Shown piece by piece: positions 1-64,000 of a stretch of 64,000 bases of DNA. The notes under the pieces were generated by a model, which was given only the letters and a program-made list of their open reading frames with translations, made no database searches and was not told where the DNA came from. The stretch lies in contig NZ_CP031844.2 of NCBI RefSeq assembly GCF_003606345.3, positions 620,001 through 684,000 on the forward strand. The letters run 5' to 3'. Each line of letters begins with the position of its first letter. The stretch's first letter is position 1. The stretch comes from Bartonella krasnovii (GTDB lineage: Bacteria; Pseudomonadota; Alphaproteobacteria; Rhizobiales; Rhizobiaceae). The translations under genes were made by a program, and so were the position numbers.

Positions 1-391
<391 letters not shown>

Positions 392-416
392 TTTAAAGAA
401 AAGTCACATAATATAA

Positions 417-450
417 AAACGTCTGAATAGGAAGTTCAGACGTTTTTTTA
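417..450 (+). terminator. Rho-independent terminator after rpoC
   Basis: A perfect 9-bp stem (ACGTCTGAA at 419-427 with TTCAGACGT at 435-443) and a 7-nt loop is followed by a run of seven T residues. It lies 26 bases after the rpoC stop codon and closes the rpoBC operon. Confidence 0.9.
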
Positions 451-832
451 TCTCGAAATGTAGAAGCTATATATTCTCCTGAAAATATAATCATAGAAAA
501 TTAAATGATGCTTATCTTTTTTTATTGCTTCATTTTAAAGTTTTCTTATTTTTGAAGGCAGTATAGAAAATTCTTTTTAAGACATATGAAACCTAAAAGG
601 CATATTTCAAAAAAAGAGAGAATTGTCTACAAGTAAAATCACGACTGACTTCGAATTTTAAAAATTTTTTTAATTGATATTTTCTGCAAGGATTTAAAAG
701 ATCTTATGATGAGAATTCATGTCTTTATATTTTAGGGAGTGGGAAAGTGGAGGATAGGATACTTACTAAAGTTTTATAAAAAAACAAGCGTATTTCTTAT
801 AACAATGTCGTCTATGAAGATAGAATGATAAA
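451..832. other. AT-rich intergenic stretch, no gene seen
   Basis: About 380 bases between the rpoC terminator and the MerR remnant. No reading frame of useful length, RNA gene or repeat shared with the rest of the window was recognised. Confidence 0.5.
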
Positions 833-1217
833 ATGTACGAATATTATTCAATTAGGGAATTGACGCGTGGGTTTTCAATAACAGATCATATTTTTCTTTA
901 TTATAAAGAAGAAGGGCTTCTTATTCCTTTTCGGCGTGAAAATATGCGGCTTTATATACAAACGGACCGTATAAATTAAAACAAATACTACGTAAAAGAG
1001 TTAAATTTTCATTGTTTGAAATATCTGAGATGTTGGCTATGGTTGGAGAAATCCCTCTGATGATGAGAAAAAGCTTAAGAAGTTAATTGCAGAAATTCAT
1101 AAAAAGGGCGAGCGGATTTAAAAGACGTTGCATGATATTGATGATCTTCTATAAGGTTTAGAACGAATTGAGGAGATCTCTTTTGAGAGGCTTAACAGAG
1201 TTGGGATTAATCGTTGA
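833..1217 (+). pseudogene. Decayed MerR-family transcriptional regulator
   Basis: Reading across frames gives a recognisable MerR protein. It starts MYEYYSIRELTRGFSITDHI, with the winged-helix and YYKEEGLL segment, and continues in shifted frames with FEISEMLAMVGE, KKLKKLIAEIHKKG, LHDIDDL and LERIEE, which match the dimerisation helix of LiuR-like MerR proteins. A TAA follows the DNA-binding half and further frame changes and a TAA follow later, so no functional product is expected. Family assignment rests on pattern recognition of the N-terminal HTH and hinge. It may once have regulated a neighbouring metabolic gene, but nothing here shows which. Confidence 0.75.
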
Positions 1218-1429
1218 TTATGAAATTTATTTCATCTATTTTTAGACAATTTTCTTTCTATTAAAAGAGATAAGTTGTGCTACCCTAATAGGTGGATGGT
1301 CTTTAACATTGCGTGAAATGTGTAAGTCATTTGAAGAAATAGAGCGTGCGCATACAGCAGAAAATATGTTTTTGTAGTATACTGTCCTTGATAAGCAAAA
1401 GATATTTTTTATTAAAGAAAGTAAAGATA

Positions 1430-2113
1430 ATGGCAATTTCTCCCATGAGTATTTTTCAATCTATTTTATCGCGAAAGTCAATTCGCGCTTTTACTGACCA
1501 GCCTGTTAGTTTGGAAACAATCAAGGAAATCTTAAAACTTGCAGCACGTGCACCATCTGGAACAAATATTCAGCCATGGCAAGTGATTGTGCTTACGGGA
1601 AGTATATTACAGAAAGTAGGGAAAGAGCTTTCACAGCTTGTGCTTTCAGGTGTAAAAGGAGAGCGTGAATATCATTATTATCCACGTCAATGGCGTGAAC
1701 CTTATCTTTCAAGGCGTCGAAAAGTTGGTTTGGATCTTTATCAGAGTCTTGGAATTCAAAAAGGCGATGAAGAAAAAATGCTTCATCAAAAGGCGCGGAA
1801 TTATTTATTTTTCGATGCGCCTGTAGGGATTTTGTTTACAATGGATCACGACATGGAAATAGGGAGTTGGCTTGACTTGGGTATGTTTATGCAGACTATT
1901 ATGCTAGCAGCACGTGGGTTTGGATTAGACACTTGCCCTCAAGCAGCTTTTGCTGATTATCATAAACAGATTCGTACACTTTTATCGATCCCTTCTGATC
2001 GTCATATTATCTGTGGTATGGCACTTGGTTATCGTGATATGAATGCTCCCGAAAATAATTTTGAGACAGAACGAGAACCGTTAGAAAAGTTTGTACGTTT
2101 CATTGAAGCGTAG
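1430..2113 (+). CDS. Nitroreductase family protein (FMN oxidoreductase)
   Basis: A 227-residue protein of the nitroreductase fold, expected to bind FMN and use NAD(P)H to reduce nitro or quinone substrates; the physiological substrate is unknown. Family signatures are SRKSIRAFTDQPV near residue 14 (FMN-phosphate contact), ARAPSGTNIQPWQV near 42, DLGMFMQTIMLAARGFGLDT near 145 and a C-terminal GMALGY. The ATG at 1430 (MAISPMSIFQ) is preferred over an upstream in-frame ATG at 1346 because the homologous part begins there, although the ribosome binding site is weak. It stands alone between the MerR remnant and the prophage integrase. Length is normal for the family and the frame is intact. Confidence 0.88.
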   Translation: MAISPMSIFQSILSRKSIRAFTDQPVSLETIKEILKLAARAPSGTNIQPWQVIVLTGSILQKVGKELSQLVLSGVKGEREYHYYPRQWREPYLSRRRKVGLDLYQSLGIQKGDEEKMLHQKARNYLFFDAPVGILFTMDHDMEIGSWLDLGMFMQTIMLAARGFGLDTCPQAAFADYHKQIRTLLSIPSDRHIICGMALGYRDMNAPENNFETEREPLEKFVRFIEA

Positions 2114-2300
2114 CCATAAAATATTTTGTGTAATTAATTATACGTTTTGAATGATTTGCTGCATTATAAGAAATATTTCCGGTAAGAATCTCACATTCTT
2201 ATTAAATTCTAGTCTTGCTTAATAAAAAACATAAAAATCAATGAATTATTATATAAATAAGGGAATTGATGAATACTGATTCTATTACGTTTTTTTGCCT

Positions 2301-3344
2301 CTATCCCTCATCTTTTTGAAGCTTTTTTATGGCTTCAAGAGCGAGTTTTTTACGGTCTGCGCTCTTTGTGTAAAGAGATGCCATATTATCATTTGTACAG
2401 CCAAACAGTGCTTTCAATTGTGGTACTGTTGCACCAGAGTTAGCAGCGCGTGTTGCTGCTAATTTTCTCAAACCATGGGCTGATTTGTTGATACCGGCTT
2501 GGTTGCATGCTCTGTAAAACATGAGACTAAAGCTATCTTTGGGGATTTTTTTTCCGCGTTTACCACAAATAAATGTTTCATCACCAATAGGACCAATTTT
2601 AAGTGTCTCTGCTAATTCTGGTAAAATAGGCAGAAAAACATCTGTTTGGAATTTACTTTTCTCTGTTTTGAGATAAATAATATTATTTTTTACATCTTTC
2701 CAGCCAATGCGAACGGCATCACCACGACGCAACCCCGTATATAAGAGGACATCAATCCAGACACGTTCATGGGTACCATGTGACCAGCGTTGATAATATT
2801 TCTCAACATCTTCTTCTGTCCAAGCAGGAAAGCCTTCTTTGTTTTTGAGAGGAGGCTTTTTGACGCCTAAAGCTGGATTGTTTTCTAAAAGATCTTGTTC
2901 AACCGCCCAATTAAAAAGCCCATTAAGTGTTTTCAAAAATTCTCTAGCCATTGCTGGCGTTTCTTTACGTCGTTCAACACCAGCTATAATATGTTTCTTT
3001 TCAATTGCTTGGTATGGAACATTTCCTATGCTATCGCATACCTTCATAAGGATGAGTTCTTTTTGTTTTTTTGTGATTTTAGCAAGACTATGCCAATTAG
3101 AGCTGTTTAGATACTGTTTAAGCAACCATGCGAATGAACCTTCATCAAGTTTACCGGTTTTGGATTTAGGAAGTATAAGCCCTTGCAATTCGGCAAGAGC
3201 GTTTTTGTAATTGTCAACAAACTCTTGCGTTCCATAGGTTCCGCGTATTCTAATACGTTTTCCATGACCAATACGTACATACCATACAATTTTACCATGT
3301 TGTGTAATTTGCTTAACAAGATGAGGGGGGCGTGGTTTTGGCAT
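2301..3344 (-). CDS. Phage tyrosine site-specific integrase
   Basis: A 347-residue tyrosine recombinase that would integrate and excise the prophage occupying the region to its right. The catalytic set is visible: GLRRGDAVRIGW (first Arg), a Lys-containing beta turn (KTEKSKFQTDVF), HGLRKLAATRAA (H-x-x-R) and the Tyr in MASLYTKSADRK. The N-terminal ~60 residues are basic and resemble an arm-type DNA-binding domain. The gene sits at the left edge of the prophage, pointing outward, with a small companion gene immediately upstream, the usual int/xis arrangement. No tRNA gene or obvious att core lies between its stop and the nitroreductase gene. Confidence 0.93.
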   Translation of the reverse strand: MPKPRPPHLVKQITQHGKIVWYVRIGHGKRIRIRGTYGTQEFVDNYKNALAELQGLILPKSKTGKLDEGSFAWLLKQYLNSSNWHSLAKITKKQKELILMKVCDSIGNVPYQAIEKKHIIAGVERRKETPAMAREFLKTLNGLFNWAVEQDLLENNPALGVKKPPLKNKEGFPAWTEEDVEKYYQRWSHGTHERVWIDVLLYTGLRRGDAVRIGWKDVKNNIIYLKTEKSKFQTDVFLPILPELAETLKIGPIGDETFICGKRGKKIPKDSFSLMFYRACNQAGINKSAHGLRKLAATRAANSGATVPQLKALFGCTNDNMASLYTKSADRKKLALEAIKKLQKDEG

Positions 3345-3353
3345 GGTGACACC

Positions 3354-3560
3354 CTATAAGATGATATCATAATCATCAGGTGACAAATTCCATGATTTAT
3401 CATGATGATTAGCTGAATTTGGTAATGGGATATTGTCTTTAAGATAGATAAGCAGTTCGCCGGTGGGCTTGATTTCTATGAGTTCGCACCCTTGCTTTTT
3501 AGCTTCTCTTAAAGCACGTGCAATGGCTGGTTGTGTTATGGTAGCTGGACGAGGCGCCAT
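3354..3560 (-). CDS. Small protein upstream of integrase (possible excisionase/regulator)
   Basis: A 68-residue protein beginning MAPRPATITQPAIARALREA, with a strong AAGGAGG ribosome binding site eight bases before the ATG at 3560. The gene ends 9 bases before the integrase start, so the two are probably co-transcribed. The N-terminal part (AIARALREAKKQGCELIEIK) looks like a short helix-turn-helix or beta segment and the tail is acidic. Small genes of this shape precede integrases in many alphaproteobacterial prophages and may direct excision, but no excisionase family is recognised with confidence. Confidence 0.65.
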   Translation of the reverse strand: MAPRPATITQPAIARALREAKKQGCELIEIKPTGELLIYLKDNIPLPNSANHHDKSWNLSPDDYDIIL

Positions 3561-3598
3561 ATATTCCTCCTTACATTTAAGATGCAATTTACCCGTGT

Positions 3599-3609
3599 CG
3601 TGAATCACG
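3599..3609. promoter_or_regulatory. Palindromic operator-like site CGTGAATCACG
   Basis: The perfect 5-1-5 palindrome CGTGAATCACG lies just upstream of the minus-strand gene starting at 3560, in the context CCCGTGTCGTGAATCACGTA. A near-identical block occurs upstream of the Bet/RecT gene at 5164-5176. The shared position in front of two leftward early genes suggests a common DNA-binding protein. Confidence 0.5.
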
Positions 3610-3678
3610 TATTGATTGAAATTTGTTATGAAAGGGTGGGGGTGCTAGGAGGCATAAGAAAAGCACCCCCATAATCTA

Positions 3679-4302
3679 TCAGGCGGCTTTTGTTGAGATT
3701 CTTTGTATCTCTTGTTCTATTTCTACTAAAAAGCTTTCAACCGCTTGATTGATTTGTTCAATTTGTTTGTCATCACGGTGGATACGTTTGATTTTCATAC
3801 GTAAATGAGATGCATCCCTCGTAAAACGTGGGTCATAACTGATAAAATCACACCATTTGCGTCCCGTACAAGCCATTTGGAATTGCATTTGTGCAAGATA
3901 TTCCGGTTTGATCTCATTATCCATAAAGAAGCGCAAATGGTTGCTTGATTGAGGGCATTTGATTTCAATTAAACCATCATTTCCAACAAAGCCATCAGGG
4001 CTAGCGCCCGCCATTTGAATTGTAGGGTGTTGAATAAAGCCACATTGAGTGATTTGTGTATCATAAATGAAAGCATATTCTTTGAGTGCCTCTTCTTCAT
4101 GTTCAATGCCCCATTGCATAACGGGTGTTATATAAGATTGACTTATCTCTCCAGTTAAACGCTCTGTCATGAGTTTAATTTTGTAATCTTCATATTTGCT
4201 TGTAGGCGTTCCCTTTGCTGTTTTACTAAGAATGTTATAAATATTTGAAGCGGTGACTTTACCTAAACGGGCTTGAAACCATTCTGCAGTTCTTTGTTGC
4301 AT
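3679..4302 (-). CDS. YqaJ-like viral recombinase / exonuclease
   Basis: A 207-residue member of the YqaJ/lambda-exonuclease nuclease family, which resects double-stranded DNA and works with an annealing protein in phage recombination. It begins MQQRTAEWFQARLGKVTAS, the typical entry motif. The PD-(D/E)xK core is visible as GASPDGFVGNDGLIEIKCPQ near residues 95-120, followed by a Q-rich helix (LAQMQFQMACTG). The start at 4302 is chosen because it matches the family and lies one base past the stop of the upstream annealing gene, giving tight coupling. The exonuclease plus Bet/RecT pair is the classical two-component phage recombinase. Confidence 0.88.
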   Translation of the reverse strand: MQQRTAEWFQARLGKVTASNIYNILSKTAKGTPTSKYEDYKIKLMTERLTGEISQSYITPVMQWGIEHEEEALKEYAFIYDTQITQCGFIQHPTIQMAGASPDGFVGNDGLIEIKCPQSSNHLRFFMDNEIKPEYLAQMQFQMACTGRKWCDFISYDPRFTRDASHLRMKIKRIHRDDKQIEQINQAVESFLVEIEQEIQRISTKAA

Positions 4303-4303
4303 T

Positions 4304-5128
4304 TCACACCGCCCTTTGTTGTTCATGAGACGTTGGAGCATATTCGATATCTTGGATATGAATATATTCGGCATCTTGTATAGAGGCGTTTATTTGCTCT
4401 TGTTGTGGGAGAGATTGTAGAGCTCTTTCTCTTTGAATATTTTTCTTTTTTTCCAACAGCCCTAAAACTTCTTGTGCTTTTTCACAAGACAGATCTGTTA
4501 GATTTTCTACCTTTGCGTAAGCGAGAAGATCATCTTCATTCGTTTCCGTTTCTTTAATTAATCCTTTGATTTGTTTAAGCATGGCATAAGAAACAAGTTG
4601 CACTTGTGTGGTGTCATTAATACGTTTAGCTTCGTCTTCTTCATAAATGCCAGAAAACCCGAAAGCATAGCGAGCACATTGTATGGTAGCTTTATGACGT
4701 AACATACGAGCAGGATATTTTTTCCAAGGGTCACTTTTCTCTTGTAAGCATTCACTTAAATATTCGGTGACCTCGATAGGATCTTTAACGCCTTTGAGAC
4801 GTATAGCACATTTGATAGCAATGAGATTGCCATCTTTATCGAGTTGATCTTGAAATGTCATGCCGTCAAATTGAGGATTAGATTTAATGATCTTAATCCA
4901 CCCGTCGATAGAGACCACAGGTATAATGCCGCCGCCTCTCTTCGGGAATGCGTATATTTCTTTTGTTAGCGGATTAAGACCATAAGTGTTAGCAACAGAG
5001 ATAAAAGCAGCGAATTCTTCATCAGAGAATTGCTGATTGATACAAGTTTTGATAATAGTTTTTCGAAACTCGTCATGAGAGAACCCATATTTATTTGCTA
5101 TGGTTGTTAAAAAAGTGGGATTGGTCAT
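4304..5128 (-). CDS. Single-strand annealing protein, Bet/RecT family
   Basis: A 274-residue phage recombination protein of the lambda Bet (RecT superfamily) type that anneals complementary single strands produced by the exonuclease encoded immediately downstream. Recognisable blocks are FISVANTYGLNPLTKEIYAF near residue 42, GGGIIPVVSIDGWIKI near 65, and the late block KYPARMLRHKATIQCARYAF near 135. The C-terminal ~80 residues are low-complexity and Q/E-rich. An inverted repeat lies upstream at 5164-5176. Frame intact and length near that of lambda Bet. Confidence 0.9.
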   Translation of the reverse strand: MTNPTFLTTIANKYGFSHDEFRKTIIKTCINQQFSDEEFAAFISVANTYGLNPLTKEIYAFPKRGGGIIPVVSIDGWIKIIKSNPQFDGMTFQDQLDKDGNLIAIKCAIRLKGVKDPIEVTEYLSECLQEKSDPWKKYPARMLRHKATIQCARYAFGFSGIYEEDEAKRINDTTQVQLVSYAMLKQIKGLIKETETNEDDLLAYAKVENLTDLSCEKAQEVLGLLEKKKNIQRERALQSLPQQEQINASIQDAEYIHIQDIEYAPTSHEQQRAV

Positions 5129-5163
5129 TATTGTTTCCTTATTTTACGCGCAACTCACCCGTG

Positions 5164-5176
5164 GCGTGAATCACGC
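5164..5176. promoter_or_regulatory. Palindromic operator-like site GCGTGAATCACGC
   Basis: A perfect 6-1-6 palindrome 36 bases upstream of the Bet/RecT start, sharing CACCCGTG-x-CGTGAATCACG with the block at 3592-3609. It is probably the binding site of a regulator of the leftward recombination genes. Confidence 0.5.
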
Positions 5177-5204
5177 ATGTGTTAAAAATTGTTTGGTTTG
5201 GTTG

Positions 5205-5576
5205 TTAAAAATTGAATTTCAGAGGCGGTATGATGTCATCAGTTTCTAATATTGATATAAATCTACGTCCATCATTAGACTTAAGTGCAATAAAGATTTT
5301 TTCTTTGGCATTAGAACATCGTCCTATATCAAATTCAATGCATCTAAATACTTTGCTTGCGTATGATGCATATGTACATCTAGGTGTGTGATTTGATATC
5401 ATTTTCTTAAAATTATCTTCACCTAAAAGGTCCTTCATGACGTCTTTAGGAATTATGGTATCTACATAGGGGTCATCTTTATATCCAGAGATAGTAATAC
5501 AAAGTTCTCCAAGGTTTTGAGCACTTTTCACAACTGTCTGTACACACCAAGTAGGTTTAATTTCATAGCTATACAT
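5205..5576 (-). CDS. Hypothetical phage early protein
   Basis: A 123-residue protein of unrecognised family, starting MYSYEIKPTWCVQTVVKSAQ. It is of mixed composition with a Cys/Lys/Arg-rich middle and shows no signal peptide, membrane segment or known catalytic motif. It lies between the hexapeptide-repeat genes and the Bet/RecT gene on the same strand, starting 10 bases after the stop of the upstream repeat gene, so it is part of the same leftward operon. Function unknown. Confidence 0.6.
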   Translation of the reverse strand: MYSYEIKPTWCVQTVVKSAQNLGELCITISGYKDDPYVDTIIPKDVMKDLLGEDNFKKMISNHTPRCTYASYASKVFRCIEFDIGRCSNAKEKIFIALKSNDGRRFISILETDDIIPPLKFNF

Positions 5577-5586
5577 GATTATCGCC

Positions 5587-6045
5587 CTACCTTAAAATCT
5601 TGGCATCACCAAAAACTTCGGCTTTTCCAGAAACATTGGCAAACTCATAAACCTTGGCATCGCCAAAAACCTTGGCAAAACCATAAACCTCGGCATCACC
5701 ATAAACCTTGGCATTTCCAGAAACACGGGCATGACCATAAACCTTGGCATTTCCAGAAACATTGGCATTTTCACAAACTTGTGCATCACCACAAACTTGT
5801 GCATTTCCATAAACGCGCGCATCACCAGAAACCTTGGCATTTCCAGAAACATATCCACTGTCAAAGGGACTATCCGCACCAGCTACCCAGCAATTGCCAT
5901 CATGACTTAAGTTGTCTTCTTTTTCTATAAAGCCACCAAGATCACCAGCTTTGACATTTCCAAAGTTTCTCAGTGCACGAATGCGGTGGAGAGTGTGATC
6001 ATTAACTTCGATTGTCTCATCAGTGAGTTCGTATTTTTTTTCCAT
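5587..6045 (-). CDS. Hexapeptide-repeat (beta-helix) protein, family member 3
   Basis: A 152-residue protein with two parts. Residues 1-55 form a conserved head (MEKKYELTDETIEV, HRIRALRNFGNVKAGDLGGF, then LSHDGNCWV). The rest is ~15 tandem six-residue units of the form (N/D)-A-x-V-x-G, the periodicity of a left-handed beta-helix with one strand per hexapeptide. At DNA level the units are imperfect 18-bp tandem repeats. It is the shortest of three genes in a row, each separated by 10 bases and sharing the same start context. No acyltransferase His is evident, so a structural or binding role is more likely than catalysis. Function unknown. Confidence 0.8.
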   Translation of the reverse strand: MEKKYELTDETIEVNDHTLHRIRALRNFGNVKAGDLGGFIEKEDNLSHDGNCWVAGADSPFDSGYVSGNAKVSGDARVYGNAQVCGDAQVCENANVSGNAKVYGHARVSGNAKVYGDAEVYGFAKVFGDAKVYEFANVSGKAEVFGDAKILR

Positions 6046-6055
6046 GATTATCGCC

Positions 6056-6784
6056 CTACCTTAAAATCTTGGCATCACCACAAACTTGTGCATTGCCAAA
6101 AACCTTGGCATCACCACAAACTTGTGCATTTCCATAAACCTTGGCATTGCCAAAAACCTTGGCAAAACCACAAACTTGTGCATTTTCATAAACCTTGGCA
6201 TTTCCAGAAACATTGGCATTTTCAAAAACTTGTGCATCACCAAAAACTTGTGCATTGCCAAAAACCCATGCATCACCAGAAACATTGGCATTTCCAGAAA
6301 CATTGGCATCGCCATAAACCTTGGTATCACCAGAAACCCAAGCATTGCCATAAACATCGGCATCGCCATAAACCTTGGCTTTGCCACAAACCCATGCATC
6401 ACCATAAACCGCGGCAAATTCATTAACCTCGGCATTGCCAGAAACCCATGCATCACCATAAACCTTGGCATTTCCATTAACCATGGCTTTTCCAGAAACC
6501 TTGGCATTTTCAAAAACTCGCGCTTTATAAAAAATCTTGGCATCACCAGAAACCTTGGCTTTCCCAAAAACCTTGGCATTTTCAGAAACGACAGCATTCA
6601 TAGCAACCATAGCATCATCATAAACCCAACAATTCCCCAGATGAGATAGGTTACCTTCATATTCAATAAAGCCACCAAGATCACCAACTTGAACGTTTCC
6701 AAAGTCTCTTAAGGCGCGGATACGGTGGAGAGTGTGATCACCAACTTCGGTTGTCTCATCAGTGAGTTCGTATTTTTTTTCCAT
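6056..6784 (-). CDS. Hexapeptide-repeat (beta-helix) protein, family member 2
   Basis: A 242-residue paralogue with almost the same head as its neighbours (MEKKYELTDETTEV, then HRIRALRDFGNVQVGDLGGF) followed by ~30 hexapeptide units such as GNAKVY, GDAWVS and GNAQVC. Many 18-bp DNA units are nearly identical, so unit number could change by slippage or recombination with the flanking paralogues. The final residues (GDAKILR) match those of member 3, which indicates recent duplication. Start and ribosome binding region are copied from member 1. It probably folds as a long left-handed beta-helix; no substrate or partner can be named. Confidence 0.82.
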   Translation of the reverse strand: MEKKYELTDETTEVGDHTLHRIRALRDFGNVQVGDLGGFIEYEGNLSHLGNCWVYDDAMVAMNAVVSENAKVFGKAKVSGDAKIFYKARVFENAKVSGKAMVNGNAKVYGDAWVSGNAEVNEFAAVYGDAWVCGKAKVYGDADVYGNAWVSGDTKVYGDANVSGNANVSGDAWVFGNAQVFGDAQVFENANVSGNAKVYENAQVCGFAKVFGNAKVYGNAQVCGDAKVFGNAQVCGDAKILR

Positions 6785-6794
6785 GATTATTGCC

Positions 6795-7487
6795 CTATCT
6801 TAAAACAGTGTCATTACCGGATACTTTTGTATTTCCAGTTACTTTGGCATTGTCACAAACAATAGCACCACCAAAAACACGGGCATTACCAGAGATCTCT
6901 GCGCGTCCGCTAACCTTAGCTTTTTCAGAAACATGTCCGCCTTGGTGGATGACCGCAAAGCCATAAATTTTAGCTTTTCCAAAAACACGTGCATCATCTG
7001 AAATACAGGCGGATTCAAAAATGCAAGCATCGTCAAAAATTTCTGCATTTTTTGAAATTATTGCATTATCACCAATCTGTGCATCATGGTATATTTTGGC
7101 ATTACCAGAAACATAAGCTTTATCGCAGATTTTTGCGTTCCCATAAATTTTTGCAAGAACGCGAATATGGGCGTTACCAGAAACGCGGGCATTTTGAAAA
7201 ACGCGTGCACCCTCACTAATTTTAGCATCATTGGAAATTTTTGCATTATCATACGCTAATGCACTATCGTTGATTAGTGTATTGTCACAGACTTCAGCAT
7301 TGTCAAAAACTTTGGCACTATTTCCAACCCAACATTCACCTTTATGGGATAGGTTGTCTTCTTTTTCTATATAACCGCCTATATCACCATTCTTAATATC
7401 TCCAAAGTCTCTTAATGCTTTAATTCGGTGTAGTGTTCTTCCATTAATTTTGATTGTCTCATCAGTGAGTTCGTATTTTTTTTCCAT
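6795..7487 (-). CDS. Hexapeptide-repeat (beta-helix) protein, family member 1
   Basis: A 230-residue protein and the first of three tandem paralogues in the leftward operon. The head is conserved (MEKKYELTDETIKI, then HRIKALRDFGDIKNGDIGGY). The repeat part is more diverged than in members 2 and 3, using units such as DNAEVC, NDAKIS, GKAKIY and GNARVF, and ends in NDTVLR. The divergence suggests it is the older copy. Its ATG at 7487 follows TTAAAGGAAATAAATC, a good ribosome binding site, and a G-rich hairpin leader (7505-7542). No enzymatic motif is seen. Confidence 0.82.
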   Translation of the reverse strand: MEKKYELTDETIKINGRTLHRIKALRDFGDIKNGDIGGYIEKEDNLSHKGECWVGNSAKVFDNAEVCDNTLINDSALAYDNAKISNDAKISEGARVFQNARVSGNAHIRVLAKIYGNAKICDKAYVSGNAKIYHDAQIGDNAIISKNAEIFDDACIFESACISDDARVFGKAKIYGFAVIHQGGHVSEKAKVSGRAEISGNARVFGGAIVCDNAKVTGNTKVSGNDTVLR

Positions 7488-7504
7488 GATTTATTTCCTT
7501 TAAG

Positions 7505-7542
7505 TTAGACTCCCCCTTTGCCGCTCTTGAAAAGAACGGCAT
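7505..7542 (-). promoter_or_regulatory. Hairpin plus G-rich leader before the hexapeptide operon
   Basis: Reading leftward, the sequence GCCGTTCTTTTCAAGAGCGGC can fold into a stem (GCCG/CGGC with a TCTT/AAGA inner pair) and is followed by AAAGGGGGAGTCTAACTT and then the ribosome binding site of the gene starting at 7487. The G5 run followed by TCTAAC resembles the intercistronic G-rich motif found at 14334, 18113, 18980 and 19759. Confidence 0.4.
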
Positions 7543-7578
7543 TGGTTTGTGTGATAATTTTTGAGAAAATGAGTGCTA

Positions 7579-8043
7579 TTAGAAGCGCACCGTATAGCTT
7601 GGGTAGTTTGGAATGACATCCCAAAGAGTTAAACGGTGCTGTTGTTCATAAGTACCGTACATTTCATCTTCATATCGCTGCTGTTCGATTTCTTCTAAAA
7701 AAAAATCGTATGCGGAGCTATGCTTAACAAAGTCGTGAGGGATATTTCCTTCAAAACATTGTTCTTCACATTCTTTAAGATATAACTCTGCGATATCTTC
7801 AGAGATATTTTCGCAGCGGTTAGTGGTTGGTTCTACACGAAAGATTTGAAGAGCATTATCGGCTTGATCTATAAATTTGATAATTTCCTTTTCATCAAAG
7901 AAAGTACCGTATTTAGCGAGATTTTGCTCTTCATCTTCACAGACGACTAAGAGAATTTCATCAGAATTTATAAACACTGGTTTATTCACAAATGCCTCCA
8001 TATCAAAATATTTAAATACATTTTGAAAAAAACGCCTTGACAT
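7579..8043 (-). CDS. Hypothetical acidic protein under repressor-type operator
   Basis: A 154-residue acidic protein (MSRRFFQNVFKYFDMEAFVN at the N-terminus) without a recognised domain, signal peptide or membrane segment; it is rich in Glu and aromatic residues. It is the first gene of the leftward early region. Its upstream region carries the palindrome TTTCTAAAATAGAAA at 8107-8121, the same 6-3-6 palindrome found in the repressor/Cro intergenic region, which suggests control by the prophage repressor. It may be an anti-host or early regulatory protein, but that is inference from position only. Confidence 0.65.
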   Translation of the reverse strand: MSRRFFQNVFKYFDMEAFVNKPVFINSDEILLVVCEDEEQNLAKYGTFFDEKEIIKFIDQADNALQIFRVEPTTNRCENISEDIAELYLKECEEQCFEGNIPHDFVKHSSAYDFFLEEIEQQRYEDEMYGTYEQQHRLTLWDVIPNYPSYTVRF

Positions 8044-8106
8044 AGGTTTTTTTTTTCGGGGTATGGTGTAAATGTATTTTCGATTTTAGAATAAGTCAAT
8101 ATAAAT

Positions 8107-8121
8107 TTTCTAAAATAGAAA
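8107..8121. promoter_or_regulatory. Putative prophage operator TTTCTAAAATAGAAA
   Basis: A perfect inverted repeat with TTTCTA arms and a 3-nt spacer, 64 bases upstream of the leftward gene at 8043. The same arms and spacer length recur at 8629-8643 between the two divergent regulators, the expected layout of left and right operators of a lambdoid switch. Confidence 0.65.
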
Positions 8122-8199
8122 AAAATTTTTTAGTGATAGACAGATAGTCTACACAAAAAAGTGATTTAATTTTCATTTAAATGTGGAGAAAATTCTATA

Positions 8200-8307
8200 A
8201 TGAAGCAATCTAAAGAAGCTTTTAAAATGTTTTCGTCATTAACAAATGAGCAAAAACGGGTGGTTATTTTTCATCTGCTTCTTGTAAAGAACGTAAAAAA
8301 GAAATGA
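8200..8307 (+). CDS. Possible 35-residue protein overlapping the repressor 3' end
   Basis: A short frame starting ATG at 8200 after TGGAGAAAATTC, encoding MKQSKEAFKMFSSLTNEQKR followed by a hydrophobic and then lysine-rich tail. It overlaps the last 44 bases of the convergent repressor gene. The Shine-Dalgarno-like GGAG is in a usable position, but there is no comparative support, so this is a weak call. Confidence 0.25.
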   Translation: MKQSKEAFKMFSSLTNEQKRVVIFHLLLVKNVKKK

Positions 8308-8590
8308 CAGCTTTTCTATGTTCTGGCTTTGCTGAAGAGTATAGTTTTAAAAAATAATCATCACAGTTATCAGGTATAAAGTGAGGGGGGAGAGCTTTAA
8401 AAAATGAAGTTAACCTAACGAGTTCATCAGCAGATATACTTCTCTTTTCTTTATTATCATCAACAGAAAGCATTTTAGATACAACAGATGTATGAAGTCC
8501 CATATGTTTGGCTAATTCAGTTCGAGACCCATGACCCATTATTTTAAGTTTTTCATTTGCCCAAATTTTTATTTCTTTTTGAATATCCAT
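8264..8590 (-). CDS. Prophage repressor, XRE-type helix-turn-helix
   Basis: A 108-residue protein with a helix-turn-helix in its first half (IWANEKLKIMGHGSRTELAKHMGLHTSVVSKML), the arrangement of small CI-like phage repressors. No C-terminal LexA-type peptidase domain is present, so it lacks RecA-dependent self-cleavage and may instead be inactivated by the antirepressor encoded at 14382. The start at 8590 (MDIQKEIKIW) is preferred over the upstream ATG at 8680 because the additional residues have no domain character. It is divergent from the Cro/YdaS-like gene at 8704, with an operator palindrome between them. Confidence 0.8.
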   Translation of the reverse strand: MDIQKEIKIWANEKLKIMGHGSRTELAKHMGLHTSVVSKMLSVDDNKEKRSISADELVRLTSFFKALPPHFIPDNCDDYFLKLYSSAKPEHRKAVISFLRSLQEADEK

Positions 8591-8628
8591 ACTTATCAAT
8601 ATTCCTTTTGTTTTAAAAAATATCAATA

Positions 8629-8643
8629 TTTCTAATTTAGAAA
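8629..8643. promoter_or_regulatory. Putative prophage operator TTTCTAATTTAGAAA
   Basis: The second copy of the TTTCTA-N3-TAGAAA palindrome, in the intergenic region between the divergent repressor and Cro-like genes. Two direct TATCAATATT words (near 8594 and 8621) and a TATAAT at 8662-8667 lie beside it, so it probably overlaps both promoters. Confidence 0.65.
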
Positions 8644-8703
8644 AAACATTGACAATTTTTCTATAATCGAATAAATCCACATTTTATAAATAGAGAAATT
8701 AAG

Positions 8704-9027
8704 ATGAGTATCAAAAATTCAGCAGTTACGATTATAAAGTATTTAGGCGGCGCAAAACGTGTGTCGTTGATTTCTCAATGCCATGTGTCTGCTGTTTATA
8801 AATGGACGTACCCTTTTGAAAAGCGAGAGGGTAAAGGCGGAATTATACCGGCTAAATACCAAATTATGCTTCTAAATTATGCGCGTGAACATGGGATAGA
8901 TTTACGTCCAGAAGATTTTTTTTATCCAGAGCGCTTGCAGTCATTAATGCAAGAGCAGCGCCCCCCAATTACGAAAATTTGCAAAAGCCCCTGCGTTGAT
9001 AGCGCGGGCGACAGTTTGCAGCCTTAA
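8704..9027 (+). CDS. Cro/YdaS-like DNA-binding regulator
   Basis: A 107-residue protein whose first ~80 residues fit the YdaS/Cro-like family: IIKYLGGAKRVSLISQCHVS followed by AVYKWTY, then GGIIPAKYQIMLLNYAREHG and the ending RPEDFF. Such proteins are the Cro-equivalents that open the rightward early operon in prophages. It is divergent from the repressor with a shared operator. The last ~25 residues (from LMQEQRPP) are unlike the family and may be a non-conserved tail. The next gene starts 10 bases downstream with a good ribosome binding site, so they are co-transcribed. Confidence 0.8.
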   Translation: MSIKNSAVTIIKYLGGAKRVSLISQCHVSAVYKWTYPFEKREGKGGIIPAKYQIMLLNYAREHGIDLRPEDFFYPERLQSLMQEQRPPITKICKSPCVDSAGDSLQP

Positions 9028-9037
9028 GGAGATGATG

Positions 9038-9355
9038 ATGTCTGTCAATGAAGCGCATAAGAATGATGACGGCAAGCCTCGTGTAGAGCTTATACCGCCT
9101 TTAGCACTGATGGAAATCGGTCGTGTTTTAGAGTTTGGAGCAAAGAAATACGGAGTAAACAACTGGCGTAATGGCATGAATTGGAGCCGGTTTCACGGAG
9201 CAGCTTTGCGTCATTTATTAGCATGGTTTGATGGAGAACAAAAGGATGCTGAGAGTGATTTATCACACTTGGCACATGCAGCTTGTTGCCTGCTTTTCTT
9301 AATGGAATGCGAAGCAAAACAGATTGGTTGTGATGACCGCCCTCATAAAAATTAA
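9038..9355 (+). CDS. DUF5664 / dATP-dGTP diphosphohydrolase N-domain-like protein
   Basis: A 105-residue protein of the phage family related to the N-terminal region of dATP/dGTP diphosphohydrolases and MazG-like all-alpha NTP pyrophosphatases. Visible features are KPRVELIPPLALMEIGRVLE, FGAKKYGVNNWRNGM, and the late HLAHAACCLLFLMECE helix with preceding ESDLSHL. The family is thought to act on nucleotides or DNA-modification precursors, but the reaction is not shown here. The ATG at 9038 is chosen for its spacing from AAGGAG; in-frame ATGs at 9032 and 9035 are alternatives. The stop TAA overlaps the ATG at 9355 of the next frame. Confidence 0.8.
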   Translation: MSVNEAHKNDDGKPRVELIPPLALMEIGRVLEFGAKKYGVNNWRNGMNWSRFHGAALRHLLAWFDGEQKDAESDLSHLAHAACCLLFLMECEAKQIGCDDRPHKN

Positions 9356-9366
9356 TGGAGATCAGA

Positions 9367-10002
9367 ATGGAATTAAGTGAAGTGGTATTTATAGTTATAT
9401 GTGTCACGCTTGGCTGTTTGCTTTTTAGTGGGATGTCGTTGTTTTGTGCTTTGAATTGTAGCGAAAAGGTTAAGTTGCTTAAAATGCAGGTTAAATATCT
9501 TACAGAAGAAATAAGAGAGAAGGAAAAAGAGATTAAGTTTTTAAAGGAAACCAAGCAGAGCATTGATGAGTGTGATGCGGATATCAAAAAATATGAAGAG
9601 AAAATAGAGAAGCTTAAAGAAGAGCTTAAACAGCGTGATGAAAAAATTAAGAATCTTAAACAAGCGCATAAAGAAGCGATTCAAAAGAAAGACATAGCTC
9701 TACACAGGCGATTTAAAGAAGTTGAAGCCCGTGATGCAGAAATAGAGAAGCTTAAAGAAGAGCTTAAACTAAATTCCGAGGATGAAAAAGAAGTTCAATC
9801 TCGTGATGAGGAAATTGAAGAACTGAAGCTGAAGCTGGATGCGTATGATGAAACGTTCGGTAAGAACATCAAATCTATGTATGAACTAATAGCAGAAATT
9901 GCACACCGTGATGCAGAAATAGAGAAGCTTAAAGACGAGCTTAAGCAGTGTGATGCATCTGTACAAAAGCCTTCTCATAAGAATAAGAAGAAAAGTAAGT
10001 GA
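9367..10002 (+). CDS. Membrane-anchored long coiled-coil protein
   Basis: A 211-residue protein with one N-terminal membrane segment (residues ~5-27, VVFIVICVTLGCLLFSGMSL) followed by an almost continuous charged coiled coil. Repeated units RDAEIEKLKEELK and QRDEKIKNLK recur with ~35-residue spacing, and the tail is lysine-rich. The ATG at 9367 has GGAG seven bases upstream and is preferred over the ATG at 9355. The shape resembles phage Rz-like spanins or scaffolding coiled coils, but its place in the early operon argues against a spanin. Function unknown. Confidence 0.65.
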   Translation: MELSEVVFIVICVTLGCLLFSGMSLFCALNCSEKVKLLKMQVKYLTEEIREKEKEIKFLKETKQSIDECDADIKKYEEKIEKLKEELKQRDEKIKNLKQAHKEAIQKKDIALHRRFKEVEARDAEIEKLKEELKLNSEDEKEVQSRDEEIEELKLKLDAYDETFGKNIKSMYELIAEIAHRDAEIEKLKDELKQCDASVQKPSHKNKKKSK

Positions 10003-10012
10003 GGAGAGAGAG

Positions 10013-10381
10013 ATGGCAGATATGAAAGTTAAAAAGAAGTATGAACTTACAGATGACGTAGTTGATATTGGTCCTTGCAAGGTATACCGCATACGCGCCT
10101 TAAAAGATTTTGGTGATGTTAAAAAAGGTGATCTAGGCGGTTGGGTAGAGAGTGAAGATAATCTCAGTCACGAAGGCAATTGTTGGATCAGTGGTTTAGG
10201 GGTGGTTTTTGGTAGTGTAACAATAAACGATGATGATCAAGTTGAAAACTTTAAGTGTATTTCTCATAAGATTTACAAATTATCTATGTTAACACCACAG
10301 GAATACATGCAATCACTACCTTGGCACCGTAGAATATGGGAGCGACTCCGTTATTATTGGGAGTTCAGGATATGGTTGTAG
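10013..10381 (+). CDS. Hexapeptide-family head protein without repeats
   Basis: A 122-residue protein carrying the head of the hexapeptide family (KKKYELTDDVVDI, then YRIRALKDFGDVKKGDLGGW, then LSHEGNCWISG). Only two or three degenerate hexapeptide turns follow, then an unrelated tail rich in Trp, Arg and Tyr (SLPWHRRIWERLRYYWEF). The ATG at 10013 follows GAGGAGAGAG. This is the only plus-strand member and shows that the head can exist without a long beta-helix, so the head is probably the functional module. It overlaps the convergent gene at 10354 by 28 bases. Confidence 0.72.
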   Translation: MADMKVKKKYELTDDVVDIGPCKVYRIRALKDFGDVKKGDLGGWVESEDNLSHEGNCWISGLGVVFGSVTINDDDQVENFKCISHKIYKLSMLTPQEYMQSLPWHRRIWERLRYYWEFRIWL

Positions 10382-11025
10382 TTATTAGAGCTACCTAAAG
10401 TTTTTTTCATTATCCTATATTCAAAATCTCTGTCCTGTATATCTGTCCAACGGAAAAAACCAAGACAAAAAGTAGTCTCAAGAGTTTTTTCTGGATTATT
10501 ACATGAGGTATGTTCAACTACAATGGTTATAGGTTTTGTTAAATGTGGTTCTTGTGGGTGTATGGTAAGCCAAAGAGCCAATTTACTTTTGGCTTTTATA
10601 CTAAAAAGATCAAAAAATCCCAGATGGTTAGGATGTAATTGGGGTTTTATTAAATCAATATACTTTTCGCTTTTTAAGGCGATGTTCGTTGCATTTTTAC
10701 GTTTTTCAGAATCTGAGATACCTTCAGTAGGATCTGGGTAGAGTGCTTGAGTAAATATAAATGGGTGTTTTTTAGGTATTTTGATGTGATTTATTTTAAT
10801 TATTTGGTTTGTAGGATTGTAAATGGTTAATTCCAATTCAGATTCAAGGTCACTAGGATTCTTTGGAGACAGACTTCCAACAACTTCACGTACACTACAG
10901 CTTTGCAATTTTTGTCCTAAACATTTTTCTTTTTGTTCTTTGCGGTATCTATACCAAACAAAGCCTGCAGAGATCGTACTAATGATAAAAGAAATATATT
11001 CATATATTGTTGGCGTATCTTTCAT
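10354..11025 (-). CDS. Hypothetical membrane-anchored protein
   Basis: A 223-residue protein starting MKDTPTIYEYISFIISTISA, with one N-terminal membrane segment (~8-28) followed by a basic stretch (WYRYRKEQKEK) and a soluble beta-rich region (LELTIYNPTNQIIKINHIKI) resembling an immunoglobulin-like fold. It is oriented against the surrounding early operon, as is typical of a prophage-carried accessory (moron) gene. The start at 11025 is chosen over 11052 for a GGATAGAG ribosome binding site. Not recognised; possibly a superinfection or host-interaction factor. Confidence 0.6.
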   Translation of the reverse strand: MKDTPTIYEYISFIISTISAGFVWYRYRKEQKEKCLGQKLQSCSVREVVGSLSPKNPSDLESELELTIYNPTNQIIKINHIKIPKKHPFIFTQALYPDPTEGISDSEKRKNATNIALKSEKYIDLIKPQLHPNHLGFFDLFSIKAKSKLALWLTIHPQEPHLTKPITIVVEHTSCNNPEKTLETTFCLGFFRWTDIQDRDFEYRIMKKTLGSSNNYNHILNSQ

Positions 11026-11067
11026 ATTTTTCTCTATCCAAATAAAACACATTATGTACGGAGCGGC

Positions 11068-11541
11068 GTGGTGATTAACACGATTCTTTGTTTTGATCTA
11101 GGTACGAAGACAGGATGGGCGATACGCGGTGCAGATGGTGGTATCACTAATGGCACCGTTGATTTTAAATCACGCCGTTTTGAAGGCGGTGGGATGCGTT
11201 ATTTACGCTTTAAACAATGGCTTAATGAAATAAAGCAGGCAGCAGGTCAAATTGACGCGGTGTATTTTGAAGAGGTGAGGCGTCATGTTGGTACAGACGC
11301 AGCGCATGTTTACGGTGGCTTGTTAGCAACGTTAACGGCGTGGTGTGAACATCATCAGATACCGTATGAGGGGATACCGGTTTGTACAATTAAGAAAGCG
11401 ACAACGGGCAAGGGGAATGCGTCGAAAGAAGAGATGATAGAGGCAATGCGTGCAAAAGGACACGCGCCTTGTGATGATAATGAAGCGGATGCTTTGGCAA
11501 TTTTACATTTAATTAAAGAAAGGGAATTGGGGTATGTCTAA
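11068..11541 (+). CDS. RuvC-like Holliday junction resolvase (RNase H fold)
   Basis: A 157-residue RuvC-type nuclease that would cleave branched DNA intermediates of phage recombination or replication. The acidic residues of the RNase H-like core are visible: CFDLGTKTGWA near residue 10 (first Asp), AVYFEEVRRH near 68 (Glu) and DDNEADALAI near 137 (closing Asp pair). It starts with GTG; GTG codons at 11068 and 11071 are both possible after TACGGAG. Its stop overlaps the next gene by 8 bases. It complements the exonuclease and annealing protein of the leftward operon. Confidence 0.82.
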   Translation: MVINTILCFDLGTKTGWAIRGADGGITNGTVDFKSRRFEGGGMRYLRFKQWLNEIKQAAGQIDAVYFEEVRRHVGTDAAHVYGGLLATLTAWCEHHQIPYEGIPVCTIKKATTGKGNASKEEMIEAMRAKGHAPCDDNEADALAILHLIKERELGYV

Positions 11542-12682
11542 TGGGATGCCGTGGATACGATTTCATTTGTATGACTGGATAAGTGGTACAGATGGAATGA
11601 CATTAGAGCAAAGAGGTGCTTATATGACACTTCTTGTTCGTATGTATGATAAAAAAGCACCAATTAAAGAAGATTTTGAAACGCTTTCACGTGCTTGCAA
11701 TTGTTCGCAAAAAAAGTTCGCAACTATTGTCGAATATTTAATGAGGAACGATAAACTTATTGAGATAGATGGTGGGTTGTGGAACACGCGCGTTGAAGAA
11801 GAACTAAAAGATTTTGCTGATAAAAAGGATCACATATCGCAAATTCGTAGTGAAGCTGGCAAAAAAGGTGCACAAGCAAAAAACAATACAAAACAATGCG
11901 TTAATGATTTTGCTGAAGCAAACGACAAGCAAAACGTTTTTTTTGCTGAAGCAAACGACAAGCAAAATGATTTTTTTGCTGAAGCAAAAAGTAAGCAAAA
12001 CGTTTTTTTTGCTGAAGCAAACGACAAGCAAAATCAAGCTATAAAGAACCAGAATAAGAATAATATATATAAAAAAAATAAAACTATCGTTTTATCAAAA
12101 AAAGAAATCGATTTTGAAGATTTAGAAACAACCGATTTGGATGACGAGCCAACAGAGGTTGCTGCTGTTGAAAGCCAACCAGAACAAATCGAAACGATAG
12201 CAATCAAACAACCTCTCATTCACGAGCAAGAAAGTGTTCCTAAGAAAGCCAAGCGGGTTAAAACTGATAGAGGTTGTCGATTGCCTGCGGATTTCGAACC
12301 CGATTACGATTTTGCACTTGCAGAGGGCTTGCCTCCAGAGCGTATCAAAGTCGAAATTGCGAAATTTCAAGATTATTGGAATGCCAAGACGGGTAAGGAC
12401 GCTAGCAAGCGTGATTGGCAAGCGACATGGCGTAATTGGGTAAGAAATTCAAAAACTTATCAAATCAATCAACAAGGTGGAAACTATGGAAAAACAAGCA
12501 CTAAACACACAGAACAGCAGCGTGGCTGGAGTTATCGAGTTGCACAGCATATGTCCAATATCAAAAATTCAGACAGTGTTTACAAATTTTTATTCGAGGA
12601 TGACAACACAACCCCCATTCCTTTGGAAAACAGGACAAAAGCCATTGAGTGCAGAAGTGGAGAGAGTTACCTCGTTGGTTGA
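11534..12682 (+). CDS. YdaU/DUF1376-type phage replication protein with 33-bp repeats
   Basis: A 382-residue protein. Residues 1-~100 match the DUF1376/YdaU domain (PWIRFHLYDWISGTDGMTLE, then RGAYMTLLVRMYDK), a winged-helix found in phage replication-initiation proteins. Residues ~125-168 are four tandem copies of an 11-residue unit, FAEANDKQNVF, encoded by exact 33-bp repeats containing T7-T8 runs. The C-terminal part (LPADFEPDYDFALAEGLPPE, then FQDYWNAKTGKDASKRDWQATWRNWVR) matches the conserved C-terminal block of YdaU-like proteins. It is probably a replisome organiser or helicase-loader-like factor. The end overlaps the following gene by 197 bases in another frame. Confidence 0.82.
   Translation: MSNGMPWIRFHLYDWISGTDGMTLEQRGAYMTLLVRMYDKKAPIKEDFETLSRACNCSQKKFATIVEYLMRNDKLIEIDGGLWNTRVEEELKDFADKKDHISQIRSEAGKKGAQAKNNTKQCVNDFAEANDKQNVFFAEANDKQNDFFAEAKSKQNVFFAEANDKQNQAIKNQNKNNIYKKNKTIVLSKKEIDFEDLETTDLDDEPTEVAAVESQPEQIETIAIKQPLIHEQESVPKKAKRVKTDRGCRLPADFEPDYDFALAEGLPPERIKVEIAKFQDYWNAKTGKDASKRDWQATWRNWVRNSKTYQINQQGGNYGKTSTKHTEQQRGWSYRVAQHMSNIKNSDSVYKFLFEDDNTTPIPLENRTKAIECRSGESYLVG
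11911..12036 (+). repeat. Four 33-bp tandem repeats inside the YdaU-type gene
   Basis: Units begin at 11911, 11944, 11977 and 12010, exactly 33 bp apart, each with TGCTGAAGCAAA. Three joints carry T8, T7 and T8 runs (11937-11944, 11971-11977, 12003-12010). Unit gain or loss keeps the frame; slippage in a T-run would break it. Confidence 0.9.
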
Positions 12683-13091
12683 TGATGCGTTGCAAAAGCT
12701 TGAAAGAAAAGCAACTGAAGAGGAAATCCAAACAACGTTTCTTGTCCTTTCGAATGGTCTCAAAAGCCCCATGGGTTCAGATGAGAAAGCAACAGCGCTT
12801 GCGTATTTTTACGCTCTTGAAGGCATAAGCAGCTGGATATTGCAAATGGCAACAAAGAACGCTTTGAAAGGCAAAGCAGAGGGGTTAAATACAACATTTA
12901 TGCCATCAACAGCAGATTTTTATCGCTATTGCGAAAATCTTGAAAGTGATATTCGCTGGAGTGCAAATTATATTTTGAAGGCTCTTGAGAAGCCAGAAAT
13001 AAAGGAAAGAGAACAAAAGCCGCTTGCAACATCAGAACGCGTTGAAAAGCTTCAAAAAGAACTTGAAGAAGTTTTAAAGGGCATTGAATGA
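12486..13091 (+). CDS. Hypothetical phage replication-region protein
   Basis: A 201-residue protein starting MEKQALNTQNSSVAGV, with AGG-TGG ribosome binding bases upstream of the ATG at 12486. Its first ~65 codons overlap the 3' end of the YdaU-type gene in a different frame. The remaining part is helical (ALQKLERKATEEEIQTTFLV, later STADFYRYCENL) and ends in a charged coiled segment. No family is recognised, but it occupies the place of helicase-loader partner proteins. The next small gene starts in an ATGA overlap, so translation is probably coupled. Confidence 0.68.
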   Translation: MEKQALNTQNSSVAGVIELHSICPISKIQTVFTNFYSRMTTQPPFLWKTGQKPLSAEVERVTSLVDDALQKLERKATEEEIQTTFLVLSNGLKSPMGSDEKATALAYFYALEGISSWILQMATKNALKGKAEGLNTTFMPSTADFYRYCENLESDIRWSANYILKALEKPEIKEREQKPLATSERVEKLQKELEEVLKGIE

Positions 13092-13237
13092 AAAACAGTA
13101 AAATAGTGAAAGGTGCTGATGATTTTGAGATTAGATATGCGTTTAAATCGATAAAAAGGCACCGTACAGAGCGATTTAAAAGTTTTTTAATAGAAACCAC
13201 ATTGAAACTAAAAACGCTGCTGTACGGTCCAATTTGA
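13088..13237 (+). CDS. Small basic protein (49 residues)
   Basis: A 49-codon frame starting ATG at 13088 in an ATGA overlap with the preceding stop. It encodes MKNSKIVKGADDFEIRYAFK, then SIKRHRTERFKSF and a hydrophobic end (LLYGPI). The overlap and the strongly basic middle favour a real, translationally coupled phage gene, perhaps nucleic-acid binding. No homology can be claimed. Confidence 0.5.
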   Translation: MKNSKIVKGADDFEIRYAFKSIKRHRTERFKSFLIETTLKLKTLLYGPI

Positions 13238-13291
13238 GGCAAATAAACCCATTGGTAAAGTTATGGATTTAGATAAGGGATATTAAATCAG

Positions 13292-13729
13292 ATGTTCTTA
13301 AGAAACCGTAAATCAAGACAGCAAAAAAAATTTATTGCAACGGCGGTTGGATATGTACCATGGGGATTAGGGGTTTCAGAGCATTTTTACAATCTTTACG
13401 AATATGCAGATGGCACGAGGGAATATGAGGAATTCGATGGTGGACAATATCAAGATTATGAGATGCCAACGAATATTGATTACAGTACCAAAGCGCAGGT
13501 AAAAGCGTGGATATACGGTGGTAATTTACCAAAAAGCGTATTGAGTTATGAACCATTGATAGATGAGATAAATGTGCAAATCAAAAAACGTACAAAAGAT
13601 GATCAATTGATTTGTGAAATTACGAATGATTTTGAGAGAGGCTATCCATTATCCAGTGAAGAGATAGACAGAGAGCTAGAAAAAGCGCTTGATATTCAAT
13701 TAGGTAAGAACCAAAATGAAAAAAAGTGA
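13292..13729 (+). CDS. Hypothetical phage protein
   Basis: A 145-residue protein (MFLRNRKSRQQKKFIATAVG, then YEYADGTREYEEFDGGQYQD) with a basic start and an acidic, Tyr-rich centre. No membrane segment, signal peptide or known catalytic motif is visible. It is the last gene of the rightward early operon before the structured leader at 13785. Function unknown. Confidence 0.6.
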   Translation: MFLRNRKSRQQKKFIATAVGYVPWGLGVSEHFYNLYEYADGTREYEEFDGGQYQDYEMPTNIDYSTKAQVKAWIYGGNLPKSVLSYEPLIDEINVQIKKRTKDDQLICEITNDFERGYPLSSEEIDRELEKALDIQLGKNQNEKK

Positions 13730-13784
13730 AAAAAATAAAAAATACGTATTGACTTTAAAGAAAAGGTCGTTTAGAAAGATCGAC

Positions 13785-14002
13785 AAGTGCTTAAAAACCA
13801 CGAATCCAATAGCGGATAGGCCACGAAAAGGTTTCTCCCATTCTTAAAAAAAACTGACTTTCTTTTATGCTGTCGTTGGCATATAACGATTTATGTCGGG
13901 TGTAGCTATACCATACAATACCCTTCGCGAGGGAAAAGTATAGCGGCGGACTATTGGCCGTGTTTTTAGCGCCCGGCGCCCTTATGGGCTGTCAATTAAA
14001 AA
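13785..14002 (+). ncRNA. Structured 5' leader RNA, copy 1
   Basis: A ~218-nt leader upstream of the gene at 14029, homologous over its full length to the leader at 20793-21010 on the other strand. Helices seen: GCTATAC (13905-13911) with GTATAGC (13938-13944), enclosing the hairpin CCCT-tcgcg-AGGG (13921-13933). A GTC/GAC closing pair lies outside. In copy 2 the long helix reads GTTACAC/GTGTAAC and the inner one CTC/GAG, so base pairs are kept by compensatory change. The 3' end has the conserved GCCCGGCGCCCTTATGGG before TGTCAATT. No known RNA family is recognised. Confidence 0.72.
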
Positions 14003-14028
14003 CTTCTAACCAATAGAAAGAATTTCAA

Positions 14029-14331
14029 ATGAAAAAAAACGAAATAAAAATAACCACCGATTTCTTATGTGATTTGTGGATGGCAGTGTTTAAAGAAGCT
14101 AACACTGACTATACTGAGGGTGAATATCATATTTCTTTAGTAGAACTTATGGCAGATCTTGAAAAAGTTTTGGTTTTAAAATTACAAAACGAAATGCCTA
14201 ATTTTACAAAAATCTTAGCAATCATTACAGAATTTGGTCAATCTGAACCAATTCATTCAATAGCTCCATTATTGAAAGCTTATACTCCTATTTTGAATGA
14301 AAAATCTCATCAGCCATTAAAAGCAGCATAA
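14029..14331 (+). CDS. Hypothetical protein downstream of the structured leader
   Basis: A 100-residue, mostly helical protein (MKKNEIKITTDFLCDLWMAV) with an acidic central segment and no recognised domain. It is the first gene after the leader RNA at 13785-14002 and is followed after three bases by the G-rich intercistronic motif and the antirepressor gene. The operon layout mirrors that at 18.1-21.0 kb, where the same leader precedes three hexapeptide-repeat genes. It might be a co-regulator of the antirepressor; function unknown. Confidence 0.62.
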   Translation: MKKNEIKITTDFLCDLWMAVFKEANTDYTEGEYHISLVELMADLEKVLVLKLQNEMPNFTKILAIITEFGQSEPIHSIAPLLKAYTPILNEKSHQPLKAA

Positions 14332-14333
14332 AT

Positions 14334-14352
14334 AACGGCGTGGGGGGCGCCT
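14334..14352 (+). promoter_or_regulatory. G-rich intercistronic motif
   Basis: The 19-mer AACGGCGTGGGGGGCGCCT between a stop codon and the next ribosome binding site. The identical 19-mer lies after the last gene of the mirror operon (18113-18131, minus strand). It contains GGGCGCC, the exact complement of GGCGCCC in the leader RNA (13975-13981). Confidence 0.6.
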
Positions 14353-14381
14353 ACTTTTTAACTTTTGTAGGGAAAAGAAAA

Positions 14382-15131
14382 ATGTCACAATATTTAATAA
14401 ATGTAAATCAAAAAAATCCAATAGATGTAAATCAAATCAACATAGATGACAGCATTCAAACTATGTCTAGTCGTGAAATTGCAGAATTGTGTGGTAAACG
14501 GCATGATAATGTTATGCGTGATATCAAGAATATTTTGCTTGAATTGTATGATGAAAAAGATATCCTCAAGTTTGAGGGCATCTTTTTTGATAGCATGAAT
14601 CGCCAGAAAACTGAATATCTTCTCCCTAAACGTGAATGCTTAATCCTCGTATCTGGTTACAGCATCGCTTTGCGTGCAAAAATAATTGACCGTTGGCAGG
14701 AATTAGAAAAGCAAGTAACACCACCACAAATCGATTATTCAAGTCCACAAGCTATGATTGGTTTTTTAAATTACTTGCAAGGTCAAATAGATCAAAAAGA
14801 TACTATCATTGCAGAGTTAAAACCAAAAGCAATAGCTCTTGATGGTTTAACGCGCTCGGATGGCTTGTTCGGTATTATAGATGCAGCAAAAATCTTGGAA
14901 GTAAGACCTAAGGATTTATCAGATTACTTACGAAGATATGGTTGGGTTTACAAAAGAGTACCAAGTGGTCCATTATTACCATATCAAGATAAAATACAAA
15001 AAGGTCTTATGGATTGCACGACTATCACTATTCAAAAAAATGATGGTACAGAAAAGACAGTACCGTCAACAAAGATAACAACAAAAGGATTGGCTTTCTT
15101 AAGAGAGCAACTTTATGGGAATATGCAATAA
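14382..15131 (+). CDS. Phage antirepressor: Rha N-domain with KilAC C-domain
   Basis: A 249-residue regulator. Residues ~27-115 match the phage Rha domain (MSSREIAELCGKRHDNVMRD, later EYLLPKRECLILVSGYS). The C-terminal ~110 residues match the KilAC/antirepressor domain (AIALDGLTRSDGLFGIIDAA, then LRRYGWVYKR, ending TTKGLAFLREQLYG). Such proteins bind and inactivate small CI-like repressors lacking a peptidase domain, which fits the repressor at 8264. The ATG at 14382 follows AGGGAAAAG. The operon is preceded by the structured leader RNA, suggesting post-transcriptional control. Confidence 0.9.
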   Translation: MSQYLINVNQKNPIDVNQINIDDSIQTMSSREIAELCGKRHDNVMRDIKNILLELYDEKDILKFEGIFFDSMNRQKTEYLLPKRECLILVSGYSIALRAKIIDRWQELEKQVTPPQIDYSSPQAMIGFLNYLQGQIDQKDTIIAELKPKAIALDGLTRSDGLFGIIDAAKILEVRPKDLSDYLRRYGWVYKRVPSGPLLPYQDKIQKGLMDCTTITIQKNDGTEKTVPSTKITTKGLAFLREQLYGNMQ

Positions 15132-15171
15132 TTAAAAAAACGGGGTGGGGGGCTGGTTTACAGCAAAAAAG

Positions 15172-15206
15172 GAAGCTGCGTTTACAAGAACACGGCTTCT
15201 TTTATT
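15172..15206 (+). terminator. Terminator-like hairpin, family copy 1
   Basis: GAAGCTG...CGGCTTC stem with a 14-nt interior and TTTTATT tail, 40 bases after the antirepressor stop. It is probably the operon terminator and the first of five related hairpins. Confidence 0.6.
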
Positions 15207-15431
15207 AAAAACCATTATTGACAAGGACAATTCATTATGAAAACGATTAATGAATTACATAGTTTGTGTATAAACGCAAGTTTATTTTTATTCAAATTGC
15301 ATCTTTAAACAAATGGTGCTATATTTTAAAACATAGAAAGCGTAAAAAACTTTCTTTTACAACGTTATTACAGCGTTGTATTTTAGCCGTTCCTTAGGTT
15401 AAAATAATATACTTTTTAAAAATCGCTACAA

Positions 15432-15466
15432 AAAAAAGCCGTGTCCTTTAAAAGATACGGTTTTTT
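15432..15466 (+). terminator. Terminator-like hairpin, family copy 2
   Basis: An A6-flanked stem AGCCGTGTC / GATACGGTTTTTT ending in T6. It is bidirectional, with A- and T-tracts on both sides. Confidence 0.6.
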
Positions 15467-15599
15467 GCATATTAAGGCTTGTTATTTTATACATAATGTT
15501 CTATATCTTATATGAGATTTAAGAAATTGGAGAAGACCTTGTTATGTTTTTTACATAACAGGGTTTTCTTTTTATGCTAGTTATAGATTTGTATATAAT

Positions 15600-15636
15600 A
15601 AAGCCGCGCCATTATCTTAGACGCGGCTTTCGTTTT
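15600..15636 (+). terminator. Terminator-like hairpin, family copy 3
   Basis: A perfect 9-bp stem AAAGCCGCG / CGCGGCTTT with a 13-nt loop, followed by CGTTTT. Confidence 0.65.
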
Positions 15637-15727
15637 GCAATGCATGAGTGTTATCGTTATTCATAAGTATTATGAACATCTCTTTTATTGCACAAATAGT
15701 ATTAAAAATACAAGCCTTAATACATAT

Positions 15728-15762
15728 AAAAACCGCATCAAAATGAATTGATACGGTCTTTA
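15728..15762 (+). terminator. Terminator-like hairpin, family copy 4
   Basis: Stem AAACCGCATCA / TGATACGGTCTTT with one mismatch, homologous in both arms to copies 2 and 5. Confidence 0.5.
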
Positions 15763-16009
15763 TACTCAAAATAATTAACAATCCAAATAAGCGATTAAAA
15801 TAATCACAATATAAAAGAATATCCCATTATTATACAAATCGTATCAAAAAACAAGCAAATAAGTAAAATAAAAATAGGATTCATTATTTAGATTCAGTGT
15901 GTTATAATAAATTTCGTTTGTAAGAATACAACATAGTGTGTTATATTATTATCAGTTGTAAATTTGTTTTGTTGCTAGCTCTATGTTCCTATAAAAGGAT
16001 ATAAACCGC

Positions 16010-16447
16010 ATGTTAAATAAAGTGATTTTAATTGGTTATTTAGGTGCAAATCCAGAAAGCAAAACAATGCCTTCTGGTGGCGAGGTGGTCAATTTTCGAA
16101 TGGCAACGTCTGAGAGCTATACAGACAAGGCAACCAATAAGAAAATAGACAAAACAGAATGGCATTCTATTGTTGTCTTTAATCCACATTTGGCAAAAGT
16201 GGCTCTTCAGTATCTTAAGAAGGGGAGCAAAGTCTATATAGAGGGGCGCTTACAAACCCGTAAATGGCAAGATAAAAACGGCGTAGAACGGTATGTGACA
16301 GAGGTCATATTGCCTCAATACAAAGGCGAATTACAGCTTTTAGACAGCAAAAATAATAATGATCAAGAGCCGTCTGCTTATGACAGAAGCATTTACAGAC
16401 CTCTTGATATGCCTACAGACGCCTTAAATGATGATGTTCCTTTTTAA
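16010..16447 (+). CDS. ssb: Single-stranded DNA-binding protein
   Basis: A 145-residue SSB with the OB-fold and acidic tip of the bacterial and phage family. It starts MLNKVILIGYLGANPESKTM, continues NFRMATSESYTDKATNKKID, TEWHSIVVF, the central LKKGSKVYIEGRLQTRKW, and ends DALNDDVPF, the C-terminal acidic tail with terminal Phe that recruits replication and repair partners. It is slightly shorter than a typical chromosomal alphaproteobacterial SSB, fitting a prophage-carried copy. It protects ssDNA used by the annealing protein and replication genes of this prophage. Confidence 0.95.
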   Translation: MLNKVILIGYLGANPESKTMPSGGEVVNFRMATSESYTDKATNKKIDKTEWHSIVVFNPHLAKVALQYLKKGSKVYIEGRLQTRKWQDKNGVERYVTEVILPQYKGELQLLDSKNNNDQEPSAYDRSIYRPLDMPTDALNDDVPF

Positions 16448-16463
16448 ACAGAAGGCGGTGTAA

Positions 16464-16613
16464 GTGAAAGCAAAGAAAAAGAGGGGACGCCCTAAGATCA
16501 CAGGGCAGGTAAGAGAAGCCAATGGACGTATATCACGTGCAAATCCGTATCATATCAAAAAACACAATAAAGTCAATATGTTGTGTGCAATTATTTTATA
16601 TGAATCCACTTAA
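16464..16613 (+). CDS. Small basic protein with AT-hook-like start (49 residues)
   Basis: A 49-codon frame beginning GTG at 16464, preceded by AGAAGGCGG, 16 bases after ssb. It encodes MKAKKKRGRPKITGQVREAN, then GRISRANPYH and a hydrophobic end. The KRGRPK core resembles an AT-hook and the start resembles those of phage terminase-small-subunit-like or regulatory proteins, of which it could be a truncated remnant. The tight spacing with ssb supports translation. Confidence 0.5.
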   Translation: MKAKKKRGRPKITGQVREANGRISRANPYHIKKHNKVNMLCAIILYEST

Positions 16614-18112
16614 GAATCCACACTTTTATACGTGATTCATTTGACCATTTTTGATATAAGATTGGCACGTATGAATAGAGCATAAAAAGCAAATCATGAT
16701 GCCAATATTATAACGCATGTAAACGTTCAAATGAAATGAAAAGCAGTTATCACTCATAACAGTTCATAAATTTTATGATACGTTTTTATCACTTAAAAAT
16801 CGCATTGTTTTAAAATTTAGTCGTTTGAAATGATCGATAACATATCTTTAAAGATCACAGCTTGTTTTAACAATTGGATTAGTAATCGCATTATCAAGTA
16901 TGAGATTATGGTTCTCAAAATTGAGAAGTGTAAAATCTAAAAATGCTATAGCAATATTTTATTACCTATAAGAGGGTAATCGTTTGAAACTGTCATAAGC
17001 TTATAGGTTTTAATTTATTAAAGGTGCATAAAGGATTTCAATATCGTTTTTAAAGCGCTTATTAAAAAGTTAGTAAACGATAGGCAGGCATTATACAAAC
17101 ATATCATCACAACAGCGTATGAAATTAAAAACGTTATATCTTATGATAATCAAAAGCCTTTGAATGATATAACGCAAGCAAGCTGTCAATAAACGTTTTA
17201 AAAGTTATAGTTTTAAAGCACTTACTCACAAAATTAATGGCAGCTCTTTTAAGGAAAAGATAAGCAAGAAAAATTCATAACCATTGTAAATCTAAACGCA
17301 TAGGGTTTTACTAAATTTTGGAGTCAAAAGAGATATTGTTTAAAGAATGCTCTATTCTAAAGATAACGAACTCAAAATTGAGCCGGCTAATTTTAAAAGA
17401 AATTAGGTTTGAGTGCAAAATGAAAAGATGCTTATGATAACCTCTTTAAGTGAACGTTTAAACGTTTGAAACATAAAATGAGATCTTTATAAGAAACGTC
17501 TAAAACCTTTTTTATAACAGTTATAACTTAGTTATCATTTGTTCTTAAGAACGTTTCATTTACGAAAAAACAAAGATCTAGATTTCACAGCAGAGAAAGT
17601 CTTAAAAAACTTACATCGTATAAAAGCTGCTTTTAAAAACCAACGCTTGTAACTGTAAAAAACGGATTTGTTACAGATATTTCCTTCATACGCATTGCGC
17701 TTCGATTATTGATATTACTTACCAAGCATTTTGATTATAGAATGTAAGTTATTTCAATTCACTCAGCTCTATTTTGAGTTTAGTATTTTAAAACGTTTTA
17801 AAGAGGCGTTTTATTGATAGGTTATGATAGCCATAACAAGCGTTTATAGACTTTCTCATTCAAATGAATGCTATCAAGATTATAGCTATCATTTACGGTT
17901 CTTTTGATAAGTTTTCATAAAAACAATAGAACGCTTGCAATATGATACGTTTTGTATATATGCATTCATTACTCCATTGTAGGTGATTATTAAATCATTA
18001 GAATCAAAATTTGAAAGCTGCGTCATATCAATTGGCACGGCTTTCTTTTTAAACTATCTCTTTTATGATGCGTTTTAAGGAATGCATCTTATAATGCGTT
18101 TATAGCCATTAA
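16614..18112. other. Large AT-rich non-coding region
   Basis: About 1.5 kb without a plausible gene on either strand. It holds recurrent AACGTTT/AAACGTT words (16720, 17196, 17454, 17542, 17799), a palindrome GTTATG-ATAG-CCATAAC near 17821 and many short imperfect repeats. It ends with a fifth copy of the terminator-like hairpin (18013-18050). It lies between the converging ends of two operons that share a leader RNA. It could be decayed phage DNA or an origin-like region; neither is proven. Confidence 0.5.
18013..18050 (+). terminator. Terminator-like hairpin, family copy 5
   Basis: Stem GAAAGCTGCGT / GCACGGCTTTC (with G-T pairs) followed by T5. The right arm CACGGCTTTCTTTTT closely matches copy 1 at 15191. 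Confidence 0.55.
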
Positions 18113-18131
18113 AGGCGCCCCCCACGCCGTT
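18113..18131 (-). promoter_or_regulatory. G-rich motif after the last hexapeptide gene
   Basis: On the minus strand this is AACGGCGTGGGGGGCGCCT, identical over 19 bases to the motif at 14334-14352. It directly follows the stop codon of the gene ending at 18134. Confidence 0.6.
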
Positions 18132-18133
18132 CT

Positions 18134-18913
18134 TTATTCTGTTTCATCAACAATTTTGACAAGGTTATCGCTTTCATAAACCTCATAATTTATAGGAACT
18201 TCCCTTACTTTGCTTTTCTTGGTTAATTTCGCATTGCCATAAGCACGACCCCAGACCTTGGTATAGAATAAAACCTTGGCATTGCCAAAAACAGAGCCAT
18301 AAATTTCAGCACAACCACCCACCAAAGCACCACCATAGACCTTGCCATGTATTTTTGCACGACCATTAATAAAGGCATAATTATAAACCTCAGCATAGCT
18401 ATGAATACGAGCCGAGCCAGCAACAATGGCACGACCATAGACCCTTGCATAACTAAAAACCGTAGCATCATAAGAAACATGCGCATGACCATAAATATGA
18501 GCATCAGCAAAAACGCAAGCACCCCCACTTACATGAGCATTGCCATAAATATTCCCATAAACATGAGCATTGCCATAAACAAAAGCATGGTCATAAATTT
18601 TTGCATATTGAGAGATAAAAGCCTTTCCATAGATTTCACAATTCCCATAGACTTGACCACAGACTTGAGAATAATGCCGTATTTTTGCATTTTCATAAAC
18701 ACGGGCATGACCATAGACACAAGCATCATCATAAACCCAGCAATTGCCATCATGAGAGAGGTTGACTTCCTTTTCAATAAAGCCGCCCAAAGAACCAGCT
18801 TTGACATCATCAAAATCTTTTAAAGCCCGAATGCGATAAAGATTTATAATATTACGAGTAAGCGCATGTTTTATTTGTTTGATTTCGCTAGTTAATTCAT
18901 ATTTTTTGCACAT
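18134..18913 (-). CDS. Hexapeptide-repeat (beta-helix) protein, family member 7
   Basis: A 259-residue protein and third gene of the leader-2 operon. The head is recognisable but carries an insertion (MCKKYELTSEIKQIKHALTR, then LYRIRALKDFDDVKAGSLGG and LSHDGNCWV). About 28 hexapeptide units follow (YGHARV, YGNAHV, SYDATV), with several units replaced by shorter YGNIYG-type turns, then a non-repeat tail ending DNLVKIVDETE. The start at 18913 aligns with the family; an in-frame ATG at 18946 is possible. Probably a left-handed beta-helix; function unknown. Confidence 0.78.
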   Translation of the reverse strand: MCKKYELTSEIKQIKHALTRNIINLYRIRALKDFDDVKAGSLGGFIEKEVNLSHDGNCWVYDDACVYGHARVYENAKIRHYSQVCGQVYGNCEIYGKAFISQYAKIYDHAFVYGNAHVYGNIYGNAHVSGGACVFADAHIYGHAHVSYDATVFSYARVYGRAIVAGSARIHSYAEVYNYAFINGRAKIHGKVYGGALVGGCAEIYGSVFGNAKVLFYTKVWGRAYGNAKLTKKSKVREVPINYEVYESDNLVKIVDETE

Positions 18914-18979
18914 AAGGATACCCACACAATTTAATGTGTTAAACATTTGATAAAATTTGGAATGGAAAATTTGTAAGAA

Positions 18980-18999
18980 GGGCGCCCCCGCAACGCCCG
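18980..18999 (-). promoter_or_regulatory. G-rich intercistronic motif, operon 2
   Basis: Minus-strand sequence CGGGCGTTGCGGGGGCGCCC lies between the gene ending at 19009 and the one starting at 18913. It shares the GCGGGGGCGCC core with the motif at 19759 and the complement GGGCGCC with the leader. Confidence 0.55.
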
Positions 19000-19008
19000 A
19001 GCATTCAA

Positions 19009-19698
19009 TTATGCTGCTTTATTTTCAATAATCTTTACAACGTGATCGTTTTCATAAATTTCACAATCTTCGGGAATCCCATATGCATAGTAAATGTTTT
19101 GTTCAACATATGAATAACCATCTCTTTTTAATCTTGCATTGCCATGTACCAAACCTCTAATGGTGTGATAACCAGTCACTTTTGCATTCCCATAAACAGA
19201 GCCGTAGACCTTAACATACCCACCCACGCTAGCATTGTCATAAACCTTGCCATAAATTTTTGAAGAGCCACTTACAACAGCATTGTCATAAACCTCAGCC
19301 TTGCTATGAATACGTGCACACCCCGATAATTTTGCATTCCCATAAACCCTTGCTCTATTATAAACCCAAGCATTATGAGAAAGATGAGCATTGTCATAAA
19401 CATGAGCTTCAAAATACACGCGGGTTTTATCACATACATGAGCATTGCCATAAACAAAACCACCAATGGCAGCATTGCCATAGACCCTTGCATTTTCATA
19501 AACACGACCAGATTTTACAACACAAGCATTATCATATACCCAGCAATTGCTATCATGAGAGAGATTGCTTTCATTTTCGATAAAACCACCAAGGTCCCCA
19601 GCCTTTACATCAGCAAAGTCTCTTAATGCTTTAATGCGATAAAGGGTTTGATTATTTAATACACGTGTCTCATTTGTGAGTGCAAATTTCTTTTGCAT
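19009..19698 (-). CDS. Hexapeptide-repeat (beta-helix) protein, family member 6
   Basis: A 229-residue protein, second in the leader-2 operon, with a good AAAGGAA ribosome binding site. The head reads MQKKFALTNETRVL, then YRIKALRDFADVKAGDLGGF and LSHDSNCWV. Repeats such as ENARVY, GNAHVC and DNAHLS are more diverged than in the 5.6-6.8 kb cluster. The C-terminus is a short non-repeat cap (CEIYENDHVVKIIENKAA) that resembles the cap of member 7 (YESDNLVKIVDETE). The two genes are therefore closest relatives. Confidence 0.78.
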   Translation of the reverse strand: MQKKFALTNETRVLNNQTLYRIKALRDFADVKAGDLGGFIENESNLSHDSNCWVYDNACVVKSGRVYENARVYGNAAIGGFVYGNAHVCDKTRVYFEAHVYDNAHLSHNAWVYNRARVYGNAKLSGCARIHSKAEVYDNAVVSGSSKIYGKVYDNASVGGYVKVYGSVYGNAKVTGYHTIRGLVHGNARLKRDGYSYVEQNIYYAYGIPEDCEIYENDHVVKIIENKAA

Positions 19699-19758
19699 AG
19701 CACAATTCCTTTATAAGAAGATTTAATTTTTAAAATGAAAGAATTTGGTTAGAAAGCA

Positions 19759-19777
19759 GGCGCCCCCGCACCGCCCG
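19759..19777 (-). promoter_or_regulatory. G-rich intercistronic motif, operon 2
   Basis: Minus-strand sequence CGGGCGGTGCGGGGGCGCC between the gene ending at 19787 and the one starting at 19698, followed by TGCTTTCTAACC. It is the same motif class as at 14334, 18113 and 18980. Confidence 0.55.
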
Positions 19778-19786
19778 CGTGTTTAT

Positions 19787-20770
19787 TTAAGCAGTTGTAA
19801 AAACAATTTCACCAACAACAACGGGTTCTTTATAATTGCCACCAATTTTGGTATTACCATTTATTTCAGTATAACCAATAACTTGAGCATTGCCAAATAC
19901 ATGCGCATTGCCATAAACCTTGCCATAAATTTTTGCATTGTCATAAATGCGCGCATCATCATAAACCTCAGCATTCTCAGAAATTAAAGCATTATTGGAA
20001 ACCCGCGCGCCACCATAGACCTTGCCATAAACTTTAGCATTGTCACAAACACAGCCCCTATCATAAACATGGGCATAACAAGTCACTATAGCATTCCCAT
20101 AAACCTTGGCTTCTCTATTGACCATAGCAGCGCCACAAACATGGGCATTATCGCAAACCCTAGCATTGTCAAAAACTACAGCATCTTCATAAACATGGGC
20201 ATTATCATAAACTTGAGAACTTCCTAGCACACGTGCTTTACCATAAACCTCAGCATTGCCATAAATTCTAGTTTTATCAAGAAACTTGCCATAAATAGTG
20301 TCATAAATTTTTGCATTGCCATATACTTTAGCATGTCCAAAAATATCGCCATAAATCAATGCATTATCATAGACTTGCGCATTGCCATAAACCTCAGCTC
20401 TAATATGCACGCTAGCATTGCCATAGACCCTTGCATTTTCATAAATTTTTGCAGATCCAGTAATTTTTGCATTATCCGAAATATGGGCATTATCGAAAAC
20501 CCGCGCATCCCCATAAACCATGGCATTGCCACCGACCCAGCACTCACCATTATCAGCTAAATTTGCTACTTTGTGTATAAAACCGCCGAGGTCCCCCGCT
20601 TTAATATTAGCAAAATCCCTTAAAGCACGAATGCGATAAAGAGTATAATCACCTACTTCAATCGTTTCGTCTGTAAATTCATATTTTTTTACACATTGCT
20701 GCTTATTAACAGAGGCGGTTTCATTTGAAATGTTAGAAATAACGGGGGTGTTTTTTGAGATAGTTGTCAT
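19787..20770 (-). CDS. Hexapeptide-repeat (beta-helix) protein, family member 5
   Basis: A 327-residue protein, the longest of the family and first gene after leader RNA copy 2. A unique 27-residue N-terminal extension precedes the head (VKKYEFTDETIEV, YRIRALRDFANIKAGDLGGF). About 38 hexapeptide units follow (GDARVF, DNAHIS, GNASVH, YGNAHVFG), then a short tail (GNYKEPVVVGEIVFTTA). The ATG at 20770 has AGGAATC upstream. The extension is Ser/Thr/Asn-rich without a cleavable signal. Role unknown; the leader RNA implies regulated expression. Confidence 0.78.
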   Translation of the reverse strand: MTTISKNTPVISNISNETASVNKQQCVKKYEFTDETIEVGDYTLYRIRALRDFANIKAGDLGGFIHKVANLADNGECWVGGNAMVYGDARVFDNAHISDNAKITGSAKIYENARVYGNASVHIRAEVYGNAQVYDNALIYGDIFGHAKVYGNAKIYDTIYGKFLDKTRIYGNAEVYGKARVLGSSQVYDNAHVYEDAVVFDNARVCDNAHVCGAAMVNREAKVYGNAIVTCYAHVYDRGCVCDNAKVYGKVYGGARVSNNALISENAEVYDDARIYDNAKIYGKVYGNAHVFGNAQVIGYTEINGNTKIGGNYKEPVVVGEIVFTTA

Positions 20771-20792
20771 ATTAAGATTCCTAGTTATTTAA

Positions 20793-21010
20793 AGTTTTCA
20801 ATTGACACCCTATAAGGGCGCCGGGCGTTGAAAACACGGTAACTAGTCCGTCGTTACACTTTTCTCATAAAGAGTATTGTATGGTGTAACCACACCCGAC
20901 AAAATCATCATATATGCTAATCACAGCATAAAAGATAGTCAGTATTTTAAAGACATAGGAGAGGTCGTATCGTAACCTACCCGCTAGTTATTAAGTGTTT
21001 TCAGCACTTG
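20793..21010 (-). ncRNA. Structured 5' leader RNA, copy 2
   Basis: The reverse-strand homologue of the leader at 13785-14002. It keeps TCTTTTATGCTGT, GTCGGGTGT, ACCATACAATAC, CGGACTA and GCCCGGCGCCCTTAT, with variable bases elsewhere. The main helix pairs bases 20884-20890 with 20853-20859 (GTTACAC/GTGTAAC); the inner hairpin is 20864-20874. Two base pairs in the long helix and one in the inner helix differ from copy 1 while remaining paired. A good promoter lies just upstream (21017-21045), so transcription should start near 21010, giving a ~240-nt leader. Confidence 0.74.
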
Positions 21011-21016
21011 ATTATT

Positions 21017-21045
21017 TATATAACAAAATACGTATTTATTGTCAA
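21017..21045 (-). promoter_or_regulatory. Sigma-70-type promoter for leader RNA copy 2
   Basis: On the minus strand TTGACA (21045-21040) and TATATA (21022-21017) are separated by exactly 17 bases. The spacer contains the palindrome AATACGTATT, a possible operator that also occurs at 13739-13748 and 60483-60492. Confidence 0.75.
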
Positions 21046-21091
21046 TTAATTTATGCACTTTTTTGATATTTTTATGATTTTTTTAAATGCA

Positions 21092-21310
21092 TTATGTGTA
21101 AATATTATTTATATGCTTATTAATTGCTTCTTTTGTATTACATGCTGTTAAAGCTATATTGTAGCCTTTCTTAAACGATTGCGTGATTTTATGAATTATA
21201 CATTTGTAATATTTAGAAACGCTCTCATAATGCGTATTTTTAGTTTTATGACGTATCATGTTTTTTACTAAATGGCTTTTAAGATTTCTGTTAATTTCTT
21301 TTAATAACAC
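21092..21310 (-). CDS. Possible small protein in the AT-rich repeat
   Basis: A 72-residue basic frame (MLLKEINRNLKSHLVKNMIR, then KNTHYESVSKYYKCI and QSFKKGYNIALTA). A second copy of the same DNA at 60.57-60.79 kb keeps THYES, KYY-CI and QSF-K-x-x-NIAL at the protein level, although with a frameshift. This conservation of residues hints at past coding. No start signal stands out, so confidence is low. Confidence 0.3.
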   Translation of the reverse strand: MLLKEINRNLKSHLVKNMIRHKTKNTHYESVSKYYKCIIHKITQSFKKGYNIALTACNTKEAINKHINNIYT

Positions 21311-21531
21311 ATTTGCAACTTAACAGCCTTTTATAGGGATTATCTTTATAAGCAATACATTCATTTGCATTGTAATTATGAAAGTCTTGCTGTTTTCACG
21401 CGTGCTTTATAGCTGTTATCTTCTTTATAGCCACCGCATCATTTTTCATTTTCATAAGAGAAACGATAAATAGGATAATTGCGATTTATAGTCTGTTATG
21501 AAAACCTCTAAAGAGAGACTGATAATTATAG

Positions 21532-22497
21532 AGATTAGCAAAATCGCTTTTAATAGACTTTATCAGTCTTGTCAGTTTAGTCAGTTGTTTTTAGATCCTC
21601 TATTATTTTTTTCAAATAAGAGAAAATTAAGAATATTATATTTCAATATGTTAAGTTTTATTGATTTTTCAAAATACAACTTATTAAAACAGCCATAACA
21701 AATAAATACAACTGTAAATATATATTTGTCAGTTTGTGTCAGTAAATTGAACTGACAAAAGTAATCATTTTAGTGAGTGATTAAAACGTGCTTTCTGAAA
21801 AGCATATGAAAATGAAAAATGATTATGTTATCAAAATCCCTTTAATGAATTTTATCAGTTCACTTAAATGGATAAATTTGTAATTTTAGAGCATGATTAA
21901 AACACGTCTTAAAAAAACATGTGATCCTTTAAAGCCTTTCAAAAGAAAGGGGGTATAATCATAAGAAATGCTATCAAGATCATTATGGTTATAGTTTAGG
22001 GGGTTTAGGGGGTTTTGGGTGTTCTTTTTACATCCCCTTTATATATTTTTTAAATTAAAAATAAAAGTTATTATATTTCAATAAGTTAATGTTTCAAATA
22101 AACAACCTATATTAAACACAACACATAAATACAATCTTTAATATATATTTAAGAGGGTTTTGTAGGTGTTTTGGGGGTTTTAAAAACAGACAAAACCTAT
22201 AAGTAAAATGAAGATATAAAACTCTCTTTAAAGAGTTTTTTTGAAAGCTATAAAGCACTCATTTGAGATTACGGTATAATCTCTTAAAGGCAATCAAAAG
22301 AAGCATATTCACTTTAAGAGTGGATTTCTTATAAGTCTTAAAGCAATCCAAAGTAGAGTGTTTAAAAGTGCAAATATTCTCTTTTTAGAGTAATGCATAT
22401 AAACACTCCTTTTAGATTGTATGTAAGCAATTTACAAGAGAGGTATAGATTATGATTAAAGGCTCTATACCCCTTATGAGTTATAAGGTCTTATAAG
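21532..22497. repeat. Iteron-bearing AT-rich repeat, copy A
   Basis: About 1 kb shared with 38779-39630 (copy B) and 60989-61934 (copy C); similarity to copy C extends left to ~21022. It contains GTCAGT direct repeats, a later inverted GTCAGT/ACTGAC pair, G-runs (21999-22019), and the block AAAACTCTCTTTAAAGAGTTTT. It lies 3' of the Type ISP remnant, as in the other copies, so the repeat and the gene move together. A 66-codon frame at 21498 falls within it but is not conserved enough to call. Confidence 0.85.
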
Positions 22498-23044
22498 CTA
22501 TTCAGTTTCTCTCATTTCTAATTTTGGTAGTTTTTTCACGATTTTCATTGTCTCTAAACTTACTGTAATAACCCTTTGGAATAATTCCAATGGATAAGCA
22601 GGGTTGCCAACGGTTTCAACAGCATAGCGATTAGCATCATTAACAATACCACTCTTTTTATCGGTCTTAACACATTGACGCCCCATAACCCATTCAAGAG
22701 CGGATCTACCATTTACGATATAGTTATAAGCTTCAAGAGGGATATCTATTATTGTAATATGATGATTGTAAATAACAGTAGACTTATCCTTTATTTTACT
22801 ATTTCCAGCGAATTTCATTTCAGTTACATAATAGAATTCTTTAGGATTAGAGATATCAGTCTGTTTAAGATTGCCTTTTTTAAAGGTCACTGGATAAGGT
22901 TCTACAGTTTCATAATTTACGTGCAAATGCCCCAATTCACGCCCTGCTGTAACAAATTTTCAAAAATCATCAGCACTCTTTACACAAGGGATACGAGGTA
23001 ATTCTTTAGAGAGGTTATCAGCATAGCGAGTACGATAATCTTCT
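22498..23044 (-). pseudogene. C-terminal remnant of Type ISP restriction-modification gene
   Basis: The last ~180 codons of a gene nearly identical to the C-terminus at 39631-40190. It retains GHLHVNYETVEPYPVTFKKG, YVTEMKFAG and the ending SLETMKIVKKLPKLEMRETE. A Trp codon in ADDFWKF has become TGA, so only the final 145 residues are open, and sequence similarity stops near 23044. It has no start and cannot make an enzyme, but it is a potential recombination donor for the intact copies. Confidence 0.88.
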
Positions 23045-23465
23045 AAATGTAATAAAAGATATCATTTTAGGTCGTATTTTTTGGGTTTCTTATCAAGCGA
23101 TAATAATGGAGTGTTTCTTGTTGTCTCTAATATGTAACAGTTTCGATAAATTAAATATATTTTGTGAATAAGAGCCTTTACTTGCATCTCAAAATTATAT
23201 TACATGCAGCACTTTAAAATTAAGAAGCATATAGAATGTATGATTGTCATTTAACCGTGCAATTATACGCTCTTCAGAGGCGGGGGGAGTGATATGGTTT
23301 GTACAACCAATAAAGCGGGTTTATACAGGGTAGTCTATGCTTTTCTATTAGATTTTAGAAGCATTATTCTCATCAAAAAATTAAAAAATTGTTACACGGT
23401 TGGTGATTTTTTCTGTGATGCTGATGATGTGTTTCATTTTGTTTCTCATTTTGAGGGCACAATGA
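23045..23465. other. Intergenic region upstream of the two-partner secretion operon
   Basis: About 420 bases with no gene seen. It probably contains the promoter of the tpsB-tpsA operon; no convincing -35/-10 pair was identified. Confidence 0.45.
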
Positions 23466-25229
23466 ATGCGTAGTTTTTTTTTAGCTTTTACTTTTGCAGC
23501 ATTTTTGAGTTTTTTTTCATGGTCAAGTTTTGCAGAAAGCATTCGTGATCAAGCGATTGATCAATCCGAAAGGATTCAACGTCAACAAACGCAAGACCAG
23601 CATTTTCAACAATTACATCGCAGGAACGAAACGCATGAGATTTCATTACAGGATGATGATGCCCCCCCATTATTTCCAAGTGATTCAACACAAAAAAACT
23701 GTTTGCTGATTAAAAACATTGAATTTGTTGGTGCTCAATTGATTTCTCGCGGCGACCTTCATAACACCATTTCCTCTTGGGAGGGCCGCTGTCTTGGTAT
23801 TGGTGAGATCAACAAAGTGCTTAAAGCAGTAACCAAGCTTTATATGAAGCGCGGCTATATTGCGGTGCGGGCTTATTTGCCTGAGCAAGACTTAAGGGGT
23901 GGTCGTCTTAAAATTATTGTTGTTGAAGGACAAATAGAGGATATCACTCTAGAGGGTCATAAAGTTGCAAGGCAATATCAAGGGGAAATCATTACGGCTT
24001 TTCCAAATTTAGTTGGTCATCCAGCTCATCTTCGCTCGATAGAACAAGGACTTGATCAAATTAATCGGCTTTTTTCTCGTCATGCAACGATCAATCTTGG
24101 TGCCGGGGAGGCACCAGGTGGTTCTATTCTTGATATTCATATTGATAAGAAGAAGCCGTGGCTCCTTACAGTTTCCAGTGATAATCTTGGTGCTAAAGCA
24201 ACAGGGCTTTACCAAACGCGTGTTAGCCTTTCTTTTGATGATTTATTAGGGATCAATGATCAATGGTCGTTTAGTTATCAGCGCTCCATGAATGGTGGCC
24301 CGTATCATTTTTCAGGCAAGCCTCCCAATAGTGATACGATAACGGGTTCCTTTTCCATTCCCTATGGTTATTGGACGGTAGGTCTTGATAGCAGTTGGAG
24401 TCAATATCATTCGAGTATTAAGGGAATATTTTCTGATATTAATACTGCCGGTAAATCTTTATCGTTTACGCCATGGATTTCACGGGTTATTGACCGTGAT
24501 CAAGAGGGAAAGACATGGGTTACAGGACGATTGACATGGAAATATTCCGATAATTTTATTATGGGCAGCAAGGTTGATGTTTCCAGCCGTAAACTAGCTA
24601 TTGCAATATTAGAGCTTGATCATTCACGCAAATGGATGGGGGGAGAATTAAGCGCTCATATAGGGTTTCATAAGGGTTTGGCGATTTTGGGCGCTTATGA
24701 TGATAAAGAGCAAGAAACTTCGACAAGAAATGCCCCCAAAGGGCAATTTTCAAAGTTGTCTTTTTCTTTAAGCTATGGGCGTGCCTTTTCACTCAAACAG
24801 TATAATTTTCGTTATAACACGTTGCTTTCAGGTCAATTGTCCCCTGATACGTTGTTTAGTTCAGAACAACTATCACTTGGAGGGAATTCTTCTGTGCGCG
24901 GCGTGCGTGAGGCGGTTTATTACGGCAATAATGGGGTGTTTTGGCGCAATGAATTGTCGCTACTGTTGCCAGGTTTTTCTTCCGAGAGGGGGCGTAAATT
25001 TATAGGGCAATTTACACCGTATATAGCGCTTGATTTAGGGATGGCAGCTCATGCCCCTCTTAGAAATAGTTTTGGCGGTAGCCTCGTTGGTGCAACTCTG
25101 GGTTTTCATGCAAGTGGAGAGATTTTGGATATGGATCTGTCGTATTCAAATATTTTGACCCAATCAACACCCAGAGAACAGGGGAATGCGACAGGGCTGT
25201 TTCAAGTGCGGACATTATTGAGATTTTAG
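23466..25229 (+). CDS. TpsB outer-membrane transporter (ShlB/FhaC/HecB family)
   Basis: A 587-residue outer-membrane beta-barrel that secretes the TpsA protein encoded immediately downstream. A signal peptide spans residues 1-23 (MRSFFLAFTFAAFLSFFSWS, cleavage after SFA). A POTRA region follows (CLLIKNIEFVGAQLISRGDL, later YIAVRAYLPEQDL and IVVEGQIEDITLEG at ~80-160). The C-terminal barrel carries the FhaC-type GNSSVRGVRE motif near residue 475 and ends in a Phe-terminated strand (FQVRTLLRF). The start codon is followed within a few bases by a T9 run (23473-23481), so slippage could switch it off. Spacing to tpsA is 90 bases. Confidence 0.93.
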   Translation: MRSFFLAFTFAAFLSFFSWSSFAESIRDQAIDQSERIQRQQTQDQHFQQLHRRNETHEISLQDDDAPPLFPSDSTQKNCLLIKNIEFVGAQLISRGDLHNTISSWEGRCLGIGEINKVLKAVTKLYMKRGYIAVRAYLPEQDLRGGRLKIIVVEGQIEDITLEGHKVARQYQGEIITAFPNLVGHPAHLRSIEQGLDQINRLFSRHATINLGAGEAPGGSILDIHIDKKKPWLLTVSSDNLGAKATGLYQTRVSLSFDDLLGINDQWSFSYQRSMNGGPYHFSGKPPNSDTITGSFSIPYGYWTVGLDSSWSQYHSSIKGIFSDINTAGKSLSFTPWISRVIDRDQEGKTWVTGRLTWKYSDNFIMGSKVDVSSRKLAIAILELDHSRKWMGGELSAHIGFHKGLAILGAYDDKEQETSTRNAPKGQFSKLSFSLSYGRAFSLKQYNFRYNTLLSGQLSPDTLFSSEQLSLGGNSSVRGVREAVYYGNNGVFWRNELSLLLPGFSSERGRKFIGQFTPYIALDLGMAAHAPLRNSFGGSLVGATLGFHASGEILDMDLSYSNILTQSTPREQGNATGLFQVRTLLRF

Positions 25230-25319
25230 AGCAAAGGGCGGTCGAAAAGATCGCCTAACTATTTATACCCATTGGGGTGTTTTTTTACAAAGAGATAGAG
25301 GCTTTTTGAGGAGAGTAAG

Positions 25320-28300
25320 ATGCGGGGATTTCAGAAACAAAAGCATAAATTAGGATATGGGTATGCGCTAGGGCAGCATGCTCTTGGTGTTTTGCAGCGA
25401 GGGGCTCATAAGGGTATTTCTCTCGTTTTAAGTTTTAGTTTAGCTTTTCAACCTTTGTTCGTACAAGCGCAAGCAATTGGTGCACAAAGATCACCAGCCC
25501 AAGAGACTCAAGGGATTAAAGCGGCAGAGGGGGTTGGCTCACTTTTCCGCCCTACGATAGGAGAAGCCAGCAATGGCGTACCGCTTGTTGATATAGCGCG
25601 CCCCAATGGGCAGGGTCTTTCTCACAATAAATATGACAGTTTTAATGTTGATAGCCGTGGTGTGATTTTAAACAATTCGACCAAGGAGGTTTCACGTTCA
25701 CAGCTTGGCGGTTTGGTGCTTGGCAATGGCAATTTACGGGGCACTGGTGCGGCAAAGGTTATTCTCAACGAAGTGGTAAGTGCCAATCGTTCGCGTCTTG
25801 CAGGTGTGAGCGAAGTTCATGGGGCAGCGGCGGATGTTATTATTGCTAATCCCAATGGCATTACCTGTCAAGGCTGTGGCTTTATCAATACACCGCGGGT
25901 GACTTTATCGACGGGGCAGCCGATTATTGGCGCCAATGGGGCTTTGAGTGGCTTGCGTGTTGAGGGTGGGGATATCACCATTGGCGCGAAAGGCGCTGAT
26001 GGACGCATGTTAGATATTTTTGATCTGGTTTCGCGCAAGATTAGCGTTGCAGGGCCCATACAAGTCAAAGGGGATTTGGCTGTTATCGCGGGGCGTAATC
26101 ATTTTGATTATAGTAAACGGGAAGCAACGTCTCTTGGCTCAGATGGCAAAGAGCCGGAATTGGCAATAGATTCCAGCGAATTTGGTGGGATGTATGCGGG
26201 GCAGATCCGCGTACTTGCCAACGATAAAGGGGCTGGCGTTAAAATGCGAGGAGACATGGTCGCCAATGCAGGCGCCATGAGATTGACGAGTGATGGGAAG
26301 CTGGTGCTTGCTAAAGCCCGTGCTAAAGGTGCGGTGCATGCGCATTCTCACCACGAGAGCGTGCATGTAAAAGACTTATTGTTTTCAGAAGATTCTGTTG
26401 AGCTTAAAGCGCGTCACGCTGTTGAGTTAGCAGAACATGCACGGGTTGCAGCGAGCGGCAATGTTGATGTGCGTGCCGATGTGATTAAGCTTGGCTCTGA
26501 TGCTCTGTTGGCCAATGGCATTGGCAATGATGGTCAACAGTCAGCGACAGGTTCTTTGCACTTACAAGCGACAAAAGTTGAGGCGGGGCGTGGACGAATC
26601 GCGGCTGGTGCGCTTTTACAGATCAATGCTGCGGCTATTGATCTGGATCGCTTGCAAGATAATGATCAGGTTGGGATCTCTTCCCTTGGCGATTTGACCA
26701 TAAAAACCAATCAAATCACGGCTTTAAATAACCATATTGGTGCTGGGGGGAATGTTGTTCTGAAATCCGATGATGCGCTTAACATAGGAGCTGGTCATTA
26801 TAGTGCTGGCGGTTTTCTTTTGGCGCAAGCAGCAGCGCTTACTTCACGGGCTCGTTTAGCAGCAGAGCAAAAAGTGGATCTTTATGCGCAAAGTGGTGAT
26901 CTTATCCAAGAAGGCAGTGTCTCGTCCAATGGAGAGGTGACGCTTCAAGCACATGGGGCCCTTACCCACAAGGGTGATATTGTCAGTATGCAGCAGGTTG
27001 CCTTGACGGCGGGTGGCCTGCTTACAACGAGCACGGACAGTACACTTTTGGCTCATGATGTGGTTTTAAGTGCTGATGCTTTAACCCAAGCAGGGACTGT
27101 GGAAGCACAAGATGGAGAACTCGCTTTCCAAGTGCGTGATGGAGTTATCAATCATGGCATGATGCGCGGTGAGAGCGTCAGTGCTTATGCTGGTGCTTTG
27201 ACAAATCAAGGGATGTTGATTGCCAGCAATGATTTACACCTGACGATCAGCACACAAGGGGGAGCAGATCGTCAACAAGCTTTTCTTGAGAATGTGTCTG
27301 GTGCGGTTATCCAAAGTGGGGGTAGCTTTGTTTTGTCCGCAGGGAAACTGCACAATTTGGGGGCGCTTGGCTCTAGTGATGAAAATCTTGCCCTCAATGT
27401 GAGCGGTGATCTGAGCAATAGCGGGCTGATTTACGCCAAAAAATCTATGGACGTATCCAGTGATGGTGATTTAACCAACATACAGGGCAGAATAATTGCT
27501 GAAGAGGCTCTCACCATTCATGGGTTGAAAGAGACACGGGCTGGTCATGTAAAAAATGAGGCTGGTCTTCTCAGTGCTCTTGCTGGTGAGATGAGCATTG
27601 CAGCCACGTCTTTTGTCAATAAAGGCGCTGCAACAACAAATTCAGTCCAACAAAACGCTGGACATGATGAAGGTGCACATGTTTTAGCGCGGGATGGTTT
27701 GCACATTGATGTGGGCAGTTTTGAGAATGTTGATGGTCTCATCTCTACGCAAGGGGCCGTTAATATTGTTGCTGATAGTGTGATCCAAGCAGGATACATA
27801 GAGATTGAGCGTGGTGAGCTTCAACTCACGAGCCGTGGTGATTTAAGCAATAGCGGCACGATAGAAAGCAATGATACCATTGCTTTGCATGCGCAAACAA
27901 ATCTCAATCAAACAGGGCGCATTGTTTCTAAAAAGCGGATAGAGCTTTCCAGTGATGGCACCTTGACAATGGGCGAGACAAGTGAGGTTGGCGCCTATGA
28001 TGTAGCATTGAGTGCAGGCATGCTCACCCATGCAGGGCTTGTGGAAGCACAAGGGGGGATGCTTAACTTAAACAGCTCTGGTCTTGTAAGCAATCAAGGC
28101 ATCATGGTGGGTGGTGTTGTTGATGCAAAGCTTGGTTTTTTGACAAATTCAGGTCAATTTTTATCTCAAGGGGCTTTTACACTTGTAGCAGCAAATCATG
28201 ATCCACTATTGGGGCAAACGGCTTTGGTTTTAAATGCTGAAGGTGGGGTTCTCAAAAGTGGTGGCGCTTTTGTTTTGACGACAGATGCGTTGAACAATGC

Positions 28301-31300
28301 AGGTGTCCTTGGTTCTGGAGGTAATGCGGTTGCGCTTAATGTGAGCGGGGATATGAGCAATAGCGGGCTGATTTATGCCAAGAAATCTGCCATACTCTCC
28401 TTAGACGGGGATTTTATCAATCAGTTTGGCGATGTCATTGCCGAAGACAATCTCATCATCCATGGCTTAAAGGGAGAGCGGGCTGGTCATGTGATCAACA
28501 GTTCGGGTCTTTTAGAAGCTGTTTCAGGCGATATGCGTTTTGATGTCTCAGCACTCACCAACATGCGTGAAGGTGGGGTTGAGGTGAGCGATAAAGTGGT
28601 TAAGCGCAATGTCCATGAAACATCACATACCGAAAAAGATGGGATCATTTTTGTTGATACAACTACCACAACTACCAGAGTTACAACAACGGTTAGTCAG
28701 CAGCAGGCACATTTTAAGGGTAATGCTGCACAGATTTTAGTAGGGCGTCATCTGACAGTGAATGCCGGGGATATTCGCAATAGCTATAGCTTGATTTCTG
28801 CCAATGGCAACATTGAGATGCGGGGCGATACGCTGCTTAATGAAGGACGTGATTTAACCGAAACAACCAAGATTGAGACGACAACACATATCGAAACTAC
28901 ATCTGGTGATATTTTGGGTGCAGGGGTTGTCCAAATAGGAGATACAGACACATGGGATTATGTTGGCACTCCTGTAACAACCACACGCACCTATGATGCT
29001 GTTTATGGCACGATTGAAGCGGGGGGAACGCTTGATGCCAAGCTGACGGGCTATATTGATAATCATGCGGTGCGTGAAGGGGTGGAGCAAGTTGGCTTAA
29101 GCTCTGGCGGTAAAGGCTTGGCTGGTGTTCAAAGCACCGATTTTGACGGCTCAAAGCCACTGATCAGTGATGATCGATTAGACGAGATTATCAATGGTTT
29201 GACGGGGCACAAAGCACTTTTTGCACCAAGTATCCAAACACCAGAACCAGAATCCATACAAGTACCAAAGCAAGATGGGCTTAGCTCTGTAAAGACAGAG
29301 CTTACTCAGACTCAAACACCTGATGTACCGTTCTTAGTCGAAACGCGTCCAGATTTTATCAATTCCAGCAAATTTTTGGGCTCAGATTATTTCCTCAAAA
29401 GAGTTGGCAATTATAAGCCTGAGCATGTGTTTAAAAGGTTGGGTGATGCTTATTATGAATATCGTCTGATAAGTGAGCAAATCTTTGAACTCACAGGGGA
29501 TGGCAGTCTCATAGATGTGGATGATCCCAATGCTCAAATGCAAAGGCTTTATGACAATGCTATCGCACAGCAAGATCCCTTAGGGTTAGAGCTAGGCAAA
29601 CCATTAACACAAAAGCAAATTGCCGAGATCAAAAAAGATATGATCTGGCTTGAGAGGCATGTTGTAAACGGACAAGAAGTCTTGGTGCCCCATGTTTATT
29701 TGGCACCAAATTCTTCCCTCGTACAAGATGTTTATGGGGAAAAAACACAGCAAGCAAATCTTGCCAGTGCGCATTTAAAAGGCAATGGCGTCACTATAGA
29801 GACGGACCGTTTTGCCAATAGCGGCTCCATCGTGAGTAATGGTTCACTCAACGTATCAACAACACAAACCTTGTTGAATGATGGTGGCTTTTTGCTTGGC
29901 AGTGGTACTGTTGATCTGAGCAGCCAAGGGCTTTTTGTCAACTCGTCAGGGATTATTCTGGGGGATATCATCACCCTCACTGCTCAGACAATCGTTGATG
30001 GAACAGCCAAAATCCGTGACACGAATGAATTTGGTTTTGTTGATCGCAAGGGGCAGCAGTCTCAAATTATTTCTCTACAGAATTTGAATATTCTCTCCCT
30101 TGGCGATTTAAGCATGAACGGTGGGCAATGGAACAGTGGCGGTTCGACGACGGTGACTGCTGGTGGTTCTGCGAGCATTGGTTCATTGGTGCTAGAGAGT
30201 GAGAATAAACAAAGCTTAGAAAAAGGGCATTATGACGCTCAAAGCTCTCATAACCAGTTGGCCGAAGTCAACAGTGGTGACAATCTAACCATTGTTACAG
30301 GGGGTGAGCTTAATCTTGCGGGAAAATTTAAAGTCAAGGGCGATGCAGATTTCACCAGTGGTGGCGCTCTCAATGTGGTTTCAGAACAAGACTTTAGTAA
30401 TTCTGATTTGGATCTTAGGGGGAAAGAAGGCGATGAATCAAAGCAAAAGAATAAGTTTCGTCAACAATCAACCGAAGTTACCACCAATAAAACCACGATA
30501 GAAACGGATGGCAACCTCTCCATGCATGCGCAAAATGGAGACCTCACGCTTGATGCCGTAGGCTTGAAAAGTGGTGGTCAGACGCATTTGGCGGCAGATA
30601 AGGGGAAGATCAAGTTTCTGACCAATAAGGATCAGGATTTTAAGGATGTTTATCAGCGCAATGAAAACCTTGTGTGGTGGAGTGAGGGCGACAAAGGCTA
30701 TTTGCAGGAGACCATCAAGCATGTCACCATAGAAGCTGGTGGGGGCATGAAGCTTGATGCAGGTGATGGCTTTGTTGTTGAATATGAACAAACCGGTGAT
30801 TTAGACAAATCTCTTGAGCAATTAGCCCGTTCTCCAGAATTGTCATGGATCAAGCAATTGCGTGATGATCCAGAATTAGCCAAGCAAGTGGATTGGCAGG
30901 CTGTTAAGGCTGAATTTAAAGACTGGGATTATAAAAAGCAAGGTCTCACAGAAGTAGGGGCAGCTTTTGTCACCTTGATTGTGACAGCTGTTACCGCTGG
31001 AACGGCTTCCAGTGCAGCGAGTGCTATTGCTGGTGCATTGGGTGTTGGCTCCAGCACTGCCATGAATGCAGCGATACAAGCAGGTATACAGGCGCTGATC
31101 AACAAAAGTGCTGTGGCTCTTGTGAATAATCGCGGCAACATTGCCGACGCACTTCATGAGCTAGGCTCATCGAAGAATGTTTTAGGCATTGTCTCCTCAA
31201 TGTTAACAGCAGGTTTAACCAGCCAATTCACAGAGATGGCCGGTGTTGGTCAATCCTTATCCAAAACCGCCCCTTTGGTTGATCGTATTACCCGTGAGGC

Positions 31301-32876
31301 AGAAAAGAACCTGATCAAAGCTGCCATTGGCACGGGCGTTCAAACGGCTCTTGAAGGCGGTTCTCTAGATAAGAACTTTTTTAACAATCTTCGTACGGCC
31401 CTCTCAGGAACTCTTGGAAAAACATTAGCGGAAGAAATTGGTACCGCTAAGGCAGAGGGCAAAATAGACACGGTGACGCAGATCGTAGCCCATGCCGGTC
31501 TTGGCTGTATTGTCGGAGCGACAGCGAGTGGTGATTGTACAGCTGGCGCTGTGGGGGGGGGTGTAGGCGAAGCCGCCGCAATGCTCCAGTTTAAACTGTG
31601 GATGCAAAACATTATCAAAGAGGAAATGGGGGATCTTAATGGTCGCACTCCAACGCCGGAAGAACAAGCCCGCATCACGGCCAAGATTGATGCACAATTT
31701 GCAGACTTTAGAGAGCACACCATTGATGTAGCGCGCATTGCCGGGGGCTTTGCAGCTGCTCTTGCTGGTGGTGATGTTAATACCGGCGCCGATGCTGCAG
31801 GTAATGCCGCAGAAAATAACTACCTCAGCAGTGCTCAACGTGCCCAAATGGATAAAGAATTAAAGGAGTGTCCTGACCTTTTATGTCAAGCAGAAGTATC
31901 TGCGAAATGGTCTGCGATTAGTACAGGGCAAGATTTAAGCCTTTTGGCTGGTATGGTAGCTGGTGTACCGGCTGAATTATACGATACGGTTGATGGTTTG
32001 TGGCAAATAGCCAGACATCCCAAAGAGACTTTGAAAGCGCTTAACGACTTGTTGAACAGTGGTGAAATTTGGGCGACAATTGGGCGGACCATTGGGCAAT
32101 CCTATGTAGATCGCATTAATAAAATGGCGGAGGAATATGAGCGAGCCGGTGCTGGTGGATCCTTTAAAGCGGGTGTTGAACTCGGAAAATTATTGACGGA
32201 TATAGCATCCCTAATGACAGGAATTGCTGGAGCAGCTAAGGGAGGTGTAAAGCTTACCGAAAAAACTCTGATCAAATTCATGGCGAGGAAAGATTTTGCC
32301 CAATTCGCTTCCAAGAAAAATCTTGCAGAACTTGCCGCTCAGGGAGATCTTGAAAAACTTGCGGCGAAGAAAGAACTAACCAAAGAAGCTGCTAAAGAAA
32401 AAAAGCTTTGGTTAAAAAAGAAACCCATTAAATTTACCGATAGCAAATTTGGCCAGACAAACAAAGTCTATCAGAGAGACGATTTATTTGATCCTGACAG
32501 AATGTCTAATTGGAAAGAAAACAAACAAACGGTATGGGGCACCAATGTTGAAAGAATGAAAGCAGGAAAAGCACCTATAGGGTTAGATGGCTGGTCTGTT
32601 GAGTTGCATCACCTAAATCAAACCCCTGAGGGTCCCTTAGCAGAGATGAGCCATGAGTTTCATAAAAAATATACTTCTGTGATTCATGATAATCCAAAAA
32701 CACATCAATCGCTTATAGAGAGAGAAAAATTTAAGAAGCAAAGAGAGGAATATTGGGCTAAACGTGGTAATGAGTATGGAGAACAAAAAAACAGTAATTT
32801 AGGAGGAATAATTGATATGAGATGGGGTATTATAGGTCTAGATTTTAACAGATGGGGACAGGAGCATCAGCAGTAA
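25320..32876 (+). CDS. TpsA / CdiA-like filamentous haemagglutinin with LHH nuclease tip
   Basis: A 2518-residue secreted exoprotein. It has an extended signal peptide (~1-52, ending FVQAQA) and a TPS secretion domain with ANPNGITCQGCGFINTPR near residue 178. Long beta-helical FHA repeats follow, rich in LNVSGDLSNSGLIYAKKS-type units to ~1900. A hydrophobic Ala/Gly pretoxin region (~1880-2170) ends at an AENNYL motif resembling the CDI VENN motif. The C-terminal ~130 residues contain VELHHLNQTPEGPLAEMSHE, the LHH/HNH nuclease signature. It is expected to deliver the nuclease into neighbouring cells. GAGGAG precedes the ATG, and immunity-like genes follow. Confidence 0.92.
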   Translation: MRGFQKQKHKLGYGYALGQHALGVLQRGAHKGISLVLSFSLAFQPLFVQAQAIGAQRSPAQETQGIKAAEGVGSLFRPTIGEASNGVPLVDIARPNGQGLSHNKYDSFNVDSRGVILNNSTKEVSRSQLGGLVLGNGNLRGTGAAKVILNEVVSANRSRLAGVSEVHGAAADVIIANPNGITCQGCGFINTPRVTLSTGQPIIGANGALSGLRVEGGDITIGAKGADGRMLDIFDLVSRKISVAGPIQVKGDLAVIAGRNHFDYSKREATSLGSDGKEPELAIDSSEFGGMYAGQIRVLANDKGAGVKMRGDMVANAGAMRLTSDGKLVLAKARAKGAVHAHSHHESVHVKDLLFSEDSVELKARHAVELAEHARVAASGNVDVRADVIKLGSDALLANGIGNDGQQSATGSLHLQATKVEAGRGRIAAGALLQINAAAIDLDRLQDNDQVGISSLGDLTIKTNQITALNNHIGAGGNVVLKSDDALNIGAGHYSAGGFLLAQAAALTSRARLAAEQKVDLYAQSGDLIQEGSVSSNGEVTLQAHGALTHKGDIVSMQQVALTAGGLLTTSTDSTLLAHDVVLSADALTQAGTVEAQDGELAFQVRDGVINHGMMRGESVSAYAGALTNQGMLIASNDLHLTISTQGGADRQQAFLENVSGAVIQSGGSFVLSAGKLHNLGALGSSDENLALNVSGDLSNSGLIYAKKSMDVSSDGDLTNIQGRIIAEEALTIHGLKETRAGHVKNEAGLLSALAGEMSIAATSFVNKGAATTNSVQQNAGHDEGAHVLARDGLHIDVGSFENVDGLISTQGAVNIVADSVIQAGYIEIERGELQLTSRGDLSNSGTIESNDTIALHAQTNLNQTGRIVSKKRIELSSDGTLTMGETSEVGAYDVALSAGMLTHAGLVEAQGGMLNLNSSGLVSNQGIMVGGVVDAKLGFLTNSGQFLSQGAFTLVAANHDPLLGQTALVLNAEGGVLKSGGAFVLTTDALNNAGVLGSGGNAVALNVSGDMSNSGLIYAKKSAILSLDGDFINQFGDVIAEDNLIIHGLKGERAGHVINSSGLLEAVSGDMRFDVSALTNMREGGVEVSDKVVKRNVHETSHTEKDGIIFVDTTTTTTRVTTTVSQQQAHFKGNAAQILVGRHLTVNAGDIRNSYSLISANGNIEMRGDTLLNEGRDLTETTKIETTTHIETTSGDILGAGVVQIGDTDTWDYVGTPVTTTRTYDAVYGTIEAGGTLDAKLTGYIDNHAVREGVEQVGLSSGGKGLAGVQSTDFDGSKPLISDDRLDEIINGLTGHKALFAPSIQTPEPESIQVPKQDGLSSVKTELTQTQTPDVPFLVETRPDFINSSKFLGSDYFLKRVGNYKPEHVFKRLGDAYYEYRLISEQIFELTGDGSLIDVDDPNAQMQRLYDNAIAQQDPLGLELGKPLTQKQIAEIKKDMIWLERHVVNGQEVLVPHVYLAPNSSLVQDVYGEKTQQANLASAHLKGNGVTIETDRFANSGSIVSNGSLNVSTTQTLLNDGGFLLGSGTVDLSSQGLFVNSSGIILGDIITLTAQTIVDGTAKIRDTNEFGFVDRKGQQSQIISLQNLNILSLGDLSMNGGQWNSGGSTTVTAGGSASIGSLVLESENKQSLEKGHYDAQSSHNQLAEVNSGDNLTIVTGGELNLAGKFKVKGDADFTSGGALNVVSEQDFSNSDLDLRGKEGDESKQKNKFRQQSTEVTTNKTTIETDGNLSMHAQNGDLTLDAVGLKSGGQTHLAADKGKIKFLTNKDQDFKDVYQRNENLVWWSEGDKGYLQETIKHVTIEAGGGMKLDAGDGFVVEYEQTGDLDKSLEQLARSPELSWIKQLRDDPELAKQVDWQAVKAEFKDWDYKKQGLTEVGAAFVTLIVTAVTAGTASSAASAIAGALGVGSSTAMNAAIQAGIQALINKSAVALVNNRGNIADALHELGSSKNVLGIVSSMLTAGLTSQFTEMAGVGQSLSKTAPLVDRITREAEKNLIKAAIGTGVQTALEGGSLDKNFFNNLRTALSGTLGKTLAEEIGTAKAEGKIDTVTQIVAHAGLGCIVGATASGDCTAGAVGGGVGEAAAMLQFKLWMQNIIKEEMGDLNGRTPTPEEQARITAKIDAQFADFREHTIDVARIAGGFAAALAGGDVNTGADAAGNAAENNYLSSAQRAQMDKELKECPDLLCQAEVSAKWSAISTGQDLSLLAGMVAGVPAELYDTVDGLWQIARHPKETLKALNDLLNSGEIWATIGRTIGQSYVDRINKMAEEYERAGAGGSFKAGVELGKLLTDIASLMTGIAGAAKGGVKLTEKTLIKFMARKDFAQFASKKNLAELAAQGDLEKLAAKKELTKEAAKEKKLWLKKKPIKFTDSKFGQTNKVYQRDDLFDPDRMSNWKENKQTVWGTNVERMKAGKAPIGLDGWSVELHHLNQTPEGPLAEMSHEFHKKYTSVIHDNPKTHQSLIEREKFKKQREEYWAKRGNEYGEQKNSNLGGIIDMRWGIIGLDFNRWGQEHQQ

Positions 32877-32938
32877 TGCCCTACGGTTAATGAAAAGAGA
32901 AAAAAGGGACTTATAGAATAATTGATGGAGAATAATTG

Positions 32939-33526
32939 ATGAAAACCTACACCTTAGATGATGTTGCAGTATTAATTGATAAAGTGAATAAGTATGATGA
33001 TAATATTATTAATTTGGGTAGTGAAGATGATGAAGAGAATGAAACAGATGATCTACAGATTGAAAAAGCGGAGAAAGCTTTGGGTTTGAAATTTACATCG
33101 TCTTACAAAGTTTTTTTAAAGAAATATGGAGGAGGAGAAATTGGTGGTGATGAGATTTTTAGCATTTATGGAGATTGTGTAGGCATTCCTGCTGGTGATA
33201 TTGTTTACCAAAACGTACTCGATAGAAAACATGGTTTTTCGACACCAGAACAGCTTGTAGTTAACAGAACAGATTTTGGTGAGACATTTTATTTTGATTA
33301 TACACAGTTTCGGGATGATGAATGCCCACTCTATGTCATGCTTCCATCTGAAGAGTGCGAATATTACGCGAGTAATTTTTATGAATTCCTTTGTAAAAGA
33401 ATTATAGAAAGCGTGGGAGCTGAGATACCTGAAGGTGATCAACCGATTGAAAAACCTGAGATCCCTCCCACTCCACAACCTATCCCTTTTTACAAGCGTT
33501 TTTGGAAAAAGTTATGGGGGAAATGA
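32939..33526 (+). CDS. SMI1/KNR4-family immunity protein 1
   Basis: A 195-residue SUKH-superfamily protein, the commonest immunity family for polymorphic nuclease toxins. Family blocks are EKAEKALGLKFTSSYKVFLK, YGGGEIGGDEIFSIYG and ETFYFDYTQFRDDECPLYVM, followed by YYASNFYEFLCKRI. A proline-rich tail (KPEIPPTPQPIPFYKRFWKK) follows the domain. The ATG at 32939 has GGAG eight bases upstream. Position directly after the toxin tip implies it neutralises that LHH nuclease. Its stop overlaps a 44-codon frame. Confidence 0.87.
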   Translation: MKTYTLDDVAVLIDKVNKYDDNIINLGSEDDEENETDDLQIEKAEKALGLKFTSSYKVFLKKYGGGEIGGDEIFSIYGDCVGIPAGDIVYQNVLDRKHGFSTPEQLVVNRTDFGETFYFDYTQFRDDECPLYVMLPSEECEYYASNFYEFLCKRIIESVGAEIPEGDQPIEKPEIPPTPQPIPFYKRFWKKLWGK

Positions 33527-33657
33527 CATGGGGGGAGGAAATACGTAACGTTTATAAGGGATATGCAGCAGATATTCCGAGTAGTGGTATTATTTACGAT
33601 TTCTTAATTCGCTTCCAAGAAAAATTTAACAGAACTTGCAGCTCAGGGAGATCTTGA
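33523..33657 (+). CDS. Conserved 44-residue ATGA-overlapping frame, copy 1
   Basis: This frame overlaps the immunity gene stop (ATGA) and encodes MTWGEEIRNVYKGYAADIPS, then SGIIYDFLIRFQEKF and a short tail read out of frame from the toxin-tip repeat. Copy 2 at 34845 differs in only a few residues. The first ~34 residues are conserved; the tail is where the orphan-tip homology begins in another frame. It may be a truncated leader of an older gene. Confidence 0.4.
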   Translation: MTWGEEIRNVYKGYAADIPSSGIIYDFLIRFQEKFNRTCSSGRS

Positions 33658-34180
33658 AAAACTTGCGGCGAAGAAAGAACTGATCAAAGAAGCTGCTAAA
33701 GAAAAAAAACATTGGTTAAAAAAGAAACCTATTAAATTTACCGATAGCAAATCTGGTCAGACATACACAGTCTATTGGAGAGACGATTTGTTTGATCCTA
33801 ACAAAAGAGTCAAATGGAGAGTAAACAAAAAAGACGTGTGGGGCACTAATCTTGATAGAATAGAAACAGGAAGAGCACCTATAGGACATGAGGGCAGACC
33901 TGTTGAATTGCATCACCTAAATCAAACCCCTGATGGCCCCTTAGCAGCAATGAGCTATGAATTTCATAAAAAATATACTTCCGTGATTCATAATAATCCC
34001 AAAACACATCAATCGCTTATAGATAGAAAAAAGTTTGATAAGCAGAGAGAGGAATTTGGGAAAAAGCACCGTGAAGATTATAGAGAACAAAAAAACAGTC
34101 ATTTAGGAGGAATAATCGATATGAGATGGGGTATCATAGGTCTAGATTTTAACAGATGGGGACAGGAGAATCAGCAGTAA
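33608..34180 (+). pseudogene. Orphan toxin-tip module 1 (LHH nuclease), no start codon
   Basis: An open frame homologous to the end of tpsA from its residue ~2330 onward: ASKKNLTELAAQGDLEKLAA, then a linker and the LHH nuclease core VELHHLNQTPDGPLAAMSYE. It has no ATG or ribosome binding site at the proper place and begins just after a stop codon, the structure of a CDI orphan CT module. Homology with tpsA of ~170 bp upstream of the nuclease offers a substrate for recombination that would swap this tip onto TpsA. Its cognate immunity gene follows. Confidence 0.82.
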
Positions 34181-34257
34181 TGCTCTACGGTTAATGAAAA
34201 GAGAAAAAAGGGACTTATAGAATAATTACTTATAGAATAATTCATGGAGAATAATTG

Positions 34258-34848
34258 ATGAAAACCCATACCTTAGCTGATGTTGCAGTATTAATTGATA
34301 AAGTAAATAAATATGATGCTGATATTATCACTTTTGGTAGTGAAGATGATGAAGAGAATGAAACGGATGATCTACAGATTGAAAAGGCGGAGAAAACTCT
34401 CGGCTTACAATTCACATCATCTTACAAAGTTTTTTTAAAAAAATATGGAGGAGGAGAAATTGGTTATGAGGAAATTTTTAGCATTTATGGAGACGGTGGG
34501 GAAGGTATTCCTGCTGGTGATATTGTTTACCGGAACTTACTCGATAGAAAAGATGGTTTTGCTACACCAGAACAGCTTGTCGTTAGCAGAACAGATTTTG
34601 GTGAAACTTTTTACTTTGATTATACGCAGTTTCGGGATGGTGAATGCCCACTTTATGTCATGCTTCCATCTGAAGAGTGCGAATATTACGCGAGTAATTT
34701 TTATGAATTCCTTTGCAAAAGAATTAAAGAGCACGTGGGAGATGAGATACTTGATGGTGATCAACCAATTGAAAAACCTGAGATCCCTCCCATTCCACAA
34801 CCTATCCCTTTTTACAAGCGTTTTTGGAAAAAATTATGGGGGAAATGA
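34258..34848 (+). CDS. SMI1/KNR4-family immunity protein 2
   Basis: A 196-residue paralogue of the first immunity protein with the same domain and proline-rich tail. Differences cluster in EEIFSIYGDGGEGIPAGDIV and the C-terminal helix (KRIKEHVGDEILDGDQ), as expected if it is matched to the variant nuclease of orphan module 1. It has a good GGAG ribosome binding site and an intact frame, so it can protect even though the orphan toxin lacks a start. Confidence 0.86.
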   Translation: MKTHTLADVAVLIDKVNKYDADIITFGSEDDEENETDDLQIEKAEKTLGLQFTSSYKVFLKKYGGGEIGYEEIFSIYGDGGEGIPAGDIVYRNLLDRKDGFATPEQLVVSRTDFGETFYFDYTQFRDGECPLYVMLPSEECEYYASNFYEFLCKRIKEHVGDEILDGDQPIEKPEIPPIPQPIPFYKRFWKKLWGK

Positions 34849-34979
34849 CATGGGGTGAGGAAATACGTAACGTTTATAAGGGATATGCAGCAGATATTCC
34901 TAGTAGTGGTATTATTTGCGATTTCTTAATTCGCTTCCAAGAAAAATCTTGCAGAACTTGTAGCTCAGGGAGATCTTGA
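34845..34979 (+). CDS. Conserved 44-residue ATGA-overlapping frame, copy 2
   Basis: The second copy of the MTWGEEIRNVYKGYAADIPS frame, again in an ATGA overlap with the stop of an immunity gene and followed by orphan-tip homology. Preservation of frame and start in two copies argues that it is translated or was recently. Confidence 0.4.
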   Translation: MTWGEEIRNVYKGYAADIPSSGIICDFLIRFQEKSCRTCSSGRS

Positions 34980-35364
34980 AAAACTTGCAGCGAAAAAAGA
35001 ACTAACCAAAGAAGCTGCTAAAGAAAAAAAGCTTTGGTTAAAAAAGAAACCCATTAAATTTACCGATAGCAAATTTGGCCAGACAAACAAAGTCTATCAG
35101 AGAGATGATTTGTTTGATCCTTATCAAGTTGTTTCTTGGAGAAAAAATGGGAAAAAAGTATGGGGAACAAATATTGAGAGGATGAAAACAGGGAGAGCAC
35201 CTCTTGACGCTGATAATATTCCCGTTGAATTACACCATATGCTGCAAACACCTGATGGTCCCCTAGCAGAGGTTACTGCGTTTCATAATAAACATCATTC
35301 TGCTATTCATATTAATCCTAACACAATGGGATCAGCTATTGATAGGGATGCATTTGCTTTGTGA
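34930..35364 (+). pseudogene. Orphan toxin-tip module 2 (LHH nuclease variant), no start codon
   Basis: A frame of 144 residues homologous to the tpsA tip. The boundary repeat is nearly identical to tpsA (ELTKEAAKEKKLWLKKKPIK), while the nuclease diverges (VELHHMLQTPDGPLAEVTAF, then HNKHHSAIHINPNTMGSAID) and ends earlier. The HH pair of the LHH motif is retained. It lacks a start codon and a secretion domain, so it is a stored alternative tip rather than an independently expressed toxin. Confidence 0.8.
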
Positions 35365-35445
35365 AGACAGAAATATTGGAAGAACGGCTAAGATGTTAGA
35401 AGAAAATATGAAGTTAAAAAAATAACAATTTATGGAGAACAAATT

Positions 35446-35931
35446 ATGAAGACTTACACTTTAGCTGATGTTGAACAATTAATTGATAAAGTAAATAAAT
35501 ATGATGATGATATTATTAATTTTGGTACTGCAGAGGATGCAGTTAGTGATGTACGGATTAAAGAGGCAGAAAAAACTCTCGGTTTACAATTTACAACTTC
35601 TTATAAGGATTTTTTAAAAAATTATAAAGGAGGAGAAATTGGTTATGAGGAAATTTTTAGCATTTATAACGCAAGTTTTGAGGATCATCCTGCAGGCGAT
35701 ATTGTGTATAAAAACTTATATCATAGGAAACATGGTTTTGCGACACCAGAACAGCTTATTGTTAGCAGAACAGATTTTGGTGAAACCTTTTACTTTGATT
35801 ATACTCAGTTTCGGGATGGTGAGTGTCCACTCTATCTTAAGTTTCCACCTAGCGATCCTCAGTATTATGCAAGTAATTTTTATGAATTTCTCTGTAAAAG
35901 AATTAGAGAGTACGCAGGGGAGGTGTCATGA
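35446..35931 (+). CDS. SMI1/KNR4-family immunity protein 3
   Basis: A 161-residue SUKH protein, more diverged from the first two and without the proline-rich tail. It keeps EAEKTLGLQFTTSYKDFLKN, GGEIGYEEIFSIY and ETFYFDYTQFRDGECPLYLK. It is probably the partner of orphan tip 2. Its stop overlaps by ATGA the start of a 15-codon remnant of another copy (MKTYTLADLTELVDK), showing past tandem duplication. Confidence 0.85.
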   Translation: MKTYTLADVEQLIDKVNKYDDDIINFGTAEDAVSDVRIKEAEKTLGLQFTTSYKDFLKNYKGGEIGYEEIFSIYNASFEDHPAGDIVYKNLYHRKHGFATPEQLIVSRTDFGETFYFDYTQFRDGECPLYLKFPPSDPQYYASNFYEFLCKRIREYAGEVS

Positions 35932-35975
35932 AAACTTACACTTTAGCTGATCTTACAGAATTAGTTGATAAGTGA
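35928..35975 (+). pseudogene. Truncated start of a fourth immunity gene
   Basis: Fifteen codons, MKTYTLADLTELVDK, match the N-terminus of the three SMI1/KNR4 genes (MKTYTLADVEQLIDK) and end at TGA, three bases before the next gene. It is a recombination scar at the end of the immunity array. Confidence 0.7.
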
Positions 35976-35978
35976 ACA

Positions 35979-38534
35979 ATGATGCAAACCAAAGACGTAA
36001 CAGAGATTTTAAAAACGCTTGGCTGGGAACCTTATCGTGCTGAAGATGGTAGTATGTTTGCGCATTATCATCTTCCCGATCGCATTGTAGGCATTAGTTA
36101 TGATATTGTAGATTATGGAGAGGATGGAGAAAAGTTTCGGCTATCGGCTAATCTTACCACTGCTGCTTATTGCCTTGCTTGGGAATATGCTAGTGGTGAA
36201 GTATCACAGGATAAGTATGAAGATACGCTGTTTTCTGCGAAAGAGGATTTAGATGTTACAGCTTCAGATCTTTCAGAAAGCCATGTTAAGGAATCTTTAA
36301 ATAGGGTTATCGCTTGGGCGCAAGCACAAGATATTGAACAAAAATTACGTGAAAAAGCAGCTAATCACTCTGCTGTTGCAGAAGCATTACTTGGTGATAT
36401 TGATGCTTTAAAAAGTTCTAAGTTCACACCGCAATTACATGTACCAGAATTTGCCGATTACGCAACCATGGAGTGGATTGAGCGCCTCATTCTTTTTGCA
36501 CAGACCTATAAAAATGGGGAATTAGACGATATTCTAACGCGCAAAAAGCCCAAACAGCGCTCGATAAGCCTTACTGCAGCAAGCCGTATTCTTAAAACCC
36601 AAGGGTGGTTTTCTACGGAACCTGGAAAAATGTGGTTCTCTTTGCCAGATCGCTTTATTCAATTTGATTTTGGTTTTGTACATCTCTATGATCAGTACAA
36701 TGTTCATCTCGAAGCTGAAATATCTAATGAAGAGATTTCTGTCGCTTGCAAATATATTCACTATAGGGGAGAATATGAGTATATATCTCCTACGGATATT
36801 TATAAGTCTTTTAATACACTTGGAGGGGTTAGTATTCTTGATAAAGGGATTGATATTTGTGTGGAGACATTGAATGAGCAAGAGTTGACAAAAATCTCTG
36901 AGCGGGTGATACAGTGGGCACGCGCCCAAGATTTACAAGCATCGATCGAAAGTAAAACGCTTTTTCAGGAATATAGCTATTATCCAGCTGTGATTTGGCA
37001 TTTGGCTTGCTTAGCGTTGACAGGAAAGATCGAGGTACTGAGATCTTATCAAAATTCCATTGTGGTGGGTAAGATTCCTGAGCATTTGCAAAATCTTGAT
37101 GAAGAACTGGAGGAGTATGTTAATCATGCCGTTGAATTTGCTGAAAAACATCTAAAAATTCTTAATGAGAGAGAAGCTGCTGAAGCGCATCTTGGTCCGA
37201 AAGCTTTGATTACTTTCAATAAAGTTGCTGAGCAATTAAAACAAATGGGTTGGACAGTTTATCGTGATAAAAACTACAATCACAATGCTTATTTTATCAG
37301 TAAAGACCGTATCATCAATATAATGTATAGCCTTCAAAGTGATGAAGAAGAGCCAATTGTTGCATTTAAGGCTTCTCTTTCAACACTTGGCTTTTCCACG
37401 GCTCATAGAGAGATTTTCTATAATATGCCTCAATATATAGCCCTCAAAGAAGCAGAAGAAGTTTACACAGTTTCTAGTATTGAATTGGATGAAGGTAAGC
37501 TAAAGCAGATTTGTACAGATATGCTTGAATGGGCTGAGCAGCAAAATGTCAATCAAATCATTTATGATTATGCCGCGTTGTCTCCAGATAGTGAACTTGA
37601 TCTTGTAGCGCGTCACCTTATTGCGCTTGTTTTGATTGGGGATATTGAAAAGCTCAAATATTACAAGGAGAATTTTAGAAAGGGAAATCCTTTAGGTTTT
37701 GTGGAAGAAATCTCAAAATATAGAATTGATAATCTCCTCACTCTTGCACGGGGTTATCGGACCGGTTTTCCTAAAAACGCTCCAATTTTAAGTTTGGATC
37801 CACAAATAACATCTGTTGCTTCTCAAACAGCAGTTGTTGAAGCGACAGCGGAGGTAGAGGAAACGGATGATAAAGATGCTCCATTGACCATGGAAAGTGC
37901 CACAGCACTTTTAAAAAGCCTAGGTTGGTCAACCGAGAAAATCGATGAAGATGACCATATAGCAAGCTATCAATTGGCTGATCGTGAAGTAGACATTCTT
38001 TATAACGATGAAATTGTCAAAGATTGTCCACAATTTGATAGCGCCTTTTTGATTAGCACCGGTATCCTTTCTGCTGCTTGCAAATTCATTGATCCTACAC
38101 ATATAGAAGATATCCCGGATATACAGCTTAATTTTGAGGCAAAAGGATTGGAAATCTTTGAACCAGAAGTCACTGCAGATCGTTTAACACAGGCGCTTGA
38201 TGATGCACTAGAATGGGCAGTAAGCGCTATTGATCTTTCTGAAAGACTTCGCTCTGATTATGGTATAGCGCCTTGGCAACAAGATGCAAAGTCTAAAGCA
38301 GATGATACAGATTATGCTTTACTTCACCTTGGAGCCCTTGCTTTATTAGGTGATGCTGAAACTTTGCAGTCTTATCAGCAAAGTTTTGCAGTAGGAGATC
38401 ATTTAGGCTTTGGCAAAAGCATCCAACAGCTTCATCTTGAACGCGCTATCGCTTTAGCCAAGGAAGTATCAAAGGTAAAGCAAGTGAGCTACACTTTGAT
38501 TGAACAGATTGCAAAGGATTTTACCAATCACTGA
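35979..38534 (+). CDS. Four-repeat protein at the end of the toxin-immunity array
   Basis: An 851-residue protein built of four ~200-residue homologous domains. Each begins with a helix plus LGW/QGW/MGW/LGW motif (VTEILKTLGWEPYRAEDG, SRILKTQGWFSTEPGK, EQLKQMGWTVYRDKN, TALLKSLGWSTEKIDEDD). Each then has a LPDR/SKDR/LADR turn and ends with an A/L-rich helix pair of the form LGDIDALKSSK or IGDIEKLKYYKENF. No catalytic residues are evident, and no signal peptide or membrane segment is present. It is placed like an immunity gene and might be a multi-domain immunity or sponge protein. The frame continues 25 codons past its TGA. Confidence 0.7.
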   Translation: MMQTKDVTEILKTLGWEPYRAEDGSMFAHYHLPDRIVGISYDIVDYGEDGEKFRLSANLTTAAYCLAWEYASGEVSQDKYEDTLFSAKEDLDVTASDLSESHVKESLNRVIAWAQAQDIEQKLREKAANHSAVAEALLGDIDALKSSKFTPQLHVPEFADYATMEWIERLILFAQTYKNGELDDILTRKKPKQRSISLTAASRILKTQGWFSTEPGKMWFSLPDRFIQFDFGFVHLYDQYNVHLEAEISNEEISVACKYIHYRGEYEYISPTDIYKSFNTLGGVSILDKGIDICVETLNEQELTKISERVIQWARAQDLQASIESKTLFQEYSYYPAVIWHLACLALTGKIEVLRSYQNSIVVGKIPEHLQNLDEELEEYVNHAVEFAEKHLKILNEREAAEAHLGPKALITFNKVAEQLKQMGWTVYRDKNYNHNAYFISKDRIINIMYSLQSDEEEPIVAFKASLSTLGFSTAHREIFYNMPQYIALKEAEEVYTVSSIELDEGKLKQICTDMLEWAEQQNVNQIIYDYAALSPDSELDLVARHLIALVLIGDIEKLKYYKENFRKGNPLGFVEEISKYRIDNLLTLARGYRTGFPKNAPILSLDPQITSVASQTAVVEATAEVEETDDKDAPLTMESATALLKSLGWSTEKIDEDDHIASYQLADREVDILYNDEIVKDCPQFDSAFLISTGILSAACKFIDPTHIEDIPDIQLNFEAKGLEIFEPEVTADRLTQALDDALEWAVSAIDLSERLRSDYGIAPWQQDAKSKADDTDYALLHLGALALLGDAETLQSYQQSFAVGDHLGFGKSIQQLHLERAIALAKEVSKVKQVSYTLIEQIAKDFTNH

Positions 38535-38778
38535 GAACTTCCCAGCGATGAGCAACCCCGCTCTTGGAAGGAAAAAATCACTCAATTTATGAGAAAAAAA
38601 GACAAGAAATAGCCCCTAAAAAATATCGAAAAGATTTCAGAAATTTAGATGACAAGGAGCGGTTTAAAGCTTTGATCAGTAGTTGAGAAACTCAACCAGT
38701 GGTGTGGCTCTGATCGTGGTTTTGGTGCAAGATTTAAAGGAAATAACCTATACAAAAAGACCTATAAAATTATTCCAC
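38535..38778 (+). other. Decayed coding remnants after the four-repeat gene
   Basis: Directly after the TGA the same frame stays open for 25 codons (ELPSDEQPRSWKEKITQFMR, to TAG at 38610), suggesting the stop is a recent nonsense change. A further shifted segment reads KKYRKDFRNLDDKERFKALI. No intact gene remains before repeat copy B starts. Confidence 0.5.
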
Positions 38779-39630
38779 AGATTAGCAAAATCCCTTTTAA
38801 TAGACTTTTGTCAGTCTTGTCAGTTTAGTCAGTTGTTTCTAGACCCTATAGTATTTTTTAAATGAGAGTAAATTAAAAACATTATTTTTCAATATGTTAA
38901 GTTTTATCGATTTTTCAAAATACAACTTATTAAAACAGCCATAACAAATAAATACAATCGTAAATATATATTTGTCAGTTATCTGTCAGTAAATTGAACT
39001 GACAAAATGATTATTTTAGTGAGTGATTAAAACACGTCTTAAAAAAACATGTGATCCTTTAAAGCCTTTCAAAAGACAGTTATAATCATAAGAAATGCTA
39101 TCAAGATCATTATGGTTATAGTTTAGGGGGGGTAGGGGGTTTTGGAGGTTCTTTTTACACCCCCTTTATATATATTTTTTAGTCAAAAATAAAAGTTATT
39201 ATATTTCAATAAGTTAATGTTTCAAATAAACAACCTATATTAAACACAACACATAAATACAATCTTTAATATATATTTAAGAGGGTTTTGTAGGTGTTTT
39301 GGGGGTTTTAAAAACAGACAAAACCTATAAGTAAAATGAAGATATAAAACTCTCTTTAAAGAGTTTTTTTGAAAGCTATAAAGCACTCATTTGAGATTAC
39401 GGTATAATCTCTTAAAGGCAATCAAAAGAAGCATATTCACTTTAAGAGTGGATTTCTTATAAGTCTTAAAGCAATCCAAAGTAGAGTGTTTAAAAGTGCA
39501 AATGATTTCTTTTTAGAATAACGCATAATAAATTATTCCTTTTAAGATTGTATGTAATCAACTTAATAAAAGAGGTATAGATTATAATTATAAGGCTCTA
39601 TACCCCTTATGAGTTATAAGGTCTTATAAG
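38779..39630. repeat. Iteron-bearing AT-rich repeat, copy B
   Basis: Nearly identical to copy A and similar to copy C. Three GTCAGT words lie exactly 9 bp apart (38810, 38819, 38828). A second group has GTCAGT at 38974 and 38985 and ACTGAC at 38998. It lies immediately 3' of the full-length Type ISP gene. Its first ~230 bp recur inverted at 44872-45080 beyond the other end of that gene. Confidence 0.88.
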
Positions 39631-42600
39631 CTATTCAGTTTCTCTAATTTCTAATTTTGGTAGGTTTTTAACAATTTTCATTGTTTCTAAACTTACGGTA
39701 ATAACCCTTTGAAACAATTCTAATGGATAAGCAGGGTTTCCAACGGTTTCAACAGCATAGCGATTGGCATCATTAACAATACCACTCTTTTTATTAGTCT
39801 TAACGCATTGACGTTCCATAACCCATTCAAGAGCAGGCTTGCCATTCACAATATACTCATAAGCTTCCTTGGGTATATCCGTCATTGTGATATTGCTGTT
39901 GTAAATAACAGTGGTTTTATCCTTTTCCTTACTATTCTTAATTTTTGCGAATTTCATCTCTGTAACGTAGTAAAATTTTTCTGGATTAGAGATATCAGTC
40001 TGTTTTGGATTGCTTTTTTTAAATGAGACTGGATAAGGTTCCACATCTTCATAATTTACGTGCAAATGACCCAGTTCACGCCCTGCTGTAACAAATTTCC
40101 AAAAATCTTCAGCAGTTTTTACACAAGGAATGCGAGGCAATTCTTTAGAGAGGTTATCAGCATAGCGAGTACGGTAATCTTCTGAGTATAAAAGACCGTA
40201 AACATAATAGAATAAATCATCTTTTATTATGGTTTCATTAGGATAAGCCGCTTTAAAATGTGCTAATCCTTCATCCGTAATGGCATCACGCCTCTGTAAA
40301 CCAGTTGTTTTGTTTTGTTCTGTAGCATTTGCAAATAAATGGGATTGTTTCCCACTTTTACTTTTTAATACCGTAGTATCTTCATAGATATATCTTGGAA
40401 AGCATTGACTACCACCATCTATCACATTAAGATCAGGCACTGTCTTAGTCATAAGAGCAGAAAAGTCTTTTTTTGCTCCTATACCTGTAATTTGTATCAC
40501 TCTATTTTCAACCGTTCGTCCTATCGGAAATATGCGCGGCATTTGGTAAACGCCATCATTAAGAGCTTGATTATAATAAAGCCATTGCTTTGTAAAAGGG
40601 CGATAAAGACTTTGCATAAGGCAATGTCTTTCAAAGTTAAAAGTCTTTTCTTTTACCAAATCTCGTTTGAGATTATGACTCCAACTTATCTTTTTTTCAT
40701 CTGAATTAACAAAATCATGTGCAGAGTTTACACGCAACTTCTGATCAGCATATGAATAAGCATCATTAAAACGTTCTACTTCACTATTATAGAAAGCAAT
40801 CATATTATTCATGTTTTTTGCTAAAGCTTCACGGCTTGAGTTATAAACCCACGCATCACGGCTTGTCATAATACCACGAGAAAAACTTTCAAAAAGCTTT
40901 TTACCATGACCTTTCTTAACACCTATTGCTAGGAATGTTTCAAAACTCTCATTACGTTGACCAAGCCAATCATTATGCCTATCCGGTTTTATTATTTTCC
41001 AACCTTGTTTGCTCCGTGTAATGCCATCAATGCTTCCAAGCGACTCTATTATCGTAAGCTTTTCTTTTCTCGTGAGATAATCTCCAATATCCCGAAAATA
41101 TATTTTCCCACACTGTTGAGATTCTGGATTTTTAACAAGAATAGAGATAGCTATAGGGGCTCGAGAACCAGAACCAAAAATCTTACCACCTTCTTTTCGA
41201 GATAGTTCTCCAGAGGTTCGTTGATTACCCCGTAAATGGAAAATATAAAGGCTGCTAAATTCTTCAACGAGGCATTTTCGTAAACTGTCCATAGAATGTC
41301 CAGTAATAAAACCAGCATTTGTAACAAAGCCGATTACCCCAGCATTATTAATACGGTCACTAGCCCAGCGAATGGCACGAATATAACTATCATAAAGTGC
41401 TTGCATATTGGTTGCTTTTGAATGAGCAGCATAAGTTTTACTAATACGTTTATCTAAAATCGGATAAGGTGTATTTTTTGCATTATCATTTTCATTTTTT
41501 TGCTTTGTTGAATAAGGAGGATTACCAAAGATAACTTTGATATCTAGTTTTTTTTGATGTTCTAGATATTCACTGTTTTCTTTGAATAATTCTTGTAGCA
41601 GGCTTTTCTCTTCAAGCATCCGAAACGTATCAGTCAAACCAATATGCTTAAAGGGAATATACTCTCCTTTCATAAGACTATGATAGGTCGCTTCAATGTT
41701 AATGGCTGCTATGTAATAAGCAAGCAAGACAATCTCATTGGCATGGATATCATAACGGAATTTATATTCCATATCCTCTGGTTTTATAAGATTTGATTGT
41801 AAAAGCCGTGTGATAAAGGTACCAGTCCCTGTAAAAGGGTCAAGAATAGAAACACCACGTGATCCTAGGCTTTTTCCAAATTCATTGCGCAAGACATCAT
41901 CAACAGAATGAATAATAAAATCTACAACCTCAATGGGGGTATAAACAATTCCAAGCCTATCGGTGGTTTTCTTAAATGCCTTGGCAAAAAAATCTTCATA
42001 TAGCTTGATAATAAGGTTCTGTCTTGCTTGGGGGGAGGTAATGCCAGAGGCACGGAATTTTACACTATCATAAAACTCTTGTAACTCTTTCGATACTTGC
42101 TTGATATTGGTTTTGTCTAGTTCAGCTAAGATCTTTTCCATAGCTTGCGAGATGCTATTGTTCTGGACAAATTCATTGCCGTCAAACAAAGCTTCAAACA
42201 CGGGACGCGTCACAAGATGCTGTGCTAACATCTCAAGCGCTTCCTCTTGTTTGATTTCACTGTTTAAGTTGTTCTTTAGTTCTTTGTGAAAGCTCTCAAA
42301 AGCATGATAGGCTTCACTGGTTTTATCAGAAAGTATATCTTTAAGACGATTGATATGGTTTTGTGCAATCTCAGCAACATTACCAGCCCATATGCCCCAA
42401 TAATCCGCAAGGGTAAATTTCTTAGCCAAAAGGGTTTTAAGGGCATTGGGAAACTCTTTATAAAAGGGTAATCTTCCTGTAACACTATGAATGTATTTTT
42501 GTGGTTCATAGGCTGCTTTTCCAATATCAAGCCCCGCGCTTTCTGGTTTCTCATAAACATGCAGTTTATCTTCAACCGTCGTCATACTCTTTAAGGCAGC

Positions 42601-44604
42601 AATCTCTAAAGTATGACTAACGTCTTGACCTAAAATCATCTGGTTAAGGGTTACTTCAAAGTTCTCATCATGGGAAAGCAAAGCATTGATCACTTGCCAT
42701 ACAACACTGTATCTCTTGTTGTATTTTAAAGCCTCTTCAGCAGAAATCCCTGCTGGTACCCCAACGGGTAAAATGATATAGCCTCTTTTCTTACCCTTGG
42801 AACGGCGCATAATACGCCCCACCGCTTGTATCACATCCACTTGGCTTTTACGCGGGTGTAAGAACATGATCGCATCAAGAGCAGGAACATCAACACCTTC
42901 AGAAAGACAGCGTACATTGGTGAGCACACGACACGTATTTTCCCCCGCATCTTCCTTTAACCAGTCAAGAGCTTCATTGCGCTTCTTGGCACTTTGTGTT
43001 CCATCAATATGCGCAAAGGTACACTGAAGAGGCGGCGTCTCTTTATAGAGCTTATGAAGATCTAATAATTCTTCCTGCATGCCTTTAGAATTGAATGTGT
43101 CACAGATACGTTCAGAGGTCTTAATATCTCTACAAAAAGCCAAAGCCCGCCGCATAGGGTTAGGGTCATCACTCAAATCAACCTTCAGATCTATTTTACT
43201 AAGAGCTTGATAACAGCCTATGATCTTGGTTTTATCATCAAGGGTAAGTTCATAATTCTCATCGGTCATCAGATGTTGAATGGATTCACTCACTTCCTCT
43301 TCATTAACACCTAAGACAATAATCTTATAAGGAACTAAGAGTTCATTATTCACGGCTTTAGAGAATGTGTAGGTATAAAGCTCTTTTCCATAGAGTGCTT
43401 CATCATCCATAGAGGCTAAAATGCCATTCATCTCATGAGCTTGCTTTTTGGCACTATCAGCAAAGATCTTCGGGGTTGCTGTCATATACAGACGTTTTTT
43501 ACCCAAAATGATGCTGTTGTCGTGAACCTTGATAAATTCAGATTCATGCTTATCTGTTCCTAAAACAATCCCAGTTGTTCTATGGGCTTCATCACAAATG
43601 ATCAGATCAAATTCGGGTAAATCATATTCCTTTTGCGCATCGGAAATCACTTGAATGGAATGATAGGTCGAAAAGATCACGGTCATCACATCAAGAGAGA
43701 TCTTATTAGCTTTACGCGCAAGTTCTTGTGAATTCGTTGTAGCCGGTAAAACCAGATCAGAAGCATCGAGACCAGATTCATCATCATGTTTACTTTTACG
43801 ACGCTTGCCCACTTGTGTATCTGAACACACGGCAAAGGAACGTAAGGGAACTTCTGTATCAATGGTCCATTCACGGATTGTTTGTGACATCAAAGCAAGG
43901 GAGGGTACCAGAAACAACACACGCTTGCCTTTTCCAGCTATTTGTTCTGCTATCTTAAGACTGGTGAAAGTTTTTCCCGTCCCACACGCCATAATCAGCT
44001 TGCCACGGTCTGCTTCTTGCAAACCTTCACAAACTCTCTCAAGTGCTTCTGTCTGATGATCTAAAAGCTTTTTTTTCGGTTGTTCTTTAAGGACGGCTTG
44101 TCCTCGTTCTTTATAAGCTCCCCAATCGATTTGACTGTTTTCTAAATCAAACAGATTAATCTGTTGAATACGAACCTCTTGACCATCACACGTATTGTTC
44201 GCATTATCACTCCAATTGCTTTCGGTGCTATCAACCAGTATGCGACGGGTGAATATTTTCTTCCCAGAGGCAGCGATAAAGCTATCAATATCTTCTTTTT
44301 TAATGATGTGAGAAGCATCATAGCATTTACATTGAATAGCCGCATATCCTCCTTGATCACGGATTGTAGCGACCAGATCAATACCGATATCACGCCCATC
44401 TTCATCATGTTCCTCAGCCCATTCCAAATAAGTCTGAACCTTTTCGTATTCCTGCTTTTGTAAGGGGTCTTCAGAGAAATAATCCTTCACAAGATTTTCA
44501 AACAGCGTTCCCAATTCACGGGGTGATTTAGCCTTTTCACGGTAGAATTCTAAGAGAGAGCGTAAAGTGACTTTTTTGTTATCAGACTTAACAGATTGAA
44601 GCAT
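39631..44604 (-). CDS. Type ISP restriction-modification enzyme (full length)
   Basis: A single-chain enzyme of 1657 residues combining nuclease, translocase and methyltransferase. An Mrr-like nuclease lies near residues 35-120 (GIDLVATIRDQGGYAAIQCK, with Asp and Q-x-K). SF2 helicase motifs follow: Walker A ACGTGKT near 206, CDEAHRT near 337, and VGRIMRRSKGKKRGY later. A coupler precedes the N6-adenine methyltransferase with DPFTGTGTF near 925 and NPPYS near 1025. The C-terminal ~450 residues hold target recognition. The ATG at 44604 has GGAG upstream and is preferred over 44640. Such enzymes need no separate S or M subunit. Confidence 0.92.
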   Translation of the reverse strand: MLQSVKSDNKKVTLRSLLEFYREKAKSPRELGTLFENLVKDYFSEDPLQKQEYEKVQTYLEWAEEHDEDGRDIGIDLVATIRDQGGYAAIQCKCYDASHIIKKEDIDSFIAASGKKIFTRRILVDSTESNWSDNANNTCDGQEVRIQQINLFDLENSQIDWGAYKERGQAVLKEQPKKKLLDHQTEALERVCEGLQEADRGKLIMACGTGKTFTSLKIAEQIAGKGKRVLFLVPSLALMSQTIREWTIDTEVPLRSFAVCSDTQVGKRRKSKHDDESGLDASDLVLPATTNSQELARKANKISLDVMTVIFSTYHSIQVISDAQKEYDLPEFDLIICDEAHRTTGIVLGTDKHESEFIKVHDNSIILGKKRLYMTATPKIFADSAKKQAHEMNGILASMDDEALYGKELYTYTFSKAVNNELLVPYKIIVLGVNEEEVSESIQHLMTDENYELTLDDKTKIIGCYQALSKIDLKVDLSDDPNPMRRALAFCRDIKTSERICDTFNSKGMQEELLDLHKLYKETPPLQCTFAHIDGTQSAKKRNEALDWLKEDAGENTCRVLTNVRCLSEGVDVPALDAIMFLHPRKSQVDVIQAVGRIMRRSKGKKRGYIILPVGVPAGISAEEALKYNKRYSVVWQVINALLSHDENFEVTLNQMILGQDVSHTLEIAALKSMTTVEDKLHVYEKPESAGLDIGKAAYEPQKYIHSVTGRLPFYKEFPNALKTLLAKKFTLADYWGIWAGNVAEIAQNHINRLKDILSDKTSEAYHAFESFHKELKNNLNSEIKQEEALEMLAQHLVTRPVFEALFDGNEFVQNNSISQAMEKILAELDKTNIKQVSKELQEFYDSVKFRASGITSPQARQNLIIKLYEDFFAKAFKKTTDRLGIVYTPIEVVDFIIHSVDDVLRNEFGKSLGSRGVSILDPFTGTGTFITRLLQSNLIKPEDMEYKFRYDIHANEIVLLAYYIAAINIEATYHSLMKGEYIPFKHIGLTDTFRMLEEKSLLQELFKENSEYLEHQKKLDIKVIFGNPPYSTKQKNENDNAKNTPYPILDKRISKTYAAHSKATNMQALYDSYIRAIRWASDRINNAGVIGFVTNAGFITGHSMDSLRKCLVEEFSSLYIFHLRGNQRTSGELSRKEGGKIFGSGSRAPIAISILVKNPESQQCGKIYFRDIGDYLTRKEKLTIIESLGSIDGITRSKQGWKIIKPDRHNDWLGQRNESFETFLAIGVKKGHGKKLFESFSRGIMTSRDAWVYNSSREALAKNMNNMIAFYNSEVERFNDAYSYADQKLRVNSAHDFVNSDEKKISWSHNLKRDLVKEKTFNFERHCLMQSLYRPFTKQWLYYNQALNDGVYQMPRIFPIGRTVENRVIQITGIGAKKDFSALMTKTVPDLNVIDGGSQCFPRYIYEDTTVLKSKSGKQSHLFANATEQNKTTGLQRRDAITDEGLAHFKAAYPNETIIKDDLFYYVYGLLYSEDYRTRYADNLSKELPRIPCVKTAEDFWKFVTAGRELGHLHVNYEDVEPYPVSFKKSNPKQTDISNPEKFYYVTEMKFAKIKNSKEKDKTTVIYNSNITMTDIPKEAYEYIVNGKPALEWVMERQCVKTNKKSGIVNDANRYAVETVGNPAYPLELFQRVITVSLETMKIVKNLPKLEIRETE

Positions 44605-45188
44605 ATTAAGATAAACTCCATTGTGGCACGGTATGATCAAAGATCATAAAGAAACGGAATGAAGTCTATTAAATTGATTCAAAAGAAATATCGATAACAA
44701 AATGAGACAAAACACACGAAAACTCATAAATTTCTTAAAATTAAATTTTATAAATCATACTTATCAACAACAGAATAGTGGAATTTGCTATTTATTTCAC
44801 ATATCATTCAAGACAAATGCACTATGTGTTTAAAAACATCAGAATGATCATTTTGATAGGTTTTATGAATCATTAAAAAGATCACTTTTGTCAGTTCAAT
44901 TTACTGACAGATAACTGACAAATATATATTACTAATTGTATTTAAGGTTATGTTATAGATATAAGTTGTATCATTAAAATGCTAACACATTGAAATATAA
45001 TGCTTTTAATTTTCTCTCATTTTAAAAAAACACTATAGGGTCTAGAAACAACTGACTAAACTGACAAAAATGACAAAACTCTTTTTACAAAGCCACTCAG
45101 ATCATTTGCTTTTGGAGAAAAGTTCCTTGATGAGAAGGTCATAAAAAGAGTTTTGCGTGGTTGTCTTAAGACTTCAAAAGAGGTGTCT
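44605..45188. repeat. Upstream region of the Type ISP gene with inverted iteron repeat
   Basis: Bases 44872-45080 are the reverse complement of the first ~230 bp of repeat copy B, including the GTCAGT iterons and TCTAGACCCTATAG. The Type ISP gene is thus bracketed by inverted repeats ~6 kb apart. Bases 44605-44870 are AT-rich and should contain the promoter of the gene. No coding sequence is seen. Confidence 0.8.
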
Positions 45189-46796
45189 TCATTGTTTTAT
45201 GCTGTTGTTTTTAACCAAAGGGTGCCATTCATAACGTCTATCCGGACGCCGACCTAATTCATTCCCCTCTATAGGAAATTCACGAATATAGTTACAACGG
45301 CATAAGAGATCTAAAGCTAGCTTCACAGCTTCTTTGTCTTTTAAAGAACTCCAACATCGTCTATAGATATCCCTTGCCGTAAAGACATCTTGTAAACAAT
45401 CACAGCGTTCGACAATTAATTTTGCACGCTCTGCTGTTAATGTATCTCCCGCCGCATAAAGACGTCTTGCGTGACTTATCAGATATTTTTCCCAATACAA
45501 GGCTCTCTCAAGGGCATTTCTATTGATTTCAAAACGCCCGCCTTCACACAGTTCAAAAATCAACGCAAGGGTTGGTATGGTTTTATCCATTTTCAAAAGA
45601 TGTGCTTGTAAACTTGCAGAGAAATGCCCCCCTTTGACTGTTCTTTGAAAATTTTTCCACCATTCACGAAACATCTCTTGAGCATCAGCAGAAAAGCGTA
45701 TGGTCATGGGGTGTTTTGGTGATCCTAAAGGTTTATCATAAAGAGAACGAAAGACCTCTTGATAACTTTCCCATGCTTTTTGATTGGGTGGTCTATCAAC
45801 CCAGTCACGCTCTTTTCGTTCATCGGGAAAGACCAGCATTTGAAAGCGTTGCAATAAACCGTCATTATTTGTTCCATGGTGCATGGCTTGAATAATGGGA
45901 ATAATCCGTGAAGGTTGAATACCCCCAATGACGGAAATAGTTGCATTGGAAATATGAATGGTTCCACGCTCTATACGGTCATAGGTGTATGGCTTATTGC
46001 CATTAAAAGCTGTTAGATAAAAAGAACGGTCTGCTTGATATTCCTTTCTCTCCAAATTGGCTAAAAAACCAGATAATTCATCACGAACCAACAACAGACC
46101 ACGGGGGGTTTCTCTTAACAATTCCCCAAGCTTTTCGACTGTGACATCATTGACGATAAGACGTCGTTTATTAAGCGTGTCATCATCATCGATTTTTTTG
46201 TTTTCAAGAGCTTGAGAAAGAAGAGCAAGGGCTTGTTCCTCGTCTTGATCTTTGAGTGCTTTGCAGGCTTGTTTTTTCTTTTCTCGTTTGTCTAATTCAA
46301 TCAGAATATCTTTTGTTTCTTGGCTTTTTTTCTGCTTTACCCATTCTTGATACCATTCCTCTTGAAAGGCATAGAGAGGAGCTAAAGCAGCTTCCATAGT
46401 CGGTGTTTTCATGGTTGAAGGCTGTCCAACAATAGCCCCCCAGAGATTAGGAACAATTGTCCAATTGGCATGTTGTTTTGGAGCGATACGCACGCCATTA
46501 CCAATGACAGCAGCCAAACCGCATAAAGCAGAGATCGCCACAAAATCGATAGAAGATTGTTGCATATCAGAAACGTCATAAACATAGTCCATTAATGACG
46601 TTGGCAGCAGGAACATTTTAAAAGGCTCGACGGGTAAAAGAGCACTCTCAATCGGTTTTAATTCCCCCCACCCATTTTGTTGCAAGGCGACTTCATAAGG
46701 AATGGCTTTTAAACAAGCATGACCGTTTAAAGAGGCATTATCGTTATCATTGACGGGGGTATTATTCTCTAAAATATTTTTATTATCTTGTTTCAT
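45189..46796 (-). CDS. DUF3987 replication protein (helicase-like)
   Basis: A 535-residue protein of the DUF3987 family found beside primases on phage satellites and integrative elements. A P-loop-like GAIVGQPSTMKT lies at residues 120-131, VRDELSGFLANLERKEYQAD near 240 resembles a Walker B/sensor region, and NGNKPYTYDRIERGTIHISN follows. The C-terminal part is a winged-helix-like segment. It lies 5 bases after the Toprim primase gene, so the two are co-translated. Role: probable replicative ATPase or helicase of the element; the activity is inferred from context. Confidence 0.85.
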   Translation of the reverse strand: MKQDNKNILENNTPVNDNDNASLNGHACLKAIPYEVALQQNGWGELKPIESALLPVEPFKMFLLPTSLMDYVYDVSDMQQSSIDFVAISALCGLAAVIGNGVRIAPKQHANWTIVPNLWGAIVGQPSTMKTPTMEAALAPLYAFQEEWYQEWVKQKKSQETKDILIELDKREKKKQACKALKDQDEEQALALLSQALENKKIDDDDTLNKRRLIVNDVTVEKLGELLRETPRGLLLVRDELSGFLANLERKEYQADRSFYLTAFNGNKPYTYDRIERGTIHISNATISVIGGIQPSRIIPIIQAMHHGTNNDGLLQRFQMLVFPDERKERDWVDRPPNQKAWESYQEVFRSLYDKPLGSPKHPMTIRFSADAQEMFREWWKNFQRTVKGGHFSASLQAHLLKMDKTIPTLALIFELCEGGRFEINRNALERALYWEKYLISHARRLYAAGDTLTAERAKLIVERCDCLQDVFTARDIYRRCWSSLKDKEAVKLALDLLCRCNYIREFPIEGNELGRRPDRRYEWHPLVKNNSIKQ

Positions 46797-46801
46797 ATTA
46801 C

Positions 46802-47659
46802 TTACCTTGAATAATAGAGAAAATCGTTGAAATCTAAAGCGTTAGGGGCTTGCATCATAAAGACCTCAAAGCCTTGCCTATAAGCACGCGCAGCTAGGGT
46901 AAAACCTGCTTTACGACCCGCATCATCGCCGTCCATAGCGATTGTCAGACGTCCTTTTATCGGGGGTAAATTCACACGCATCATGCCACTGGTTGAAAGG
47001 GACGCCCATACATTCACGGGCTCTGATAACAAACCAGACAGCAGAGACAGACCGGTTTCAATGCCTTCACAAATAACCAGATGTTTTGGATTATCTTCGC
47101 TTAAGTACACAGCGCCGCCCATGACAGAACCCAACATGGCTTTTGCTGGTTTCTGATCTGTTTTACAGCCATTGGCTTGTAAAAAGGTTCTATGAATGGC
47201 AAAGGAACCAGCCCCCTTAACAAGAGCAACCAACGCGGGCAGTGCCATTCCTAAGGGGTGTGGACATTTATCATGAAAGCGTAAATCAGCAGGCAATTCA
47301 CAAGTAATCCCCCGATTGCGTAAATAGGTTTCTGCTAAAGTATCTTTGATCGGTTGGCTTTGTTGCCAAATTGCTTGTGCTCTTTCTGCTTTCTGTTTTG
47401 AGAAAGAGAGCGTGTGATCATAGGCTTTATCAACAAAGGCTTGTGTTCCAAGCAAACCAATTCTTCTAAGCGCTTGTATGATCTCTCTAAAAGAGCAGCC
47501 CGCATAACAAATGAGTAAAAGACGCCCATCATGTCCATTGGCAAGGGATAAGCTAGGCAATTGATCATCATGGGCTGGACAACGGGCACTTCCATAACGC
47601 CCATACCAAACCCCACGCAAGGCATTTGTGATGCCCCGAGCATTTATATAAGAAAACAT
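46802..47659 (-). CDS. CHC2/Toprim primase-like protein
   Basis: A 285-residue protein with a zinc-binding region (ARCPAHDDQLPSLSL, later LLICYAGCSF: C-x2-H...C-x2-C). A Toprim domain follows, with LVICEGIETGLSL near residue 190 (catalytic Glu) and LTIAMDGDDAGRKAG near 240 (D-x-D). This is the primase architecture of P4-like satellites and Mu-like elements and would synthesise primers for element replication with the DUF3987 partner. Shorter than DnaG, lacking the helicase-binding domain. Confidence 0.88.
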   Translation of the reverse strand: MFSYINARGITNALRGVWYGRYGSARCPAHDDQLPSLSLANGHDGRLLLICYAGCSFREIIQALRRIGLLGTQAFVDKAYDHTLSFSKQKAERAQAIWQQSQPIKDTLAETYLRNRGITCELPADLRFHDKCPHPLGMALPALVALVKGAGSFAIHRTFLQANGCKTDQKPAKAMLGSVMGGAVYLSEDNPKHLVICEGIETGLSLLSGLLSEPVNVWASLSTSGMMRVNLPPIKGRLTIAMDGDDAGRKAGFTLAARAYRQGFEVFMMQAPNALDFNDFLYYSR

Positions 47660-47762
47660 GTTTTTTATCCTATGATATATTGCACCATAGGACGGGTTTT
47701 GCTATTCATTGTTTGAGTGAAAATGGAAAGCCTTGTCCGTCCTTACGTGACAAGGTTTTCGT

Positions 47763-47963
47763 TTATGCAACGTCGTTATAACGTTGCTGTTTTGCTTGCT
47801 CTATGACATTCAAAAGATCTGATTGTAACCAACGCGATAAGAAACCAAATTTTAAAGGCTTTGGTAAAGAGCCATTGGTCACATGACGGCGGAATGTTGA
47901 AACACTCATATGAAGCAATTTTGCACTTTCACGGTCTGTTAAAAGAATATCATTTTCTGTCAT
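47763..47963 (-). CDS. AlpA-like helix-turn-helix regulator/excisionase
   Basis: A 66-residue MerR-like DNA-binding protein (MTENDILLTDRESAKLLHMS, then VSTFRRHVTNGSLPKPLKFG), the AlpA/excisionase family that controls satellite integrases. The ATG at 47963 has AAAGGAT upstream; a longer frame from 48002 is unlikely. It lies between the integrase and the primase, the usual place. Confidence 0.85.
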   Translation of the reverse strand: MTENDILLTDRESAKLLHMSVSTFRRHVTNGSLPKPLKFGFLSRWLQSDLLNVIEQAKQQRYNDVA

Positions 47964-48136
47964 TATAAATCCTTTCAAGAGTAAAAAATGGGAACAAATC
48001 ATGCCTATTTATTAACCATATTTTTGAATCACTGGAAAGGTATTTAGTCTATAAAAAACAGTGTTTTATTATACATTTTCTGATGTGATAATTTATGAGT
48101 CTCATTGAGACGATATGAGAGAAGAGAGAGAGCAAG

Positions 48137-48168
48137 TTATCCACAGATAATGGGGTTATGCACCCCAT
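48137..48168. promoter_or_regulatory. DnaA box and adjacent hairpin 3' of the P4-type integrase
   Basis: TTATCCACA (48137-48145) is a consensus DnaA box. It is followed by the stem ATGGGGT-TATGC-ACCCCAT (48150-48168) ending next to the integrase stop. It could be part of an element origin or attachment region; the hairpin lacks a T-run. Confidence 0.4.
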
Positions 48169-48171
48169 ATC

Positions 48172-49338
48172 TTAAGATTGACCCGTGACATAAGCCGCCC
48201 ATTTATCCATATAGACGCGGCGCTGTTCTAAATAGTCAGTACGACGATAGGCACGCTCTACTTTGCCACCTACAGTGTGACTTAGAATGGTTTCAGCGAC
48301 CTCATAGGGGGCATCGGTTGTTTCAGCAAGCCAATTGCGTAAACTAGAACGAAATCCATGCGGGCAGGCATCAAGTTTATTTTTTCTCATATACGTAGCC
48401 ATACACTTCTCATCAAGGGCACCACGACCTCTAGCAGAAAAAAAGAAATCGTTGCGAGAAAGCAGGCGCGCTTGTTTCAAAATGTCTAATGCTTCAGAAG
48501 ATAAAGGGACACGAAATTCTGTTGTAGCATCACGCCTTCCTTTCATATTCTCAGCAGGGATTGTCCATATATCTCCATCAACTTGATCCTTATGAATATA
48601 ACGTAAAGGGCGTGTACGAACTCCTGTCAAAATAAGTAAACGCAAGGCTAGTTGTGTCATAGTTGTTTTTTGACAAAGTGTTTTATAAAAAGCCGGTACA
48701 TCTTTCCAATCCATTGCTGGTCTATTTTGCGTTTTATGACGTTGTTTCCCTAAGAGCGCGCGGGCTTTTTCTGTTGCTTGTAAATCAACATCCAAACCTA
48801 AGGCAGCCGCATGTTTAAGACACAGATTAAGACGTATTAATGCTGCTTGGGCTGCTCCAGCTTTTGTATGCCAGATAGGGGCGAGTGTGTTGCGTATCTC
48901 TGTTTGCGTAATTTCTGAAACGGGCAGACAGCCTAATTTAGGGAGAATGTAAAGCCGCAAAGGTGCAAACCAATTTCCATCTTTTCCATCATTTTTTAAT
49001 TCAGCTTTACGGCTTTCAAAAGTATCTAAAGCAATATCTTTTAAATAATGGAGATTGCTTATTGCCTCACGCTTTTGTTTATCGCGTTCTTTAATGGGGT
49101 CACGCCCTTCACGAAGAACAGAGCGCCACCCCGTTGCCAACTCACGCGCTTGTTTTAAAGAGACATCTCTTAAAGCACCCAATCCCATTTCGCGACGGCG
49201 CCCGTGAATGGTATAACGATAAATCCATTGAGCACCCCCATCTTTACGCTTATGGAGTAACAAGCCGGCACCATCATTATATTTGCCAGCCCCCAATGTT
49301 GCGACAGACCTTGCATTAAGACGGTTCATAAGGACCAT
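48172..49338 (-). CDS. P4-type tyrosine integrase
   Basis: A 388-residue integrase of the P4/DUF4102 type. The N-terminal domain has GKYNDGAGLLLHKRKDGGAQ and WIYRYTIHGRRREMGLG. Catalytic residues are seen in ILTGVRTRPLRY (Arg), HGFRSSLRNWLAE (H-x-x-R), and ETILSHTVGGKVERAYRRTD (LSH and Tyr). The ATG at 49338 follows AAAGGAG. It is a second, unrelated integrase to that at 2301 and mobilises the small element with the AlpA, primase and DUF3987 genes. It faces a truncated tail-fibre gene 170 bases away. Confidence 0.92.
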   Translation of the reverse strand: MVLMNRLNARSVATLGAGKYNDGAGLLLHKRKDGGAQWIYRYTIHGRRREMGLGALRDVSLKQARELATGWRSVLREGRDPIKERDKQKREAISNLHYLKDIALDTFESRKAELKNDGKDGNWFAPLRLYILPKLGCLPVSEITQTEIRNTLAPIWHTKAGAAQAALIRLNLCLKHAAALGLDVDLQATEKARALLGKQRHKTQNRPAMDWKDVPAFYKTLCQKTTMTQLALRLLILTGVRTRPLRYIHKDQVDGDIWTIPAENMKGRRDATTEFRVPLSSEALDILKQARLLSRNDFFFSARGRGALDEKCMATYMRKNKLDACPHGFRSSLRNWLAETTDAPYEVAETILSHTVGGKVERAYRRTDYLEQRRVYMDKWAAYVTGQS

Positions 49339-49509
49339 TTTTACTCCTTTCTTATACAAATTTGATCCACACACTCATCCCGCTTGTTATGTGCAAATGA
49401 GTGGTTTTGATTGATGCAAGATAAACAGATTTGAAATGAGAGAATCTTACGTTATTCGGTGTTCTCATTCAATATGAATAACGCTAGATTATCATTATAA
49501 ATCAATACC

Positions 49510-52500
49510 TTGTTGTATTCGTATGAAACTTTTGCGCCGTTAGAACAGGTTGTCAATGCAAGGCAAGAAGCTGAAAAAGCCATGTCGCGTGCAAATGGTG
49601 CGCAACAAGTTGCAGAAGAATCGAAGCGCGTATCGGACCAAGCGCTTAGAGAGGTGACGACAACGGGTGAAGCGGTTACAACAGTGACAACAACCGCCAA
49701 TGTTGCGAAAGAGACAGCGGATAGCGCTAAGAGCTTAGCCGAAGAAGCCAAGAATGCCTCTGATGCAGCAAAGCACATGGCAGAAGAGACGAAAGCCGCC
49801 GTTGATAGAGCTTCAGGGGAAATCAATATTACGAAAGGTTCATTAGCCACGGTATTGGAAAGTTTTGCAGAGGTTAAGCAGATAAGTGACAGCGCAGTGA
49901 ATGTCTCGACAGAAGCTAAGAGATTAGCTGATTCCTCAAAATTGATTGCTGAACGTGCAGAACAAACAGCGAGAGAAGCTTCTCAAACAGCCATGGAGAC
50001 GACCCAAGTAGCCGCGACAGCAGTAGCGACGAGTCATGAAGTTAAGACGGTAGCGACGCAAGCAAGTCTTAAGGCGGATGGCGCCAAACAGACAGCGGAT
50101 GATGCTAAGGATATGGCAGAAAATGCGAAAGTTTTATCGGAACGGGCGACATCTTCAGTTACAGAACTCACTCAAAGAGTATCACAGGTACAAACGTCAG
50201 TAGAGACAGCGAAAGAGACAGCGGAACAATCTTTAAAAGAATCGAGTTCTGCGAAAGCCACGTCAGTTATGGCATCGACGACAGCTAATACAGCCAAGGG
50301 GCTTGCAGAAGAGGCAAAAGTTTTATCGCAAGGTGCTACAGCTTCAGTTACAGAATTAACAAAGACAGCACAGCAAGTTCAAATGAAATCTGATGAGGCG
50401 TTGAAGGATGCAAGGGAAGCGAAAGAGACAGCAGATAGAGCTTCGTCGAAATCAGAACAAGCCCAACAGGATGCTTTAGAGGCTTCTAAACTAGCCAATG
50501 AAGCGAAGGTAGCAGCAGAACAAGCCTTACAAGCTGATAGACAAGCTATTCGTGAAGGGGATACAACGACAAAAAGTTTGGTAGAAGCAGTTCAGAAGAA
50601 GGCTGAAGAGGCGCAAGCACTTTCACAAGAGAGTAAGGGTATATCTGAAACAGCAAAAAGTTTAGCGGAAAAAGCGAACACGGCATCTACAGAAGCGCAA
50701 AAGACAGCAGAACAAGCTCTCAGTGAAGCTACAGCAGCGAAATCAACGGCGGATATGGCGTCTAACACAGCTAATGATGCGAAGGGGAGTGCTGAGGAGG
50801 CTAAAACATTATCAGAAGAGGCAAAGAAACTTGTTCAGGATAACAAGAATGCTTTTGATGCATCGAATAAAACACTTGAAGAAGTAAAAGGATTAGCGGA
50901 AACGGCATTATCAACAGCCAATACAGCCAAGCAGAAAGGAGATGAGATAAGCCAGAAAGCTTCAGAAGCGTTGACGAAGTCTGGAGAAGCCAAGAGCGTT
51001 TCCGAAGATGCAAAGGCTAAAGCCGAAAGTTTAGAGACCGTTTCGAATGAAGCCAAGCAAACATCTGAAACAGCCAAGAGGCTCTCAGAGGAAGCAAAAG
51101 AAGAGGCTAGTCAAGCCAAGTCGACAGCCTTAGAAGCGCAAAGTGCGGCGGATAATGCAAAGAGTCAAGCGAAAGAAGCCCAACAGAGTGCAGCAGAAGC
51201 AAAGAGTAAAGCTTTTGGCGCCAGCTTGTCTGTCGAAGGAATAAGGCAGACAGCAGTTGATGCCAAAGTTACAGCAAGACAAGTTGAGGGATTAGTAAAT
51301 GATGCATTAGATAAATTAAATAAAGCGGTAGACGATGCTGAAGATGCGAAAATTACAGCAGCAAGCTCAGAAGCAATAGCTAATGCAGCAAAAGAGACGA
51401 GTGATCAGGCAAACCAAACCGCCTCTATCTCTAAAAATTTATCAGAAGATGCCAAACAAGAGGCAAGTCATGCGAAGACAGTGGCGGAAGAAACAAAAAA
51501 TGCATTAACAGAAGTGAAAGAGAAGGCAGAGAGAAACAGTGATAGTATTTCTAAACTTCTAAGCGATGTGAGTGATCATTCCTCTTATTTTTTAGAGAAT
51601 GTACGTTTTGTGCAGCCTTATAAAATTCTGGGCGCTGATCCGCAAAATAGACAAGGTCTTGTGATCAATCACGGCTCATTTTTGCGCTTTTATCATAGGG
51701 ATAATAATAATGCTAAGTACCTTTTGTACCGCATTCCAGGGCGTGGGATTATGACCTTTGATAAACCTCTGGAAGCAGGAAAGGATTATTATGTGTATCT
51801 CATTCTAAAGGATGGGGATAGTAATCTATCCTTTGAATTTTCGACAAATCCGACAGCTCCTGAAGGCTATACAGAGCATAATTCTGAAAAAATCGGTGGA
51901 TTTCATACGCTTTGTGCGGATGTTGGGACGATTGAAGATCATCTCTTATCGGGCTATCAAGCAGGGGATATATTACCTTATTCTGTTTGGAGTTTAAATC
52001 ACCGTCCCCGTTGTTCACCAGAGGGGATGGTTTACGATCCATGGCGTGGTATTTGGGTTGATATTTATCTTCAGTCAGGGACCGGTGAAAATACAAAGTC
52101 GGTATATGGTGTTCCGATTACGACCAATCGTGCTCATTATGAACATCAATGGGATTTGGTGTCTGTTAAGAAGAGACTTTTGACGAGTGATGAGTTCGCG
52201 TCATGCATGTATGGAAGCAATGAGGAAACCAGTATTACAGGCATTGAATCGCTTTCTCCTAAGACATCTGGAGGACACGTTGATACAGGCAATAGACGCA
52301 TGATATCTGATATCGGTTGTGAAGATGGTTGTGGTTATCTATGGCAACATTTGTCTGGTTGTTATCCAGTGACTAAATGGCATACAGGCGAAGAAAGAAG
52401 CAGTTTAAGGGTAGATGTGAATATTATGTTGGGGGGAGGCGATTGGTCTGGTGGTTCTAACAATGGTTGTCTTGTGCGGAACTTTGCGTATTCTCGTTAT

Positions 52501-52557
52501 GACACAAATGAAAAAATAGGCGCCCGTGGATGTAGCGAGCCACTTTATCAGAATTAG
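49510..52557 (+). CDS. Coiled-coil tail-fibre-like protein with lectin-type tip, N-terminus missing
   Basis: A 1015-residue frame. Residues ~10-690 are a continuous Ala/Glu/Lys-rich coiled coil (AKETADSAKSLAEEAKNASD-type repeats). The C-terminal ~330 residues form a globular tip containing RFYHRDNNNAKYLLYRIPGR and a Cys-, Gly- and Trp-rich end (GCGYLWQHLSG, then GGGDWSGGSNNGCLVRNFAY and GARGCSEPL). This end resembles the C-type-lectin fold of phage receptor-binding proteins. The frame starts at TTG after an in-frame TAA with no ribosome binding site, so the original 5' end with its virion-attachment part is probably gone. It may be unexpressed. Confidence 0.75.
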   Translation: MLYSYETFAPLEQVVNARQEAEKAMSRANGAQQVAEESKRVSDQALREVTTTGEAVTTVTTTANVAKETADSAKSLAEEAKNASDAAKHMAEETKAAVDRASGEINITKGSLATVLESFAEVKQISDSAVNVSTEAKRLADSSKLIAERAEQTAREASQTAMETTQVAATAVATSHEVKTVATQASLKADGAKQTADDAKDMAENAKVLSERATSSVTELTQRVSQVQTSVETAKETAEQSLKESSSAKATSVMASTTANTAKGLAEEAKVLSQGATASVTELTKTAQQVQMKSDEALKDAREAKETADRASSKSEQAQQDALEASKLANEAKVAAEQALQADRQAIREGDTTTKSLVEAVQKKAEEAQALSQESKGISETAKSLAEKANTASTEAQKTAEQALSEATAAKSTADMASNTANDAKGSAEEAKTLSEEAKKLVQDNKNAFDASNKTLEEVKGLAETALSTANTAKQKGDEISQKASEALTKSGEAKSVSEDAKAKAESLETVSNEAKQTSETAKRLSEEAKEEASQAKSTALEAQSAADNAKSQAKEAQQSAAEAKSKAFGASLSVEGIRQTAVDAKVTARQVEGLVNDALDKLNKAVDDAEDAKITAASSEAIANAAKETSDQANQTASISKNLSEDAKQEASHAKTVAEETKNALTEVKEKAERNSDSISKLLSDVSDHSSYFLENVRFVQPYKILGADPQNRQGLVINHGSFLRFYHRDNNNAKYLLYRIPGRGIMTFDKPLEAGKDYYVYLILKDGDSNLSFEFSTNPTAPEGYTEHNSEKIGGFHTLCADVGTIEDHLLSGYQAGDILPYSVWSLNHRPRCSPEGMVYDPWRGIWVDIYLQSGTGENTKSVYGVPITTNRAHYEHQWDLVSVKKRLLTSDEFASCMYGSNEETSITGIESLSPKTSGGHVDTGNRRMISDIGCEDGCGYLWQHLSGCYPVTKWHTGEERSSLRVDVNIMLGGGDWSGGSNNGCLVRNFAYSRYDTNEKIGARGCSEPLYQN

Positions 52558-52625
52558 TGCAAGATTGATTAGAACATCATTTTATCCAGCCCCACATCAG
52601 TGGGACTTTTTTTATGGAGTGTCGG

Positions 52626-53288
52626 ATGAGAAGGATATCGAAAGAAGGTTTAGAGCTTATCAAACGATGGGAAGGCTTGCGTTTAGATGCATATAGAGAT
52701 TTAGCATGCATCTGGACGATAGGGTATGGTCACACCAACAATGCCGGTACCCCGCTTGTCAAAAAAGGCATGCGTATTACGAAAGAGGAAGCAGAAAAAA
52801 TCCTTTGTGAGGACTTAAAGCAATTTGAGAAGACGGTAGAGGAATCTGTAACAGTTTCGTTAACAGATAACCAATTCGCAGCCTTGGTGTCGTTTTGCTA
52901 TAACGTAGGAACGAAAGCTTTTTGCAAGTCAACGTTGTTGAAGAAGCTTAATCAAGGGGATTATGAAGCAGTTCCTGGTGAATTACAGAAATGGAATAAA
53001 GTGGGGGGCAAGCCTTTTATAGGTTTAGTCAACCGTCGAGCAGCCGAAGCTGGTTTATGGGTAAAAGGGTCTTACATTGCTTCGAATTATGAACGGGTAG
53101 AAACGCGTAGTGCAACTGGTCTTTTAAAGATAGAAGCACTCGCGCCGATTATAGGGTCTTGTTCTGGGTTTGGAGGTTTTTTGGTAGGCAATGGACCGGT
53201 CCAATGGGCATTAGCAGGCATCATGGTCTTAGCCGCTTGTACAGGACTGGTGATTGTTGCCAAGCGGTTTAAGGAGCAGCGTTTGTAA
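52626..53288 (+). CDS. Endolysin, GH24 T4-type lysozyme with C-terminal membrane segment
   Basis: A 220-residue muramidase that hydrolyses peptidoglycan at the end of the phage cycle. The GH24 catalytic triad fits the T4 spacing: Glu16, Asp25 and Thr31 in KRWEGLRLDAYRDLACIWTI, followed by GYGHT. Conserved DNQFAALVSFCYNVG and AEAGLWVKG blocks follow. The C-terminus has a membrane segment (VQWALAGIMVLAACTGLVIV). The ATG at 52626 has GGAG six bases upstream and is preferred over 52614. It lies 68 bases after the tail-fibre gene in usual lysis order. Confidence 0.93.
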   Translation: MRRISKEGLELIKRWEGLRLDAYRDLACIWTIGYGHTNNAGTPLVKKGMRITKEEAEKILCEDLKQFEKTVEESVTVSLTDNQFAALVSFCYNVGTKAFCKSTLLKKLNQGDYEAVPGELQKWNKVGGKPFIGLVNRRAAEAGLWVKGSYIASNYERVETRSATGLLKIEALAPIIGSCSGFGGFLVGNGPVQWALAGIMVLAACTGLVIVAKRFKEQRL

Positions 53289-53329
53289 TTTTTTGGTTTA
53301 AAAGATTAAGCAACAGGGAGCACGTTTAT

Positions 53330-53560
53330 GTGGTTGGCAAAATGAGTAGCAATCAAAGTAAGCGGAGAAAAGATCTTTCGGAAACGGAACAACAGCTTCT
53401 TCACGAGATGATAGAAACGTACCAAGGCATAAAGATGATGTCACGCATTATGAAGTGGATAGCCTTTATTGTCTTTATGTTTGTAATCGATTTGTCTCGT
53501 TTTATGGATGCCATAGAAAATAGCTTCTCACACTTAAAAAAGTGGATAACAAAAAGTTAG
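53330..53560 (+). CDS. Small membrane protein, holin-like
   Basis: A 76-residue protein with one membrane segment (IMKWIAFIVFMFVIDLSRFM, residues ~43-62), a charged N-terminal region (SNQSKRRKDLSETEQQLLHE) and a basic end. The GTG at 53330 has GGGAG nine bases upstream; an ATG at 53342 is an alternative. Position immediately after the endolysin suggests a holin or lysis accessory, but sequence alone does not prove it. Confidence 0.6.
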   Translation: MVGKMSSNQSKRRKDLSETEQQLLHEMIETYQGIKMMSRIMKWIAFIVFMFVIDLSRFMDAIENSFSHLKKWITKS

Positions 53561-53587
53561 AACCTACAAAATTTTTCCTTTCAAAAT

Positions 53588-54379
53588 ATGACAAAACAAG
53601 AATTTACACAAACACTGTTTGCGTGGATGGGTGGAAAACATTATCTACGTAAGAAAATTATACCGATTTTAAATAGTATTGATCATGAAACCTATATTGA
53701 ACCGTTTTTAGGTTCAGGGGTTATTTTTCTAAACAAAAGACCAGCGAAATATTCCGTCATCAATGATCTGAATGGAGAGATCACAAATCTATTTCACTGT
53801 GTTCAAAATGACTTTGATGATTTAGCCAAACGATTAGAGTGGTTTGTTTGTTCGAGACAGTTATTTTTTGAACTTGCGGCTATTGACCCCGAGAGCCTTA
53901 CCAAAGTTGAAAGAGCAGCACGCTTTTTGTTTCTCCAACGTTGTGTCATGTATGGGAAAAAAGATTACGTCTCTTTTAGCTTTGCAAGAAAAAAGACGAT
54001 AGGTTTTAACCCCGAAAAGCTTTTAGCGAGAATGCGACGTGTTAGACAGAAGCTTCTGGATACAGTTATCTTAAATTTATCGTGGGAACGTGTTGTGGAG
54101 CTATTTGATGCGCCCGACAGTTTATTTTATCTAGACCCGCCTTATTTTATAAAGAAGAAATGCTATAGTTCAGGTAATTTTGTTGAAGATGATTTTGTGA
54201 ATATGGCAAAAGTTCTCAAAGGCATTCAAGGCAAATTTGTTTTGAGTCTGAATGATTGTGATGCTGTAAGAGAGATTTTTAAAGATTTTGACTTTTTAGA
54301 AGTTGAGACCCTTTGGGTATCTGGTATGGCAAAAAAAATACCTCGAAAAGAAGTGCTGATTCGTAATTGCAATATATAG
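53588..54379 (+). CDS. DNA adenine methyltransferase, D12 class (Dam-like)
   Basis: A 263-residue N6-adenine methyltransferase. Motifs in D12 order: FAWMGGKHYLRKKI at residues 11-24 (X), YIEPFLGSGVIFLN near 36 (I, AdoMet), INDLNGEI near 58, and LFYLDPPYF near 180 (IV, catalytic DPPY). The length is normal and the frame intact. Phage-borne Dam enzymes protect phage DNA or alter host regulation; the target is likely GATC but cannot be proven here. A broken second dam gene lies at 56183. Confidence 0.92.
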   Translation: MTKQEFTQTLFAWMGGKHYLRKKIIPILNSIDHETYIEPFLGSGVIFLNKRPAKYSVINDLNGEITNLFHCVQNDFDDLAKRLEWFVCSRQLFFELAAIDPESLTKVERAARFLFLQRCVMYGKKDYVSFSFARKKTIGFNPEKLLARMRRVRQKLLDTVILNLSWERVVELFDAPDSLFYLDPPYFIKKKCYSSGNFVEDDFVNMAKVLKGIQGKFVLSLNDCDAVREIFKDFDFLEVETLWVSGMAKKIPRKEVLIRNCNI

Positions 54380-54426
54380 ATGATGATGTTATTTGATAGC
54401 GTACTAGATTTTATACATAAGGTGGT

Positions 54427-56211
54427 TTATAAGGTGGTTTTATTTTTTAATATTTTTATTAACTTATTGAAAACAATTAAGAAGTTGTTATAAAATGGTA
54501 CATCTCGACGGCTCCAACTTATCTTCCTCTCATCTGTATTGACAAAATAATCTACAGCATTTGTAAGTATTTTACGGTCAATATGTGGATAGATATCATT
54601 AAACCGTTCTACTTCACTGTTATAGAAGGCAATCATATTACTCATGTTTTGTGATAAAGCTTCATGACTTGAGTTATATGCCCAAGCGTCACGATTAGTT
54701 ACAACCCCAAGAGAAAAAATTTCAAATAGTTTTTTATTATTACCCTTTTTAGCACCTAAAGCTAAGAATGCTTCAAAACTGTTATCACGTTGATGAATCC
54801 AATCTCCATGCTCGTCTGGTGTAATTATTTGCCAACCTTGTTGACTCCGTGTAATACTACTAATACTATCCAATGTCTCAATTATCGTAAGCTTTTCTTT
54901 TCTCGTGAGATAATCCCCAATGTCACGAAAATATATCTTGCCACGCTGCTGTGCATCCGGATTTTTTACGAGAATAGAGATAGCTATAGGCGCTCTAGAT
55001 CCTTCACCGAAAATCTTACCACCTTCTTTTCGAGATAGTTCTCCAGAGGTTCGTTGGTTACCCCTTAAATGGAAAATATAAAGGCTGCTAAATTCTTCAA
55101 CAAGGTATTTTCGTAAACTGTCCATAGCACTTCCATTGATAAAACCGGCATTTGTGACAAAACCGATTACCCCAGCATTATCAATACGATCACTAGCCCA
55201 GCGAATGGCACGAATATAACTATCATAAAGTGCTTGCATATTGGTTGCATTTGACTGAGCAGCATAAGTTTCACGAATACGATTATCTAAAATCGGATAA
55301 GGTGTATTTGGATTATTATCATTTTCGTTTTTTTGTCCTATTGAATAAGGGGGATTACCAAAAATAACTTTGATATCCAGATTTTTCTGATGTTCTAAAT
55401 ATTCACTATTTTCTTTAAATAATTCTTGTAGCAGATTTTTCTCTTCAAGCATCCGAAACGTATCGGTCAAACCAATATGCTTAAAGGGAATGTACTCTCC
55501 TTTCATAAGACTATGATAGGTTGCTTCAATATTAATGGCTGCTATGTAATAAGCGAGCAAGACAATCTCATTAGCATGGATATCATAACGATATTTATAC
55601 TCCATGTCCTCTGGTTTTATCAGTTTAGATTGTAAGAGCCGTGTGATAAAGGTACCTGTTCCTGTAAAGGGGTCAAGAATAGAGACACCCCGTGATCCTA
55701 GACTTTTTCCAAATTCATTGCGTAAGACATCATCAACAGAGTGAATGATAAAATCCACAACCTCAACGGGGGTGTAAACAATCCCAAGCCTATCGGTGGT
55801 TTTCTTAAATGCTTTGGCAAAAAAATCTTCGTAAAGTTTGATAATAAGGTTCTGTCTTGCTTGGGGGAAGGTAATCCCAGAGGCACGGAATTTTACGCTA
55901 TCATGAAACTCTTGTAATTCTTTAGAGATTTGCTTGATATTGGTTTTATCCAACTCAGCTAAAATCTTTTCCATCGCTTGCGAGATACTATTGTTCTGGA
56001 CAAATTCATTACCATCAAACAAGGCTTCAAATACGGGACGCGTCACAAGATGTTGCCCTAACATCTCTAGCGCTTCCTCTTGGGTAATACTGTCGTTTAA
56101 ATTACTCTTTAACTCCTTATGAAAGCTCTCAAAAGCATAATAGGCTTTACTGGTTTTATCAGAAAGGATATCTTTAAGGAGAAAATTAGTTCCTTTATAT
56201 GAAGTGATCAA
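54427..56211 (-). pseudogene. Internal fragment of a Type ISP gene (methyltransferase part)
   Basis: A 594-codon frame. After an unrelated 11-codon start, it matches the full-length Type ISP protein from LKDILSDKTSKAYYAFESFH through the motifs DPFTGTGTF and NPPYS and into the recognition region (GFVTNAGFINGSAMDSLRKY). Similarity ends at DERKISWS, where a foreign tail follows. The nuclease and helicase domains and the C-terminal ~290 residues are missing. It lies head-to-head against a truncated dam gene, so it arose by recombination into dam. Not expected to restrict, and unlikely to methylate. Confidence 0.87.
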
Positions 56212-56827
56212 TGATCGGTCAGGTGATGTGGTGAATTTTTTTCGGGTGTTGCAACGCCATTATTACCCTTTCATGGATCTGTTGGAGTTCCAGGTGAGTA
56301 GCCGTGAGGCGTTTGAACGGTTACGCACCCAAGATCCCAAGACCCTGACAGATTTAGAGCGGGCATAGCGGTTTTTATATCTGCAGCGGTTGAGTTTTGG
56401 TGGCAAAGTGGCAAAACAGACGTTTGGAGTTGATCCACACCGTGGTGCACGGTTTAATAGTCTCAAACTTGAAGCCTCCTTAAAGCTTATTTACCGTCGT
56501 TTAGCAGGTGTGACCATTGAACATTTAGATTGGTTTGAGTTTATTAGGCGCTATGATCGTCCCAACATCTTGTTTTACCTTGATCCGCCTTATTGGGGTG
56601 TTGAGGATTACTATGGCAAGGATTTGTTTAAGCGAGAGGATTATCAGAGGATGTCCACACTGCTTGCACAATTAAAGAGAAAGTTTCTTCTGTCACTCAA
56701 TGATGTGCCGGAGATTCGCAAAAGCTTTAGCCCATTTAAGATAAAAGAGGTCACCATATCTTATACATGCAGTTCAAATAATCTAATTCCAGCTCAAGAG
56801 CTCATCATCTCAAATTGCGACTTTTAG
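56183..56827 (+). pseudogene. Truncated dam gene with internal stop
   Basis: A D12-class methyltransferase that begins mid-domain (VPLYEVINDRSGDVVNFFRV) at the junction with the Type ISP fragment, lacking the GGK and FLGSG motifs. An in-frame TAG at 56366 interrupts it, after which RFLYLQRLSFGGKVAKQTFG and the catalytic NILFYLDPPYWGVEDYYGKD are intact to the TAG at 56825. It is closer to the usual prophage Dam than the intact gene at 53588. It is inactive because motif I is lost. Confidence 0.9.
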
Positions 56828-57012
56828 CAAAGGAGAAAAAGCTGCCTTAAAGGGTCTTTAAATGATCTTTGAAAGGTCTTTGAAGACCCTTTGAAAACCC
56901 CTTTAATTTTTTAAAAAGACGTGAATTTTAAAAATGAATTGCTGCAAAACCTGCTGACAAGCTACATACAAGACATATAGAATCAATAATTTATAGCACG
57001 ACAAAAGTGCTG

Positions 57013-57029
57013 TGGCGGAGGGGGTAGGA
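57013..57029 (-). other. Possible attachment-site remnant: 3' end of a tRNA-Ser
   Basis: On the minus strand TCCTACCCCCTCCGCCA looks like the last 17 bases of a tRNA-Ser gene including CCA. No complete tRNA surrounds it. Integrases often leave such 3' duplicates, so it may mark the right junction of a prophage or of the island. Confidence 0.35.
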
Positions 57030-57276
57030 ATGCTATATTTATATAAAATCAATAGATTATATAGAAGTTCGGGAATTTTGATTCCGTTGATTCTTTTAAC
57101 TTATTTTCTGCCTATCCCGAACCTTTTTAGAGCTTATTCTCGATCATTTAGTTCTAAATTTATCTTTTATTTTCTCTTCTTTCAGATATTAAGAAAGATG
57201 GCTGTGAGAGAAGGAATTGTGTTAGAGATCTGCTAAGGTTATTGTGTTTCAAAGGTTGCTTTTTAACACCTTTTGA

Positions 57277-57313
57277 ACTATATTACCACCTTATTGTAAG
57301 GTAGGAGTATAGT
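57277..57313. promoter_or_regulatory. Inverted repeat overlapping the ParD ribosome binding site
   Basis: ACTATATTACCACCTT and AAGGTAGGAGTATAGT form imperfect arms (13 of 16 pairs) around ATTGT, ending one base before the antitoxin ATG at 57315. The arrangement fits an autoregulatory operator of a type II toxin-antitoxin operon. Confidence 0.6.
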
Positions 57314-57314
57314 C

Positions 57315-57533
57315 ATGGCTACAACTGTTAAACTGTCTGATGATCTCATTAATGAGGCTAAGCGTTACGCGTCTGTTTATAGCCGCTCGGTTCCTAAGCA
57401 AATTGAATATTGGTCGCGTATGGGCAAAATAGCCGAAGAAAATCCAGATCTCTCCTTTCAATTTATTCAAGCAATCTTACTTGGACAACAAGAAAATGCA
57501 GATGGCGATGTAACAGCATTCGAATTTGGCTGA
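57315..57533 (+). CDS. ParD-like antitoxin
   Basis: A 72-residue antitoxin of the ParD-like family: MATTVKLSDDLINEAKRYAS, then SRSVPKQIEYWSRMGKIAEE and a C-terminal segment that would wrap the toxin. The N-terminal ribbon-helix-helix-like part should bind the inverted repeat just upstream. Its stop overlaps the alternative TTG start of the toxin gene by 8 bases, the usual coupled layout. Confidence 0.87.
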   Translation: MATTVKLSDDLINEAKRYASVYSRSVPKQIEYWSRMGKIAEENPDLSFQFIQAILLGQQENADGDVTAFEFG

Positions 57534-57537
57534 ATCT

Positions 57538-57810
57538 ATGCAAGTTTTACAAAACCATTCATTTAAAAAAACTGTCAAAAAACTGCATGCCAACCAAAAA
57601 CAAGATCTAGACCAAGCTGTTCGCGTCATTATGAAAACGCCCACCATTGGTCAAGCCAAAACAGGTGATCTTTCTGGTGTTTTTGTCTATAAATTTAAAA
57701 TGGCCAAGCAATTGACGCTGCTTGCTTACAGCTATGAAGATCACACGATTACTTTGACCTTGTTAGCACTTGGCTCTCATGAAAATTTTTACCGAGATCT
57801 TAAAACATAA
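57538..57810 (+). CDS. RelE/ParE-family toxin
   Basis: A 90-residue RelE/ParE-fold toxin (MQVLQNHSFKKTVKKLHANQ, later KTGDLSGVFVYKFKMAKQLT and LLAYSYEDHTITLTLLALGS). The fold is recognisable from the GDL-x-G-x-x-x-YKF centre and the ALGSHENFY end. The target (ribosome-bound mRNA or gyrase) cannot be decided. The ATG at 57538 is chosen; a TTG at 57526 would overlap the antitoxin gene. Confidence 0.85.
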   Translation: MQVLQNHSFKKTVKKLHANQKQDLDQAVRVIMKTPTIGQAKTGDLSGVFVYKFKMAKQLTLLAYSYEDHTITLTLLALGSHENFYRDLKT

Positions 57811-58585
57811 TATATTTTACAACTTGATAGAGGCACACAGCATTAATTTTACTAAAGTTCTCCAGTGCTAAAGGTATTAAACCAAAATTTATAGACATGA
57901 TCAAGCTATATTGGGCACCTAATTGCGGCATAATATTTTTAGCTAAACCGATTGGAGGACTTTGCAGCAAAGGAGTACTGCACTCATCTGCTATTACATA
58001 CCTCTAACTTGAGTTAAAAACAAAGCTCTTCCGTACACCCCAACAAATGGCTTTGTCATGATAGAACTTTGCTAGATTAGAGGTAAGTCAGTAGCATCTG
58101 TTATAAATTTAACGCTTCGCACTTTCCTCGGTAAATTCAAGCCGCAAAATACTAAATACAACTAAGTCCTATAGCTCAATGCGCACATAATCATGCATGG
58201 TGTTTCTACGCTCAACAAGTTACACCTCAGTTCTCTTGCGCAAATACGAATAAGAAGGGTTTAATTTGCTAATTTTAGCTCAGTCTTAAGTACAACGTCT
58301 GGAAAGGCTACACACGTGCCTGATGCATCAACGTAATATTAATGCCATAGAAAAATCCCTTACTATCTGCTATAGCTTCATAAGGATTGCCTATAATGTA
58401 AAAAATGAAAAATAATATAAAATAAATTTACACAAATGATTGACTAGGATATTAAGGCACGATAACGATTCATGCAATGCAAGTCCGCAAGAGGAGATAA
58501 GGTATTGCATTTTAATTGAAGGTTTAGTTTTTAAGGAAAGTAAAAGCCTTATCCAACTAAGGCTCCGTGGGGAGGGGGCCATTGC
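57811..58585. other. Non-coding region with possible decayed genes
   Basis: About 775 bases without an intact frame. A minus-strand stretch near 58320-58395 reads GNPYEAIADSKGFFYGINIT, which looks like a piece of a former protein, but nothing else around it could be assigned. The 3' end provides the ribosome binding site of the next gene. Confidence 0.45.
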
Positions 58586-59327
58586 ATGCAAGAACAAACA
58601 TTTGTAAATTATAAGAAAAATGCTTATGAATTGGGCGTGGAGCGTTTACGCTCTATGGAATTGGTCGAGACCCCTTCAATTCTTGAAGAAATGGCCGATG
58701 TTGCCCCTGATCTCGCAAAATTCATCATCTCTTTTGTGTATGGAGAAATTTATGAGCGACCTCACTTAACAAGCCGTATTCGGCAGCTTGCCACCGTTGC
58801 CATCTTTGCAACTCTCGGTAATGCAAGACGGCAACTCAAATTCCACCTTACCAGTGCTCTTAATATTGGGTGTAGTCCTGCTGAGCTGATTGAAGTAATG
58901 ATACAGTTGGCACTTTATGCAGGGTTTCCAGCAGCCTTAAATAGTGTTTTTGCTGCAAAAGAGGTCTTTGATGAAAAGCAACTAGACTTCATATCTAGTT
59001 GCGGCTCGCCATTAGTATGCGAGGATCGCTACGAATCTGGACTGAAGGCACTAGAACATATTGATGGCCCCGATGGACAAATGATTATTAAGACACTGGG
59101 TAGCATTGCTCCAGACTTAGCTCGTTTTGTTGTTGTAGTTTGGGTTTGGTGATATCTACACACGGCCTATCCTCAACTTCTTTGAACGGGAAATTATAAC
59201 GGTGGCAGCGTTAGGAACTGCGATTCCACAGCTGAAGCTGCATATACAGGGTCTGCTTAATGTAGGTGGCACGCCCGAACAGGTGATTGAATTAGCAATT
59301 CACATTGCTCCTTGGTATCAAGTATAA
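58586..59327 (+). pseudogene. Frameshifted carboxymuconolactone decarboxylase-family protein
   Basis: A two-domain CMD/AhpD-like protein split by a frameshift near 59130-59150. The first frame gives domain 1 (EEMADVAPDLAKFIISFVYG, then RIRQLATVAIFATLGN) and the start of domain 2 up to SIAPDLARFVV. A shifted frame continues FGFGDIYTRPILNFFEREII to HIAPWYQV and TAA at 59325. Both domains lack the C-x2-C pair of peroxidase AhpD, as in decarboxylase-like members. GGAGGGGG precedes the ATG. One indel would restore it, so the loss may be recent or a sequencing error. Confidence 0.85.
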
Positions 59328-59338
59328 GGATCTATCCA

Positions 59339-60271
59339 ATGAAAATCACGCCCAGAATAGCTCTTGTCTTAACCCTCGTAGGAACCTTTTTTTGGGGTTC
59401 CAATTTCCAAGCCACTAAGATAGCTTTAACGACTGTTTCTCCATGGACAGCTTCTTTTGAGCGGTTTCTCATTGCCGTAATCGCCATATTTTTAATTATG
59501 ATTTTCAAAGAAGGCTTGCGGTGGCATGTTTTATCGCAAAATTTTATTTCTTATATTTTCCTAGGGATTATCGGTGTGGCAGGGTTTAATGGCGCTTTAT
59601 TTGTTGGCTTGCAAACGTCAAATCCCATAACAGCCTCCCTCATCATGGCGACAACCCCTATTAGTGCTAATATTATTGAAGCTATCATGAATAAATCTTT
59701 CCCAACCTGTGAGAGGGTTATAGGGATGCTCATTAGCATGTTCGGGGTCTATTTAGTCATAACAAATGGGAGATTTTTGTCTAACCATGTTTCCTTTGCC
59801 AAAGGAGATATTATGATTCTTTTAGGTTCCATTGGTTGGGCGTTCTATACCGTGGGCACGCGGTCATTTGTCAAGAACGCAACCCCGCTTGAAACAACAA
59901 GCTGGACGATGCTTTCTGGCACCATCGCCCTTGGCATCCTAACCTTTTTATTCGAATCCCCTCTTCAAGAAACGATGTCTATGTCCGGCGCTAGTTTATT
60001 CGCACTCCTTTGGATAGGGGTTGCAGGATCAGTTTTAGCCTACCTATTTTGGAATATTGGAATAGCGATCCGAGGTCCGGGTAAGACGGCGATATTTTTC
60101 AATTTTGTACCTATTTCAGCCTTATTGGTGCAAATCCTGTTCGGCTTCATCCCTCAAATCATGCAAATCATAGGCGTTTTTGTTACGATTTTTGGAGTTC
60201 TAATCGGACAAGGCTATATATTCAGCTTACTAGGATCTAGAAAAGCCGTTCCCAATGCGCATAAAGAGTAA
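59339..60271 (+). CDS. EamA/DMT-family inner-membrane transporter
   Basis: A 310-residue transporter with about ten membrane segments in two EamA repeats. The first starts ALVLTLVGTFFWGSNFQATK and has SFERFLIAVIAIFLIMI; the second repeat includes GSIGWAFYTVGTRSFVKNA and ends GVFVTIFGVLIGQGYIF. Members export amino acids or other metabolites, but the substrate is unknown. The ATG at 59339 has AAGGA eight bases upstream and lies 12 bases after the preceding decayed gene, suggesting a former operon. Frame intact. Confidence 0.88.
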   Translation: MKITPRIALVLTLVGTFFWGSNFQATKIALTTVSPWTASFERFLIAVIAIFLIMIFKEGLRWHVLSQNFISYIFLGIIGVAGFNGALFVGLQTSNPITASLIMATTPISANIIEAIMNKSFPTCERVIGMLISMFGVYLVITNGRFLSNHVSFAKGDIMILLGSIGWAFYTVGTRSFVKNATPLETTSWTMLSGTIALGILTFLFESPLQETMSMSGASLFALLWIGVAGSVLAYLFWNIGIAIRGPGKTAIFFNFVPISALLVQILFGFIPQIMQIIGVFVTIFGVLIGQGYIFSLLGSRKAVPNAHKE

Positions 60272-60284
60272 TATACTTTTTAAG

Positions 60285-60362
60285 ATGAATGGAAATTGGC
60301 GTGTTATTTTTCGCTTTATCGGAACAGATGTGGAGCTTGTTGATTATCAAGATTACCATTGA
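60285..60362 (+). pseudogene. C-terminal remnant of a HigB/RelE toxin
   Basis: Twenty-five codons, MNGNWRVIFRFIGTDVELVD then YQDYH, match the typical last third of HigB-type toxins. The N-terminal part is absent. It is followed after 18 bases by the antitoxin remnant, preserving the higBA order. Confidence 0.75.
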
Positions 60363-60380
60363 TGAAAGGAATGAAAACAA

Positions 60381-60506
60381 ATGACGCATAACCCCGCCCA
60401 TTCTAGTGAAGTTCTAAAAGTAGCTTTTTTAGAAGAAATGGGGATAACAATACAAAAATTAGCGTATCGTCTTCATATAACAAAATACGTATTTATTGTT
60501 AAATAA
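60381..60506 (+). pseudogene. HigA antitoxin, truncated by repeat
   Basis: The frame starts MTHNPAHSSEVLKVAFLEEM, GITIQKLAYRLHI, the N-terminal part of a HigA XRE antitoxin. At 60477, within the HTH, the sequence switches to the AT-rich repeat and the frame ends 10 codons later. The break marks the edge of cassette copy C. Confidence 0.8.
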
Positions 60507-61934
60507 TATTTTATCTTTTTTTGATATTTTTTTGTATTTTTTAAATACGTTGTGTATTGATAATATCTTATGATTATGAATTGCTTCTTTTATATTTATA
60601 TGCGTTTAAAGCTATATTATGGGCTTTATGAAACGATTGCGTTATGTTTTGAATCTATACATCTATAATATTTAAAAAGGCTCTCATAATGCGTATTTTT
60701 ATCTTTATAACCTATCAGTTTTTTTACTAAATGAATTTAAATTTTTTTGTGAATTTTGTTTGTAATACATTTAAAATTTAATAGCCTCTTATAGGTACTC
60801 TCTTTATAATCAATGCGTTCATTTACAGTTTAGTTATTTGAAGCTGCTGTTTTTACGCATTTTCTATAGCTGTTATATGCTTTATAGCTATGGCATTATT
60901 TTTCATTTTCATAAGAGAAACGATAAGTAGGATAATTGTAATTTATAGACTGTTATGAAAACATCTAAAGAGAGATTGATAATTATAGAGATCAGTAAAA
61001 TTCCTTTTAATAGGCTTTTGTCATTTTTGTCAGTTCTTTTTAGACCCTCTATTATTTTTTTGAATGGTAAAAAATTAAAATCAATATATTTCAATATGTT
61101 AATATCTTTAAAACATAACTTATATCAAGAGTACAATCTTTAAAGATAGCCAATGATGTGAATTGATTAAAACTTGTCAGTTATGTGTCAGTAAATTGAA
61201 CTGACAAAATGATTATTTTAGTGAGTGATTAAAATGTGCTTTATGAAAAGCGTATGAAAATGAAAACTGATTATGTTATCCAAATCCCTTTAATGAATTT
61301 TTATCAGTTCACTAATGGATAAACTTATAATTTTAGAGAATGATTAAAACACGTCTTAAAAAAACATGTGATCCTTTAAAGCCTTTCAAAAGACAGTTTA
61401 TCTTCATAAGAAATGCTATCAAGATCATTAGGTTATGAGTTTTGGGGGTGCTTTTTGTACGTATTATTTTATTTTTTAATCCAAAATAAAAATCATTATA
61501 TTTCAATGTGTTAATGTTTTAAAGAAACAACCTATATTAAATACAATCCTTAAATACAATCTATAATATATATAAAAAGGGGTTTTGTTGGGGTTTTAGG
61601 GGTTTTAAGAACCTACAAAACCTATAAGTAAAATGAATATACATAACTCTCTTTAAACAAAGCTTTTGAAAACAATAAAGCACTCATTTTAGATTACGGT
61701 ATAACCTTTTAAAGGTAATCCAAAAGAAGCGTATTCTATTTAAAATGGGATTTTTAAAAAATCTTAAAGCAATCCAAATGACGGTGTTTAAAAGTGCAAA
61801 TGTTCTTTTTTTAGAATAACGCATATAAACACTCCTTTTAAGATTGTAGATAATCAACTTAACAAGAGAGGTATAGAAAGTTCTATACCCCTTATAAGAT
61901 TAGCATGCCCATTATGTGAACATGCTTTATAAGT
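60477..61934. repeat. Iteron-bearing AT-rich repeat, copy C
   Basis: Homologous to 21022-22497 along its whole length and to copy B from 60989. It begins exactly in the promoter-like ATAACAAAATACGTATTTATTG, continues with a decayed version of the small frame at 21092, GTCAGT words near 61025-61205 and the block before the Type ISP gene. More diverged from A and B than those are from each other. Confidence 0.82.
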
Positions 61935-64000
61935 TTATTCAGTTTCTCTCATTTCTAATTTTGGTAGGTTTTTAACGATTTTCATTGTCTCTAAACTTAC
62001 GGTAATAACTCTTTGAAACAATTCTAATGGATAAGCAGGGTTCCCCATTGTTTCAACAGCATAGCGATTAGCATCATTAACAATACCACTCTTTTTATCA
62101 GTCTTTACGCATTGACGACCCATAACCCATTCAAGGGCGGGTCTACCATTCACAATATATTCATAAGCTTCCTTAGGTATATCTGTTATTGTGACGTTGC
62201 TGTTGTAAATAACAGTGGATTTATCGTTTTCCTTACTATTCTTAATTTTTGCGAATTTCATCTCTGTAACGTAATAAAATTTTTCTGGATTAGAGATATC
62301 AGTTAATTTTGGATTGCCTTTTTTAAAGGTCACTGGATAAGGTTCCACATCTTCATAATTGACGTGCAAATGACCCAATTCACGCCCTGCTGTAACAAAC
62401 ATCCAAAAATCATCAGCGCTTTTTACGCAAGGGATACGAGGTAATTCTTTAGAGAGGTTATCAGCATAACGAGTACGATAATCTTCCGAATGTAAAATTC
62501 CATAAACATAATAGAATAGATCACCTTTTGTTATGGTTTCATTAGGATAAGCCGCTTTAAAATGTGCTAGCCCTTCATCCGTAATGGCATCACGCCTGCG
62601 TAAACCAGTTGTTTTGTTTTTCTCTGTAGTATTTGAAAATAAATGGGTTTGTTTCTCACTTTTACTTTTTGAAAACATAGTATCTTCATAAATATATCTT
62701 GGAAAGCATTGACCTGTATCTATTGCGTGAAGGTTAGGTAAATCCTTACTCATCAGTACAGAAAAACCACTTCTTGCTCCTGTTCCTGTAATTTGTATCA
62801 CTCTATTTTCAATTGTTTGTCCTATTGGAAATATGCATGGCATTTTGGCGACCATTTCATTAAAGGTTCTATCATAATAGAGCCACTGTTTCGTAAAAGG
62901 GCGATATAAGCTCTGAGTGATGCATATCTCTTCAAATTCCAAAATCTTTTCTCTAGCTAAATGTTGTTTAAGATTAAGACTCCAACTGATTTTACTTTCA
63001 TCGGAATTGACAAAATTATCTACAACTTTTGTAAGTGTTCTACGGTCAGTATGTGGATAACTATTATTAAAACGTTTTACCTCGCTATTATAGAAGGCAA
63101 TCATGTTATTCATATTTTTCTTTACAGTTTCACGGCTTGAGTTATACGCCCAAGCATCACGATTGGTTGAAACACCAAGAGAATAAATTTCAAAGAGCTT
63201 TTTATCATGCCCCTTTTTGACACCCATAGTTAAGAATGTTTTGAAACTTTCGTCACGTTGCTTTATCCAATCACTATGTTTGTCTGGTGTAATGATTTGC
63301 CAGCCCTTTTTATCCGTAATGCCGCCAACACTACCAAAATACTCGAGAGCTGTAAGTTTTTCTTTTGTTGTGAGATTATTACCAATGTCATGATAGTAAA
63401 TTTTACAATCTCCAGAAACATTGGGATTTTTGATAAATAGCGTTACCGCAATACCCGTCATGCTACCATTACCAAAAACATTCTCTCCTTCTTGAGCTTT
63501 CCCATTGCTTAACATATTTTTACGAATATCCCCCCGTAAATTAAGTACGTAAATACTCGTAAATTCTTTGGCTAAAGATTTTCGTAAACCGTCCATTGTT
63601 GGCTTTTCTATGTAACCAGAACCAGAAACAAAGCCGATTACTCCAGCATTATCAATACGATCACTTGCCCAGCGAATAGCGCGGATATAGCTATCATAAA
63701 GATTTCGCATATTCACTGCTTTTGATTGAGCTATATAAGTCTCACGGATACGATTATCTAATAGTGGATAAGGAGTATTTTTTGCATTGTCGTTAGCACT
63801 TTTTTGACCTGTGGAATAAGGAGGATTGCCAAAGATAACTTCGATATTCAGATTTTTTTGATGTTCTAAATATTCACTGTTTTCTTTAAATAGTTCTTGT
63901 AACAAGTCTTTCCTTTCAAGCATTTGGAATGTATCAGTTAAACCAATATGCTTGAACGGAATATAATTCCCTTTCATAAGACCATGATAGGTTGCTTCGA
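61935..64000 (-). CDS. Type ISP restriction-modification enzyme, C-terminal part (runs off window)
   Basis: An open frame of 688 codons that continues past the right edge (EATYHGLMKGNYIPFKHIGL reads through the window end). The methyltransferase NPPYS is present (VIFGNPPYSTGQK) and the last ~170 residues are nearly identical to the full-length copy. The recognition region is clearly different (GFVSGSGYIEKPTMDGLRKS, NLRGDIRKNMLSNGKAQEGE), so this copy should recognise another sequence. Whether its nuclease and helicase halves exist cannot be seen here. Confidence 0.9.
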   Translation of the reverse strand, partial: EATYHGLMKGNYIPFKHIGLTDTFQMLERKDLLQELFKENSEYLEHQKNLNIEVIFGNPPYSTGQKSANDNAKNTPYPLLDNRIRETYIAQSKAVNMRNLYDSYIRAIRWASDRIDNAGVIGFVSGSGYIEKPTMDGLRKSLAKEFTSIYVLNLRGDIRKNMLSNGKAQEGENVFGNGSMTGIAVTLFIKNPNVSGDCKIYYHDIGNNLTTKEKLTALEYFGSVGGITDKKGWQIITPDKHSDWIKQRDESFKTFLTMGVKKGHDKKLFEIYSLGVSTNRDAWAYNSSRETVKKNMNNMIAFYNSEVKRFNNSYPHTDRRTLTKVVDNFVNSDESKISWSLNLKQHLAREKILEFEEICITQSLYRPFTKQWLYYDRTFNEMVAKMPCIFPIGQTIENRVIQITGTGARSGFSVLMSKDLPNLHAIDTGQCFPRYIYEDTMFSKSKSEKQTHLFSNTTEKNKTTGLRRRDAITDEGLAHFKAAYPNETITKGDLFYYVYGILHSEDYRTRYADNLSKELPRIPCVKSADDFWMFVTAGRELGHLHVNYEDVEPYPVTFKKGNPKLTDISNPEKFYYVTEMKFAKIKNSKENDKSTVIYNSNVTITDIPKEAYEYIVNGRPALEWVMGRQCVKTDKKSGIVNDANRYAVETMGNPAYPLELFQRVITVSLETMKIVKNLPKLEMRETE

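Follow-up and report, generated by a model that had tools for sequence, protein, structure and literature searches.

Results

Two homologous leaders and their downstream genes

The window, by which we mean the whole 64,000-nucleotide stretch of Bartonella krasnovii DNA that was analyzed, contains two homologous leaders, at 13785-14002 (+) and 20793-21010 (-), which align end to end with 77% identity and lie where a sequence-only reading of the window had placed them (Table 1). As that reading had said, each stands a short distance ahead of an operon, with ATGs at 14029 and 20770; these are 26 and 22 nt past the ends it gave, which are too short, as the box that we call b2 falls outside both. 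The compensatory changes that it described between the copies are exact, both in the main helix (GCTATAC/GTATAGC in copy 1, GTTACAC/GTGTAAC in copy 2) and in the inner hairpin (CCC/GGG and CTC/GAG). Two blocks that it took for loops are placed differently in the structure: GTCGGGTGT forms the closing stem P1 on its 5' side, with GCGCCCGGC / ACGCCCGGC as its partner, and CGGACTA covers the 5' arm of hairpin P3 and continues into the start of the P3 loop.

Table 1. Features of the two leaders and of the genes that follow them (window coordinates)
Feature	Position	Strand	Basis
Copy 1, putative promoter, TTGACT ... TAGAAA, 17-nt spacing	13749-13777	+	read from sequence
Copy 1, leader up to ATG	13785-14028	+	alignment
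Copy 1, box a1 (TTAAAAAC), in loop of 5' hairpin	13791-13798	+	box analysis; 5' hairpin is helix 1 of covariation count
Copy 1, box b1 (CCAATAG)	13806-13812	+	box analysis and covariation count
Copy 1, hairpin directly 3' of b1	13818-13834	+	helix 3 of covariation count
Copy 1, core, RF02221 match, 48.4 bits (gathering score 53)	13895-13985	+	covariance model
Copy 1, stem P1, 5' strand (partner 13969-13977)	13895-13903	+	covariation count
Copy 1, hairpin P2 (inner helix P2a at 13921-13933)	13905-13944	+	covariation count
Copy 1, hairpin P3, loop with box b' (CTATTGG, 13951-13957)	13947-13960	+	covariation count
Copy 1, box a' (GTTTTTA), between P3 and P1 3' strand	13962-13968	+	box analysis
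Copy 1, box a2 (TAAAAAC)	13997-14003	+	box analysis
Copy 1, box b2 (CCAATAG), ribosome-binding region	14010-14016	+	box analysis
First ORF of copy 1, 100 aa, phrog_33768, unknown function	14029-14331	+	
Phage antirepressor, Rha N-terminus, KilAC/ANT C-terminus	14385-15131	+	start codon by eye, ORF 14340-15131
Copy 2, putative promoter, TTGACA ... TATATA	21017-21045	-	read from sequence
Copy 2, leader up to ATG	20771-21010	-	alignment
Copy 2, box a1 (TGAAAAC)	20997-21003	-	box analysis
Copy 2, box b1 (TAACTAG)	20984-20990	-	box analysis
Copy 2, core, RF02221 match, 48.1 bits	20812-20900	-	covariance model
Copy 2, P1	20892-20900 with 20820-20828	-	
Copy 2, P2	20853-20890	-	
Copy 2, P3	20837-20850	-	
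Copy 2, box b' (CTAGTTA), P3 loop	20840-20846	-	box analysis
Copy 2, box a' (GTTTTCA)	20829-20835	-	box analysis
Copy 2, box a2 (TGAAAAC)	20794-20800	-	box analysis
Copy 2, box b2 (TAACTAG), runs into AGGA ahead of ATG	20781-20787	-	box analysis
YdcK-type beta-solenoid protein after copy 2	19787-20770	-	Pfam B_solenoid_ydck over cut-off
Two further YdcK-type beta-solenoid proteins	19009-19698, 18134-18946		B_solenoid_ydck over Pfam cut-off

The link to an antirepressor is one of position only: copy 1 lies ahead of an open reading frame (ORF) and an antirepressor gene, and copy 2 lies ahead of genes for YdcK-like proteins. A short ORF elsewhere in the window, at 9950-10381 (+), resembles by eye the N-terminal part of a YdcK-type protein; it is next to none of the genome's six RF02221 matches. 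Across the genus, 30 of 60 distinct loci have a first gene in one cluster that was typed as an AntA antirepressor through a single representative, and 20 fall into the cluster that contains the window's YdcK-like protein, whose first-listed member (L002) has no Pfam match. Five more loci belong to other clusters, and five are without an ORF under the rule applied. Outside Bartonella, the representatives tested are Bro-N, Rha, ORF6N or SymE proteins or have no Pfam match; the kinds of gene given here are those of cluster representatives, not of every gene, and no ORF was found at 13 of 207 loci.

Rfam identity and distribution

The core of copy 1 matches the Rfam family RF02221 (sRNA-Xcc1) with an E value of 9.1e-8, 4.6 bits below the gathering score, and copy 2 likewise falls short of that score. 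The family was reportedly described in a 2011 paper. This genome has six leader copies, of which five lie on the large contig and the sixth on a second contig of 29 kb. All six are full-length matches to the model at 44.0 to 51.6 bits, each under 53, and all six have the P1/P2/P3 core with AUACAANACCC...GGG; no Rfam family reaches its own gathering score within the 64-kb window. The core sequence and the P1/P2/P3 structure are thus common to the window leaders and sRNA-Xcc1. The two differ in that the RF02221 model covers the 87-nt core only, so that a1, b1, a2 and b2 lie outside it, and in score, as some members from the genus exceed the cut-off and the window copies stay below it.

At E 1e-3, 41 of 61 Bartonella genomes have RF02221 matches, and 32 of 61 have matches that exceed the cut-off; the largest number in one genome is 44. 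In the phylum, 55 of 398 genomes have matches at E 1e-4 and 39 of 398 have them above the cut-off, and none was found in 14 control genomes. These genus and phylum searches, like those for Brt-like leaders, c4-2 and the C4 model described below, covered samples of larger groups. Loci from the genus, phylum and Brt-like-leader searches were drawn from part of the matches, and 80 more loci were taken by region. The leaders are therefore a real RNA of a known family. The sequence-only reading had thought the RNA probably new and had let that claim rest on Rfam; it falls with the RF02221 match and the family's wide occurrence, and the presence of above-cut-off members in 32 of 61 genus genomes likewise rules out a new family. 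A blastn search of the leader against phage records gave nothing at E 0.01. Four other hits in the same genome (L007, L008, L009 and L014) are 15- to 16-nt matches within long ORFs that look haemagglutinin-repeat-like by eye, and these we took as chance.

Structure and covariation

The prediction of a structured, cis-placed leader with compensatory changes was borne out by covariation across leaders of the genus. We aligned 59 of the 60 distinct Bartonella leaders, leaving out the divergent L021, and counted 43 pairs in 8 helices, the b1-b' pairing included, over these 59 distinct rows. Pairing is found in 97.3% of the 2526 cells. Changes on both sides occur in 24 of 43 pairs (shuffled, 16.3 +/- 1.5) and in 300 cells (shuffled, 93.9), and the covariation score is 0.396 (shuffled, 0.196 +/- 0.006); none of 500 shuffles reached the observed number of pairs or the observed score, and 2 of 500 reached the 63 further pair types (shuffled, 57.0), counts which, as the tool warns, are not probabilities for related sequences. 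When the 3' partner was slid along the alignment, the covariation score fell to 0.044-0.088 and the paired cells to 33.7 to 45.3%, with part of the excess over these slid controls built in, since the helices were marked on copy 2.

The helices differ in how much they vary. All cells pair in P1 (531/531) and P3 (177/177), where 5 of 9 and 2 of 3 pairs, respectively, never change. The hairpin directly behind b1 has both-sided changes in all five of its pairs across the 59 leaders. Pairing between b1 and b' holds in 408 of 413 cells (98.8%), and at five of its seven positions both partners have changed, giving as many as five pair types.

Boxes that change together

When the six copies of this genome are set side by side, box b' in the P3 loop and box a' in the single strand 3' of P3 have complements near the 5' end of the leader (b1 and a1) and again just ahead of the start codon (b2 and a2). 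The box sequences vary among the copies, and the complements follow. The six b boxes are all different, while the a boxes are identical in two copies. Downstream, each of the six b' boxes matches its own b2 at 7/7 positions, and none of 30 non-cognate pairings is full (best, 6.5/7). Upstream, there is one full off-diagonal match, that of the L004 b' at 7/7 with the upstream part of L002, and the upstream specificity of b' is thus not absolute.

The same holds across the genus, where the 59 leaders have 30 distinct b' heptamers. A perfect b2 for b' is present in 56 of 59 leaders, against a proportion of 0.0003 among non-cognate pairings, and a perfect b1 in 54 of 59 (non-cognate, 0.0012). For the a' hexamer, a downstream complement is present in 56 of 59 leaders (non-cognate, 0.107) and an upstream one in 58 of 59 (non-cognate, 0.059). 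Among the exceptions, L049 and L206 are without b2 and have other sequence after the core; in L036 and L037 b1 misfits b' while b2 fits, as if the 5' part had been swapped between copies.

A plain duplex-energy test separated cognate from non-cognate pairings with an AUC of 0.88 downstream and 0.93 upstream in Bartonella and less well elsewhere (0.74 and 0.80), for which reason we adopted a two-box test. After removal of identical segments and short flanks, 207 of 253 loci were kept, namely 60 of 76 from Bartonella and, from two sets outside the genus, 67 of 70 and 80 of 107; an earlier pattern search had kept 108 matches with enough flank. In Bartonella, threshold 11 is reached by 57 of 60 loci at the downstream site (non-cognate, 0.273) and by 59 of 60 at the upstream site (non-cognate, 0.494); for threshold 13 the numbers are 56 and 59 of 60 (non-cognate, 0.061 and 0.148). 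The cognate target ranks first or equal first for 55 of 60 loci at either site.

One could suppose that the boxes are DNA repeats serving recombination, without function as RNA. RF02221 has been reported in integron cassettes, and the leader is present on six Bartonella plasmid records, including pBGR3 and pBT01, both of which would suit such repeats. We consider this idea very improbable: b' is the inverse complement of b1 and b2 and sits in a hairpin loop, b2 lies beside the start codon, and P2 and other helices covary.

Limits of the downstream boxes outside Bartonella

Beyond the genus, the upstream boxes hold better than the downstream ones. In the first set, 36 of 67 loci reach threshold 11 downstream and 55 upstream (non-cognate, 0.126 and 0.211), and 23 and 51 reach threshold 13 (non-cognate, 0.015 and 0.044). 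In the second set, the corresponding numbers are 54 and 77 of 80 at threshold 11 (non-cognate, 0.154 and 0.306) and 34 and 69 of 80 at threshold 13 (non-cognate, 0.025 and 0.064). The cognate target is first or equal first for 24 of 67 and 36 of 80 loci downstream and for 47 of 67 and 63 of 80 upstream. Since a2 and b2 are so often missing, blocking of the ribosome-binding site is not a general property of RF02221.

All 26 of the 80 loci in the second set that fall below 11 for a2/b2 reach 11 for a1/b1. Among the matches listed, which cover 23 of these 26, 22 belong to Xanthomonas, Pseudoxanthomonas, Rhodanobacter, Lysobacter, Luteimonas, Dyella or [Pseudomonas] boreopolis, the last of which we take to group with Xanthomonas, and one to an alphaproteobacterial assembly; the taxonomy covers at least 120 stretches, with titles for 80. 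The real number of loci without a2/b2 is likely higher than counted, because by eye the b' matches of L100 and L116 lie off the ribosome-binding site; six of the seven loci in the L100 cluster pass the a2/b2 threshold. At the Xanthomonas hortorum locus L084, where the downstream gene is SymE, the a2/b2 score of 10 is under threshold, and occlusion is unsupported there. At two SymE loci of one genome (L051 and L245) a2/b2 reach the threshold, and L051 is under it for a1/b1.

A terminator-like hairpin precedes the core at 49 of 67 and 62 of 80 loci outside Bartonella (expected from 20 base shuffles each, 7.7 and 7.3) and at 1 of 60 Bartonella loci (expected, 2.4). Such a hairpin would suit transcription attenuation, in which the hairpin behind b1 would end transcription ahead of the core or let it pass, depending on the pairing at a1/b1, and this mechanism would also explain the loci that have a1/b1 and are without a2/b2. 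Its rarity in Bartonella leaves no fit to the window copies, and as the explanation of the leaders we judge attenuation unlikely. Given that the hairpin is common outside Bartonella and rare within it, attenuation and occlusion may coexist in the family as two modes.

Discussion

Proposed mechanism

With its structure, its three sets of boxes and their joint change, each leader has the makeup of a C4-type module, and we think it very probable that it is an antisense RNA module directed against the ribosome-binding site of its own downstream gene. One promoter would give a single transcript carrying, in order, a1-b1, a hairpin, the core (P1, P2, P3 with b' in its loop, and a'), a2-b2 and the gene. 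The core, free or still within the transcript, would pair across the ribosome-binding site, b' with b2 and a' with a2, and the first gene would then go untranslated, together with any coupled gene such as the antirepressor gene at 14385. We infer that such pairing represses, that the core may act in trans and that it may be released by processing. Release in the manner of C4 would be by RNase P at the 5' side of P1; an RNase P-like 3' motif, RCC after P1, is found, with approximate placement, at only 28 of the 60 loci from Bartonella and at 49 of 147 elsewhere. Pairing at a1/b1 would offer a second, competing or autoregulatory site. As the six b boxes of this genome all differ, each copy should regulate itself more than its paralogues.

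The two sites could instead form a switch acting only in cis, with b' and a' paired to a1/b1 (on) or to a2/b2 (off) and no diffusible RNA. Both sites lie in one transcript, and over 36 cognate Bartonella pairs the predicted upstream duplex is the stronger (mean, -21.1 versus -16.6 kcal/mol downstream), which suits such a switch. Against it, the same layout in phage P1 is reported to yield a processed antisense RNA of about 77 nt (PMC5320573), sRNA-Xcc1 of Xanthomonas was reportedly found as a separate RNA of 88 nt by RACE, the size of the core, and copy-specific boxes would be unneeded. We regard such a cis-only switch, with its state chosen by the order of folding, by a ligand or by a protein, as rather unlikely.

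Papers on sRNA-Xcc1 have treated it as a trans-acting small RNA (sRNA), and targets have been predicted for it and for Brt1 (PMC5387305 for Brt1). If the real targets were unlinked, the many RF02221 loci outside Bartonella without a2/b2 would be accounted for. The covariation of b' with b2 and b1 of its own transcript (56 and 54 of 59 leaders) means that unlinked targets alone are insufficient, and we find this explanation improbable.

Relation to the Brt RNAs

The sequence-only reading had raised a relation to the Brt RNAs of Bartonella henselae. In sequence no such relation appeared: the leader has one 17-nt blastn hit (E 0.39) upstream of the 27 XRE genes. In architecture it stood in part, as the leaders of XRE genes, which are probably Brt RNAs, have a P1/P2/P3-like core and covarying a1/b1. 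We thus rejected the window leader as a Brt RNA by sequence, there being no useful similarity and the downstream genes being an antirepressor operon and those for YdcK-like proteins.

The genome of the window has 27 HTH_3 matches (XRE-type), many of which share a conserved upstream stretch that cannot be aligned with the window leader. These conserved leaders (L286-L302; for example, L289:1230-1455) are probably the Brt RNAs, judging from their position, their range of copy numbers and the single copy on pBGR3. Leaders of this Brt-like kind are present in 37 of 61 genus genomes at E 1e-10. On pBGR3 a regular-expression search of stretch L312 gave no match, and blastn found one copy, which fits the 26 + 1 plasmid listed in Table 1 of PMC5387305. 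On the second contig, at 3949-4998, and on pBGR3 (NC_012847), an sRNA-Xcc1-type leader with its downstream gene and a Brt-like leader with its XRE gene are divergently oriented, within about 1 kb of each other.

The core of the XRE-gene leaders reads as P1, P2 and P3. Among 74 distinct cores from Bartonella loci, picked by motif and having 23 different b' windows, a complement of at least 6 nt is found upstream for b' in 47 (non-cognate, 12.3%) and for a' in 61 (non-cognate, 41.8%), and downstream for b' in 8 (non-cognate, 4.7%) and for a' in 9 (non-cognate, 16.5%). Stretches L290, L286 and L317 contain more than one Brt-like core each, some without matching upstream boxes. Like the window leaders, the Brt-type leaders thus appear to have b' in the P3 loop and a1/b1 upstream; unlike them, they show little sign of a2/b2 and precede different genes.

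Brt has been proposed to be a riboswitch (PMC5387305). According to a review, deletion of the 3' end of brt1 or of brt1 itself raises trp1, which fits negative control, and the review also reports a heme response of a brt1-gfp reporter and an attenuator at the Brt1 3' end. The latter two observations argue for a ligand and against a purely RNA-addressed Brt switch, and the riboswitch proposal and the heme response likewise favor the cis-only switch considered above.

Implications

sRNA-Xcc1 and Brt have been described as free-standing, virulence-related sRNAs or as riboswitches. From the strong covariation we infer a new link of sRNA-Xcc1, and probably also of Brt, to the C4 mechanism. A published link between sRNA-Xcc1 and C4 was not found, including in connection with antirepressors or SymE, although subscription papers and supplements could hold one; one paper names sRNA-Xcc1 and C4 antisense RNA as separate table rows only, and another, on sRNA-Xcc1 and SymE, leaves the mechanism open (further literature: PMC8070961, PMC2996969, PMC12444791, PMC12189769, PMC2864571, PMC12197685, PMC4919922, PMC11701678). 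The antisense module proposed here would give a widely annotated RNA family, whose targets have been sought far off, a testable mechanism and a named target, the adjoining gene. At symE loci that have the boxes, it would also give sRNA-Xcc1-type RNAs a target in cis. In addition, it would extend C4-type control beyond antirepressors and suggest an RNA-addressed reading of Brt. The 30 heptamers of the genus leaders would make a natural set of antisense addresses.

Comparison with c4-2 and C4 RNAs

The c4-2 RNA (RF02944) reportedly goes back to a 2017 paper. One of two sub-threshold loci, L346, has by eye a box layout like that of the leaders, whereas the sequence differs, and the c4-2 model was not matched by the leader at E up to 5. 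The C4 model (RF01695) gave no match to 13700-14060 at E up to 5, to the six loci of this genome at E up to 0.1 or in the window's genome at E 1e-4. C4 and c4-a1b1 (RF03163) belong to Rfam clan CL00128, and RF02221 is listed without a clan. Given a C4-like box layout and no match to the C4 model, we regard the leader as working like C4 and not as a member of RF01695.

The likeness to the C4 antisense RNA of phages P1 and P7, in P1 an immunity RNA, lies in the layout. The GenBank record of phage P1 annotates, in order, a1, b1, c4, a2, b2, icd and ant1, and by our own reading the P1 c4 core folds as P1, P2 and P3, with b' in the P3 loop followed by a'. The leaders and C4 (RF01695; c4-a1b1, RF03163) thus have in common the order a1-b1-core-a2-b2-gene, a core of three helices, and the placement of b' in the loop of P3 and of a' between this hairpin and P1. 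In the two-box test, with windows slightly different from those used for RF02221, phage P1 and ten RF01695 loci all reach threshold 11 downstream and upstream (11/11; non-cognate, 0.20 and 0.22). Copy 1 is followed by a small ORF and then an antirepressor gene, as phage P1 c4 is by icd and then ant1, and a hairpin behind b1 with a U run is, by eye, common to phage P1 and many RF02221 loci outside Bartonella. The P2 arm and most of the sequence differ. On balance, we lean toward the view that sRNA-Xcc1, Brt, C4 and c4-2 are lineages within a single class of antisense leaders that derives from phages and targets its own transcripts. In Bartonella, sRNA-Xcc1 and Brt would have multiplied to many copies in each genome, each copy with an address of its own; one lineage would act at the ribosome-binding site and Brt mainly through the upstream site. 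If this is true, the Brt-Trp circuit would be a domesticated phage-immunity switch that is at least partly RNA-addressed and does not answer to a metabolite only.
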